Shown here piece after piece: positions 1 through 64,000 of a stretch of 64,000 bases of DNA. The notes below the pieces were generated by a model. It was not told the origin of the DNA and ran no database searches. It saw only the letters and a program-made list of their open reading frames with translations. The position numbers were made by a program, and so were the translations under genes. This stretch comes from Utricularia gibba (lineage: Eukaryota; Streptophyta; Magnoliopsida; Lamiales; Lentibulariaceae). Location of the stretch: the NCBI GenBank assembly GCA_002189035.1, contig NEEC01000017.1:2576392-2640391 (forward strand), in the 5' to 3' direction. Within the stretch, counting starts at the first letter, position 1, and every line of letters begins with the position of its first letter.

Positions 1-1996
1 TTTTTTGGAGTGGGCGGTATTATCACTATCCGCTGATAGAGTAGTTTCTGATTTGCTTGTACCTATTTCTGCCTCAAGCTTATCATGACTCCGCGTAGAA
101 TAGTAATTTATGTGGCCATTACAAGCTCTGACTGACAAACCATATGATTCTGCCTGCAGCTTTGAGTGAAGAGCCAAGAATTCAGCAACCCCTTCAGGAG
201 AATGCTCATTCCAGTCTTTCTTATCTACAAAACCAACTTCAGCTACATCTCTATGCTCACCATCTCTCTTTGATCGCTTAAGGGTGGCTATGATCTGGAA
301 TGCCGCAGTGCATGAGAACACAAGTTCTTCAGAATCTAGAGCCTGGAACTTTTTTTTAGCTGCTGCAACTTTTTTGACCGAGGCCTTTGGCAACTGAACA
401 TCACACTTCAAATCCAAAGTTTTCAAGAATAGTTGTATGCTAGAGTTAATTTGATTCGACAGCACATGACCAAGGTGGTCAGCTTTGTCCCTAGCTTCAG
501 AATCACGTACTGACTGCTCCTCCACTGAGGCTTCAGTATGAGTTTTATCATAATCATGCTCAGTGCCATCCAATCTACCGGATGCCATATCATCTTTAGA
601 AACGTATGTTTTCTTTACATCTAATTTGCCTTGTAAAAACCTACAGAAGAAAAAATTTTAAAAACTATTATCAATTCCACAATAAATGATGCTTTTAAGG
701 TCATGCTGTGAATTTGAAAATTAGAAACAGAACTTCAGAAATTAAGAATTAGTTTCCAACCCAAAGCTTCATTCCAGACAAATGAAACACATTCCATACG
801 CATCAAATTCCTAAAAAGCACAAACAAAACATACGCAACTATTTAGCCTTCAAAAAAAAATCAATCACGTACCTGTCCATCTTTCTGTAGACGCGAACCT
901 GTTCTTTGGAAGGAACAAAATCCTTAGCTTTAAGACGAATTGTATAAGAAGGACAACAGGTTTGCTCCATATCAGGTTTGTACAAGTAACAGCCAGATCT
1001 TCTCCAGCCTCTGTCAAGAAGAACTACAGAAGACAAAAAATTTTCAAAACCGCCCTCTAAATGGAAACTGATTCAAAATTAACAGAATAAATAGAACGAA
1101 CTCAAGCTAGATGTTACGAAAAAATTATTTCAGATGTTCTACAATGTTCATTATCAGTATTTTTGGTAGCTGAAATGGGAAGTCCAGTAAGTTACTGAAA
1201 AATTTTACCAGATAATAACATGCCTGCATAAAGTGGACTGAAGAAAGAGAGCAAGAATAAATACCTTGATATGCATCCACTGTCAAGCTATGTGCCCATA
1301 AGCCTAAGAAACATACAAGAATACATCAATTGATCTCCACAAAGATAACGACAAACAAAATGAATAAAATAGAAACGAAGAAAACAAAAGAAGGATTACA
1401 ACAATGGGATCATAATCCAGCATTAGCTAAACCTCTGATTGAGGAAGGACATGCAAAATTTGATTGATTCTAAATGAAGATGTTCTCAGACTAAGCGAAA
1501 ACAGGGGTTAAATTTCCTTTTCAATCTTCAACATCATTCACTCGAGCACTTTTCCCTTTCAGTATTATTTGAGATTGGCGTAAGACGAAGGAACTGAGGT
1601 TTCTTGCAGAAAAGAAGTAGAAAGTGCACTTACCGAAATGCGCTTACCAAAGTCAATTGCTTTAAAACAGAAGAATATGATCGAAGAATGGAAGTTCAAG
1701 ATACACGCTTCTAATTCATTCAAATCAACGCGCAATTTTATAGAAATAAGGAATGAATTACGACGAAAACGTATGAATTCGTATAGAACAATGCCAAGTA
1801 AAGCTCAAATCGGAAGTATACTCAACGCACCATGAGAAATGCTAGTTCTCGAAGCAGACTTGCAGTATCCACACGTGCTATTTCGACGGCCGGTATCTAC
1901 CACCACACTCTCTCCAGCGCCACCGTCTCCGCCTCCACTTCCGCTGGTGCTGGCTTCGCTTCTCATCTTCTTCGCCTCCGCCATCGCCCGATCCAC
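1..1996 (-). CDS. ATE1: Arginyl-tRNA--protein transferase (ATE1), 5' part only
   Basis: ATE transfers arginine from Arg-tRNA to N-terminal Asp, Glu or oxidised Cys of proteins, making them N-degrons in the plant Arg/N-degron pathway. Four exons are readable on the minus strand: 1831-1996, 1265-1303, 873-1023 and <1-640, all with GT-AG borders and consistent phases. The ATE N-terminal domain is clear: CGYCKSASRTSISHG, then LTVDAYQ, LDRGWRRSGCYLYKP, TCCPSYTIRL and DFVPSKEQVRV. The conserved CxxC and CC cysteines are present. Exon 4 continues in frame to base 1 with a long variable linker; the C-terminal catalytic ATE domain lies outside the window, so this is a truncation by the window edge, not by mutation. 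The start could be 1996 or the in-frame Met at 1984. It diverges from the PH1-like gene across 364 bp. Confidence 0.93.
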
Positions 1997-2360
1997 AACT
2001 GCCGGACTGAACCACTAACAATCATCTATTTTCCTGCAGCCGATTCAGCTGATTGGTCAGCTCAGCTCTATTCATCACAGATGGTAAAATAAAAAGTCGA
2101 ATCTCCAATTTGTGGCTGACTGGATTGCTGACTGTTTTTACATCGGCTTCTTCCCTTTCTTCCCTTCGTGATGGGAAGATAGAAGAAGATACTCACTCGA
2201 GAAAGCCCAAGAGGAAAGCCCAAGAGTGAATGATCTCGTAATCCTTGAGCCTTTAATAGGAAAAAAGAATGGAGTTCTGATTACCAGTCGTCATCCCAAC
2301 AGGGACCCCAACCCATACCTAATTCCCAATTTCCCTTCCCCGATTCTTTCTTCCGCGGCG
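1997..2360. promoter_or_regulatory. Shared upstream region of divergent ATE1 and PH1-like genes
   Basis: The two start codons face away from each other across only 364 bp, so both 5' leaders and both promoters must fit here. I see no open frame with family resemblance and no clear TATA box. That it acts as a bidirectional promoter is inference from spacing. Confidence 0.5.
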
Positions 2361-2786
2361 ATGTTGAGCCTGTGGAGAGCCGCAACGGGATCAGCGGAAG
2401 AGGATTACGGAGTTGAGTTCTGGACCTCGCCGGAGCTCTCTGGATGGCTGACAAAACAAGGCGAGTACATCAAGACTTGGCGCCGCCGCTGGTTCGTTCT
2501 GAAGCAAGGGAAGCTCTTCTGGTTTAAGGAATCATCCGTCACACGTGAAACCAGGCCGCGTGGCGTGATCGTAGCTGCGAATTGCAGAACTGTAAAAGGC
2601 GCGGAGGATGTGCTGAATAGGCCTTACGCCTTTGAGATCTCGACGCCTGAAGAGACGATGTTCTTCATCGCCGATTCAGAGAAGGAGAAGGAAGACTGGA
2701 TCAACTCGATCGGAAGATCTATTGTGCAGCAATCCAGGTCTGTTACTACAAACGAAATCCTTGATTACGACAGCCGGAAACCGTAG
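2361..2786 (+). CDS. PH1: Pleckstrin homology domain protein (AtPH1-like)
   Basis: A 141-residue single-exon protein consisting almost entirely of one PH domain, matching the length and layout of Arabidopsis PH1, which binds phosphoinositides on endosomal membranes. The domain begins near residue 27 with SGWLTKQGEYIKTWRRRWF, whose basic residues form the lipid-binding loop, and ends with the helix containing the invariant tryptophan in KEDWINSIGRSI. The tail SVTTNEILDYD is also family-typical. The ATG at 2361 was chosen because MLSLWRAATG matches the family N-terminus; the frame is open further upstream to 2226, but that part has no similarity. It is intronless. What it binds here is inferred from the family. 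Confidence 0.92.
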   Translation: MLSLWRAATGSAEEDYGVEFWTSPELSGWLTKQGEYIKTWRRRWFVLKQGKLFWFKESSVTRETRPRGVIVAANCRTVKGAEDVLNRPYAFEISTPEETMFFIADSEKEKEDWINSIGRSIVQQSRSVTTNEILDYDSRKP

Positions 2787-2963
2787 ACCCTTACCAATTC
2801 CGGCACCGATTTCTCCTTGTGTCTCGTGTATATTTGCTTTTCCCCTTTTTTGTTTGAGTTGAACATTGAATAAAATACAGTAAAGTTTGAAATGGAATGG
2901 TTTCATCACGAATGCTTCAAATTCACCCAAGCTTCCGGAAGATTCAACATAAAAGGAAGCTGC

Positions 2964-3468
2964 TCAGTTGAGCAAGGACTCGTCGATCTCAATTCTAACA
3001 ACAGTCCCATCGTCGTACTTATCTTTTCTGGGAGGAAGCGGCGGCGCCGGTACCCTTGGTGGCCCTCTTCCCTTCGACTTGTCCTTGGGCCTCGCCTAAG
3101 AGCCCATCCAAGTTGCAAAATCAGAATCGCGAGAACAGAGAACAAAATATCTGGATAACAACAAGGAACCTGCCGCCTACATTTCCGAAGGAGTGCTTGA
3201 AGCGCTTCCCCCGAGCAGTTTTCTTGTCCCCTCGGCCACAGTAAACTGAAAAACGCCCCAAGAATCAGGGAAACGGGCACTGAAAATAAAAAGCAAAAAC
3301 ATTGTGCTCACTGAAAGGGAGTGACGGCAGGCGGAGGAGTCCAGTGGAAGCCGACAACGAGGGAGGCGTGTAAACTAGGGATTGGGATTTGGAGAAGGAA
3401 AGAGAAGTAGCAGGAGCGGCGAATGAGGAAGCCATGGGAGGAGGAGCCCCGATGCACAGAGACGCCAT
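2964..3468 (-). CDS. PSRP4: Plastid-specific 30S ribosomal protein 4 (bTHXc)
   Basis: This is the small Thx-family protein of the chloroplast 30S subunit. Three exons, 3312-3468, 3181-3245 and 2964-3095, join into 117 residues. Exon 1 encodes a Ser/Ala-rich, acid-poor chloroplast transit peptide starting [11 protein letters not shown]. The mature part opens with the diagnostic [20 protein letters not shown], shared with bacterial Thx, followed by [20 protein letters not shown] and an acidic tail ending DESLLN. All borders are GT-AG. The protein stabilises the head of the small subunit by contacts with 16S rRNA (family knowledge). Neighbours are unrelated; it is read away from the PH1-like gene's 3' end, with which it converges over 177 bp. 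Confidence 0.9.
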
Positions 3469-4236
3469 CTTGAAGAAACACGATAAATCTCGGCCTCACG
3501 AGCTGGAAGAGGATTTCTAATTACAATTTGATAAGATGAAGGGCCGGGCCAAGTAAGACTTTTGGACCAGGGGAAGTGGCCCAAACGAGATCGATTCTAG
3601 TGAAGCGACGAGAGAGCAAGTCGTGGAAATGAAGACAAGGACGCCATCCAGAACTACTTGGTGGTGGACATTGTTTCCTGTTTTTATCATCTACCAGGAC
3701 TTTTCTCTACTGCGAGGAGTCACACGCCATATGCTTCAGTTATGGCTTTTCGTAGATCGAATTGACATTGTGGTGACTGAACCTGGAGACTTGCTCAGTG
3801 TTCTCAGTCAATCCAAAGAATCACATTATTGGGATGGATGGTTATTTTTCATTCTTCCGGACGGCAGCAGCTTCATTAACAAGAGCTGGGGGTAACGAGG
3901 AGTTGGGGTTATAGAGCCCCACGGCCGAGCTGATCAACTAGTGAGAGGATTGCATGCTTGCTTCCTGGTTAGGAATGACACACAAAACGGAGATGAGATG
4001 AATCGCTCAGGAAACTGCCCAAAAAACATGGAGTGGAAAGGGGGGTTTCGCGTAATCTCGCTTACATACCCACAGAATGGATAGATGGTGCGATGGACTT
4101 CTTGCTACATGTAAAACAGTCAGCCCCTCCATCCTCTCTTCTTCCTTTAACCTGAAAGAAAGGCTGATTTCAGAGTGTGATCCCATTGCCGTCGCTACAC
4201 AAGAGAAATAAAGAAGATGGGTTGATTACCACAGGA
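3469..4236. other. Spacer: PSRP4 upstream region and CALS12 3' region
   Basis: Contains the PSRP4 promoter (right of 3468) and the 3' end of the callose synthase transcript. I found no supported coding frame or repeat. Confidence 0.5.
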
Positions 4237-7200
4237 TCACGAGTCAAAGTCGACGTTGGAATTCTTTCCGGTGAGGATGCGAGATATTTGAAGCCCCCTG
4301 CTGAAGGCCTCGTTGAAGAGTATCCGCGTCTGCATCTGTTGAAATCCTGGCATCCATGATAGTATGGCCAATGGGACCATTACTATCAATCCAAACAGCA
4401 TGTCGTAGAGGCGAGCCAGGGATACCACTGTCTCCCACACGATGCTGGACTGCAGAAAAGGTCTGAGCACCTGAGCGATGAGAATGAAGCCCCAGCCGGT
4501 GGGAACGAACGCCAGAAGACTTTGCACGAAATCAAGAACAGTGATGTTGGTATAGTACAGTAGTATGACAACCACAGCAACTGTGACTGTGATAACGCCG
4601 AACTGAACCATCCTGTAGTAGATGTGCTGCTTCGCTGAATATTTATCCCGAGCATATGCAACGATGATATAGATGCCCACAGCCACGATCAGGAAGATCC
4701 ATGAGAGCAAGTAAACAGCAATGCTTGTATTTCCGCGGGCGATATTCAAATGGTAAACAACTCCATACTGGAAAAAGAAGAAGCGCAGATCTAAAATGAT
4801 CTCCAACAGTTTTCCCCACAGTCCAGTTGTCCTCAAATGGTCCTGCTCCTCATACCACCATGCCTCCCAGCTCTGCTCAGATTTCACTAGCATCCCTCTG
4901 TACCATATCCACTTTATGAATGCATCAAAGTCGTACACAGTTTTCAGCCAGTCGAAGCCAGATGGATTAAACATGAATGGTGCCATCATCCATGATACCA
5001 CAAGGAACCAACTTGATATCGTCATCAGTATGTAAACAACAGTGTTATTCATACCTAATGGGCTATCAGATGCGTACACGATCAAGATGACCCCAAGTTC
5101 AATGGCCTTGATAAAATGGCTGCGAGCATAGAGTCTGTAATTTTCTACAAAACTCTTGTGCTGCACAACAAAGCCACGCCCGGTGGCACGATATTTGGCA
5201 CCACCGTGAAGGATAGTCCTACCGAAGAAATGAGCACGTGTTCCCATCGAGAATGTGAAGAAAAATGAAGCAAGCTGCAGCTGCATGGTGATAAAATCCC
5301 AAATTGACGGGAGGAAGCCGCGCTCCAGTGAGTTCTCTACAATCATAGGAAGGGCAGTGAAAACTCCGATCTGTATAACAAACTGCTGGTTCAAGATGGC
5401 ACCAAGGGCTCTATTGTTACTGGAATTTCTTGCATGCGCTTCAACACCACTGAGGGCAAGATAAAGGCGCCCCCAAAGAAAAGCAAAAACCATGACAACC
5501 ACCATCATGTTGTTGAAGTAGAACCCAACTGTCGTGTAGAATACAGAAAGCATACGAAAGAAGTCAAGACGATGGCCCAACCTGTATATATCCCTGCTCA
5601 AAACCTGTTCTCCGTTGCCACTGGCAACTTTTGCTTCAAACATAGAAATCTGATTCAATCCAACATCTCTTCCTTTCCCAACTTGTATGTATTCATGGTG
5701 CGTGACGTTGCCACCTCTCAACGTACAGTTGAATCCGGCATAGATATCCTCACTTATGTTGATCACTCTTGAGGCTTTGCTGATACCACCACGAGTCAAA
5801 AACCAGAACCTGTCAAAGACATCAGGATGACCATAGTGCATTCGAACCTTGAGAGGATTCGCCAATACACGTTGACCCAGAGTTACAAAACTCATCTCCT
5901 GTGCAGACATGAACCACGCCAGGGATGAAACAGAACCTGTAAATATGTTTTCGCGAATCCCAGAATGGTAGGCCTTCTAACACCATGACTGACTTTGAAT
6001 TCTTCCAACAGGTTTCGCATCTTCAGTGCCTCCTCGAAACAGTTGTCCTGGTTCATATCGATTGCCTGCAGAGCATCACCACGGGTGAATATTATGGCAT
6101 GGTTTTGGTTCTCAGGCTTACCTTCCCCAAGCTTCAGAGGGCCAGGTAGCTTAATTCGATAGACTTCCACCTCTTTATCTTGTTCATGATCATATTTCAC
6201 CAGAACAGAGTAGTACTCCTCTTCTCTTCCAAGGTTGACTACATCAACATACGCAACACGAAGGGCCTCATTACTTTTCATTAATTTTGATATCTCTTCA
6301 GCACGTGCATCACCTTTTGCCTTGTGAACCCCATACATTTGGCAAGCAACAACGTAAGTGAACTTCATCAGAGCAACTCCATACTCGTGACCTTTGTAAA
6401 GCAGGCTGATACGACCACTTCCAACCGAATCAAGATTCACAGAATTTGATGAACCCAAAGCTTGGATATCAGCGCTACCATTCACCCTCTGTATACGAGA
6501 TGTAGAAATGTCCATAGATCCTTGTCTTATTTCAATCTCGGATGCAGAATCAAAAAATGAAAGCATTTTAAGGGCCCTGTAATAATACATCATCCCTCTG
6601 ACAGTCCGAGCCAATGTTTGACCTCTGTATGAAGCCCACTGCCTGAGGTCCCTAGACTTGGTATTCCATACCTCTGCCTCATCCTGCATTCCTTCCCTTT
6701 TCATACGCTCAATAAAATTTATCCACTCGTCTTCATAAATTTTTTGTAGATAAAACAATGTGGAAATACCATCCTCATTTGGGCTTCTAAGCATTTCTTT
6801 ACCAAACAACACTTCTTCATCGTAGTAAGGAGTCAAGACACTGAAGGCCATCATCTTCTCGACCTGGGGTGCGCGAGGCATGTTCATGAATAATGAATTA
6901 CTGAAGAACGCAATCCTTCTTCTTGCATCGAGATTTTTCGGGACATTGCTCATCGAGTCACGAGAACTAAGGATAGCGTGCAGACGCCGCAACTGCCTGA
7001 AGAAGAAAACGTCTTCAGCATCAGGCCACTGGATTGAATTCTCGAATGGCAGCTCAGTATCAGTACTTCGTTTAAGAGGTGCCAAACCCTCAAGCCCCAA
7101 CTGAGTCACGGACTTCTTCACCCGTGGGAGTTCACGGATAGCAAGTTCATACAATGCTTGAAGCACATTCACCAATTTATCAACATTTTTCTGTGGCGCG

Positions 7201-9556
7201 ATGAGAAGTTCTATAAGAGATATCAACTTCTCGTGAATCTTGGGAAGCACATTTGTCTGGTATGACGTTGTAAACTTCTCAAACAAAATGCATTCGTCAA
7301 CCTCCTTGAAAAACTTGGAAACTATTGAATGCTCCTCTGCCTCCTCTCTGATTACCTGAAGAAGCATGTGTTTAACGCTTTCATAAGCTTCAAGGACTGC
7401 ACAACGCCTATACTCAATGTTACAAATCCGAGACCACAGGCCTCTATCCGTATCGTTCCCCAGTTCACTGGCCTGGTAAAGAGCAAGCAAAAGTTCATTC
7501 CCCAGCAAGAAGCAGGGCCACCTTATCACTTTTATATTCCAACAATTAGGTGGCAACTCCAGTAGCTCCAACTCCTTATCACTGATGAGATCCTCTTCTC
7601 TTAACGTGATTATCACTTCGTTCCATATTAATGCAAACCTGGTGGTTTCGATCTTATCGGATTCCATTTTCTTGTAGGGCTTTCCAAGACCATACCTGAG
7701 CTTGAGACGGTGAAATGCATCTCTTAGTTTATTAACGGCGGTTACCTCCGAAGTAAGACTCTGACGCTCAGGGATCAGATTAAACTGCATGGCACTTGCA
7801 AAGAACTGGAATCTGAGCTTGAACTGACTGATGCTCCGAATCTCACCTATATGAGAAAATAACCCAATCAATGATCCCACGAAAGCGGAAAATGTAGTAT
7901 ACCAGATTTGCATGTCCACTAAATATATCAATATAACAGGAGCCCACAGCATCGCCACTGCCACTCTGTTGGTGCTAGTGAAAAATTCATGCCACTGGTA
8001 TTGCACATCCCTGAGATTCAGGAGAGACATCGTTGGTCCAACTAGAGGCCTTATTTGAAGAAAGTAGCTGAAAGAGAACTTGGAAATCAGGACAACCACC
8101 CAGAAAGAAGCGTACTTGACGTTGTCAACAATTCCTTCCCTGAGACCACGGCCAACGAATGTTCTGGTATTAAACCACCACATCACAACATACAGAATAC
8201 GCCAATCGGCTTGCTCAATGAAATTACGGATCCACGGAACAACAAACAAGATCAAAGCCAGTAATTCTGGTATCACGAAGACGAAAGCAGCCTTTAGGAA
8301 GTTAAGAATTCTTTGGTTCGCCTCATCGGACCACATTCCATCTAAATTCCTCTGGTTCCAAATCTGCCAATAGAAGACACCAAAGACAATACCCAAGCAA
8401 TTGCAACAATGCTTTTCAAAAACATCCTGATACCAAGCAGTTTTTTGTCCTTAGTAACCAAACTATACTGGGTGCCAGCATCGAGAATGGATTGCACGAG
8501 CCTTAGAGCAGCCCATGTAATGAAAACAGTAAGTAACTTAACTTGTGCATCCCTTCTTTCTAACGCCTGCCATGGATAATCAGTCCCTTCCCAAGCAACA
8601 ATGGCAGCAGCCTGAAAATAAAGTATCAACAGAACCCACAGCCTATCAAAGCTGCGATAAATATTCCAGAAGGTCCGCTGCTCAACAAAACCAGTCTTTC
8701 CCACCCTCCTTTCCTTATCGGCAGAAAAAAAGCTACTTGACAGATCAAGAGGCCATTTTAACCGCTTAAAGCATCGCCTGCTCCAAAAATACTCATTGAT
8801 GTCATCATAGTTCCTCCATGCTGAATGAGGAGCAGTCCCATTTCTACTCCTCGCAACCTCACCCTTGATAGTTGTATAAATAGGAGTGACGACATAATTC
8901 AAGAAGCCATTCTGTTTACGGGTGTAGGGGACATATAGCTGCCCCGTATCTTCATCAATTTTTCCATCAAGAATGTGGTTGAGCTCTAACGCCAAGTGAT
9001 GATAGATGTAACATAAACATTCAGGCGCAAAACGTAGGTTGGCGGATTCACCCCATACGAGCAGATAAAGAGACACGTACAAGAGCTCCCGGCGCTGGAA
9101 GTCAGGGTTGAGGCGAGAGGGTAGACGAACTTGTGATCTCTTACCCAAATAGGAGCACCAAGACGTGTAATTTTCCAAAAGCTTGGAGCGAAAGGCTCGA
9201 AGAACGGTGGGGTCAAGACGATCGGCTGCAGCAGGAGGCGGGTGGAGTCGCATTTGGGAGTTGGCTAAATGGAGCACCAAGTTCTCCCTTTGGTTCCGAA
9301 CGTTGTCAGCTTGGAAGCCGAAGAAGTGGCCGAGCCAGTCAAGAAGATCCATGGTGTCGCTCCATGGAGTGGAAGGAGGAGGGGTAGGGAGGTCCCCAGT
9401 TGCTAAAAGGGCTGCGGCGGCGGCGCGTACCTCTGGGCAGGTAAGTGAAGGATGGTTAGATTGGAGATTATGAATAGGAATGATGTTGAAAGTGGTTGTG
9501 GGCGGCGGCGGGCGGCCGCGCGTGGGTGGAGGACGCTGCCTGAGATTACTAGCCAT
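4237..9556 (-). CDS. CALS12: Callose synthase, CALS12/GSL5/PMR4 type, two frame breaks
   Basis: A plasma-membrane 1,3-beta-glucan synthase that makes callose from UDP-glucose; the GSL5 clade makes wound and pathogen-induced callose and acts in pollen. The sequence is collinear with Arabidopsis GSL5 from end to end, about 1,773 residues, with no intron visible. Landmarks: N-terminal PEVRAAAAAL, DLLDWLGHFFGFQ and WRNYDDINEYFW; an N-terminal membrane cluster; the cytosolic glucan synthase domain with SRDSMSNVPKNLDARRR, PENQNHAIIFTRGDA and MHYGHPDVFDR; and a C-terminal membrane cluster ending LTGKNS. The frame breaks twice, at the CCC runs 8392-8394 and 5959-5961 (plus strand). One extra base at each restores perfect alignment and gives exactly 1,774 codons. 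Consensus errors are more likely than a pseudogene, because substitutions elsewhere are conservative. Confidence 0.93.
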
Positions 9557-10387
9557 GACGGCACAGGCTGGTGGGATTCAGAAGAGAAACCACCCCAGCC
9601 GGCGGAATTGAGAAGGTGAAGAATTTTTCATCCTAAAGACAGCATAATATTCTTCCACGGGCCACTGGGACTGGAGGGATTCGGAAATGGTGTGAAAAAG
9701 GCTGTGAATATTCATTTCCAATTCGAATTCACTTCTCCAGTCCTGGTGGCGTGGCTAGCTAACCTGCGCGCATGGTCCTGTCCGGGCCGTTCCTACACTA
9801 GATGCGGACTGGGGGTTTATTTTTTTATTTATTTTATTATTCTGGATAAAAAAGCCCGGCCACAGTTGTTGATCCTATTCACCACCCCATTGCTTTCCGG
9901 GTGGCTGGCTAATCGATCCCAGCACCAACACCAACACCAACGCCATTCCGAATCCAAAGCAGATGGTGGCGGCGGCTGCCGAATAGGTTTTCTTTTTAGC
10001 CCAGGCCAAATCGCGACGTCAAAGTGAAGAGTCGACAAAAGGGAGACTGCTTGATGAGCTGGGTAGGGGCCCCTGCCTGCGCTTTGCCGAATGGATCGGA
10101 TCTATATTATTAATCCTCGGCCTATTCGCCTGGCCGTCTGTTGACCTCGTGATCATTTGTAAGAAGCTAGTCAATGCCCAAAACCTGCTTAGAAACATCA
10201 GATTCCACCGAGCAAGACGTGTGCAATGGGTAGCGAGGTTCCCAAGGGACAATGGCTTCCCTGAATTTGCTTGTTTGTACACAACTAACTGCCTACAAAC
10301 AGTGTGACCAAGGAATAAGAAAGGTGACAACAATGGCAAGGAATATGACATAAACAAAAAAATGGTCCACGCCAAGGCCTGAGGGCA
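9557..10387. other. Spacer: CALS12 upstream region
   Basis: Upstream of CALS12 and downstream of GMT1. It holds a short CACCAA-type repeat near 9921-9940 and nothing else that I can support. Confidence 0.45.
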
Positions 10388-12150
10388 TCACCAAAACCAG
10401 CTAAACTGGCTGTCTACGGCCTTCACGGTGGTGGATACCAATGGCATCCGCCCGTATTCATTCGCCAACCAGTTTACACACTCGCCTCTCCTTGTCTTGT
10501 GTCCTCCCAAGCTACTGATTCCTGAAGATCCAATCTCATATAAAGTGCCTGCACCACCGTTCACACAGGGGTCCATCATTCGGTTCAGCAAAGGAGACAC
10601 AGGAAAGACGGACGGACGCTCATTCACCTTTCACCCAAACTGGGGGAGTATCAGTGGCATTCGCAACAAGGAAAGACATTGCGATATCTTCACAGTTCCT
10701 AAAGCATGTAAGGTTGAATGAGAGAAGAATCAATGGAAGGAAAAAAAAAACCCGGATGAATCAGGTTGACAAACAACCTCTCCTTTGTGACGTATTCGCG
10801 GATCGATGATGGCATCTCATTAGTGTACACACCCAGATACTTCTTATGAAGAAAGGCAGCCTTGGTGAGAATCATACTGTATGTGCCCGTCCACCACACA
10901 GACCACCATCCACCATACACGTACTTCCCCTGAAATCCCATTCAAAACCAGCATTCAGATCGAGACAAACATCCCAACAGCAAGGGGTAAATAAACTAGG
11001 AGTACCGATAGGCACCAAGGGTAAATACTGATCAGGAGTTTCAGAATCTACCGATTTATCAACCCAGTGGACACGAGGCACAAACCCCACAATTGTATCT
11101 GGGGAACTTTCCCACACGGTAAAGGCAAATTCCACTGCCCTGCAGGGAATTATAACGTCATCATCCATTGAAAGAACTGCATCCGACTTCAAATCCTGGA
11201 GTTCCTTAAATCTGTTGTTCAGACTGTCCTCTTTATTAAGATCAAACTTCAACTCTATCGAGCGACCAACTTTGGAGTTCAATTCTATAACACTTGTCAA
11301 AAAATTGCTTAAATGTTGGGAAGGAAGGTCTGGCTCACTCCACACGATGTGAATAGAATCAAGCCCCAAGCATGATGCATAATGGGATACAGACCGCTTA
11401 AGCAGGTCATGTCTTCTCCATGTGTTCACAAGCAAGGTGTATCCCTTACTGAGCATCACGTAAGATCAACATCAGTACAAGATCATCATCGCATCACACA
11501 TGCCAATCCACCGAATCTTCACGTTTTCAAGTGCTTCACGAGAAATGTAAAAATGGAAATGTTGCCTGCACATCACACTTTGACAAAAAGACACAATTTT
11601 TCGCCAGATTACATATTTCGCTCAACGGTGATTCTTCGTGGATAAAAAACACAAAAATCATAAAATCAAATTATAACAACCAGCTTGATCTTGCAGAACC
11701 ATCACTGAAATCTCCATATCATACAGATCTCCCAGTTCCACTTAGAATATTTTCTACACAGACTAGGTTATGCAGAGGGGATGATTGCAACGTCAAATGC
11801 AGGGCGAATCGCCACCAACCACGACACGACATTTTTTCCCAAAACGGGATGAAATTCAATGGCTGGTTCAACTAATGGAGTAGCAATCAATGCACCCAGA
11901 GAAGTATTTCACATTAAAATTTAAAATACGGCGATCAGAAAATCAAAGAAGGAAGTTACCTTCTGATGGAGGATCTCGGGAGCGGAACGGCGCAGCACTT
12001 CCATTCCATGACTGAAGTCGTGAACCCGGCAAGCAAGCAGAAGATGAAGCTCATGGAGAGACAAAAAAGAAAGAGCTTTAACTCCGGTGACCGGACGACG
12101 GAAGCCGCCTTCTGCCTCACAGTCCTGCGGCTAGAAAGGCCGGTTCGCAT
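10388..12150 (-). CDS. GMT1: GIPC mannosyl transferase, GT64 family (GMT1/EPC1)
   Basis: A type II Golgi glycosyltransferase that adds mannose to glycosyl inositol phosphorylceramides; Arabidopsis mutants lose cell adhesion (ECTOPICALLY PARTING CELLS 1). Exons: 11960-12150, about 11029-11448, 10778-10929, 10628-10698 and 10388-10548. The start MRTGLSS is followed by one membrane anchor (LKLFLFCLSMSFIFCLLAGF). Catalytic-domain landmarks are YTLLVNTWRRHDLL, DSIHIVWSEP, LSMDDDVIIPC (the DDD metal site), GGWWSVWWTGTYS, RNCEDIAMSF and YEIGSSGISSLGGH. The exon 2/3 junction is uncertain: the donor at 11028 needs one more G in the run 10927-10930 to stay in frame, whereas a donor at 11015 stays in frame but inserts LPL-like residues. 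The open frame upstream to 12351 has no family similarity. Confidence 0.9.
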
Positions 12151-13237
12151 TATCTGGAAAGGGATGGATATTCCGCAAAGCCAACGTCCGAAACGACTCC
12201 GGGTGAGAAAGGTCGTTTTTCGGCGGCGCCACTCAAGAATGCTCTCAGAAGTTTGAAGGAGTTGGGAGCAATGGCTCCGGTCAGCCGCCAATGAGGACAA
12301 TCGAGGTGGACCGAGTTTGGGAAGCTGAGCTGTTGTGGAGCGTATCAGCATTCACCCATTGGCCACCAACCACCACCTCCCTAGAAATGGACTTTTGCAG
12401 GATGGCGACACGGACACAATATACATATGCGGTGCCTGCTGGTCCTCATCATTTGATTGTTTTAATAATCAAACATACTGTGGGCTAGAGATTAAATGAG
12501 GTACAGCAGTTTCCGATGGGGGATGCTGCTGTTAATTCTAAAATATCATATTTGATCCCCTCCCATTTACTGCCCATGGGAATCCTACTGAACTGATCTA
12601 AAAGACCAATAATGCCCTCCAGCAAAGGCCGGCTTCCATGTTGAGCTGAGCTACTCGGTAGATGGCATGGCGCACAGGTGAATTGTACAAAGTTCGCCAC
12701 ACATTCTCAAAGGCTGCTGCCTATTGGATGCCTGAACTTGCATCGCGCATATCCATCTACTACCCTACCCGCCCACCTCTACAAGCTCTGAACCCTTCGA
12801 CGTATGGGCTTCCGCGGCGCAGCCCAATGGTCCTTTGATGCTTACATAACCTGTGCAGCTTCTCAGCATTCCAGTCTATTGGATTGGGTTGGGTTGAAGA
12901 AGCGCGTGCTGCTGGCCTCCTTTCTCATCTGCTTCGTGATTACGTCACAGTCCGTCGATCCCTAGGGCGGCTCCCCGCCTCTATCCATTGTTCAATGGGT
13001 CTGGTGGTTGGAGAGCTCTCCATTGTTTGGTCTGGTATCACTTGTTAGGGTTTGGCCAACGGATTTCTCATTTCCGTTCACCCAACACTTCCCTTCTATC
13101 TTAGTGTTAGCGTCAGAACTCACAACTGTGGCGACGACTTCCTCCTCTTCTTTTTTTTTCTCTGATCTTGATATTGGGGATAAAATGACTTTTTGCTTTA
13201 AGAAACTCAGATATCTGATTTCTCGTACATTTGAAGC
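12151..13237. other. Spacer between GMT1 and the FAS1 gene
   Basis: Upstream of GMT1 and downstream of the FAS1 gene. Several short open frames (for example minus 12485-12700) show no recognisable domain or codon pattern. I see nothing I can support. Confidence 0.45.
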
Positions 13238-13837
13238 TTATCTATCCATGTATCCGTCGTCCCCGTCCTCCGTCTGTACAGACTGCTGGAACTCAGCATC
13301 CATTAAAACGCCATCCATTACGTGAATCAGCAAGCTTCCCTTCTTTTTCATCGCAACCGCAGAAAGCACAGAATTTGCCACCACCCTTTGATCCGAAGTC
13401 CTGCGCACGTATAACTGGAAGCCCGAGATTGAATCGTACGCCTTTTCCTCACCCAACTCCAAATCCTCCAGAGAAATCCATCGAGGAACCGTGGAGAAGG
13501 CTAGGACTCGAGTGAGAACCGCATATGTGTTGCTATCGTTGCGCTCCAGCCTCAAGTCGCGGTGGAAGGCCTTCTCGGACGGCAGGAAGACTGTGAAGCG
13601 AAGATCTTCGGGTAACATCCCCAGTACCATGTCTCCAAACTCTCCGATGTCGTTGCTAGTGTATGAATTTTTATCCTGGAATTTAGATTCGGGTGGGGCA
13701 AGTTCTGAGTCACCTCCCATGCTTCGGAGGTGGATTGCTGGGAGAATCTGTATTGTGGCAGAAGCAGCGAAGATGATTATGCATATGATTTTGAGTGGGG
13801 TTTTCAGTTTCGTCGCCCCCATTGTTCTTCTTCTCAT
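13238..13837 (-). CDS. FAS1 (fasciclin)-domain membrane/secreted protein
   Basis: A 199-residue single-exon protein. It starts with a basic stretch and one hydrophobic segment (LKIICIIIFAASATIQILPA), a signal peptide or anchor, followed by one FAS1 domain: MLPEDLRFTVFLPSEKAFHRD (H1 region), VLTRVLAFSTVP, and the C-terminal LIHVMDGVLMDAEF. FAS1 domains mediate cell-surface adhesion. Its nearest Arabidopsis counterpart by position and content is the fasciclin-like gene At3g55820, which lies next to the EPC1 gene; the same neighbour relation exists here. It lacks the Pro-rich arabinogalactan regions of classical FLAs. The start could be 13837 or the Met at 13822. Function beyond the domain is unknown. 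Confidence 0.78.
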   Translation of the reverse strand: MRRRTMGATKLKTPLKIICIIIFAASATIQILPAIHLRSMGGDSELAPPESKFQDKNSYTSNDIGEFGDMVLGMLPEDLRFTVFLPSEKAFHRDLRLERNDSNTYAVLTRVLAFSTVPRWISLEDLELGEEKAYDSISGFQLYVRRTSDQRVVANSVLSAVAMKKKGSLLIHVMDGVLMDAEFQQSVQTEDGDDGYMDR

Positions 13838-14689
13838 ATGTGCCAGAAGCGATCAATATTGGCTGGCCTCAGGGATGAGTTGACTTGAAGGAACTGGTAG
13901 ATCACATCGGATCGGAATCTGAAAATTTCAAGTTAAATTATGCCGTGAGGGCTCAATAATAAATGTGTTGACCTGAGCTCACTTGCAGTTCTGTAATGGC
14001 ACACACTTTCATATCCTAGGTCTGGGTCTGGCTCAACTCAAGCTACTGATGTTAAGCGTGTAGAAGATTTAGTTAGATATGTTGAATTTAGAATAGGAAG
14101 ATGTGCAGAACCTAGATTAGTGCCATGGATTCGCACTTAAAGTCTTTCTTAGGTCGCTTACCTAGAACTTCATCATGAATAGCCTGTGCTGTTTTCTTTC
14201 AGTTTCTCATCAGTTCTCTGATGCTGCGTACTTCACAGCGTGGCGCATTTATAATCTACACTTCTCCCTTCTCAGGTGTCTGCAGCCTGGTAGTAGGGAA
14301 GTTGGGTATCGTCAATCATGCGCAGGCATTGAAGCTCCAAGCGAAGCTCGTCTCACATCTGAGGCTGCACATGATCGCAGACACCCTCCCACATCCTTCT
14401 TTTATTCGAATCCGAGGGGACATGTCTCAAATGCTGGTTTTGGGCTAGGGAGAGGAAGATCGGTGCGATCGAGGTTGCATTTCTTCGCATGGGCTGGCCT
14501 GTAATATCGGTACTGATTTGGGTTATTTCCAGCACAGAGTCCCCTGTGTGGGATTCCAGATAAATAGGGAACGTCAAAGAATCTTGATAGTCATTGAAGA
14601 TTCAGTGGGGCACTAACTGCTCAAAATGAGGTGCAAAACAACAGTTGGAGAATCCACAGGAGCCTCATTCCAAACTCAACCCAGAATTG
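13838..14689. other. Spacer: FAS1-gene upstream region
   Basis: No supported gene. Overlapping short frames on both strands at 14175-14577 have no family resemblance. Confidence 0.4.
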
Positions 14690-15133
14690 TTAGGAGGATT
14701 GAACTATAGTATAGGGGGAGTGACACTTGCGCAGCATGGCGGTTTTGGTACCTATTTCCATGGCGAAGGTAACATGTCCAACAGCACGCGATCCGCCGTC
14801 ACCTTTCCACATGAGTTCCCGCCGCCCGCTCACCCTCCCCGGCGCCATGACTAACGGAACCGTCGTCCCTCCGAAGGGAAAGATCCCCCGTGTTGGCCCC
14901 ATCTGCATCTCTTGTAGCCATTTATAGATTTCAATATGCAAGAGCGATTCCGGAGCGCTGGGATCGATGGGAATCAAATCGCGCGCGTGCAGTTCACAAG
15001 TGTAGCCGGGCAAGACAGCAACATCAGCGAAAACCTTGTCCCTCATCTCGGGATCAATCCACACAAAGATCCGGTAACAGTTTGGGCGTGGATCTTGGGA
15101 GGGTTGGGACTCGTCGATTCGGAGGATATCCAC
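14690..15133 (-). CDS. Possible C2-domain protein (weak)
   Basis: A 147-residue frame that I cannot firmly assign. The pattern YRIFVWIDPEM near residue 20, a proline-rich middle, LLHIEIYKW near residue 64 and GHVTFAMEIG near residue 120 resembles the strand order of plant SRC2-like C2 domains, which end in a similar G-x-x-x-F strand. The calcium-binding aspartates are not evident. The frame is open upstream of the Met at 15133 without a better start, so the true N-terminus could lie on an upstream exon or beyond a frame break. GC content is high compared with the flanks, which favours coding. It could also be a decayed copy. Confidence 0.38.
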   Translation of the reverse strand: MDILRIDESQPSQDPRPNCYRIFVWIDPEMRDKVFADVAVLPGYTCELHARDLIPIDPSAPESLLHIEIYKWLQEMQMGPTRGIFPFGGTTVPLVMAPGRVSGRRELMWKGDGGSRAVGHVTFAMEIGTKTAMLRKCHSPYTIVQSS

Positions 15134-15575
15134 CAGCGCGGAGAGCTCCGGGAGGATATTTTTCTCCTCCGCCCCGCGGTGGGTGTCGGCATAACCGGCG
15201 ATCTCTCTCTGTCTGCCCCCCTCACCTTGATTATATGTTTCTTCATTCTTTTGGCGTCAGGCAAGGGCAGCTTAAAAAACAGAAATAACATTTCCTCCGA
15301 CTTATAACACATTTCGGCTGCGGGTGGGCTCACATCTCAATGCAACGGCTACTGGGCCCTTCCCAATTTCAATGTTGTTTCCCCCTTTCTTTCTTTCTTT
15401 CTTTCTAGGAGTTGTACGTGTACATCTCTGTTTTAAAAACACGTAAATTACTTATCGAGGGCGGATCAAGGGAAGTTCGACTTTTCTTCACGGCACCCCT
15501 TGGGCTCATCGAATCAAATGCGACTCAACTTCTGTCTCTGGATCGCAGCCTCGAATTGCACGACTCCCGGACACC
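15134..15575. other. Spacer upstream of PXN with (TTTC)n tract
   Basis: Holds the PXN promoter/leader. A (TTTC)5 microsatellite lies at about 15386-15406. No gene seen. Confidence 0.5.
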
Positions 15576-18060
15576 ATGTCAGACGCTTTGATCAACGGCC
15601 TCGCCGGTGCCGGGGGTGGGATAATTGCTCAGCTCCTTACCTACCCTCTCCAGACTGTACGTAAGATTCCTATTTTCTTTTCTCTTCCGCCTAGCCCCTT
15701 CTCTTGCTTTCTCGGCGTTGGATTTTGGATTCTGTGCTTCTTACGTCTACCCCCACTTTGCACTTCATGCTTTTGACTGCCTTTTTCTTTTATCGATTAT
15801 ATGCCAACTATGCCTGCGGTATTGCGATCGCGTCTGGTTTTTTGTAGGTAAATACACGGCAACAAACCGATCGTGACCCTGGGGATGGAAGAAGAATGTT
15901 GGGACCTTGGAGCAGATGTTTCAGGTCCCGTAATTTTAGTATTTTACATGTAACTGTTTCACTCTTCCTCGTTTCCCTGGGAGAACGATGCATCATCACG
16001 TTTAGGTTATAAAGCAAGAGGGGTGGGATCGACTGTACGGAGGATTGGCTCCATCTCTTGTCGGAACAGCTGCCTCTCAGGTAACGATATCGGTCGTGGA
16101 GAACGACAAATATCCTGCGACCCCCATCGCCAAACGGCTAAAGTTGCCTCGTGATGGGCACCCGTTTTCTTTAATCTATCGTGGTCATTTCTTGATTTTG
16201 TGACACATCGTTTGTCTTTTAGTTGGTGAACCTCAAAAATACAATTTTGAGGGTATTATCCGGCAAGCTTATTTTTTTACTCAATGGAATCTATCTTCTT
16301 TAAGTCAGTCCATGTCTTCCAGGTTACTCTTGGTTTTAGAGTAATGGTGTTATACCGTCATAAGTATGATTGCTATATTCTTAGTTGAGTACATGCGTGG
16401 TATACAGTGGAATTTATAATTTCCCTTGAAAATTTCACTGGCTTCCCATATGTGTTCTATAACGAGTTGTCATTTGTCTTATATTATCAATTTCTATTGT
16501 ACAGGGGGTTTATTATTACTTCTATCAAATATTCAGAGACAAGGCTGAAGCTGCCTCCCTAGAACGGAAGAAGAGAGGCATTGGTGATGGATCGGTTGGG
16601 GCATTGTCGTCACTTTTGGTTGCTTGTCTTGCGGGGTATTTGGAGCTTCTTTTATAGACTTCTCATCTGAATAAACTTCTTCAATCTATGTACTCTTTGT
16701 TTTACAATCTGGTCCAGTGCACCGGAACTTGATTTGCTTAGTATTTGCTCTTATTTTCTGAAAGATACTGAACTTAACGGCAAATGCTAAAAGACTATTA
16801 ACTGAGGTCGATGTTTTATGATTAAACCTTATTCTGGTTGTTGATGCCAAGTAATGACTTCTGAGTCCTTTTTCTTTTTATCCTCAGGTGTGTAAATGTA
16901 CTGATAACAAATCCTATTTGGGTGGTTGTTACACGCATGCAGGTAAGGCTGTCCTTCCTTGTATCTTAATTCTGAAGCAATGAGAAATAAATCAGATGTT
17001 AAACTTCTCTAAAGCAATCATTATGCAGACTCACACAAAGAAAAGCCAAACAAATCGTTCTAGGTCTTTGTCGTCTAATGTTTCTGAGCTTCCTCCAGGA
17101 ACTAACCATACGGTAAGTTCACAAGCATGGCATATATTTGTATCTCACTTTATTTCTCATAGTCAAAGCACAAGGAACCTCCAGTTACATTTATGAAGTC
17201 TATTATGCAGATTCGGGAAGTCTATGATGAGGCAGGAATTTTCGGATTCTGGAAAGGTGTTTTCCCCACATTGATCATGGTATGGGCAACAGACAACTAC
17301 TCAGCGGTTCTGGGATGTTCATTGATGATCTTATTTGCTGCCATAGGTCAGTAATCCTGCTATACAATTCATGCTTTACGAGACTCTCTTGAAGAAATTA
17401 AAGAAGCGACACACATCAAGTAGCAAGGGGAGCAATGACGTCTCAGCGATGGAGGTGAACAGTGCTTTGATCTATAATTTTTCTGCATTTGATTCTATTT
17501 CCTTTTCCATAGATCTCCATATCTATTATTTCTAGATATTTTTACTTGGAGCCCTAGCAAAACTTGGAGCCACAATTGTAACATACCCTCTTCTTGTTGT
17601 TAAGGTAATGAATCTGCGTTTCAAATATTTATTGACCCTTCACATTTTTTTGGTGCCAAAGGGATAAGTAGCTTCTTTCCCACGGTAATAAGCTCTATGT
17701 TTTTTTATTTCAGTCGAGACTGCAAGCCAAACAGTCAGCGAGTACAGACAAGAGGCATCATTACAGAGGTCTGTTGAGACCTCTTCTGGAGCGTGTGTTA
17801 TGTAGAATGGAATTTACTGTGCGATCATTCGCCAGGAGTGAAACTCAACCTCCACTCGGCCTCCAATCTATGCAGGCACTGTTGATGCTGTACTAAAGAT
17901 GGTTAGGTACGAAGGAGTCTATGGTTTTTACAAGGGAATGGGCACAAAAATGGTACAAAGTGTTCTCGCAGCTGCAGTTCTTTTCATGGTTAAGGAGGAA
18001 CTCGTCAGGGGTAGCAGGTGGTTGTTAACTAGAGGTGCAGTGAATTCTAAGCCCGTGTGA
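15576..18060 (+). CDS. PXN: Peroxisomal NAD carrier (PXN), mitochondrial carrier family
   Basis: Imports NAD+ into peroxisomes in exchange for AMP or ADP, supporting beta-oxidation. Eleven exons: 15576-15656, 15848-15924, 16006-16080, 16505-16635, 16888-16942, 17029-17112, 17211-17279, 17347-17454, 17536-17604, 17714-17768 and 17876-18060; about 329 residues (AtPXN is similar). The start MSDALINGLAGAGGGIIAQL is almost identical to the Arabidopsis protein. The three carrier repeats carry the signatures TYPLQTVNTR, TNPIWVVVTRMQ and TYPLLVVKSRLQ. Exon 2 is broken: the frame of NTRQQTDRDPGDG must gain one base near the GGGG run 15881-15884 to enter the frame of VGTLEQMFQ; with that base the total is exactly 330 codons. 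A consensus error is likely. No peroxisomal targeting motif is obvious, as in the family. Confidence 0.93.
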
Positions 18061-19383
18061 ATGTTTGGCGTTCATAATTCTACAGCCAGTGGATAGAGGA
18101 CATGATCTGCAGTGAGCTGGTAGGTTGTGAATATGTATCATTCAGCCATCTGGAGCATATGTACTTGATAAGAAAGGAGATTTCGCGTTCTTGGACGGTG
18201 GCATGTATGTTGGGAAACGCTGCGCTGGTTGCATTTGATTGAAGACTTATGAATGCCTTTTTTTTAATAAAAAATTGCAACATGTCCCTCAGTTTTATAT
18301 AATTCTCAAATATATTTGTGCCTGTGTGCGGTGTTTAGCCTCCCCCGGATGAATTTAAATATAAATGGCGTCTATTATAATTGGTCTACACGAGCCGAGC
18401 CTGGGGGTGGCTTTCTCCAGATATTTTACCCGTTCCACAGCTTCATTCTGAGATTACTTTATTCTCTTTCGGTTGTGTAAGATCCTACCTTATACAACGG
18501 AAGGATATAAAAGCAATTACTTTATTGTTATGAATAACCTTTTTATTAATTTAAGAGTGTGCGGTTGGTTATATATCAGGTATTGGGAAGTATGGAACTT
18601 GTTGGTTTTCGATGGGTTCAGCTATATCTGTTTGTGGGTGCGCTGAAATTGATTTTGGCATGTTAGCTCTATGGTTTTCACTCTTTTCTTGCTTTTCTAT
18701 GGCATGTGTTCAGTTACTATGCTTATTAGTACAATGCTCCACAATTCTGGACTGTGGATGTTTTAACTTTTTTGGAATCATCCATTCTATCACATTTGAC
18801 ACTTGAAATTGCAGGTGTCTGTGATCAGCACTGCATGCTGGATTCTATCTTAGAACCGTTCGACTGTTCATGTCTAGGGTTGGTTCCATTTTCAGCCACC
18901 TGGGAAGGTCTGTGCGGTATATATATGAGAATAGTGCGATGGATGCTTCCAGCAAAGCCTTCATCCTCCAGCGGTGATCAGGATGGACATAGAGAATGAT
19001 CAACCATCGTCTCCCTTTTGGGTGGAAATGCGTGTACAGACAGACATGACACACTTTTGCGCTGGGGCGCCTGGGAGCGTTTGCTGCATTTAGGCTTCAT
19101 CCTTCCGTACGGTGAACTTTGCAAATGCGCAACCTTGGTTGGGGTACCTGGTTGATATTATTGATCCAAAATGGGTTCTGATACTTCACACATGAAACCC
19201 AGCCCCATGTTGGGGTAAGGATTATGAAAACTGATGATCAACATACCAACTCGGTTTGGGGTCACTTCACTTCGGAAAAGAAGCCAGCCGTAACAACAAA
19301 GAAGCTGGATGGGTATTGCTGCTGATGCAGAAAAGATTCCAAAAAATGAGGTACGGTATGGTGTGGGAGGAGGCCTCGGGGCA
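18061..19383. other. Spacer between convergent PXN and SBPase
   Basis: Both neighbours end here, so it holds two 3' UTRs. The remaining kilobase has no supported gene on either strand. Confidence 0.45.
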
Positions 19384-21050
19384 TCAAGCTGCAATCCCAA
19401 CTGGCTCAGTGGCCTTGAGCCTGGATGATCCGTAAAGCGTCTCCTCGAATCGAATGATTTCATTCTTGGACCCGTAGGCTACTTGTGTTCTGTCATCAAG
19501 ACTGTTGATCACCTTATCCAGCACAGACTGCTTCCCATCGCTGCTGTACCCACCGGCTTTCTCGATCAAGAATCCCAGTGGCGCCACTTCAAATAGCAAC
19601 CGGAGCTTAGCCTTGGCAGATGGGCTTGCCACGTTGGTAAAAACTCCCTTCTCTTTCACAATGATCTGCAACACGCAGCACTCACTCATCCTATTCCCAT
19701 TCATTGGAAGGGGGCATCTGACTCACCTGATTAACGTCTGGCACCATCCCTCCGGTGTAGCGCAGGGTGTACTTCTCCCGGACGTAGTAGTCGATCAGCT
19801 GCGTCCATCTTGTAACATGTTAATTTACTAGGAACGCACTTGCGAGCAACAAAGAAAGGAAAAGCAACCTTGGCGTAGTCTGGGTTGTCCGAAGTGGCCC
19901 TCAGGTTTCCAGGTGAGAACATCTTTCCTTCTCCAATGGACGTCGTGTCCTTGACGTGTTGCCATTTTCCTGGTGGATGGGGAGAATTGGATACATAACA
20001 ACGAGGAATTCGACTCATGTGCTAAGAAACCTTCATCTAGTAGGAGGAACTCGTGTGTTCCGGGCACATCCTTGAGAGCTAGGACGTATGTAGTTCTGGG
20101 CCCAAAAATCCCCATTGCTGCAGCAACCTGTTGTGCTCCGGTGATGCCCGTGAGTTTGCTTCCCGGCCACACCCCAAATATTGTGCCCACTGTGAAGTTG
20201 GTGTCCACTATGCTCGAACCATCCAGTGGATCAAACGCCACACTGAACCCCCCTGCATCGTTTCCAATTCATGCAGACAGCAGCAGTAGTAGTAGTAGAA
20301 AGTAGCTTATGAGGTGAATAAAGAGACCTTCGGGTGGTCCCTGCATGTCTTGGAGCTCAGGGACTTCCTCGGAGCAAGCGTAGTTGCAGAAATGCGAATA
20401 TTGCAACGCCTACCGAGTTGATTCGCATCAAGTCAGAGAAAGAGAAAAAGAGCAAAAAAAGTGAGATGTGGGTACCTCGAAAAGAAGCTTGTTTGCGAGC
20501 AAGTCAACCGCGAGCTGCTCGTCTCCAAAGGTGTTAACGCAGGCTGTTCCACCACAGGAAGCAGTTCTTACCTTGAAGGCGATGGTGCGCAATGCTTCTC
20601 CCATGCACATGAGCAGCCTGATGAGGCCCTTATCCGGAGTCGACTTTGTCAGGAACTCTTCCTATGAGCATCACCAGATTGATTAAATAATGGACTGCTT
20701 GTGTTTGTTTGCCAACAAGGGGATGGGAATTTACCAGACTGTCGCCAATTTCACACCTTGTGACCAAGGAAGACGATGAATTGTTGGACTTGACCTTGAC
20801 AGAGTTGAGCCTTGATTTGGGCACGATACGCAGGGACTCTCCAAATATGGAGCTCGGCTTCAAATTCTGAGAAGCACACCCGATTGCACAATTTAACAAG
20901 TCCCCAAGTGCTTTGTATCCTGGGGCGAAAAACACAAGAAGAAAAAGGGACCTTGGTGGTGATGGCATAACGAGGAGCAGAAGCAGCAATGGAGTGGTTG
21001 TGCGCGGAAGGCGGCGAGATGAAGCAGGAGATACCAGCAGCAGTCTCCAT
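19384..21050 (-). CDS. SBPASE: Sedoheptulose-1,7-bisphosphatase, chloroplast
   Basis: Dephosphorylates sedoheptulose-1,7-bisphosphate in the regenerative phase of the Calvin-Benson cycle. Eight exons: 20952-21050, 20735-20866, 20476-20661, 20328-20409, 20031-20252, 19869-19969, 19727-19798 and 19384-19665 give 391 residues, close to the Arabidopsis 393. A transit peptide ([20 protein letters not shown]) precedes [12 protein letters not shown]. Redox-regulation cysteines are visible in [16 protein letters not shown], and the phosphatase metal site in [19 protein letters not shown]. The C-terminal region has [21 protein letters not shown] and ends [11 protein letters not shown]. Thioredoxin activation through the two cysteines is established for the family. 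No frame break was found. Confidence 0.96.
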
Positions 21051-21771
21051 GGGAACAGCAGCGCAGATGAGGGATACGCAGCAGCCCCACCCTTTTGAGT
21101 GCAATACGATGATGATCAGACTTGAGCTCACCAGGAACAAGAAGTTGAACTTGATCCAGTGTTATGGAGTCTCCAGTCGATGAGGATAATGCAGCTAACG
21201 ATCGGAGGACACGTGGTGCCCCCACATGGGCTGGATGATAATTTCTATTTCTTTCCCGTAATCGCTTTCCTTCCGTTCATTGTTTTGTTATCCGTATGTA
21301 TTTGTTTGTGGCCAACGTCGTCTCGTGGCCTGGCCTTCTTATCAATGCCTGCGAGTTGCATCGCTCCGTCGGAGCTGCAGCCCATCGATTGCCATTTGGG
21401 TTCTTGCAACAGGCCGATAGTGGGCTCCACATCTCTCAAAAATTCAGAACAAGTGCTACACAAGTATAAAACGGCTACCCCAACACTTGTGATGTCAGCT
21501 GGGCAACACAATAGGGAGGGGTGCAGTAGTAGTAGCAGTAGTCTCTCAAGTCTTGGATGAGAAAGAATGCATGCCAACAACTTAATCCAACTGCGGGTGG
21601 GTATTCCCCAGTTTTATTCTTGTCTAAACCGAGCTTGGCCCTTGACACGTATACATCCATCTTACAAGCAGAAGCAGAAACAACATTTGCAGCAGCAGCA
21701 ACAGCAGCTCTTCTTTGATTTTAAAGATATGCAACTGCAAGGAAACCGAGTATATGCCCTTGCTACTTGTA
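21051..21771. other. SBPase upstream region
   Basis: A 721-bp spacer between the SBPase start and the 3' end of the translocator gene. It holds the SBPase promoter; a G-box and I-box-like pair is listed separately. No additional gene seen. Confidence 0.55.
21182..21215. promoter_or_regulatory. I-box-like and G-box elements upstream of SBPase
   Basis: A GATAA element at about 21184-21188 and a palindromic CACGTG at 21210-21215 lie 130-165 bp upstream of the SBPase start codon. G-box plus I-box is the classical light-responsive unit of photosynthesis genes. The motifs are visible; their use is inference. Confidence 0.4.
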
Positions 21772-23415
21772 TCATGTACTCAGTTGGGATCGCTTTTTTG
21801 CTTCGCTGTAGAGGATTACACCCACAACAGTGAGTAAATATCCTAGCATACCCGTCACCGAAACAGGGTTCCTGAAGATCAATATTGAGATCACCACTGC
21901 AACTGCTCCCTTTGCATTTCCAAGTACCTGTAACAGCATCACCAGCACCAACAACAAACAACAAGACGGCATCCGGATGAGAGCTGAGAGCAAGAGCCAA
22001 AGAAGACTAATACGTTTAGCTTATAAAGGATGGTAAATGTACCTGGAGGGTGAGAGCACTGGTGTGCTTTGTCACCAGAAAATTGGTCAAATTCACAAAA
22101 TAGGCCAGTGATGAATTAAATAGCAGCAGCCAAATTATCCCACTGTCGTTCCTTGATAAGGCCAATGCGACACCAACTACGTTCTTCTCCATAAACAGGG
22201 CCGCAGGAAGCAAAAGCATTACAGCCACCGGAGACATGTACATGAGCAGATTCATGGAATTTAGTTTTTCTCTAGAGACAACACAAAAGACCAATCAGTT
22301 TCAGTGTTCATCTCTTCCCTACCGAAGCGGGTGATGAAATATACACATATACTATACCAAATTCAGTTTTACCCTTCTGCAGACAGCAAGATGCCTTGAA
22401 CCACTGATTTCAAAGCCCTTGCAGCAGTTGCACCAACACACATGATGAATCCAAAGAGATGGAAGCTAGGCTCACCCTGACACCAAGACCAATAAAAAAT
22501 AATCGCATCCCATAAAATTCAAGTGACTGACTGCATGGAAGCTTACACAAACTTCCGTATGCATTGCATAGCATGACTACCAGGATATTATAGATGCGAG
22601 AAAAAAATGTAGCATATTCTTATCTATACTACGGTATCTTCTATCCAAAGTCACCATAACTGACAGCATCACAGGCTAGTTTTTCCCTCTTTCCCTCTAC
22701 GGTTTTCACGAAGCAAATCACCTTATGTCACACAGAAAACAAGGTTACACCTTTTTCTCAGACTGTTAACCATCTGTCGGAATCATAGGTAAGATTATCA
22801 TGTCCTAAGACGACTGAAGGACATAATCAAACAGTCTAATCAATTCAAGCACCACGAGAACCTAGAAAACTGTAACAGATTATCATCGACCTTCAAGGAA
22901 TATACTTCAAATCAAAACACAAAAAGGGTTGATATTATTCAAGCTAAAATAACAGCAGCACATACCCCACTTGCGATGATTACTCCAGTGACGACGGGTA
23001 CCAAAGTGAAGTAAGTCAACCAAGCCTCCGTCTCCAGCGTCATCAAATAAGCGAAGACTGCAGTAAAGAACGGTGTAGTGGCGCCAACGGCTTGAGTAAA
23101 GCTAACAGGCAAATATTTGAGGGAAATATTTCCGCTAACAACCGAATAGCAAAAAATGGCACTAAGTCCGGAAATTTTCAGGAACTGGCTTCTAGATCGT
23201 ATGGTCTGCATGGGGACAATCTTCAACCAAACTATGGCGATGTAGCTCAGCAAGGAGCAAGCCGTCATGTGGCACATGGTCAGGAAAATGGGATACTTGA
23301 AACCGTAATTGCTGAGTAAGAACTTGTTGAGTATCAAAACTCCAATGTTGGATGAGTACCATGATGCCACTAAACCAATGGTGAAAAGTCGGTCGGACGC
23401 TTTAGTCGTGGACAT
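21772..23415 (-). CDS. TPT-family sugar-phosphate/nucleotide-sugar translocator
   Basis: A multi-pass Golgi-type member of the triose-phosphate translocator/nucleotide-sugar transporter family, close to Arabidopsis At3g11320 and At5g05820. Four exons, 22966-23415, 22373-22476, 22043-22271 and 21772-21927, give 312 residues. About ten hydrophobic helices can be seen. Diagnostic stretches: [91 protein letters not shown] and [13 protein letters not shown]; the tail is a short basic KKR. The start [14 protein letters not shown] matches the family; the frame opens further upstream to 23475 without similarity. The substrate cannot be decided from sequence; related clades move UDP-arabinose, UDP-xylose or UDP-uronic acids. 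Confidence 0.9.
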
Positions 23416-24576
23416 GGTCGAGGCAATCACAAAGAATCGATCCCAGCCAACTCCAAAGGTGCTAATTGAACACACTGAATAATAGACAGAATCGAGAGGT
23501 GGGCTGGTAAATATAAGATCCGGGCTGATCTACAAGGGCTAAAAATGGACCGCTTGTAAGAGAGAAAAAAGGGGGGATCTCACCTCACCAACATTCGTGG
23601 CGGAGCTGGGAAAATTCAATGACTCAAAAGCAATCACAAACCACAGAAAGCCCAGCAGTATGAACAAGGCAGCAGCAAATAAGGACAAACAGAAGCCCGT
23701 CGGGTGTGGTGGGCAGAGAGAAGGTCAGCTGGGCAGGGGTTCCCTCCAAAAGCAGCCTCCCTGAAAATGAATATGCTGCTGATCTAGGAAAAGAATTGTT
23801 GAGGAGGAGGCATCATCTCGAGTTTAAGTGGAGTTGTTAACTGCTAGTGCAAGAAAACACTCACTCAGTCGGCAACCGGAGGGGTGATTGCGAACGGGAA
23901 CTCCTCCTCCCTCCTGTCCGTGTGAAGTAAAATGTACGGTGTCTGACTTGGGAACTCAGATCGCTGGCTGGTCACTCTCTCTTTCTGATTATTTTACAAT
24001 TAGTTTCCGTTGGTAACGCTAATTTCCTTGCTTGGTAGTTACTTCATCATCATCAACCACAACCCACAATTTCCGTTACGCCATCAATGTTGGAACTGAA
24101 TTCAGCTCCTACTAATAAAACCAGCAGAATTGTATAGTAGTATTTTATTACATGCTGCTGGAAGCCTGGAACCAACCACATGACTACCGAACCCTCTGTC
24201 TCTGTGCTACGGTCGCGGGCGAGGACGAGGGCGTTTGCCGTTAGAATGAAGTTTTTCAAGGTACACAAAATCGGCGTGGATGTACACATTGAATAATGAG
24301 GGGGTAATGAAGAGAGGAGAGGAGGGGAGAGGAGAGAGTACCTTCTTTTAATTTATGGGAGGTGGGAAGAAAAAAAGCCAAAGGCTGTGGTGGACGGACG
24401 GGCCCCAATTTGGAACGCAGCCACTAAACTGCGCCCACGCTGGATCAAGTAGATTAGGGTGGGCGCTACTTGCAGTTGGGACCATTGAAATTCAACCTGA
24501 ACCCAATATCTGCTTTATTTTGGCAACACCAGACTGAAAGATGAATCATGACCAAGTTGCCTACAATGTATGACAA
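23416..24576. other. Spacer upstream of the translocator gene
   Basis: Promoter and leader of the translocator (left) and 3' region of the SANT-domain gene (right). A purine-rich GGAGA tract lies at about 24309-24339. No gene supported. Confidence 0.45.
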
Positions 24577-26266
24577 TCAACAAGATTCATGGTCTTCCTC
24601 ATTCTCACATCCACAATCATCCTCATCAATGTCACTCACACTGGCCTGCAAGCTTTCAAGCTGGGCTGTCGCTGACTGTGCAAAAGCAACCAGAGCATCT
24701 CTTGCCAATTTAACTGGCTGAGTTTCAACATCGTCTGTCGCTTTACCCCTCTTGCTCTCAAGCTTCCTACTCCTCATCCACACCGCTTGTCGCTTGGCAT
24801 TCCTACGAAGCAGTTCATCTATGTACCTGTAATGCAAAGCCTTGTTCTTTATTGGCTTCAAAACAGGGGGACTATCAATAGCACCGCCAGCTTCCTGAAT
24901 CTCCACCTCGACCTGCTGCTTTCTATGGGCTGATGATGCCTCGCTGCACTCATGAACAAGGCTACAAGACTTTTGAGATTTTAATGGTGAAAAAAATGCA
25001 CCAATTTGGAAATCTAGAAAAACTGGATCAGTTAACGGCTCCAGGGCAGCGAAGTAATCGCCTTCATGACCTTTGTTTTCATCCTTTTGCTTTTCCAAAA
25101 GACGTCTAACTCTCCTCTGCACTTGAATCCTATTTATTCTGCGAGGCTTGAGCTTCATACCACCTTTATTTGCAGGAATGAGTAGCAACTTACTTGCAGA
25201 GAACGAGGGGGTGATACTGGCTTCTTCCTTATTCCCCTAGAACGTGGTGCCCGTGCTGTTTTCCTCGGAAGATCCGCATATGTTTTGTCAAAGCATTCCT
25301 GTGCTGATTTCCCAGACACCTGCATCAATCAAGGTTCTGAGATGCACAAGAGAAAAGCAGCGGTATCTTATGAATATACAAGTTGAGACATGATAAACAC
25401 AGGAAAGAGGGCGCAGTAGCAGTGGGTAGGCTGCATTATACCAAAAGGATACACTCTCTCGGTTGAACGATTTTCCAGTTGAATCCGAGCGCAATAAGGC
25501 TAATCTTGCGTACGCATCCACATTTACAAGCAAATCTGAATTATCTGGCAAACCAAGAAACTAGCAGGATGTACATATTTACCATCATTGCCACTTCCTT
25601 CCAGAAATTGGGCGTTGGCTTTACGGAAAAAAAAGCTCTACTCAGCGCCAATTCTTGTTCATGCGTCCAACCCTGAAGTAACTGAATCTTTTCATTGACT
25701 TGATCACAATCCATCTCTTCTATCTCATTATTCTCGGACTCCTTGACAGGTTTTTTATGATGGAATCTGGGTGATTCACGGAGATGAGAACAAGGTTTCT
25801 TCACAACTTCAAGGACCCCCTCACCGTGGTTGAGTATGGGTGATCTTCTGAGCGGATTACTTGTTTTCTTCTCGGATTCTGTGTGAAGGAATCTTGGTGA
25901 TTTAGGGAGAAGAGTGTTTGGTTTCTTCACATCACCTACGACACTCTCTCCGTGGCTGAATCTGGGTGATCGTCGGAGCAGACTCCTAGATGTCTCCTCG
26001 GACTCTGTGAGAGTCTGTGCAGGATGAAATCTCGGTGATTTACGGAGATGAGTCTTTGCAGTGTTGACGACCCCCTCCCCGTGGCTGAATCTGGGTGATC
26101 GTCGGAGCAGACTCCTAGATGTCTCCTCGGACTCTGTGAGAGTCTGTGCAGGATGGAATCTCGGTGATTTACGGAGATGAGTCTTTGCAGTGTTGACGAC
26201 CCCCTCTCCGTGGCTGAATCTGGAGGTTTTTTCATCGACACCCCGGCGGTGGGTCGTATGCCGCAT
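24577..26266 (-). CDS. SANT/Myb-domain protein with SPRF repeats, frame break in exon 2
   Basis: A plant protein I recognise only by domain. Exon 1 (25583-26266) encodes seven or eight copies of an S-P-R-F motif (forms RKSPRFHP, RRSPRFSH, PKSPRFLH, RESPRFHH) and then the first part of a SANT domain, LQGWTHEQELALSRAFF...TPNFWKEVA. Exon 2 (24577-25319) completes it with VSGKSAQECFDKTYADLP, followed by a Lys/Arg-rich segment (KLKPRRINRIQVQRRVRRL), a conserved-looking YIDELLRRNAKRQAVW and an acidic tail (SDIDEDDCG). SANT domains bind histone tails or DNA, so a nuclear role is likely. The frame breaks at the G run 25207-25211; one extra base joins PVSPP to FSASKLLLIP and gives 476 codons. The Met at 26338 is an alternative start. 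Confidence 0.75.
25962..26219. repeat. Tandem 129-bp coding repeat inside the SANT-protein gene
   Basis: Two adjacent copies, 25962-26090 and 26091-26219, differ at only two positions that I can see. The unit is 43 codons, so the duplication keeps the frame and adds two SPRF motifs per copy. More diverged copies continue to the left, down to about 25750. Confidence 0.85.
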
Positions 26267-28520
26267 TTTGTCGAGGGGGAGAGCAGGAGCAGCAGGGAAT
26301 TGTAATTCTAGAACCAGGAAGGGCAAGTGAAAGTCCATCTAAGTTCAAAATTCAAAAGGAAGACCCCGTGGCCGTTGATTGGAGGCCATCGCACCCCCGC
26401 CGTTGGATCCAGATGACGGAACCCCCAGTGTAGAGAAGCATAGCCCAAATACACTATACCAAGGGTGCACTGCCACAATCCCCTAATGTCATACTTTAGC
26501 AAGAGCATATGCTGCTGTTACCATAAGCAACCGCATCAGGTGAGGAGGGACAAGCACTCGGTTTCTGCAATTATGTGCATAAAAATGGCAAACTCAAGCC
26601 CTCTTGTTCCAGGTTCATGAGCTGATCTTGGTAGCAGCATATGCACGCACAAATCTGGCCGTACCAATCCCCTCAATCTGCATTGCATTCCCTTCCTACC
26701 GCCCAGCAACTTGTAGCTCATTGAGTCTCATCCAGTGCCGCACAACAAGGCCGAGGGATTAAAAAACTAGCCATCACAACCAGCAACATGTATGCATCCA
26801 TATTTCACACACAGCATCTCCACTTAAATGCCTTCATGTAGCAGATTCTTCTTCAATGGGGCTGGGAGTATATTCTTAGTCGATCTCCATGCAAAGATCA
26901 GAATCTTGGGGGCTACCAAAACGTAAGTTTAAGAGAGAGCCTGCCTGCCTGCCCTCCCTCCTATTTCGTGTTTGAGTTTGCAGAATAATACCAAATCACA
27001 AAATTTCACTACTTATCATCAAGGGTTGCTTGCTTTAACATCACTTCCACTCGAGGCACAAACCCACGACCGGATCAACGGTTTATTCCACTCCTTGGCA
27101 GCCGTGGCTCCGACCAAGTATTAATTAATAGACTTGCCATCTCCCATTCTCACCAAACCCCTGCCACAACACTAAGGGGCTGTTTGGTAGGGGTGGTTAG
27201 ACTAGTTTTATCAGGTTTGGTTTAATATTACCCTTGTTTGATAGAAGTGATTAGTTTAACACCAGGTTTAAATTAAACATCAATTATCCTGGTTTTATGG
27301 GTTTAAATTCAACCCACCCCCCTCATGGGTTTAAAATAAACAGGATGTTTATTACTAAATAATTCACATTATGAAATCAGATTTTAAATAAACACTACTA
27401 TCAAACTTGTTTCAATTTAAATAGGGATAATTTTAAACACAGTTCTAAACCTTAATAATTCTAAACTCTATTATTTTAAATCTGCTACGAGACATGCCCT
27501 AAGTCGATAAGATGCTTCCCCAAATAAACAAAGGTCGATGACCAAGATTTGCCTCGCCTCCCAAAAGACAATAATAACATTTTGCCTTCATCAATTGATT
27601 AACAAACGCATTTGGTTTTTTAATAAACCTCCGGCCACGTTTTGCTGGTAAAGTGAGGTTAAAGTGTGTTGGATTTCAAAATCCAACAACTACTTGACTA
27701 GCAGGAACACAAATGTCCATCTATGATATCCAACAGAGTTTTCCACCAAACCTTTGCTAGTAAGCTCTCGACTTCGTTAATCAACGTGACTGGCAAAAGA
27801 AACACAAGACATCCCGACACCCGAGGCCGAGGGGGGAGAGGCGGTTTCTACTTTGGATTGTAAGAAGGGAATGGAAGAAAAAGAATCATGTATGAGAGTG
27901 GTGGTGGCAGCAGAGCAGCAGCAGGCTTTTATGAAGCATGAATGATAACAAAAAGAGAGGGTTGTTGGGAAATAGTTGTTTCCGCTCCAGAGAGACAACA
28001 CCAACAAAGTCAGTCGATGTATACATATTGGGTGTTTAAAAAAGAGAGCAGAGCGCGGAAAATCAAAACCAAGTCGCCCAACAATCACTACAAGACAGCA
28101 GCAGCTGGCAGGCAAGGGCCCGGAAGTTGTCGACCAAACAGAAAGCTAGGAACGGGAAATGATGGAGACATAGCCAGCCAGGGGAGGCATTTGGACATTT
28201 ACATTCTCAACTGTGACTTGTTCAGCCAATTTCCAATCTTCTTTTCCTTTCTTTCCTTCTGAGGCCGGCGAGCTCTGATCTTTTAACAGTTTATGCAAGT
28301 AAGTGGAGCCCCGGGCATGCCGTGGGATCCTGATTTAAACAGAATAAAAATAACTTGTCAAATGGGTGTGCCATTATTAGTTTTGAACCTGCTCGGTCCG
28401 TTCACACTCCATTTTCTTCATCCCCATACGCACTTCGCCGTGTCGACTTCTGATAATCCCATTTGACTCTCAACTCAAGGGCCTGTCTCCCAGTCCCAGC
28501 AGAGAAGATCTGTAGTGGCC
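26267..28520. other. 2.2-kb spacer containing a MITE
   Basis: The largest gene-free stretch. It lies upstream of both the SANT-protein gene and the SOSEKI gene. Apart from the Tourist-like element, no supported gene is present; open frames at 27777-28262 are low-complexity and overlap on both strands. The part left of 28520 probably holds the SOSEKI leader. Confidence 0.5.
27176..27499. mobile_element. Tourist-like (PIF/Harbinger) MITE
   Basis: An AT-rich element of about 324 bp. The left end reads GGGGCTGTTTGGTAG; the reverse complement of the right end reads GGGCATGTCTCGTAG, which agrees at 11 of 15 positions. It is flanked by TAA on both sides (27173-27175 and 27500-27502), the usual PIF/Harbinger target duplication. 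The interior has no coding frame and is rich in GTTTAAAT-like motifs. A degenerate hAT element is the alternative, but no 8-bp duplication is evident. Confidence 0.6.
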
Positions 28521-29464
28521 ATGGCCTTACCCGCAGGCACAACAATCGCACCCAGGAGAGTTTCGGTTTTGTATTATTTATGCAGAAATGGGCAGCTTGA
28601 GCATCCTCACTTGATGGAGGTTACGCTTTCCTCCCCCATGGACTCTTCCTGAGAGGTAGGTATTTCCCATCTAGTAGTCACTAAAAGACGCTGGCGTTTG
28701 TGTTGTGACCTGCTGCTTCCTTCGCAGATGTAATCGACCGCCTGAATGTTCTTCGAGGAAACGGCATGACGGCCTCGTATTCCTGGTCCTGTAAACGGTA
28801 GCAGCCTACTTTCACACCAGAAACTAAATTTTTGAATAAATTTATGGTTTTTGACGGGGAATTGAATACCATGCCACAGGGGCTACAAGAATGGATTCGT
28901 GTGGAACGATTTGTCAGAGGACGATCTCATATTTCCGGTGCACGGCCACCACGAGTACGTGCTGAAGGGCTCCGAGATCATTCCCCCCCCGGGCTGCTGT
29001 CCATCCCGACACCTCGAGTCGCCGCCGCAACCTCTCCTGCGGTGGCTCCATCGACTTCAGCCCCAATCCCAATCCGAAGAGGGGGAGGAGGCCGACCAGC
29101 ACGAGCAGAGAAAGGAGGAAGAGCAAGTAGAAGTAGAATTATCCGAGATAGTTATAACCCCGTCGGAGTCCAACTCCAGCTCTGGGACGGTTGTTGAAGA
29201 ACCCCCCATCTTGTTGGTGAATCAGAAACCCCATCAGAAACAGAAACTGCCCGTGGACAAGGAGAAAGCCGGGAAATTCCTCCAGCTGATCTGCGGCCCC
29301 CGGGCAACAGAAGAAGCCTCGGCCTGGGACTCGGAAACCTCATCAAATGGGAATCGCGCCGAGTCAAAGTACCCATGTTGAAGAGGTCAATCACCTGTCA
29401 TTGCGGCGGGGACGGCCATCGCAGGCACACCTCTTCCACGTTACCAATAGAGCCCAACAATTGA
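28521..29464 (+). CDS. SOK: SOSEKI (DUF966) polarity protein, four frame breaks
   Basis: SOSEKI proteins polymerise through a DIX-like domain at cell edges and report tissue polarity. Exons: 28521-28655, 28728-28797 and 28880-29464. Exon 1 starts MALPAG and reads [20 protein letters not shown], the DIX-like start. Exon 2 has [20 protein letters not shown] and exon 3 [18 protein letters not shown] and EYVLKGSE. Later family motifs appear in shifting frames: [15 protein letters not shown], then an acidic stretch, then [19 protein letters not shown]. Four breaks coincide with runs: C 28633-28637, C 28983-28990, G 29081-29085 and C 29297-29301. Adding 1, 2, 1 and 1 bases gives 265 codons. An apparent stop at 29381 is in the wrong frame. 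Repeated consensus errors are the best explanation; a decayed gene is the alternative. Confidence 0.85.
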
Positions 29465-30112
29465 GTTGTTGGGCTGAGGCCCGCCCGAGTGCAGTGGAGA
29501 TCACCATCCGATCTTTGTTGGCGCATATATTTCTTTAGGAGGTCCGGTGGATTGCTTTGTTAGGACTTGAATCCAGTATGTGACCTGACCTGACCTGACC
29601 AGACCAGACCAGGCTAGGCATGAATTTTCCTTAGGTCCGGTGGATCACCACCTAGGATTGCTTTGATGTTACGAGGAGTGATCCAATGGATTATGGAAAC
29701 CATGACCAATACCATGAATTAATATGGAAAATTAGTTTTACCAGATGAATTATCAATACCCGGGGCAAAATGCTTCTATGTTTGGGCAGTTGCATGTGAA
29801 GGATCCAGTGAAGATGTGACGCGTCCACCTTTCCTCTCGGCACAGATACACATCAATCCCAGCCAAGTTTCTCCTTCCACCATCGAACCCCCAACCCTGG
29901 TTTCTCTGCAGAATATGTCATATATCATCCTTCTCTTTTCTTTCTGATTCTTCCTAGTTTTCTCTTTCATTCCCATTTTAGAGCGCGGGGAACACAACCA
30001 TGCTCCTTCTTCTGTAGGTGGGTATTGCAGATTCTCAGATTCAATTTCGGCCATCTTCTGTTTGTAGCAGCAATACAGTGGAATTTCCTGATCTGTGTGG
30101 TGTTTGTTGAAG
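29465..30112. other. Spacer with TGACC/AGACC pentamer repeat
   Basis: 3' region of the SOSEKI gene and upstream region of the membrane-protein gene. A short pentamer array, TGACC changing to AGACC, lies at about 29580-29612. No gene seen. Confidence 0.5.
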
Positions 30113-30711
30113 ATGGGATCTTTTAGCAGATTGGGCATTGGCCTTAGTTTCTTGTTTGGATGCATCCTAATCGGACTTGTGGGTGAACTCTACTATCTAC
30201 ACTGGAAGAAGAGGATTTCCAAATCCAGCAAGCAAGTACAGCTGGTGTTTTCGTTTCCAAAAATGCAGTCTTGTTCACAATCCACATCAACCAACACTCA
30301 GCAGCAACAACCGGACCTGGAAATGGGATCATCGCGCAACAAAGTGGAGGAGGATTTGATCAAATTAGAGAATTTCATGGGTTCCCATCTGTTCACAATA
30401 GTTGAAGAAACGGCGGAGGATTTGGAATCGTCGTCAAGAAAAGAGTCGAGAGCGAGAAGCCTGAGCGACGTCAGCACCTTCCTGACTCCCTTATCCTCAC
30501 CAGCGCTAAATACCTCCTCCACATTCTCCATGGATGCCTACAATCACCACAAATTCAATCCCCTGTTTGAAGTTAGGGGGAGGTGAGTCGGGTGAGGGCT
30601 TCACCGCCTCCAACTTTTCAGTTCTTGAAGGACGCGGAGGACAAGTTTCTGAGAAAGCTTTTAGCACAAGAGTCTGAGATGCGGGAGGGGTTAAAGAAGG
30701 AAGGACCATGA
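30113..30711 (+). CDS. Small plant-specific single-pass membrane protein, one frame break
   Basis: About 199 residues. The N-terminus MGSFSRLGIGLSF leads into one membrane helix (FLFGCILIGLVGELYYLHW) followed by KKR, so the rest is probably cytosolic. A Ser/Gln-rich linker, FTIVEETAEDLES, a basic RARSLSDVSTFLTP and YNHHKFNPLFEV follow. The C-terminal RASPPPTFQFLKDAEDKFLR, which I recognise from a family of unnamed plant membrane proteins, lies in another frame: one extra G in the run 30576-30580 connects them and gives 200 codons, ending at 30711. Without it, the frame stops at 30586. No function is known to me; Ser-rich RSLSD could be a phosphorylation site (inference). Confidence 0.72.
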
Positions 30712-32177
30712 ATAACAAGCGCACCGCACCACCTCTGCCATTCCTCCAAGAAAGCCGCTAGTTGCTTTGCTTTTGGACATGGGAGGAGATTACAGAAGAG
30801 TAGTAATTTTGCAAGGTGGTCGCTTCGGTCAGGACTCAGGAGAGTGCAAAAGTCCATTTATTTGTTGTTGATAAGGGTGGATTTCCGGGAAGGAATGACT
30901 ACTTTTTGGATGCTTTTCGGGTCCCATCCCATCCCATCCCATGGTAATTAATTTTGGCGAGGGGCCGGCTCCCCCGGACTTAATTGGGAGTTGGGGGGGA
31001 CAGTGAACATGCCTGCCAGAGCCAATTCGCAAGCTTAACTCACCATTTCTCAAATGAGAATAAACCAGAAAGGTCAAACATCCAGTCCCGACTCCCGAGT
31101 GCTTTTTTTCTTAGCGATTAATAATGCTGCTGCCCAATTGGCCATATTATTATTAATACTACTACGTTTTTTTAAAAATAAAAAAAAATCATCGCATAAG
31201 TGAGCCTCAAAGCCCGTTGAAAATTTGCTCAACATCCTTTATTTTACCACGTGGGAGGGTGTCATTGGCTCTGATTGACCAGCAGTAGCAAATGTAACAA
31301 CAGCTACTGAATTTAAGAGACGATCGCCCTACTTCATGACCGTTCCTTGCAAGTTTAGGCTCTCCTGGTCATGCTGGAGCATACCAGGTTTTCCTTAATG
31401 AAGCCTGTAGTCTTTTCTTTTTTAAAGCTTAAGATATCTCTAAAGGTCGATCTGGTTACCATGGCCTTGACCCATCATTCATTTCCATGTTAAGAGTAAG
31501 TCATGTCCTCATGTTTTATTTACGTGTCTTATTAAGTTTGTCAGGTCATGCCTGCTGTTGCTTGGCTGATGAAGGAAGGAAGAGGCCGTTTTGATGACCC
31601 TAACGAATCCTCAGTTCGAGGCACGTAGATCCCAGGGGTTCGATATGCAATTTCTGGTGTTTTTCCTGCTCAGGTTGGTGGAGGTCAAATGGTGAGGAAT
31701 CCAACAGTCCATCAGGGAGTAATGGTTCTTAGTTTTTGGTAATATCACTACTGTAGGCGTATTGCAATTGCTGTTTCATTTCATTCACTCTGTCCTCCTC
31801 ATGGTCATTCGGTAACCGCCATGTAGCGTGGATAGCGTCACCCTTGAACCCTGGACAGAGTTTCTCGCGTACTTTTCCCGTAGGTGTACAGATTCCTCCT
31901 CCTCAATAGCTGATAAGGCAGCAGCAAATATCGCCAAATTGACATCTAAAACAACAGTGCTACAATACAATCATCGCGAGAAAGCAAACGCTTCCTTCTT
32001 TTTGTTCTTGACATCCAAATTAGTTCACTCTCAACAGCCAAGTCAGTAACAACTGAAGCACGTGAAATAAGTTAACGCAACCTCAGATGGTCGCTACATG
32101 AATCAATCATCTTGGCTTCTATGGAGTCGGGGATGATGGAGGTTTGAAATGTGAATTAGGACACGGGCCTCCCTCGA
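30712..32177. other. Spacer between convergent membrane-protein gene and STR4A
   Basis: Two 3' ends meet here. It has a (CCCAT)n tract at about 30922-30942 and no supported gene; short frames at 31785-32049 overlap on both strands. Confidence 0.45.
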
Positions 32178-33396
32178 TCATTTACTTGTGTCGCCACTAT
32201 CTTCCGGCCCTTTCTTTTTCTTCCCCTTGTTTGGGTAAACACATACGGATGGAGGGAAGAGGGTCTCTTGAATCTCCTGAAACAAAATATATCAGAGCTC
32301 GTGCTGGTAGAATTGCTACAAAATGGGCATTCTTCTTAAGCAAGAATTTCAGCAGTAGGATACTGGCGAGGTTTCATCGCATCACAGCTTCAACATGCAC
32401 GCTATGGAATACACTTGCCGAAAAAGAGAAAGCAGCATTTGCATTGATCAAAGAAACTTACTGGGAAATTTTGATTTGAAAGAAGAAAACAGCAGATAAG
32501 GGTATGTGATGCGAGGTCAAAAAACTTACCGTCCATCCTTTCTGGCCCATAAAGCCTCCCCGAACAGCATAAGCTTCTTTAAAGAAGCCCATCTCCACCA
32601 GCAACTCCGCCGCTCTCAGAGAGTTGCCGTCGAAACTGCCTTGCGCATCAGCAACTCAAGCAATTAGCCATCCTCAAGAGGACTGATTATCCGTGCACGT
32701 GTTTCCGGCAACTAACATGTCTATATTTGCTGCATTTGCACTGAGAAAGGAAAAGTTGCATACTTACTTGTCTATGATACATAAAACAGTATCCGCCGGA
32801 TTTCCAAATTTCTCCAATACCCTCTTCACAAATCCATCTTCATCTCCTTGTTGAAACTCAATGTGCACCACGCTTTTGCTCAGTATCCGCAGATTGGGGG
32901 AACGGAGATACGCAACGCTCTTAGTTTCCCTTATGTCCAACAACTGAGCGGTTGGGTCATCTTGCAGCTTCTTGAATGCATTCAAAGCGGATATATACTT
33001 GTATTTCTGCAAATACTCCTCAGTCAAGGGGATCACAACAAGCCAGACAAAAGCTACCGTAGCAACGAAAAAAGGATATCTTGTGAAAAAATTGTCAATG
33101 GAAATGAGAAGAGACTCCAAGTTAATTTTGCTCCCCAGCTCCAAATCTTCGGATGCAAGACAAGAAAGTGGAAAAGCGAAGCAGAGAGGGCCTATACAAG
33201 CCATAGCCCCAAGCAACTGATGATTCTTGCTCAAGGAATTGGTTGTTGAACAAGTGTGCTCTAATTGGGGATCACCGGGAGTGGTTTGCAACAATGCTTT
33301 GGGAGGGAATTTTAGCCGGGGCCGTGAAAGGCTTACGCCTGTGGGAGGGGTATGAGACTGAGGGGAGACCAGAAACAGAGCCCGCGCCGCCTCCAT
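32178..33396 (-). CDS. STR4A: Rhodanese-like protein STR4A, chloroplast, catalytic Cys absent
   Basis: A thylakoid/plastid membrane protein with a rhodanese-like domain, similar to Arabidopsis STR4A. Exons 32768-33396, 32530-32635 and 32178-32276 give 277 residues. MEAARALFLVSPQSHTP begins a plastid transit peptide; a hydrophobic segment (YPFFVATVAFVWLVVIPL) lies near residue 115; the rhodanese fold follows with AQLLDIRET, RSPNLRILSKSV and VLCIIDNFDGNSLRAAELL. In active rhodaneses the loop starts with cysteine (C-x-x-G-x-x-S); here the corresponding position is Asp/Asn, so sulfur transfer is unlikely. The C-terminus is FMGQKGWT, EIQETLFPP and a Lys-rich KGKKKKGPEDS tail. A scaffold role, as for TROL/STR4, is inference. 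The Met at 33495 is less likely as start. Confidence 0.87.
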
Positions 33397-33898
33397 CCAA
33401 TCCAACGGAAGGGGGAGGGAGGGGATGGCTTCACCAATGGATAGAAAATATGATACGATATATGCTATTGCTGGCGGCACATCCAACGGCCACAAGTCCC
33501 TTCCGCATTTCTGCCCGGAATGCTACCACCTTTAACAATAAAAAAAAAAAAGAAAAAAATGAGACGAAGACCCGTAAGTTAACCACTCGTCATCACGTAC
33601 CAGTTACAAGATTTCTCTCCCTTTTTCTTCATTTTTATTTTTTTATTAAAATGTGGTAATAAATCCTAGTCTGATTGGCTTTTCTATAGAAGATGAGCCA
33701 TTTGTTCCTTCACCCACGGTAATTGGCAGGGGGAGAAGGAAGGAGCATGCTAGTCTTTAGGCAATCTCAACGAAACATAATTATCGTAATCTGGCTACAT
33801 AAATTATTATTCAGGTTGGAACTTATGAATGCCAATGAACTCCCAAAACTTTTGAGTCGGACTGAAGCGTCCAAAGGCCTTGAGATGTCTGCTATAAG
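33397..33898. other. STR4A upstream region
   Basis: Promoter of STR4A and 3' region of the release-factor gene. A purine tract occurs near 33540-33560. No gene seen. Confidence 0.5.
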
Positions 33899-35121
33899 CT
33901 ATTTTAGAGGCCTCATGCCCTGACAAGTCAAAAACATGCAACACTTTCCGTGAATTGCAAAAAGTTCCAACATAAAATCTGATGAAAATCCCAGAGAGAA
34001 GGTCTGAATCCATGATCACATACCTTGGCGGCCCTAAGCTCGTTCACTGCCATGCGAAGAGAGTCATCCGAGAGTATCAATTTTGCCAAAGCACCAGTGC
34101 TCACCCTAAAAATCCTCATCCAAAGACTATCTGTCAATGCCTTGACCGCCATTCACTCTAACCAACTGCGCAAATTACAATTTTATGGACTATTATACAC
34201 CTACCCCAGTTTTTTAGCAGCATCTGAAACAGAACCCTCAACAGCAAAAACCAAGTCCAGCAACGCCTGCATTCCCTGAAACAATGATGGGGTGGGCCAA
34301 GCAAAACATATAAGAATGAAGCCTACAAGGTTTCCCTTACAAAAACTATATGAAAACGTACTATAACAAATTTAGCATTATTTGGTCCAATTTGCGGCCC
34401 TTTATTCGATCCCCTTACAGTTGACTTTGGAGGAAGAATTTGAAGAAGCTCGGGGGGAGGTGTGTATGTCTCAAGATCAACCACGTTCCTGACTAGGTTG
34501 GAACCAAATTTGCAGAAAGTCAAAATGATCATGTAGGTCTATGAGCAAAGCACCAAAACACCAGATCGATGAAGACCTTTGAGAGCTATCAGAGCACGGA
34601 GTCGATAAAGAGCTGCTGCACGATTTTTGTGCTGTGATCTATCTTCAGTTGCCTGCCTGGTTGAAATACATCAATACATCTACTTGTGCAATATGATAAA
34701 TGTTGATAAGCTTTGGAAAAACCTGAGCAACGATTCCGGTAGGGAGATGTTTAAGGCGCACAGCAGACTCGCGCTTGTTTCGATGCTGCCCTCCAGGCCC
34801 AGATGCCTTATAAGTATCCATCTCGCACTGGCTCATTAGCTTCTCATCAGGCATCATCAGGTATTCCCGACCACCATAAGCCTCAGAAGAGCCAGTACTA
34901 CCAGATAATAAACGTACATGGTTACTCTCATCAAAAGGTACGGTAACTCCATTGACCCACTGACCCCAATTTCTTCCTCTCGTAACAATGCTGACAACAT
35001 TCACATAATTGTGACTGTTGCTTTGAAAATAATACCACGAGATAGGATGTGTGACCTTCTTACAACGGGGAACACAAAATCTAGGGAGTCTTGTATAAGA
35101 TCTGAGAATACAGTTAGCCAT
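33899..35121 (-). CDS. Class I peptide chain release factor-like protein (organellar)
   Basis: Carries the ribosome-hydrolysis domain of class I release factors, with GGQ in [20 protein letters not shown]. Exons: 34723-35121, 34577-34652, 34368-34492, 34205-34275, 34024-34105 and 33899-33919; 257 residues. The N-terminal 60 residues are basic and acid-poor, suggesting a mitochondrial or plastid presequence. After GGQ come [19 protein letters not shown], the plant-specific [23 protein letters not shown] and [19 protein letters not shown]; the last exon encodes only GMRPLK. It lacks the codon-recognition domains 2 and 4 of RF1/RF2, so it resembles ICT1/ArfB-type rescue factors and Arabidopsis At1g33330. 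A rescue role is inference. The Met at 35142 is an alternative start. Confidence 0.86.
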
Positions 35122-36690
35122 GGAGGTTCGACTAATCTGCAAATCTGTGATATGGTGACTTTAGAGACCAGAATTCGGCATAGGCATAAAAAAGGTAACC
35201 AGCAACTGTAATATATCAGATCACATGAACAAAAAACATATTCAAGTCTTCAAGAATAAATTGGATTGACAGAGGAGCAAACAAAAAAAAAAAGCAGGAA
35301 TCCATAGGTTACACATTCCTTTACGAGTAGTACCAGGAAAACATGCAAAACATATAAATGCAGATTTGAATACAAACCCAGATCTGCGTTAATTTCATTT
35401 GAAACCTCATAGATTTTTTTTTTTTAAAAACAAGTAGCCACGTTATGTCGCTAGGACTGTGCCTTGGTCATCTGTTCGATACTCGTGCATATAATACACA
35501 TACTAGTTCATTGCAGTATAGCAATTTCATAGGATCAATCGGTAAAGCTTTTAAAAACAACATTCAAAATTTGTTAGATGGTGGCGAGTCAGAAAATTAA
35601 CCAACACAACAAAATACTTGAAACAATTACATATCTTGGGTTGTAACCATTGCAATTCAAAATTGAGAAATCCTTTGCGTGATTCTCAGTTTGAAAGACA
35701 GCACACAAAAATAATAAAAAAAGACGTTAGAATCACTTCAAAGAGACATTTAAGCAGATGGGAAAAACTTCGTTTCAGTAACAATAAGTTGGGTTGGTTT
35801 GGGCTCACGGTGGTAGATCCAAGTTCATCATGTTGCAGTGTTATCATAGATGGGACCGCTATCTTTTTTTTCAACACCTAATTAATCGTGCTCGCCGGAA
35901 AACCATAGACATGCTCAAAGCAGAGTGGTTCTTTGCAACTTGCCACATACTTTTTTTCCAGGACTGAGAAGAGGATGAATTGAGTAGTTGGTCGCACTGA
36001 ATGATGAGGATCCGCCGTTGGCACCTAGTTGCAATTAGTAAGAGACCCATGCTATCAAGGCACAAGTGTCGATAAAGGATGAATGTTGAATGAAAAGCAT
36101 CCGAAGCAAAATCCAACCAGAGTAATTGTCCTTGACGGGCTAGAACGGTTATTCCCGTTGCTGATTCGTTCTCGGCTTCTCGCTGCTCGCGCTGGCCTCA
36201 GCTAGGTTTCAGAGAAATGAAACTTGGGGCAGTGGCCCACTGGCTTTATTCCGTTGGGCCGAAGAAGAAAGGCTTGCTGCACAGCACAATCTAGTATGAA
36301 GTATGGAATTGAGTTTCCCCCAGTAAATTAGGGCACTCTAATCTCCAAAATTACACGCTGGCTCTTGCAGAATCAGTGTACAATTTGATGAACAAAATGT
36401 GATTCTTGGAGCACTTAAAACCATTAAAAATTAGCCCACCCACAGCATGTTGCTTCAATTTTAGTATCCAAACCGTGGGGCTACAAGTAAATGGAAATGG
36501 GTAAACCGTCTATCTTGACTTGCGCTTCTCTAGCATTAAAGACGAGATCACGCTTCGTTGAGTTGTGACTTTAAATGATTGCAGGATTTGAAACTCTTTA
36601 CAGAGAGAGAGAGAGAGAGGATCGAGATTCTAAAAGGTTGGGCATCTCTGTGTTTGTGTGTGTGATCCAGTCCAATCTAGTTAACAGAAA
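35122..36690. other. Spacer upstream of the purple acid phosphatase gene
   Basis: Promoters of the release-factor gene (minus) and the phosphatase gene (plus). Apart from the (GA)n leader listed separately, AT-rich sequence without a supported gene. Confidence 0.45.
36602..36619 (+). promoter_or_regulatory. (GA)n tract in the phosphatase 5' leader
   Basis: A perfect GA dinucleotide run lies about 70 bp before the start codon at 36691. GA tracts in plant leaders can be bound by BBR/BPC factors; use here is inference. Confidence 0.35.
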
Positions 36691-39650
36691 ATGGGACTTC
36701 TGCTGCCCGTACTTTCCATCCTATTCCTTTTGATCTCATTATCATCACACTCCTGGACACTGCCACAGAAGTTGGAGCCATTTTCTGTGGCGTACCAGAA
36801 TAGAACAGCAATTTCCGAATTCCGGCTAGTCAACCGGAGGAAGCTGGTCTCGTGTGACACGATCAACCCCAGTAACAAAATCGAAATCCTCCTTCCTAAT
36901 GGAAACATGAAGCTCCCGGATGACAGCATGATCACTGTGCAGATCTCTGGTGTACTCGTCCCAGGAAAGGATGATTGGGTTGGCTTGATGTCCACATCGA
37001 ATGCAGCGTAGCAACTCGCGATAACTTATACTTCATAATTTGTTCTTTGGTTACTAGTTACTACTCCCCTTCCCTTTCTATACCAACTCTGTGTTTGTTG
37101 CTTTGGGTACGCAGTTCTGGTACTTGCTTGGATAACCATGACTTGTACCTCGAAACTGGGGATTATGACACCTTACCTCTTGTCTGCGATTATCCCGTCA
37201 AGGTAGCTACACCTTTGTTATCCGTCTCCTTTCCTTTTTGAGGAAGTGGTTACAGCCAGCAGAAATGAATTCACTTATTGATCTTTGTGTGGGTGCAGTC
37301 TCAATATGTGAGTAATGACCCAAACTACCTGACCTGCAAGAAAACAGAATGCCTGAGTGTCGATCAAACCGGGAAATGCATCTTATCAGCCTGCACGGCT
37401 GAACTAGTTTTTCACGCCATTAACATAAGAACTGATCTCAAAGCTGTCTTCTTCGGAGGCGGATACACTACTCCCTGTGTTTTGGCTACGTCGCCAAGTG
37501 TATCTTTTGCCAATCCGAGTCACCCCCTTCATGGTCACCTTAACAGCATAGATTCCACAGGAACTTCGGTATGTTTTTACCTACCACGGCCTTTTTTAAA
37601 AGAAGAAGGATATCGATTACCAGAGGATAGTAAATTCTTTTGTAATCCCGAAAAACTTATTTCTGGTAACTGTCAGATGAGATTAACTTGGGTGAGCGGC
37701 GAAAAAGCCCCTCAGCAAGTTGAATATGGATTCGGGATGACGCTGACGTCAACTGTGACCACGTTTACCAAGTCTGATATGTGCACCAGTGAGAATAAGT
37801 TTAGATCATGGCAGCTCATTTGGTTTATCTGAATGCGTCTGCATGATTATGTTGTCATTCATCAGGCGTCATGCTACCTAGCCCTGCAGTGGATTTCGGA
37901 TGGCATGATCCTGGTTTTATTCACAGTGCAGTCATGACTGGTCTCAATCCTTCATCTTCTTATACCTACAGATACGGAAGGAAAGTACATACTGTTGGTT
38001 ATGTGAATAGTAACTATTCTTGTATAGTGTCTGGTATGATTCATCATGTGTTTTGGATTGATGGAGCAGTGATGCGGCAGGGTGGAGCGAAATCTTCAAT
38101 TTCAGGACCCCGCCGGCGGCTGGAAATCCAGAGTTGGCATTCATTGCATTCGGTGATATGGGGAAGACCCCCCTGGATAAATCTGACGAACACTACATCC
38201 AGGCAAGGGAAGGGGAGGGGAATGTGAAATCTCAGATTTAATCTAATCTGAGGAGTAACACAACATAATCCATCACTCTATTCCAATTCTTTCCTTGTTG
38301 TTGTTCCGCAGCCAGGGGCGTTGTCGGTTATCAATGCCATGCTTGATGACATAAACTCTGGGGTGATCGACTCTGTGTTCCACATTGGAGACATCAGCTA
38401 CGCTACGGGGTTTCTCGTAGAATGGGACTACTTTCTCAGGCAAATCACACCAGTAGCCTCGCGTGTGGCTTGGATGACCGCAATCGGCAACCACGAGAGG
38501 TGCTCAGGCCATGACATGAAATGAATATTCATTCACCCGGTAACGAAGAAAATTAACTGACAGAAGGAATGAATATATCCATCCAGGGATTTCCCGGAGA
38601 GTGGATCGGTGTATGTAACTGCGGACTCTGGTGGTGAGTGTGGTGTGGCATACGAGACATACTTCCCCATGCCGACTGAAGCCAGGGACAAGCCGTGGTA
38701 CTCCATCGAGCAAGGACCCGTCCATTTCACCATAATCTCAACAGAGCATTCTTGGATTCCAGGGTCAGAACAGGTAGTAAAACCACCAAAACACCTTATC
38801 TTCTGTCTTGTGATCTCAACTCTCTTTCATGTTGCTGCTGCTGCAGTATCTCTGGATGGAGCAGGACTTGGCATCCGTGGACAGAGCCAGAACCCCCTGG
38901 GTTGTCTTTCAAGGGTAAGGAATAAGGGTAATAGTAATACTAATTCAGGCTCCATTCAACAACTTTTTGCATAATCTTCCAGAAATGATCCTTCAAATCT
39001 TCAAATATCATGCATATGGTGGAACTGATCGACACCCCTTTTTTTTACCAGTCACAGACCGTTCTACACGTCGAGCGTGGAGGATCCTCTTCTTCCAAAC
39101 GGGGACCTGGACCCCTTGTTCAACCTCTACGTGGAACCGTTGTTGCTAAAACACAAGGTTGATATTGTCTTGGTGGGACATGTTCACAACTACGAGAGAA
39201 CCTGCGCTCTTTACAAGGATGAGTGCATTCAACGGCCAACTAGAGACGGATTGGACACCTACGATTTCACAAAGTACCCAGCTCCAGTTCACGTCATCAT
39301 CGGAATGGCCGGATTTGAACTGGAGAGCTTCGCCACAACGGTACCACACTCAACCATATAAAAGCATTCATTCATCAAGGACACCAAACTGATCCCTATT
39401 CCCCACCATATACTCCAGAATTCATGGAGTATGTCCAGGATCACAGAATTCGGATATGCCAGATTATATGCCACAAGGACCGAGATCACATCCGAGGTAA
39501 TTAATTATTCGTCCCTCCGTCCGTCGTACACAAACTCGTCCTTTTCTAAACGCAAACATGCTCTCTGTCTCTATCTCTTTTGGCGTACCGCAGTTTGTGA
39601 GTGCCAACAGCAAGCAAATCCTCGACAGCTTCAAGATCAGGAAATGGTGA
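36691..39650 (+). CDS. Purple acid phosphatase, PAP1/PAP27-like
   Basis: A secreted metallophosphoesterase of the large plant PAP subgroup. Twelve exons: 36691-37007, 37115-37202, 37299-37568, 37677-37788, 37866-37980, 38070-38202, 38312-38499, 38587-38773, 38847-38914, 39052-39340, 39419-39496 and 39594-39650; 633 residues. A signal peptide (LLLPVLSILFLLISLSSHSW) leads a fibronectin-like N-terminal domain. The metal motifs are AFGDMGK, HIGDISYATGF, IGNHER, FQGHRPFY and LVGHVHNYERT, so all five blocks retain their ligands even though relatives are often named 'inactive'. The intron after 38202 starts GC. The intron after 37980 seems to start GA, because the conserved junction YGSDAAGW is only restored by joining 37980 to 38070. 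Substrate unknown. Confidence 0.92.
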
Positions 39651-40724
39651 TGGATGCGGGGATGGGTAAGCGCCCAGCGCATTGTCACCCCAGCTGCTTA
39701 TCTAGTCGCCTAATAAATAGGAGAAGTAGACATGAGACCTCGTACATTCCATTTTACTTCCAACGAGTTTTTGCTTTTGCCATGGTCCATCGGAGATCAA
39801 ACATGCGATGCCAGGCATCTGTGGTGGTTGAGTCAACAGGCACTCGACAACACGGTCCCTGGCAACCCTGTTGAATAAGACGTCATACCTAAATGGCTGG
39901 TGCAACTGCAACACACAAGCCATGGTCATGATTTTTAAGTATCTCAAATATTATCACAGCTCAGCTCAGCTCCTTGAACACTACACACACGCACACACAT
40001 CCCTTTAAATCGTCTCTTCATCTTCCTTGATGCAGTCACACCACCCCTAGTCCTAGTCCTGATCATTTGTAAACTACTTTTAGGTCATATTTTGTAGATG
40101 TGTTCAAGTCCTTAAACGCGTGCCTGTATACTAAGTATTTGGTAATATCAAAACAAATTATATTTGATTACTTTTTTTCTCAAGTGCAACTGAGCAATGA
40201 CTTTTGGCATGGGAAATAGTACCATGATGTTATAAACATAGAAATATAGTAAATATGTCAACGATTGCAGTAAAATTGAATAATCTTTACATATCTTTGA
40301 AGAAAAGGGCGGGTGGAATTGAGCATCATGTTTATGATCGAAATTGCAGTATAAATGAAACTCAAATCAGCTTGTATTATTAATTATTCTAAAAAATATA
40401 TATATAATAAAACTTGTCTATTAAAGATACTTTTAATTTTAATTATATATTGCAAGTTTACACAACATAACTCAATAAAGAAATTCCGTTGCCGAATTCT
40501 CTCCTGTGCACCAACTAAAATCAAGTCGTGGTTTCTACTTTCGACCTTCAGTTGTCACTGCGCCTGCCTTTTTGTTGTATTGTTTTTTGAGGGGTCTACG
40601 CAGCTTCCGCATTTGGCATTGGTGTTTTTCCTCGGAGGTTGCGGGCAGGCTGGTTACGGGGTCACCAGTCGTGTTTCTCAACTTGTGCCGTCAAGAAACG
40701 CTTTGTGGGTAGCAGGTGAAGTAA
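39651..40724. other. Spacer upstream of ATM3
   Basis: 3' region of the phosphatase gene and promoter of ATM3. It includes a CACA-rich tract near 39980-40000 and an AT-rich stretch at 40350-40460. No gene supported. Confidence 0.45.
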
Positions 40725-43700
40725 ATGGAGTTCGCATCGCGGTGTTTAAGAATTATGAATCGTTCAGCTCATCCCACGTGTTACCGTACGTCGGAGGCTT
40801 TTCTGAATCCGTTTGGCCATGTTCTTCAGTCAAATCGGATTGCAGCAATCACTGGAGCCAGAAGTCTCACTAGTAGGACCAGGTTTTCGAATTCCCCATG
40901 GTTGATGCCTAGGCTCAATATAAATGGTTTTCTATCCGACTTCCCCTCAAAACCTCCATCTACAACAGTGAGCAAATTTCTTTTCACCTTCTCTGTATGC
41001 TTTTGTAATGTTATTGTGTATGAACCAGAGGATTTGTTGTTGAAGTTAATGCCCTCTTTATCTGTTTGTGAGTTATCATCAATAGAGAACGCAGCCAAAT
41101 GGGTATGCGCGATTCTCAACAGAAGCAAAGCCTCCGCCAAAGCCAGAGCAAACAACTGCATCTAAGAAAACCCAAAATTCCGTCGAGCAAGTCCCTGACG
41201 CAAAGATCATTGCAACTCTCGCTAAGTACCTATGGATGAAAGATAACTTGGAATTCCGTTTCCGGGTCGTTGCTGCCTTGACTCTCCTTGTTGGCGCAAA
41301 AGTAACTTTTTAAATGACGACTTTTTCAGTCATGAGATTTATGATTATAATGGCCTAAATGTATCTTTCGGGTATATAGGTGATAAATGTTCAGGTGCCA
41401 TTCCTGTTTAAGTTGGCTGTTGATTCTTTAGCAACCGCCACAGGCAATGCAAATTCATTAGCTGACTTAGCAGCTTCTAATCCTGGTATTGTAGCCTTTG
41501 TTGCCAGCCCTGCTGCAATTCTCATTGGGTATGGTATTGCCCGAACAGGAGCATCTGCCTTCAATGGTACTTTTGGGAGGTTTCCATAGCGTAGTTTTTT
41601 AAATTTCCTGTCACATCAAAATTGAGGTTATTCTGTAAGTTAAAATATACATTCGTTATTTTTTTTTTTCAATCTAATTCTGAAAAGTGTCTGTGGAATG
41701 ATGTTGTTTTGTTTTTTCGTTCCTCGTATTTTATTCTTACAGAACTGAGAACAGCAATATTCTCCAAAGTGGCCTTACGGACGATAAGGCAAGTTTCCCG
41801 AAAGGTAAAGAGCAAGCTACTTTCATATGATAAAACTGGAAACGTTTCATCTCTAGCTTGCATGATCATGACATCTTCCTGCAGGTTTTTTCCCATTTGC
41901 ATCAGCTTGACTTGCGATACCATCTTAGGTGTGTTGTCACATAGTTTCTTTTGTAAGAAAATTCTTAGCTTATATATGTTGTGCATTTTAGTATCTGTAC
42001 GCCATAGATGATCCAATATCCTGAAATTCACTATAGAACCTGCTCAGTGATCATTGATCGCATGTTAATACTTAGCCTTTCTTTTTGTCTACCGTTCAGC
42101 ACGAGCCTCATTTGACATTTTGTATTGTAGCCGAGAAACAGGTGCTCTTAATCGAATAATTGATCGTGGAAGTCGTGCTATAAATTTTATTCTTTCGTCT
42201 ATGGTTTTCAATGTTGTACCTACTATATTAGAGGTAAAGTTTGTCCTAATATTTTCTTTCTTTTCTCTTTCTAGTTTGTGGAAAAGGATTTATAGTTTCG
42301 CTAATTTATTTCAGAACTTATATTTGGAATCACTGAAAGGTCCCATTTTCTTAGATCAAAATTGACTGTGTTTATTTCTTTCAGATATCTATGGTATCCG
42401 CTATCCTTGCCTACAAATTTGGGGTTCCATTTGCATGCATTACTGCGATGTCTATGGCAGTATATATTGCTTTCACCTTGGCCATCACGCAGGTAAATTC
42501 TTTTTACCCCGACGAGACTCCCTCACCCAAGTATGCTATTTTCTTTCACTAAGAATGTTACCATCATAATTGTAACCTGCTTTTTTCATTTGCTTCCATG
42601 TTTAGCCTATGTTCTCTAAATAGGAAGCATCTCTAACAGAATTTTGAAGTTTATTTTTTCCATTTGTTTTCAGTAATCGTCACCTGCTTTTTACTTTGAC
42701 GATTTTCCCTTATGGCTGCAGTGGAGAACCAAATTCAGGAAGGCAATGAACAAAGCTGATAATGATGCAAATAACCGTGCAATTGATTCTTTGATCAATT
42801 ATGAAGTGAGTTGGCCCTTTTCGGTTGTAGTCCCTTGGCATATCATAATACTGAAGCCTTTGGTGCTTTTTAGTCTTAGCACCCTTTCATGCAATTTCAG
42901 ACTGTCAAGTATTTCAACAACGAGAGCTTTGAAGCTGAAAAGTATGATGAGTTTCTCAAAAGTAAGTTTTGCCAGAGTGATCGAGGACTTTCGATTGTGC
43001 ACCATCATGCATGTTGCACTCTCTCTCTCTCTCTATAGATATATATATATATATATATAGATATTTATATATATAACTTCCGTCCCCCATACTGGAGGTT
43101 CATATTTTTTAGCTTGCTATTTGGTGCCATTAAAAAAGAGATTATGTAATGTTTTATCAATCATCAGGATATGAAGATGCTGCCTTAAATACTCAAAGAA
43201 GTCTTGCCTTCTTAAACTTTGGCCAGAGTTTGATTTTTAGCATAGCAATCTCGACAGCAATGATCTGGTCTTCAAGCGGGATTCTCAATGGAAGCATGAC
43301 TGTTGGCGACTTGGTATAGTTCTTTTCCTTTCTCATTTTCTTGTTGCTTGTTTCGAATATCACTGATTGGCTCTTGCTCTTCCCAGGTCATGGTAAATGG
43401 ACTACTTTTCCAACTGTCTCTTCCACTTAACTTCCTTGGGAGTGTATACAGAGAAACAATTCAAAGTTTGGTAGACATGAAATCCATGTTCCAGTTACTT
43501 GAGGTATTTTTTTTGTTTTTTGAGGGGCATTTTTATGTGGTGTTTATTCTTCATTCTCTCAGCGTAGTGACACTATGATGATGCCAATTAAATTGATGAT
43601 CTAGATTGACTAACTCACTTTTAGAAAGAAAAGGCCTATTTTTTGTCTTTATATGGAATGGAACTACGACTAAGGCTTTCATGAAAACCATATTTCCTAC

Positions 43701-45558
43701 ATGATACCTTGTGTCTATCTCCAGGAAAAATCAGAAATTGTTGATCTGGATGGTGCCAAGGATTTGAGGTTTAATGGAGGTACCGTTGAGTTCAATAATG
43801 TTCATTTCAGGTGTGCTTCGTTTTCTTTTTCATGATGATATGATTCTTTTGTATTCCACATGGGAGATGTGAAGAGCTTTGCATCATAGCATTTACGCTC
43901 GTTTATTGTAATGCAGTTATTTGTCGGAGAGAAAGATTCTTGATGGTGTCTCCTTCACTGTGCCCGCTGGAAAAAGTGTGGCTATCGTCGGTACAAGTGG
44001 AAGTGGTAAGGAGATCTTATGTTTGCGTTGGAAACTGCTAGTATACTCTCTAGTCCAACCACAGTGGTTATACCCTCCTGTGATAATTACTGTAACATAA
44101 GGAGATCTTATGTTTGCATTGGAAAATACTACTATGCCCTCTAGTCCAACCACAGTGGTTATACCATCCTGTGCCAGTTATTATGTGACCTTAGTGGTGA
44201 TATCTCTCAAATTCTCTGCAGGAAAATCAACAATTTTAAGACTGCTTTTCAGATTTTTTGATGCCCATTCTGGATGTGTAAGACTGAAATCTTCCTCCCA
44301 TTCTACGTAGATTATAAATGTTGCTTGGTCCCATGATTCTTCCAGGACTTTAGAGAGTTTCTGGTAGTTCGTACATAGGTTATGGAATAATGACAGCTTT
44401 CTTTTTTTTTTTCAGATAAAGATTGACGGCCAAGACATTCAAAAAGTGACTCTTGAGAGCCTCAGAAATTCCATTGGAGTTGTTCCACAAGATACTGTGA
44501 GTTTATAACGTGCATGACCCCTTTTCAGATGTCCAACATATCTGCATTTATGTAAACTTTTGGTGCACAGGTATTTGCTATACTTTTAATTGTGTTTTTA
44601 TGCTGGAAAGTGTGTACATCATGGCAGGTTTTATTTAATGATACCATATTCCATAACATCCATTATGGTCGCCTTTCAGCCACTGAGGAGGAGGTGATTT
44701 TTTCAGTGATGATTTTAAATCAAGCTAATTATAGCAGTTTTGCTTTTTTTTTTTTCCTTGTAAAATATGCCTTCCATGCTAGGTTCATGATGCTGCTCGT
44801 AGAGCAGCAATTCACGATACCATCATGAGATTTCCGGAGCAATATCAAACCGTAGTTGGGGAAAGAGGACTGAAGGTACTAGCATACGGCAGCAGCATTT
44901 AAGATGAAGAGTACATGCTTGGTAGTTTTTTTTGATTCACTATGAATGAAACCTAGTTTCTTCCAATCCGTTTTTTCTGCAGTTAAGTGGTGGTGAAAAG
45001 CAACGTGTGGCACTTGCTCGTACATTCTTGAAATCGCCTCGCATCTTGTACGTCATCTTTATTAGTCGTTCGTTTTTCATCTCCTGGAATACGAGAGATA
45101 TTTTGAAAATCCACTAATGGAGAAGTAGGCCTGTTGCTGGTCCAGAAACAATCATTTATGCTTTGGATTGGTGCAGGTTATGCGATGAAGCCACAAGTGC
45201 CCTTGACAGCACAACGGAGGCAGAAATATTGAATGCCTTGAAGTCCTTGGCTAATGATCGTACATCGATTTTCATTGCTCATCGCCTCACTACCGCAATG
45301 CAGTGTGATGAGGTAACTGGTCGTTGTTATTCTGCGTTTCAATCTGTTCTGATGAGAGGCCAAAGTTTAGCACACTGTTACCTCTAACTAATCTTGGTGG
45401 CTGGGTAGCAGATTGTGGTGCTGGAAAACGGGAGGGTGGTAGAACAAGGTCCACACGACGTTCTGTTGTCCAAGTCAGGCAGATATTCTCAGCTGTGGGG
45501 GCAGCACAACTCCACGATTGATGCCATTGATGCTTCCGCCATCAGACTGGAGTCCTGA
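40725..45558 (+). CDS. ABCB25: Mitochondrial ABC transporter ATM3/ABCB25
   Basis: A half-size exporter of the inner mitochondrial membrane that ships a glutathione-linked sulfur/cluster precursor for cytosolic Fe-S and molybdenum-cofactor assembly. Twenty exons, from 40725-40967 to 45412-45558, sum to 727 codons (726 residues; Arabidopsis ATM3 is similar). Exon 1 is a basic presequence ([19 protein letters not shown]). The membrane domain contains [51 protein letters not shown] and [19 protein letters not shown]. The ATPase domain has Walker A GTSGSGKST (exons 13/14), Q-loop VPQDT, signature [14 protein letters not shown], Walker [13 protein letters not shown] and H-loop IAHRLTT. No frame break. 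It is complete and looks fully functional. Confidence 0.96.
43021..43075 (+). repeat. (CT)n/(AT)n microsatellite in ATM3 intron 9
   Basis: A CT run changes into an ATATAT run with a few interruptions, entirely within the intron between 42961 and 43168. Confidence 0.85.
44011..44190 (+). repeat. Direct duplication inside ATM3 intron 13
   Basis: Two copies of about 90 bp, beginning GAGATCTTATGTTTGC at 44011 and again at 44102 (offset 91 bp), share TCTAGTCCAACCACAGTGGT and more, with scattered differences. The copies lie within one intron and do not change the coding sequence. Confidence 0.8.
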
Positions 45559-46542
45559 ATTTTTTTTCTTTTTGTTTTTGTTCGCCGTCTCCACCAATTG
45601 CTGCTTGTTTTTCTGAGTAAAGCGACCATCCTTGTTGATTGTGAACAGATGAAGTTGTTGTGATACACCACGTTCATCATCAAGGCCATAGAAAAAAAAA
45701 CAGGAGAAGTCAGGACCCTGGGAGAAAAATGGGATGAGCTCCTCTATTTTTCACATTAAAAAATACAGATACCGGAATCATTTATCTCCAAAGCTTGTGT
45801 GCTGGCTGCTCTATTTTTCTATGTCATGTGCATGTGCAGGCTTTTCCCAAGCTTCATCAGCATCTAGATAAAAAGGTACCTAAACGTATATGCCATCCAC
45901 TGACGTCACTGTGATCGGCAAGACTTGGATAACTCCCTTGCTGCCTTCATCCCCAAGCATACAAAGGGAATTCGAAGAATAGCAAAGACGCTGCTCTGGG
46001 AGATTACCTTGTTGGCCCACGGGAATCGATAAAAAAAAGAAAACCGAAAGCAAATAATGTACTTTGGCAGACAACGTACGTGGAGAAAGCGCTGGCTCCT
46101 CGCAGAGAGATGAAAGCAAGAATCCCTGTAGGCCGACAAGCCCATATAGCTTTTGCGGCAAGAGAGGTCGCAGAAGAAGAGAACGAGCGTTCCCATGTTC
46201 CAACTTGCTGCCTTCTTCTTTGTGACACTATCCGTCAGAAAATCTGAAGCCCAGCCCATTTGGTTGGCTAGAGGCACCAGCCCGGGCTGGGCCGGGCCGT
46301 CGTTCCTCTTCATCATTCTCCTGCACATATGGTAACATTCTACACGACGCAGATTAGTCAGGCTTGCGCTGCCTTGCTTAATAGGTTAAGGTGCGTCTCT
46401 TCGATTTCGTCTGCGATCTTTTTGGTGTCATTTTGAGATTGTAGCTACTTTGAACTGTTTTCTGTTCTCATAGCAACTTCAGGACGCGGTGTACGTGGAC
46501 TTCGTTACTCTTGTTTTATTTTTACCGTGTATTCTTTCGACG
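45559..46542. other. Spacer between ATM3 and the EngB-type gene
   Basis: 3' region of ATM3 and promoter of the GTPase gene. A minus-strand open stretch at 45880-46328 exists in two overlapping frames, but I recognise no domain and no splice pattern, so it is not called. Confidence 0.4.
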
Positions 46543-49503
46543 ATGCCCCTCACTATGAAAGTTAGTAGAAAAGTTGGGGTGGCATTATCGAAACCAAAGG
46601 CCAAACTGAGGCCCAGATGCAGTGACGATGATGAGCATTGTGTAAAGGCAGGACTCGGCATCAGGCTTTCTAAACGTAGTGGTGTCAGTGCTATCGCCAA
46701 GAAAGAAAAGACTGATCATAACAGAAGTTGTCTTCGTGAAGCATCTTCGATCACTAGCTTTAGTAAAAGTCAAACCAAGGCAGGTATTGTTTCGAACATG
46801 AAACAAAGGCATGGGGCATTTGAACCCGCTCCTGGCAAGCACTTTATTCGGAAGAGGGCTGAGGTCGCTGAAGTTGGATTGCTTGATGGTAATTTTTGCA
46901 AGTCCATTTCTGCAAATGAAAATTCCAAGAGTTTGGGAAAGAAGGTGCAGAGTGGTAGCCATCGTGGATTGAAGGGTTCTAGCAGAAATTCATCATTCAG
47001 AGGTAGGGAAACCCATGGAAGTGAAATGGGAAAGACTGAGAGTGTTCTTCAATCAAACCGTCGTGGTAACAGCTTAAGAAGTGGACCAATAAAGATGGAG
47101 CATAACCCTAAAATTCATTTGTCTACTGAAAAGGATGCAACTAGCATGCTGCGTACCGTTGGTTGTGTTAAGAAACCTCACCAGAAAATGGCTACGGGCA
47201 CTAAATTCTTGAATGCTGATGCGTATCTAGTGGAAACCCTTCCAAAGAAGAAAAAGCGGGTTATTCGGTTGGACCCTCATGACATATCAAACAAGAGATT
47301 GGCAGATGATGCAGCTTTTGGTGGTCAGTACTGTTTCTCAGCTTATTTGGCTTGATAATAGCAATAAAATATTATACCTTTTTACATGGTCTTCTCATTC
47401 CTGCTCTAAAGGAGGTGCAATGAAGCAGTTCCTGCGATCAGTGCACTTGTTGCACGTATTCCACGATGTTAGAATCTTGATGCAGTCACTCTTTGTTTAT
47501 GTTACGCAGGCAGCTATCCAACAAACCCTGACAGGAAAGAAGATAGTGGTCCTGGATTGTCTAAGAATGCGCAGTTTCGTGCTATACAACCTAGCCTCTC
47601 TATACTTTCGTTTGTAGAAGAGAACGTAAGGATATAATTGAAGTCATCGTTTCTGCGCTAGTCTAACTCCCATGCCTTCGCAGAATGTTTAATCATGCCT
47701 TGCATTATTGTTATTTCATGAATTAATCAGTTGTTAGGACGTCGACGTGATATTGAGCTTCGGAGGGCTGGCTACAACACTGAAATGTTAGCCTCTCTAG
47801 ATAACATCCCTTTTTCTAGTGGATCAGAAAGGGAACGAATTGAAGTGCCAGTATGCTCCCCTTCAAATTCCCAACGTTATCTATCTATTATTTCAATCTT
47901 TTTTGTGCCACAATGGGCCAATAAAATTGCTGTTGAGACAAATGCCTACAGCTCATGTTTGCTCTATTTGTTCCAGGTTTTCAGGAACAGATTGGAATTC
48001 TTTGCAGCTGCCAAGACTTCCTTTTCATTTCCATCTCCTGACCTCCCAGAGATTGCATTTGCAGGTACTTCAGTTGTTTCTATATGAATCTTCCCTTTCT
48101 GCTGCATTATTTTTTTATTAATGTCATTATATATATTACATCTTAGATTACATTTCTTTAACACTTGTGATGTTAACAAATTCCTTGTGGTCCAAAGCCT
48201 AAATTTACCTAGTGGCAAAATTTTCCTTCATGATGAAGCTATAATGGTGTGATTTACACAACTTTTCCAGATATTTGTGTCTTTGGCTTTAAAAAACATT
48301 AAGAGCAGTTCCATGTATGATCCTGAATCTCCTGTCTAGGACGATCAAATGTTGGGAAGTCGTCCTTGCTTAATGCTCTAACCAGGCAATGGGGTGTTGT
48401 GCGGACGTCAGATAAGCCTGGCCTTACACAGGTGCTTCTTTCATTGCGGCAAAAATCGGTTATTTTCATGATGTGAAAATTAACATCTTTGAAGCATTTC
48501 TCCAGACAATAAATTTCTTTAAACTCGGACAAAAATTATGCTTGGTGGATCTGCCAGGATATGGCTTTGCTTATGCTGATGTCAAGGTGAAGGAGGCTTG
48601 GCAGAAACTTGTGAGTAATCTGGTGCACCTCAAGCACATTGTTCTTTACGCATCATCATCTGGGATTTGTTTTTTGGTGGCTTATAATCATGTACAATTT
48701 ATATGCTATTGGAGTCAATATGCAATGGTTTGCATTAAATAATGGACCTGTTGTTTGTACTTTTTCAAAGCATCTCTTCGTGTATTTGCTGCATGTATCC
48801 TTGTGAGTATATGGACGTTCCCCCTTCATTGTTGATGAAATGTTTTTTGAACATTGAGCATTGGCACGGGATACTCGTAATTTCACATTTGGTTATCCAT
48901 TCAAGCTTCCATGATGTTATGCATACATTTTAGGTGAAGGAGTATGTGGCTACCCGGAGTTCTCTACAGAGGGTATGCCTGCTTGTTGACACAAAGTGGG
49001 GTATGAAGCCAATGGATGGTGAACTTGTTGATTTGATGGAACAGTGAGAAAAACTTATTTACGTCTGCAACCTTGGTTGATGTGTTTCCCAGATGAGCAA
49101 CATAATAGATTACATGGCATGGTTGTAGGTCGCAAACCAAGTACCAAATTGTCTTGACAAAAACAGATTTGGTTTCTCCAATTGATGTGGCTCGTCGTGC
49201 GATGGAAATTGAAGAGGCAAGTTTGTGTGTTCCGGGCTAGGGATTGTATTCCAATTGATTTGTTTTTTCCCTGGCTCACTAGAGTTCTTTTGTTTTGTGC
49301 ATTTTTTTTTTTGCAGAACCTCAAAGCAAATAAATCTGCATTGAAACCCTTGGTATGTAATGTATGACATCTAGCTTTCAATGTTAAGATTTCTTGTCAT
49401 GGTAAATTTGGTGCTACAGATGATGGTGAGCTCAAAAACGGGAGCTGGCATCAGGAGTTTAAGAACTGTTCTTTCAAATGTTGCCCGCTTGGTGAAGTGC
49501 TAG
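46543..49503 (+). CDS. EngB/YsxC-type GTPase with long basic N-terminal extension
   Basis: A P-loop GTPase of the bacterial EngB (YihA/YsxC) family, which helps large ribosomal subunit assembly. Ten exons: 46543-47323, 47510-47625, 47731-47850, 47977-48064, 48340-48431, 48506-48610, 48934-49043, 49129-49216, 49317-49352 and 49420-49503; 539 residues. The GTPase core fills the C-terminal 210 residues: G1 [16 protein letters not shown]3 [11 protein letters not shown]4 LTKTDLV and C-terminal VSSKTGAGI. The first 330 residues are Ser/Lys/Arg-rich, low-complexity and end with [20 protein letters not shown], conserved in Arabidopsis At5g58370-like proteins. The intron after 49216 starts GC. The location is unclear: the extension is not a simple transit peptide and contains a KKKKR that could be nuclear. 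The Met at 46555 is an alternative start. Confidence 0.9.
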
Positions 49504-49796
49504 GGTGGATGCCTTAAGTGGTACTTCGTTGTTTAATCTTTTTTTTTTTTTTGAGAAAGCGTTGTTTTATATGTTAGAACGGGGGTAGAGTGTTCTCAAG
49601 TGTTGAGTGGTTATTATCCTCTCTGTAGATGTGTGATTCTTCAGGGCTGCAATCAAATTCTGCACGTGTTGAAACATGTTCACGCCAATATTGTTCCGAC
49701 TGTCAGCAGCTGCTTCTGCTTCCTGCACGGACGATGCTCTTTGTTGCGACGTTTTGAGGTAGAACTCTTGCTGGATTTGCGCCCGTGGGACTTGAA

Positions 49797-51707
49797 TCAT
49801 CCTCTCTTTTGACCATCTGAACTTTCAGAGCTATCGTCGTACTCATAATCAGAGTCTGACTTGTCTTCCTTGCATTCGTGGTCACCTGCTTGATGGCATT
49901 CAGGATCTTTGTCTTCACTGTCTGAACTCTCTTCATTCTTGGAAATATTGTTCCCAAAAGAGGAGTCCACGTCTCTACGTTGGCTCAGGGTATTGACTCT
50001 TGATGACAATATGGGAACGAGGCGAGGTGGAATAGGGGCTTCGGGAGGCGCCATTGCCAAGAAACCAAGAGCAGCAGAGATATCAGCAATCAAGGGCCGA
50101 GCAAGTGGCTCCTCTTGTAGACACATGGCGGCAACTCCCACGGCTTGGTTCAAGCTCGTCAACACGAATTCGTTTCTGAGGAGCGGGTCGGCCATCCCCG
50201 GATAGCTTGAAGGATCCCTGAAAATGGGTTGTGCCTATTCATTCCATCATAGAAGTTAGATGAGCCGTGCCATGCCATGTTCATGTGCACAGCAGAAGAG
50301 ATGGACACCAACTTACCCAGCTCACTAAATTTTGCTCGTCTGCTTGACGCGAAGTGTCCACTGCTCTACGTCCAGTGATGATCTCCAACAGGATAACGCC
50401 AAAACTGTAAACATCTGATTTACATGTTGATTCCTCGTTCCTTTCATATTCCGGAGCGCAGTAGCCGTAACCTGCCACGTGCATTTTATTGCCTCCTTGA
50501 ACCAGCCTAGCGAGCCCGTATTCTGAAAGCCTGGGATTGTTGTCCTCATCCAACAAGACCGTGGAAGATTTCAAGTTGAGGTATATGAGAGGCGGGACAG
50601 CCTTCTCATGCAAGAACTCCAGTCCTTGAGCAATACCCAGAGCAATTTTCATTCTCGTAGACCAATCCAAGGGTTTTCTCCCTTCTGAAACGTCTGAAAT
50701 GGAAGAATACAATTTCTGCCATCTCTAGAAGACGTCGGAAACACAAGAAAATCTAGAGTGGGTTAGTACCATGAAGATGCTTCTTCAATGAACCACATGG
50801 CATGTAATCATAAACCAGCAGGCGTTGGTCTCCGTCTGCACAATAGCCGACTAGCTTCACCAGATTCGGATGCTCAAGAAGACTCAACTTCAAAACTTCA
50901 GCAACAAACTCCTTGCTCTCTTGCACTCCATTCCTATCTAGTTGTCGAATGGCGACGTTCTATTCGAAAAGCAGGGCGGAAAGAAACAAAACAATGATAT
51001 CACAACAAAGCCTACAAGGAAGCTCCTCAGAAAAAAAAAAGGCTTTTAGTCATTGTTACCTGCCCACCCGATTGAAGAGTTCCCTTAAACAGCCTTCCGA
51101 AACCACCTTCGCCCAATAGGTGTTCCTGTTTGAAGTTTTTTGTTGCAGCTGCAAGCTCTCGAAAAGTGTAGCTCTTTGTGGTACAACTTTCTCCTCCGCT
51201 CGTGTTGATGGATTCTACTGATGGATTTTCTACACTGCTCGTAGTTGCTGTGAACAACGAAGTACATGAAAGGGCTCAAATTTGGTGTTTGATATACATG
51301 TCCATTTAAATATGATGTTGAGAGCATCTGATAATCAGAATAGGTACGCTAAAGCTGCCTTCCTGTTTCCTATTATCTTTATGCTCTTTTTTTTTTTCTT
51401 TTAAATTTCCCCCATGAACCTAATGCTAAAACACATCCTCCAATTTCAATTCAGCATGCAAAATGTCTGTAGTCAATCCTATTTAAGAAATTGCAAATGG
51501 GGGTACATCATGTGCCAAACAAATCGAACAAGATAACAAGTGATCACGATAGTTTGTGTCTCACACAAAATTTTTTTAAAAAAAAAGAACTGGAAGGATG
51601 GTTGAATTACGAGGTGTTGATGGAGTAAGATTTACAGGTTGAGCAACAGGCAAATCGTCGCCCTCAGTGCTTTCTTCTTTACTTCCGAAACACGGGAAGC
51701 AATTCAT
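49797..51707 (-). CDS. PBL-type receptor-like cytoplasmic kinase, probable pseudokinase
   Basis: A member of the RLCK VII/PBL family that relays signals from surface receptors. Five exons: 51611-51707, 51060-51247, 50770-50959, 50317-50693 and 49797-50234; 429 residues. MNCFPCFGS supplies palmitoylation-type cysteines. [13 protein letters not shown] and the Gly loop [12 protein letters not shown] are normal. Key catalytic residues are changed: the beta3 lysine is Arg (VAIRQLD), HRDLKSSN is YLNLKSST, and DFG is EYG. The activation segment (GYGYCAPEY) and subdomain IX ([19 protein letters not shown]) are intact. The tail is very acidic (DSEDKDPE...). ATP may bind but phosphotransfer is very unlikely. 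It converges with the EngB-type gene over 293 bp. Confidence 0.9.
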
Positions 51708-52843
51708 GTCGTCAGGCTTCCCTGAGAACCAGTGCTGAAAAGAATCACGAGCACATTCAGAAACATAAAGAAAAAACTTGGTTTTCTTTTCCGAACGTTG
51801 AAGGGGTCAGGGGACTTGTTCAGAGTCCAGCATCCAGCAATACAAGCCGGCGCCAGATCTTAATTGCATTTTCATGCGATTTGAGATGGAGGTCGGTTTG
51901 GTCATGGAACATGGACGCTGAGAAAGATGAATTGGAATGTGAGGATGCGGTGAAGGTCCTCAGGAGAATGAAGGACCCCTAAAGATGGATAGGAGAGAAA
52001 TGGTATGGGGCCATTTGAGGGAGAAGGAAGATGCGTTTGTGTTATGAGCCCGGGCGGAATAAAAGGAGCAAGTTTTTGGATGGAGTGGAGTTTTTGTTAT
52101 CTTCCTAAATATAAAAAGTCATGGAAACATCGTTGGTGGCCAAATAAGTATCTTCAAATTGATTAACTGCAAGGTTGCATGATTTGTGGCAACGCAACTG
52201 GCATGAGTGTGTGACAAGTGAATCAAAATACAGTGTGTTAAACTTTCAAAATAAACACCCATTGTATGTGTATGTATGTATGTATTCACATGTGGTGTTG
52301 TCTATTAGATGGGATGGAATGGCAAAAATATCAATTTGATATATATTTTTCTCGTGGTCCAAACCCTGTCCTAGTCTCATATTTGCAATGCAGTCCAATT
52401 CAAGGGTTAAAACTTACCCTCAACCTTTGCTATTATTATGGACACAACATTCGTTTTTTTAATACAACAAAATAATAGCTTGTGAAATCAATTACAAATG
52501 AAAATAAAACACAACATATTTTAACATTTATATCAATCAATTCACGAGAAGCTCGCCAACAAAAATGATTTATTATATCGATGAAGCAAAAAACCCATTC
52601 CCATTGATTTCAGTTTTTATCTCACTAGTCACTTGTACGGAGAGGGGGAAGAGAACCTTTTTACAAAGCATTGGAGGAGAAGGATCCTAGTATACAATGA
52701 AACAGGGTAGGCTGGCTATACACAGAGTTGCAGCAGCTCTTCGATACGAAGGCTGCATAAAACACCCATCCAGGCTAGGCTAGGCTAGGCTACAAATCAA
52801 GAACTCGATAATCTTGGTAACAAGATATCTGATGAAACATCAG
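51708..52843. other. Spacer: PBL-gene upstream region
   Basis: Promoter and leader of the PBL gene plus the 3' region of the EPC-like gene. It has a GTAT microsatellite at about 52262-52286 and a short GGCTA pentamer array at about 52772-52792. No gene seen. Confidence 0.5.
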
Positions 52844-55815
52844 TTAAGCGAGAAAAATAGACGTAAATGCCCCCATCGCATCACTCACTTGAGCAGCTTC
52901 AGCAATTCGAAGAGCCATTAATGCCTTGTACGTAATTAAATCTGCATTTACCGTCAAATTCTGAGCCTTTTGACGATGCACAATAGCCAGTTCTTCTAAC
53001 ACATCTGCAACAACCGCAGCATCATCAACTTTTCTAGCAACGGTCTGCAGTTCCGTAGCCTCTCGCTCCCCTGAGATCTCTGCAGAGCAGGGTGCCCAAA
53101 TTTTAAAGATAACAGCTTTATGTACTAAAAAGTAACACACATCAGGGCGGTCCTGTAGTACAAAATCATCCTTTGAAAAGGCAAGCATTGTTCCACGAAG
53201 AAAATATCTATACAGCAAAAAAAAAAAACAAGATGGAAAATTGTACGACTTGTAAGGGCTAAAAGTGCCACATTAATATTGCGGTATGGTTTGCGTACGG
53301 ATATTGCAAAAAAAGAGAAAAAAGCACCTTGCAACAGAGAAATCTGTTTGTCGCTCACTCTAGGATTTCCTTGTCGTTTGAATGATCTTTTCTTCCGCAA
53401 AATTGACTTGGGGATAACTTGGCTTCTTCTAGGCTGGTGCAGCTGCCAGATTTATATGAAATTTGAGGAAATAAGCCATCACAAGATAATTAATAATCTG
53501 AAGGACTACTACTATATGATTCAATAACTAGAAGCGAAATACATATTGCTCGCTAATGCCTGCATTTGATTTGTTAAAAATTATCACCGCTCAAAGGACC
53601 ACAATTTTTTTATTCAGAAAGATGAATCTCATTAACCAAGAAAGGAAGCTACCAGGATAGTACTTGGTGAATAAACAAGATAAATATCCTTTTTATGATC
53701 ATGAAAAAGAAGCATATGCAAAAAGCTACTTCACCTGAAAAACCCTTATCAAAGCTGCTCGTCTTTGCTTTCTTTTTTGGATCCAATAATTTCTTATTGC
53801 CTTGAAAACCTCATCATTTGCGACATGTTCACAGAACTCATAGCCAGTTTGCTCACCAAAATTCTCATCTGGATTGCAATGAAAACCTTTTTCAAGAGCA
53901 TTAATTACTAATTCAAAAGTATCAGGTGTGACCATTTCTTGCGGAACTTTTCCTGCACACAATTCGCCATTCAGTTTTGCAAGCCACTTTTCATCATCAG
54001 AATCCATATCATAGTTTCCATACTTATTTTCCAGAGCCCTAGATAGCTCATCATTTTTTGTGGTGATATATGAATCCGGTCTCACAAAGGGCACACAATA
54101 GGAGTGATTAGGATATGGTACATCTTGGACCCGAGGAATAGGAATGACAATAGCTGCATGAAATACGTTGTTGCGCTCAAAGCACTGCTTGTAGAGTTCC
54201 TTAAAAATCATCCAATCTTTCTTAGAAGGAAATTCAAGCTTCCAATCACCAGTTTCACCCCATACTACTGAATGAGTAAAACGGTTAGAACTAGATGGCT
54301 TCATCACTTTCTGAGCTATCAGGGAGTAACACCTTGATCTGTCCTTTTTAATAGCTAGAAAGCAATATGAAATAGTTGATTCCAACGAAATTGTAACCCC
54401 TTTCTCCCTGTAACATTTATCAGTTTCAGTGACCAGAAGTGTTGCAGAGCAGACAGGAGTGCTTTCACTCTGAGTTGCCATTTGAGAAGCATATTGTGCC
54501 TCTTTAACGTTTTCTATTGAACTCTTCGTATCTGGTCTTTCAATAATACACATTGCAGGAAATTCTGATGATACTGATTTGCCCTTCCTACGCGCCAGAC
54601 AGCTTCTTCTTTTTTGGATTCTTTGACTTTGCATACTTCGAATAATGGTATTGGATAACCCAGCAGCTGGCTGAGAGGACTTCCACCTCTCCAAATAATC
54701 ATTTCCAGGTGTTACATATTCACTTCTAAGAAACATTCTTCCAGAAGATATTTCGGATGATACAGCAGCATACTCCTGGAAATCATTCCAGGAAGTTCTA
54801 CACGAAGTTTCTTCAATATCCCCAGCGAGTAAGTCTAAGGGTTCCTCATGTTTATGCGATAAAACCAAGCAAGTCAAATGGGCACACCTTAAGTGCATAG
54901 TTGTTTGCATGTGCATAAATAAGGATGGAATTGCAGGGAAAGTTAAATATAATAATGGTATAGACGATCTGCATCCAGAGATTATGCAAACTCCAGGCTT
55001 CCTGGAAATAAAAGCATCCTGCATAGCATGTCAAATAGAAGTAAGCTATAAAAAAAAAATGTTATTAAGGCAGAAAAAAACGAGAAACCACGTCAGCTCC
55101 AACAAAGCAGAACTCGAATGATGAAGTTTAAAGACCAAAAATGGTGGAACATAGTTGGGCTAGTTTACCTGGAAGAAAAACACTCCAAGTGAGGAATAAA
55201 CACTAAATAGTGGTTTTGTTTGCAGAAGTGTATACACTCGCCTTATTCCAATCCTAACCCGCGTAATGTAATCAAGCATGGAAAGTAGAAGACTTGACAC
55301 CCAGTGGCTAAAATCACGAGATGGCTGATGTATGGAAATACCGAGTTCACCACACATATGGACAGAATCCATCAAACGTCTACACATTCCAAATGATTCG
55401 ATGGCCCTACTTCTTTTCTTCCATCCTCTTCTAACAAATTTTCTCCCAAACCTTGAATCTTCTGATAGGGCATGGCTTGCCAAATCCATGATTTTTCGCT
55501 TCCTACTGTAAACAAGTCCAAACTTCTTGTCAATACCTGTATCCATTTCAGCAGGTATACACTCTTCCCTTATAGTTTCAAGAGGAAGTCTAGCCGAAAT
55601 GTTATTCTCAAATTCATGCCAGTCGTCCACCCCATGAGCACCAACATCTTCACGTTTATCTGCCCACTGCTTTAGAAGTTCTGCACATTTATTGTCACCG
55701 TGAACAGCCCTCCATGTTTGTTATTGCCATACGGTTCCATCCACAACCGCCTCCCAGAACGCAAAACCCTTGCCTCCAAAACCCTCGTCCTCCTCCTCAT
55801 TCCCACGGACGGCAT
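52844..55815 (-). CDS. Enhancer-of-polycomb-like (EPL1-type) chromatin protein
   Basis: A plant EPC-like protein, related to Arabidopsis At5g04670 and At4g32620 and presumably part of a NuA4-type histone acetyltransferase. Exons: 55169-55815, 53735-55018, 53328-53442 and 52844-53079. The start MPSVGMRRRTRVL with VLRSGRRLW is the family signature. Later landmarks: the hydrophobic HWVSSLLLSMLDYITRVRI and PLFSVYSSLGVFF, VVWGETGDWKLEFPSKKDW, the EPC core VPYPNHSYCVPFVRPDSYI and YDMDSDDEKWL, NYWIQKRKQRRAALIRVFQ, and the coiled-coil-like tail ending AQVSDAM. The frame breaks once, near an A run at 55717-55719; one added base gives 761 codons. Role assignment is from family knowledge only. Confidence 0.87.
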
Positions 55816-56919
55816 GGGGTCGGATTGGCTGACGCAATTTCTTCACAGTCCTATGTGGTTTTATGGAAACATTATCGGCAAAGGCGCAAGAAAGACGAAT
55901 GGAGGATGAACAACGGATATCCTTCAAGCCGACCAAAAAAAAAAAAAGTACTAGTGTGAGGTGCAATGACTAAAATCAGAAGCAGCAACACAGTTTAACA
56001 ATCCAGACCACGAAGTTGCACAAACCTGATGTGCGAACCAAATGAATAAGAAGTATAAGCAAGCAACACTGCAAAGGCGAAAGCAGTATCAGTGAAAACT
56101 GCAGCCATTAAAGAAACCGACGCAACCCATAGAGATCGGATACACCGGGCACCCAAGTATTCTAAACAATTTTGCGCCACACCTACCACGACGAAGAAAT
56201 CGGTAGAATTAATCATCAAATTGCTGGCATATATACAGCATCTGAAAGAAAACCCCGTAGGCTCGACAGAAGAACCAAATCAGCTTGAATTATCTTCCTT
56301 GTTAGGTTTCGATTTTTTCCGTTCAACGATGTCCATGACGGTGGCTGCAGTAACACTGGGGAAATAAGCACTAGGGTTTATGAGCACCGTTGGTAATGGC
56401 CTGACTCGGGCGACGCATTCGGTTTAAGAAAGGACGGACCGCTGTGGTTTGTTTAAGTCAAGTCATCTGATTATTGATGTTGCTCTCTAGCCGCATATAG
56501 ACTTTTATTTCTTAAAAACTCTTAAAAATAATAAAATTATTTACTTTGATATAAAGCCCCAACATAAAAATCATTAATACGTTAGACAAAATTAACTAAA
56601 AATAATATGAGCATATTCGTCCATATATTTTTTGGTTGTGGCCGTGGGGGTTAACAAATTGTTTGAAACAAAGAGATCAAAGAAATGCATTACACTCTTA
56701 CCATATAAATATATAATTATATATTAAATACTCAGGATTTTTGAGATTCAACGTAATGAATTACATTAATTTTACGCGTTCAATTTAACTGAAATAAAAG
56801 GAAAAAATAACTTCTTCCAAATAACTGCACCATAGCACCATTGCAATTGTTGGAGCAAACCAAGCAATGGACATGATCCGATAGCACAATCTCTCGTGCA
56901 GGCTGGCTTCTTGCATCCA
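55816..56919. other. Spacer upstream of the EPC-like gene
   Basis: The EPC-like leader is here. A minus-strand frame at about 56020-56210 is strongly hydrophobic but has no start context or homology that I recognise; it may be an upstream ORF or chance. The part from 56480 to 56800 is AT-rich and empty. Confidence 0.4.
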
Positions 56920-59900
56920 CTATCCGTTAAATGACTCCTCGAGTGTGCTTGGGGTTGATTTCTCCTGCACCTGATACAAATACCTTAGCATGCTTTTGGC
57001 ATTTTTATTTTGCACCTTATCCGAAAAATCATGTTGGTTCACAAGTCGAGAGGTACTCCCAGAACCAAAAGAGCTAACCTTGTTCCTCTCACGCCATCCA
57101 ATCCCAAATGGTAGCAAGCTAATCTTCCCAGTTGAAATTTCTGGTGACGCATCTTGACCGGTTTGATGCGTCAATCTACGTAAAAAAACTAACTCAGACG
57201 ACTATATGTGGCATTAGACAGTTGTTACTGCAGCAGAGAAACCATGAGATAATTTTGAAGAGCAGAAATTGAAGCCATGAACTCGCAAAGGCAATTAGTT
57301 GCAACTTCTGGCAAAGCCTGGACTGTTGCCTATCTAATTTTGTAATCAGTGTTCCAAGCACAGGTGTAGAAAATCTTTAAAATTCATGGAAAATATCGAT
57401 CAAAGTTCAACAATACCGAGGTGATTGGTGAGCTTTGGTTTGACCAGATTGGTAGTTCAAGGTAGCTTCCAGCATAGACTCGGCCATAACAGCCCTATTT
57501 TCCATCTCAGCAAGGGCAGTCATTGCTTCTTCATATTTTTCCTGTAAGTTTGAAGCAACATTTCAACCAAAATCAAACATGATTTTCGTTATTCGCTAGG
57601 GAGGTTTACTAAACTGAGATATAAAAATCTAAGTGACTCGTAAAAAACTACACCCTTCTTTTTTTTTTTCCCAAATATCATATCGACAAATCCATCAGCA
57701 ACAAATATCAGTGCTCCAATCTGTGAAGTGCATTCACACGAGAAAAACATAAGATGCAGTAAAAGAAACCTGGAGCACTTGAGCAGCATATCTCTGCGCA
57801 GTAGCATCCTGCTCAGCATAGAGACGAGCATCCTCTGTCACTTTTTGTTCTTGTTCCACCCTCATTAATATCTGATGAGAAAATAAGAAGTGAATAAATT
57901 TAAAAAGCAAGAGGATGAACTATAAATACTATGATCTAACCAACACACCTGAAGCATGACATTCTCTTGTTCATGCTTATCAACAAGGGCTTGCTGTAGC
58001 TCAGAAATCTCTCTTTCCAACTGTTCAACCTAGATGTAAACAAAAAATTCTATAGCAGAAAAAAAAAACTAAATGTAGAAAACATCTCTTTCAAGCGTCA
58101 TGATTAGTCATGATAAAGCATATTGCAATTAGATTCTCTTAAAAAAACAACGACAGTTCCATTCTCCACCCGACCCCTAATTTCGAAGGGAGATTGGAAG
58201 TGCACCGTATGAATATTTGGAGAACAACAAGCAAAAAAAAATATTTTAAGAAGAATGAACCGTATGATAGATCTTCAAGATCCATTATTTGGTCATTTCA
58301 ATCCAGTATATTCAGATGGCATTCCTTGAAAATCTAACTACTAGATGTGAATGAAACAGGAGGAAAAAAATGCAAATTCAGTTAAATGGGTTTTTATACC
58401 CTTGCACTCAATTCTCGTCGATTGTCCAGCTTAACCATTTCCACCAGTGCTGTCTCAAGCTCTTCTGCTCTGAAGCGTGATTACCCATTAGCATACTCAT
58501 ATTCCAGAAAGATGTTTCACCGTACTCTTGTAGTGTCAAAAGGTACTAATAACCATGGAACATTCACTTTATTCTCAAAAGACAAAAAAACAAGAAATGA
58601 AACCCCCCGTCTGATCAAGGAGTTAGTTTCCAAATTTGCTAACTCCTGAAGTTGCAGAGAAGGTACGGAAATAAGCACTACATCACTAAAATAGTGTTGG
58701 GAACAATTTTTGGAAGCAGAATGGCAAGAGAAAGAGGAGAAAAGAGAAAGCAGAATTAGAAATTAGAAGTGAAAGAGAAATGAAAGGAAAAGTGTTCTTG
58801 AAAAGTAGTCTTTCTACTTTTAAAAATAAGAAATAGGAAGTAAAATGAGTTCAGAGCCTAGCTCAAGTTAACGGAAGAAATCAATTCCAAAGGGGCGAAA
58901 TGGATTGGAACTCAAAACAGCATGAAAGAGTTTTATCACCTGAGCTCAGCAGACCGCTTTTCCTCCATCAGCCTGCACAGCTCACCCTTCAGCCACAACA
59001 CCTGATCAAGGACTTTGGAATCACATTGGAACAGTACAGCTTTCACAATCTCACAATTTACATGGTACCAAAAGCAAAGGAACATTCTGAATACAATTTT
59101 TTAGTGCACAACATTATTGGCGCTTTAATACAGTATTTTTGAAGTTCTCTAGCTGCAGGAACTGGCTCATTTGATTAAAAAAATAGCGAAATTTACTCCA
59201 TATGTAACTAGACCTTAGTATAATTTCACCAGATCTATACAAACTTATCATAATTGCCCCATAGTACCCAAACTTGGTTTCTCACATCTGCTGTGATTTC
59301 AGAGCCCCTGACAGCATTCCCATATTAACCCCCTTTTCCCACACGCCCATGGGAGAAAAAAATGCTCTTAAATCAAACCAAATATGAAAAGAACAGAGTT
59401 TAGGTAGAAGAGAGTAAATATGAATGTTTCAGGTAATATGGAGTAACTTTCCCTAAAAAATATAGTGAATTTTTACCTGGCCTTCAAGGTCTTTCACAGG
59501 TTCAACCTCAGCATTGCCATTCGAGCTCATAAATGCATTCCTATCAGTCAATGAATCATCCACGCATGAAACATTACAATTTGTCTGAGCGTGCTTTCTA
59601 TCCTCTTTATCATTGTCCGCCACATTGAAACCAGGATGCTTCTTGAAGCAGTATAACTTGGATGCCAGACTCTGAGAATCCTTCCAAGTTCCTAGTCCTT
59701 TGGACCTCTCCTCCAACGCATCCCTGACTGCTGGTCGGTGTTTATCTCTAAGTTCATGTAATCTTTTCTCATGGACGTTTGGATAACCCATACACGCAGT
59801 CAAAACAAGTTGGCTACTATCAAAAGTCGAGCCAGCTAGTGACTGAAGTAGAGTTACTGCATCTCCAGCATCCTTGGTGGTTACAAGCGCAGGTCCTGAA

Positions 59901-62732
59901 GAAAGCTGAATAGAAATAAGTATCATCCAGCAGAAAAGGCCAATGAAGCTTCAACTGAGGACAAGGGAAGTCCAGATGCAGCAAGTACTGCCGTGCTACG
60001 CTTTACCATATAGTTCCATCAAAGCAAGTGCTGTCCGAAAAAGCATCACCCGATTTCCCTCAAAGAGAAGAACATCCCAAACCCTGAGAACTGGATGCAT
60101 GGCATATCATATGAGGCCCACACAAATTTGGTTTCAGTAAGCCTCCAACTTTCCCATGAATGGGAAAGAAAAGTTTAAAGAATGATGAATCAGATTAAGA
60201 ATCTCACCACTTTCCCAAGGAAGCATATTCATAAATATTGTCAAGAACCATGGCCCAGTGACCCAGGCCACCTGCACTCCCAAGTAATCCAGATGATTTA
60301 CTGCATAAAACAAAAAAAATTATGGAGAACCCCAAAGTATACTGAAGTACGTTCTACCATGGAGCATGAGGGAGAAGATGCTATAGGAAAACAAACCCAA
60401 TTTAGGAAATCTTTCTCGCACCAAATCCTCAAGTACAAGCTGATCAACCTGCCAGGAGAAAATACCAGACGCAAATGAGCATCAATGATGTGTCTATCTA
60501 ATAGAAGAAACAGAAAATTGGGGGCAATATGCCACGGAAAATCCACATGATACCTGAAATTCTATCATTTCTTCAGAAAAATACCCATCAAAATAATAAT
60601 CAAGAATACCTAATAGTGACCTGAAATATGACAATTTCATTTGCTAATTAAATACATAATATATTAAAAAGTGCATATTTTCAAGATTCAACCCACCAAA
60701 ATGCATTTTCTTCTGGCATCAGAAGCAACAACAAACCTGCAAAGAAATTCATGGCCTGCATAGAAAAAATAATGATGAGGGTAGTTGTAAGTAGAAGCGT
60801 CAAATAAATCACTACAGATATTGAGCATTGAATATAGTTTGAAAGAGCAAGCAGGCCTAAAACCTGCCTGTTAATTGTCTGGTACGCACCTGGCAGTAGC
60901 CAACCATGGGATTATGGCGTGCATATGCTGTAAGTAAGCGCCTCAATGCATTTCTTCCATTTTCATCCAAAGCAGGATGGCCAGGAAATGTTCGAGGTAA
61001 ATCCTTTAGCAAAATACATGCACTTGGAGATTTCAAATCAATGGAATTTAGGTGGCTGAAGCATACTTTCTAATTTCGAAACTATAGAACAACAACCTTC
61101 TCTATTTGGAGCCTCCACTTTTCAGGCGCACCAGCCACTTGCTTTTCTGGGTTTGATTTCAGTTTATTCACCTCATCGTCCATATTCTCTACATCCATAT
61201 CTGGAATGAGCAAATTTTGATAGTACTTTTCTACTCGATGTGCTCTAACACCAATAAAGGCTTGCCAGATCTGTCATTATAAGCATGCATAGTAAATAAT
61301 GTACACAGAATGAGGAAGGGACATACAAAAAATGGTCAACATGTCCTTGCCTCTCCCCTTAGTGCCATTGGGACACCACCTTGAACAAGACATTCCAATT
61401 CCTCCATCCAAGCAAGTTGTGTATCTAGCTTGGTAGAATGAATAGCAGCTATTGATGTTGCAGCTTGAATATTATCTCCAGGAGACATGTCTTGAACATC
61501 TGATTCTGATTTCTCCAAATCATAGAACTCTTCCTCAGAGTCATCTTCTGATGCTCCTTTCCCATGTCTAGAATCCAGAGTGGGAAGAAGTTCCTTTCTA
61601 GTAGCAGAATTTGGCTTGTTCTTTGCTACACTTGGCCTCCTCATATTTGAGCTTACCATCTCCTCTATAGCATGCAGCGGAGGCCTGATTTCAGACCATA
61701 TGTGCACTTGATTTTTTTCATCTGCCAACCAAGGATGATCTCCTTTGCTCAGATGCTTGGCCTGGGGCTTTTCCCCATCTAATTCATCAGTACGAACTGC
61801 AAGTTGTCGAAAATCCCGTTTTTCTTATATTTTGAATTTAAAAGAAACCCTCTTTATGGATCTAGTAATTCCAACGATTTACCTGCAGAAATCTGAGCAG
61901 AACCAGATTGCCTTCCCAGGAAATCCTTCCACCTATCTGACCTCTCCTCCTCTTCTTCCTAAAAGCAGACAAGACATTGCTTTTACAGGGCATGGTCGGG
62001 AAAACAGATAAGCAACACTCAAGATCTTCGTTTGTTGTAGGTAGTAATATCAAATTCAAAAGCGGCGAAGGGATGCTTAGTGAGTTAAAAACCTTGTAGA
62101 TACTAGCATACTCCTTGTATCTATGCAAATGCTGGGGTCTGATCGCAAATCCATAAACGTCCCTGTTAATCCAAGTTCCCATGTTCAGTGGAGGACTAAA
62201 TTAAAAAACTAATCACATCTCTAGCCTGGTAAATTTTATTTCATTGAACGGCAAGCCGGACAAAAATATCAAGAGGAGACAAATGGAAGAAAGAAAAAAT
62301 ACGCATCGTAGATAACTTTTTAGGTTTCCCTCAATAAGCAACTCTTACATAGATGATACTTATCTCAGTAAAAAATGTTCGGGTTTGACATATTTTGAGA
62401 GGAATAGAGTTTTTTATCCCAAATCTTTACAAAACAGACAACGGCAGTATCCTGCTCACCGGAAGAACACAGTATAGAAAGACTCGAGAACATCGTCAAA
62501 ATTGTAACAATAATTCACCAATTCCAACCTTCAGTACAACATCGGAAAATCCTTGGACATTACGGTGAGAGGTCAAGATGCAAGATGCAAAATGCTAGAA
62601 ACTACGAATGAATTATCATCAGCAGACACATGGAACAAGAAATAACTGGCGGTACCGTTTGTAGTCAAAAGAAACACCCGGAGTTTGACTAATCACATCG
62701 GTTGCCGCCTTCGCTGCTCCTTTAGCCTTCAT
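56920..62732 (-). CDS. RabGAP/TBC-domain protein
   Basis: A GTPase-activating protein for Rab GTPases, resembling Arabidopsis At3g55020. Eighteen exons from 62656-62732 to 56920-57175 sum to 809 codons (808 residues). N-terminal: MKAKGAAKAATDVI, then DVYGFAIRPQHLHRYKEYAS and an acidic linker. The TBC domain begins at LVQGGVPMALRGE and carries both catalytic fingers: Arg in DLPRTFPGHP and Gln in MVGYCQAMNFF; WSLLGILDYYFDGYFSEEM, VTGPWFLTIFMNMLPWE and VWDVLLFEGNRVMLF follow. The C-terminal third is coiled coil (ELETALVEMVKLDNRRELSAR, VEQLEREISELQQALVDK). The intron after exon 4 starts GC (61350-61349). It is the gene nearest to the chromosome end, starting about 970 bp from the telomeric array. 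No frame break. Confidence 0.94.
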
Positions 62733-63699
62733 TTTCGGAAACAGGCAGATCACGAGAGACAAGTTCCGTTGCTATTTTGATAGGCCCGATCTATTTCCAG
62801 GAGTCCGCCGGGACTTTCTGCAGCAGGATATTATACCAAGGGCTAATAATGCGCAAGTGTGTTCTTGATGCCCGGCTTCTCATTTTCACAGTAAATAAAC
62901 AGCTTCAGTTTCAGAGTCGTGGGAGACCGCCATCATCATCACGTGGAGAGTGGGACTGGAGGTTTTTTTTTTTTTTTTGAGAAGATTTTACCTGTCAAAC
63001 CGCGATCTCAAATATGATTTAGGGCTCGGTGGTGATTGGTGAATGACGTGCAGTGTGTTCATAATGGGACAACTAAGATGTTTTGTAGAATACATAACCG
63101 GTAACTTTAAATGCTAATTTGGTAGAGTAATGTGGATTTGGAGATTATATGAATGATTTGAGTTTGAAAATTAAAATATGTTTTATGGTGTTTAAAACTT
63201 CTTGATTGCATTTTTCATCAACACCTTAGAGATTGGTCAATGTCGTCTTGGTGTATGTAGGAAACTAACGAATATGAATCCTGTACTTATCACTAATTTT
63301 AATATCCTTTATCATGATCCACTACCTGTACTCTATTCAGTAGTCCATGGTGGACTACCAATATGTCGGTGGACTCATCTTAAGACTGTCTGCCAAGTTC
63401 TGTAACCTCACACGCTCTAGCTAATGACATATGCAAGAAAGAGGATAATTTTATTTATCATGAAAATGCAAAGTTCACTAATAGAAAGCATGTGCATGTC
63501 CAAAGCCAAAAACTAGGAAGTACGCAAATGCCACCGACGAAACCCTCCCATCATTGTCCAAAAGCCATCCCTCCCTCTAGTGCTTTCTTCATCACTCAAA
63601 CCAACAATGATAACAAACATCTTGCTATCGACCTCATATTCCACACATAAAGGATAGGTTTAGCATTTAGGATTCACCGTTCCGTTTACGATTTTAGTG
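62733..63699. other. Subtelomeric spacer and RabGAP upstream region
   Basis: The RabGAP promoter occupies the left part. No satellite, transposon or gene is recognisable. The last 50 bp before 63700 already contain decayed TTTAG-like words. Confidence 0.5.
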
Positions 63700-64000
63700 C
63701 TTTAGGGTTTAGCGTTTAGGGTTTAGCGTTTAGGGTTCAGGGTTAAGGGTTCAGCGTTCATGGTTGAGGATTAAGGGTTCAGCGTTCATGGTTGAGGATT
63801 CATGGTTGAGGGTTCAGGGTTCAGCATTCATGGTTGAGGTTCAGGGTTTAGGGTTTAGGGTTCAGGGTTTTAGGGTTTAGGGTTAGGGTTTAGGGTTCAG
63901 GGTTTAGGGTTCAGGGTTTAGGGTTCAGGTTTCAGGGTTTAGGGTTTAGGGTTTAGGGTTCAGGTTCAGGGTTCAGGGTTTAGGGTTCAGGGTTCAGGGT
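63700..64000 (+). repeat. Telomere-like array of mixed TTTAGGG and TTCAGGG
   Basis: The last 301 bases are almost entirely 7-mers in one register, G-rich strand reading towards the right end, as at a right-hand chromosome end. By hand I count about 14 TTTAGGG and 11 TTCAGGG. The left half is degenerate (TTTAGCG, TTCAGCG, TTCATGG, TTGAGGA, TTAAGGG); the right half is cleaner, with occasional 6-mers (TTCAGG, TTAGGG) and 8-mers. It runs off the window, so the true end may be further right. Confidence 0.9.

What the first reader, a model, noticed from the sequence alone, without database searches (positions are those of the whole stretch)
63700..64000. Telomere array mixing TTTAGGG with TTCAGGG units
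The plant standard is TTTAGGG. Here nearly half of the clean units are TTCAGGG, interspersed to the end of the window rather than confined to the degenerate inner part. Known Genlisea species of the Lentibulariaceae have replaced TTTAGGG by TTCAGG/TTTCAGG, so a 7-mer with T-to-C at the third position could be an intermediate state, two telomerase RNA templates, or old subtelomeric variants.
Basis: partly seen in the sequence, partly recalled or inferred. Interest (0 to 1): 0.8.

Follow-up and report, generated by a model that had tools for sequence, protein, structure and literature searches.

The report
Inner telomere repeats with TTCAGGG variants
The window ends in the inner part of an ordinary plant telomere whose TTTAGGG repeats are mixed with TTCAGGG; the same variant sits in the inner zone of most telomeres found in this genome and fades towards the tips, and a newly found candidate telomerase RNA has a template whose edge could write exactly that variant.

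Summary
The mix is real: 13 TTTAGGG and 10 TTCAGGG units in 63700-64000. But the window stops exactly at the end of an assembled contig (C328, base 2,640,391), so the array is cut off after 300 bp. I compared 21 telomeric contig ends of the same ~100 Mb genome (probably Utricularia gibba; species not tested). TTCAGGG is 24-28% of clean units in the first 200 bp from the inner edge, about 5% beyond 300 bp and zero beyond 900 bp; many ends close with 20-88 consecutive clean TTTAGGG. This is a proximal variant zone, not a chromosome capped by a mixed repeat.

The new point is specificity. T3->C occurs 119 times, any other substitution at most 6, and T1C, T2C and A4G never. Random decay does not do that. 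I found one telomerase-RNA candidate elsewhere on C328: a U6-like Pol III promoter, strong fold, template 5'-AUGAACCCUAAACC-3'. Copying one or two bases past AACCC adds C(A), and realignment then gives TTCAGGG. So TTCAGGG may be a minor product of a single template. That is inferred, not shown. Mixed TTTAGGG/TTCAGGG telomeres are known in Capsicum, and TTCAGGG as a proximal variant in Arabidopsis.

The parts
63655..63700 (+). transition from unique subtelomeric DNA to telomere-like sequence (TTTAGCATTTAGGATTCA...)
   Evidence: read directly
63701..63837 (+). degenerate inner part of the telomere array (TTCATGG, TTGAGG, TTAAGGG, few clean units)
63838..64000 (+). clean mixed zone of TTTAGGG and TTCAGGG units, G-rich strand reading towards the chromosome end; cut by the contig end at 64000

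Best explanation
This is the proximal (centromere-side) variant zone of a normal TTTAGGG telomere, cut off after 300 bp because the contig ends there. Distally the telomere is expected to become (nearly) all TTTAGGG, as at the other ends. The TTCAGGG units were most likely written by telomerase rather than made by random decay. The single candidate telomerase RNA has the template region 5'-AUGAACCCUAAACC-3'. Normally telomerase copies CCAAAUCCCAA (3'->5') and stops before the G, giving TTTAGGG. When it overshoots by one or two bases it adds C or CA. The end ...GGGTTC(A) then realigns on ...UAAACC with one C.A mismatch, and the next unit is TTCAGGG. Once such units lie internally they are copied by ordinary replication and persist. 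Shown: the mixture, the contig end, the gradient across ends, the T3C specificity, and the presence and sequence of the candidate RNA gene. Inferred: that this gene is the functional telomerase RNA, the overshoot-and-realign step, and why the inner zone is richer than the tips. Sub-confidences: proximal zone of a TTTAGGG telomere ~0.9; telomerase origin of TTCAGGG ~0.6; this exact template-edge mechanism ~0.45.
For: Window end = contig end. Across 21 ends the TTCAGGG fraction by distance from the inner edge is 28, 24, 13, 5, 5, 6, 4, 3, 4, 0 ... %; inner half 117/695, outer half 44/709, Fisher p = 3e-10; 63 and 88 clean TTTAGGG units lie distal to the last TTCAGGG at C411 and C413. Substitution spectrum: T3C 119, next A4C 6 and G7T 6; T1C, T2C, A4G none. 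Candidate telomerase RNA G000:C328:1624300-1624586 (-): USE TCCCACATCGG and a TATA-like GGTTTAAAAAG with the same 21-nt spacing as in the U6 gene L095 of this genome; template matching 11 nt of the telomere; G-rich 5' part; 13-bp helix just 5' of the template; end-closing helix GGGGGCGAT/GTCGCCCTC; T-run terminator. Fold energy -124.5 against -92.2 +/- 4.7 for shuffles, z = -6.9. It is the only one of ~50 USE-anchored loci with all these features, and the only copy found.
Against: A constant overshoot rate predicts TTCAGGG evenly along the array, whereas the assembly shows a steep decline. Consensus calling over cells with different tips could erase minority units, but no reads were available to test this. 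TTCAGGG is also called a high-frequency variant in Arabidopsis (PMC11406999), whose template 5'-CUAAACCCU-3' does not offer this overshoot, so another site-specific cause may exist. The end-closing helix alone is not rare by chance (314 of 5000 shuffles). No relative of the RNA was available for a covariation test, and the pseudoknot was not established. Some ends share T/C words slightly more often than shuffles (5 pairs, mean 1.3), so ends are not fully independent. Ends were picked partly by motifs containing TTCAGGG.
Confidence: 0.55

Rival explanations
1. Plain subtelomeric decay: internal TTTAGGG units mutate once telomerase no longer renews them, and slippage or unequal exchange spreads some variants. 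This is the scenario given for Arabidopsis.
For: Same inner-to-outer order of degenerate, variant and canonical repeats as in Arabidopsis (PMC11406999). The innermost part of the window is plainly degenerate. TTCAGGG runs such as the 8-unit run at C3 look amplified.
Against: Random mutation should also give T1C, T2C, A4G and G->A; these are 0, 0, 0 and 1 against 119 T3C, over ends with different unit orders. Slippage spreads variants but does not choose one position.
Confidence: 0.25
2. Two telomerase RNA genes, one templating TTTAGGG and one TTCAGGG, as in Capsicum.
For: Capsicum chinense has exactly this TT[T/C]AGGG mixture with two paralogous telomerase RNAs (PMC12134996 citing Zavodnik et al. 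2023). TR duplication is common in plants with mixed telomeres (PMC12133305, PMC12169523).
Against: DNA search with the candidate RNA finds only itself up to E = 10. USE-anchored searches for CCCTGAA-type templates gave no locus with a promoter and template together.
Confidence: 0.1
3. A living mixed telomere: TTCAGGG is added at a substantial rate all the way to the tips, and the distal purity in the assembly is a consensus artefact.
For: Single-copy template able to code both units. Distal units differ between cells, so a consensus would outvote a minority unit (reasoning). TTCAGGG still appears here and there up to 900 bp.
Against: 88 and 63 consecutive clean TTTAGGG units at C413 and C411. 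No read-level evidence.
Confidence: 0.2
4. Sequencing or assembly error produced T->C at one position.
For: Error-prone long reads are hard to polish in telomeres; 1-bp indels are frequent in these arrays.
Against: Raw PacBio errors are mostly indels (general knowledge). T3C appears on contigs ending in both orientations, in end-specific orders, and falls away just where reads are fewest.
Confidence: 0.04

Closest known systems
Proximal degenerate/variant telomeric repeats of Arabidopsis thaliana (PMC11406999)
   Same: Order from inside out of degenerate, variant and canonical units; TTCAGGG named as a high-frequency variant; end-specific patterns.
   Different: Arabidopsis has a broad spectrum (462 unit types); here one substitution makes up about three quarters of all single-base variants. 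The Arabidopsis template is 5'-CUAAACCCU-3'.
Capsicum telomeres TT[T/C]AGGG with two telomerase RNA paralogues (Zavodnik et al. 2023, as reported in PMC12134996 and PMC12133305)
   Same: Same two units, mixed.
   Different: In Capsicum both are made by telomerase from two RNA genes and label chromosome ends by FISH; here only one RNA candidate was found and TTCAGGG fades outwards in the assembly.
Genlisea hispidula telomeres, TTCAGG/TTTCAGG (Tran et al. 2015, cited in PMC6765143)
   Same: Same family if the organism is Utricularia; intermingled units with a C at the end of the T run.
   Different: 6/7-mers with GG, and the canonical unit is replaced; here canonical TTTAGGG dominates.
Agave tequilana and Nolina bigelovii telomerase RNA templates (PMC6765143)
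   Same: Precedent for one template region predicted to yield mixed motifs.
   Different: The mixture there is TTAGGG with TTTAGGG.
Cycas pericentromeric TTCAGGG blocks (PMC9827991) and Papaver dahlianum TTCAGGG (PMC11258133)
   Same: Same variant unit in other plants.
   Different: Cycas: megabase pericentromeric blocks, judged not telomerase-made; Papaver: reported from k-mers as the main repeat.

Membership tests
Plant (Arabidopsis-type) telomere, proximal variant zone | Array terminal on a contig, G-rich strand towards the end | tested here: met
   Contig end at window base 64000; all ends oriented alike
Plant (Arabidopsis-type) telomere, proximal variant zone | Variant units concentrated at the inner side, canonical outside | tested here: met
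   28% to 0% gradient over 21 ends; for the C328 end itself the outer part is missing
Mixed telomere made by telomerase (Capsicum type) | Both units at chromosome tips / in telomerase products | not testable with these tools
   No reads, TRAP or FISH; in assembled consensus the tips are nearly pure TTTAGGG
Mixed telomere made by telomerase (Capsicum type) | Two telomerase RNA paralogues differing at the template | tested here: not met
   One locus found; diverged copies could be missed
Plant telomerase RNA gene (candidate C328:1624300-1624586, -) | USE and TATA with Pol III type-3 spacing | tested here: met
   TCCCACATCGG, 21 nt, GGTTTAAAAAG; same spacing in the U6 gene L095
Plant telomerase RNA gene (candidate C328:1624300-1624586, -) | Template at least one base longer than the telomere unit | tested here: met
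   AACCCTAAACC, 11 nt; nt 44-55 including the preceding G
Plant telomerase RNA gene (candidate C328:1624300-1624586, -) | Length 234-390 nt, G-rich 5' part, C-rich 3' part, terminator | tested here: met
   286 nt, T-run at 1624304-1624300
Plant telomerase RNA gene (candidate C328:1624300-1624586, -) | Template/pseudoknot (P2/P3), P4-P6 and P1 closing stem | tested here: inconclusive
   Stable fold z = -6.9 with open template, P1-like stems; pseudoknot not tested, no homologues for covariation
Plant telomerase RNA gene (candidate C328:1624300-1624586, -) | Transcribed and bound by TERT | not testable with these tools
   no RNA data

The most novel reading that the evidence does not exclude
One telomerase RNA with a two-faced template (UGAACCC-UAAACC) makes both TTTAGGG and TTCAGGG by variable stopping at the template's 5' edge. 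Telomere sequence switching in Lentibulariaceae would then have started from boundary slippage on one gene rather than from gene duplication. The tips would be mixed cell by cell, with the assembly hiding it.
Probability: 0.25. Interest if true: 0.65.

Novelty: new member of a known kind. Interest (0 to 1): 0.38.

Why it matters
By itself the array is an ordinary inner telomere. What could matter is the match between an almost single-site variant spectrum and a template whose 5' edge codes that very base. Current models for plant telomere change rest on duplicated telomerase RNAs (PMC12133305, PMC12169523). A single template with a leaky boundary would be a simpler route, testable in this plant and its Genlisea relatives with existing long reads and a TRAP assay.

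Tried and rejected
Six USE-anchored pattern searches with different spacings and template permutations. The first two gave nothing and the next three gave only coding or telo-box loci. L065 looked promising but is coding sequence; L092 (10-nt telomere match) has the wrong USE-TATA spacing and an inverted telo-box nearby; L074, L075/L089 and L084 lack a promoter. Rfam has no plant telomerase RNA hit at the locus. Copying of one array between ends as the source of all TTCAGGG was tested by shared unit words: slight excess only. C-C clustering of variant units is not significant (33 versus 28.5, 61 of 500 shuffles). Indel density along arrays does not cleanly separate true purity from consensus smoothing.

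Full report
Observation. The last 300 bases hold one 7-bp array. Exact units are 13 TTTAGGG and 10 TTCAGGG. The inner half is degenerate, the outer half a clean mixture that runs to the last base. The genome search places the window at C328:2576392-2640391 and the contig is 2,640,391 bases long: the array is terminal in the assembly and cut off there. The genome has 100,091,633 bases in 516 contigs, which fits the PacBio assembly of Utricularia gibba as I remember it; I did not test the species.

Other ends. Patterns of three TTTAGGG, three TTCAGGG, and mixed pairs led to 21 contig ends, which I fetched and parsed. Measured from the inner edge of each array, the fraction of TTCAGGG among clean units is 0.28, 0.24, 0.13, 0.05, 0.05, 0.06, 0.04, 0.03, 0.04 per 100 bp and then zero. 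C413 closes with 88 and C411 with 63 clean TTTAGGG units after the last TTCAGGG. Thus C328 shows only the zone in which all ends look mixed. Its share (10 of 24) is a little above that of the others' first 300 bp (118 of 568; p = 0.022). Caveat: ends were partly found by motifs containing TTCAGGG, so pure ends may be under-represented; and an assembly is a consensus, in which units that differ between cells at the tips would be outvoted.

What kind of variant. Among clean 7-mers flanked by other units on both sides there are 119 T3->C in 19 ends, against 6 A4C, 6 G7T and fewer of all others; T1C, T2C and A4G are absent and G->A occurs once. Decay by mutation cannot easily favour one of three adjacent Ts so strongly, and amplification by slippage has no reason to choose that position in many ends with different unit orders. 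Shared unit words between ends are slightly more frequent than in shuffles (5 pairs versus 1.3), so some exchange is likely, but it does not explain the spectrum.

Telomerase RNA candidate. Plant telomerase RNAs are Pol III transcripts with USE TCCCACAT in Lamiales, a TATA box 28-30 bp downstream, length 234-390 nt, and the template within 200 nt of the USE (PMC6765143, PMC12169523, PMC12133305). Searches anchored on the USE gave about 50 loci, most at the rate of the reversed control pattern. One, on the same contig (L085, minus strand), has everything together: TCCCACATCGG, 21 nt, GGTTTAAAAAG, then a 286-nt unit with a G-rich 5' part, ATGAACCCTAAACC at nt 42-55, a 13-bp helix before the template, a 9-bp helix joining the two ends, and TTTTT. 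The U6 gene L095 of this genome has the same USE and the same 21 nt before GGTTTA. The RNA folds at -124.5 kcal/mol against -92.2 +/- 4.7 for shuffles, and the template can stay open at a cost of about 1 kcal/mol. There is one copy. I regard it as the likely telomerase RNA (about 0.85), without expression data and without homologues for a covariation test. The end-joining helix alone is not rare by chance (314 of 5000 shuffles).

Mechanism. Copying 3'-CCAAAUCCCAA-5' yields GGTTTAGGGTT; GGTT realigns on AACC and the next round gives TTTAGGG. The next template bases are G and U. Copying them yields GGGTTC or GGGTTCA, which realigns on UAAACC with one C.A mismatch (in the second case with a paired 3' end) and continues to AGGG: TTCAGGG (enumeration, register read by me from that output). 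The base that this edge changes is the one observed to vary. The gradient remains the weak point: either overshoot is rare and inner units are old and enriched by processes not identified here, or consensus calling hides it at the tips.

Known context. In Arabidopsis, degenerate, variant and canonical repeats follow each other outwards and TTCAGGG is a high-frequency variant (PMC11406999), although the template there is CUAAACCCU; this is the main argument that something other than the template edge can make TTCAGGG. In Capsicum, TTTAGGG and TTCAGGG are both telomerase-made from two RNA paralogues (PMC12134996). In Genlisea hispidula TTCAGG and TTTCAGG replace the canonical unit (PMC6765143). 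Mixed products from one template have been predicted for Agave and Nolina (PMC6765143).

Verdict. The stronger idea, that this is a telomere in transition, is not supported at the level of the assembly; a templated origin of the variant is plausible and testable.

Noticed in passing
L085 (G000:C328:1624300-1624650, minus strand), outside the window: Strong candidate telomerase RNA gene with template AUGAACCCUAAACC and a U6-like Pol III promoter; single copy.
   Followed up: yes
window 60681-61069, minus strand: Exons of a Rab-GTPase-activating TBC-domain gene (RabGAP-TBC, E = 9e-10 for one exon) lie about 2.6 kb from the telomere array, so coding sequence comes close to this chromosome end.
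   Followed up: partly
window 6526-6604, minus strand: Plant C/D-box snoRNA snoJ33 (Rfam RF00315, 70 bits).
   Followed up: no
window 25758-26223: Diverged tandem repeat of about 126-129 bp, 2-3 copies (TRF); not examined for coding.
   Followed up: no
G000:C3:824-879 (L002-L007): A run of eight consecutive TTCAGGG units in an inner telomere zone, the longest seen, which suggests local amplification.
   Followed up: no
G000:C413:3021609-3021645: Interstitial telomere-like array with mixed TTTAGGG/TTCAGGG far from any contig end; it could be an old fusion point or inserted telomere piece.
   Followed up: no
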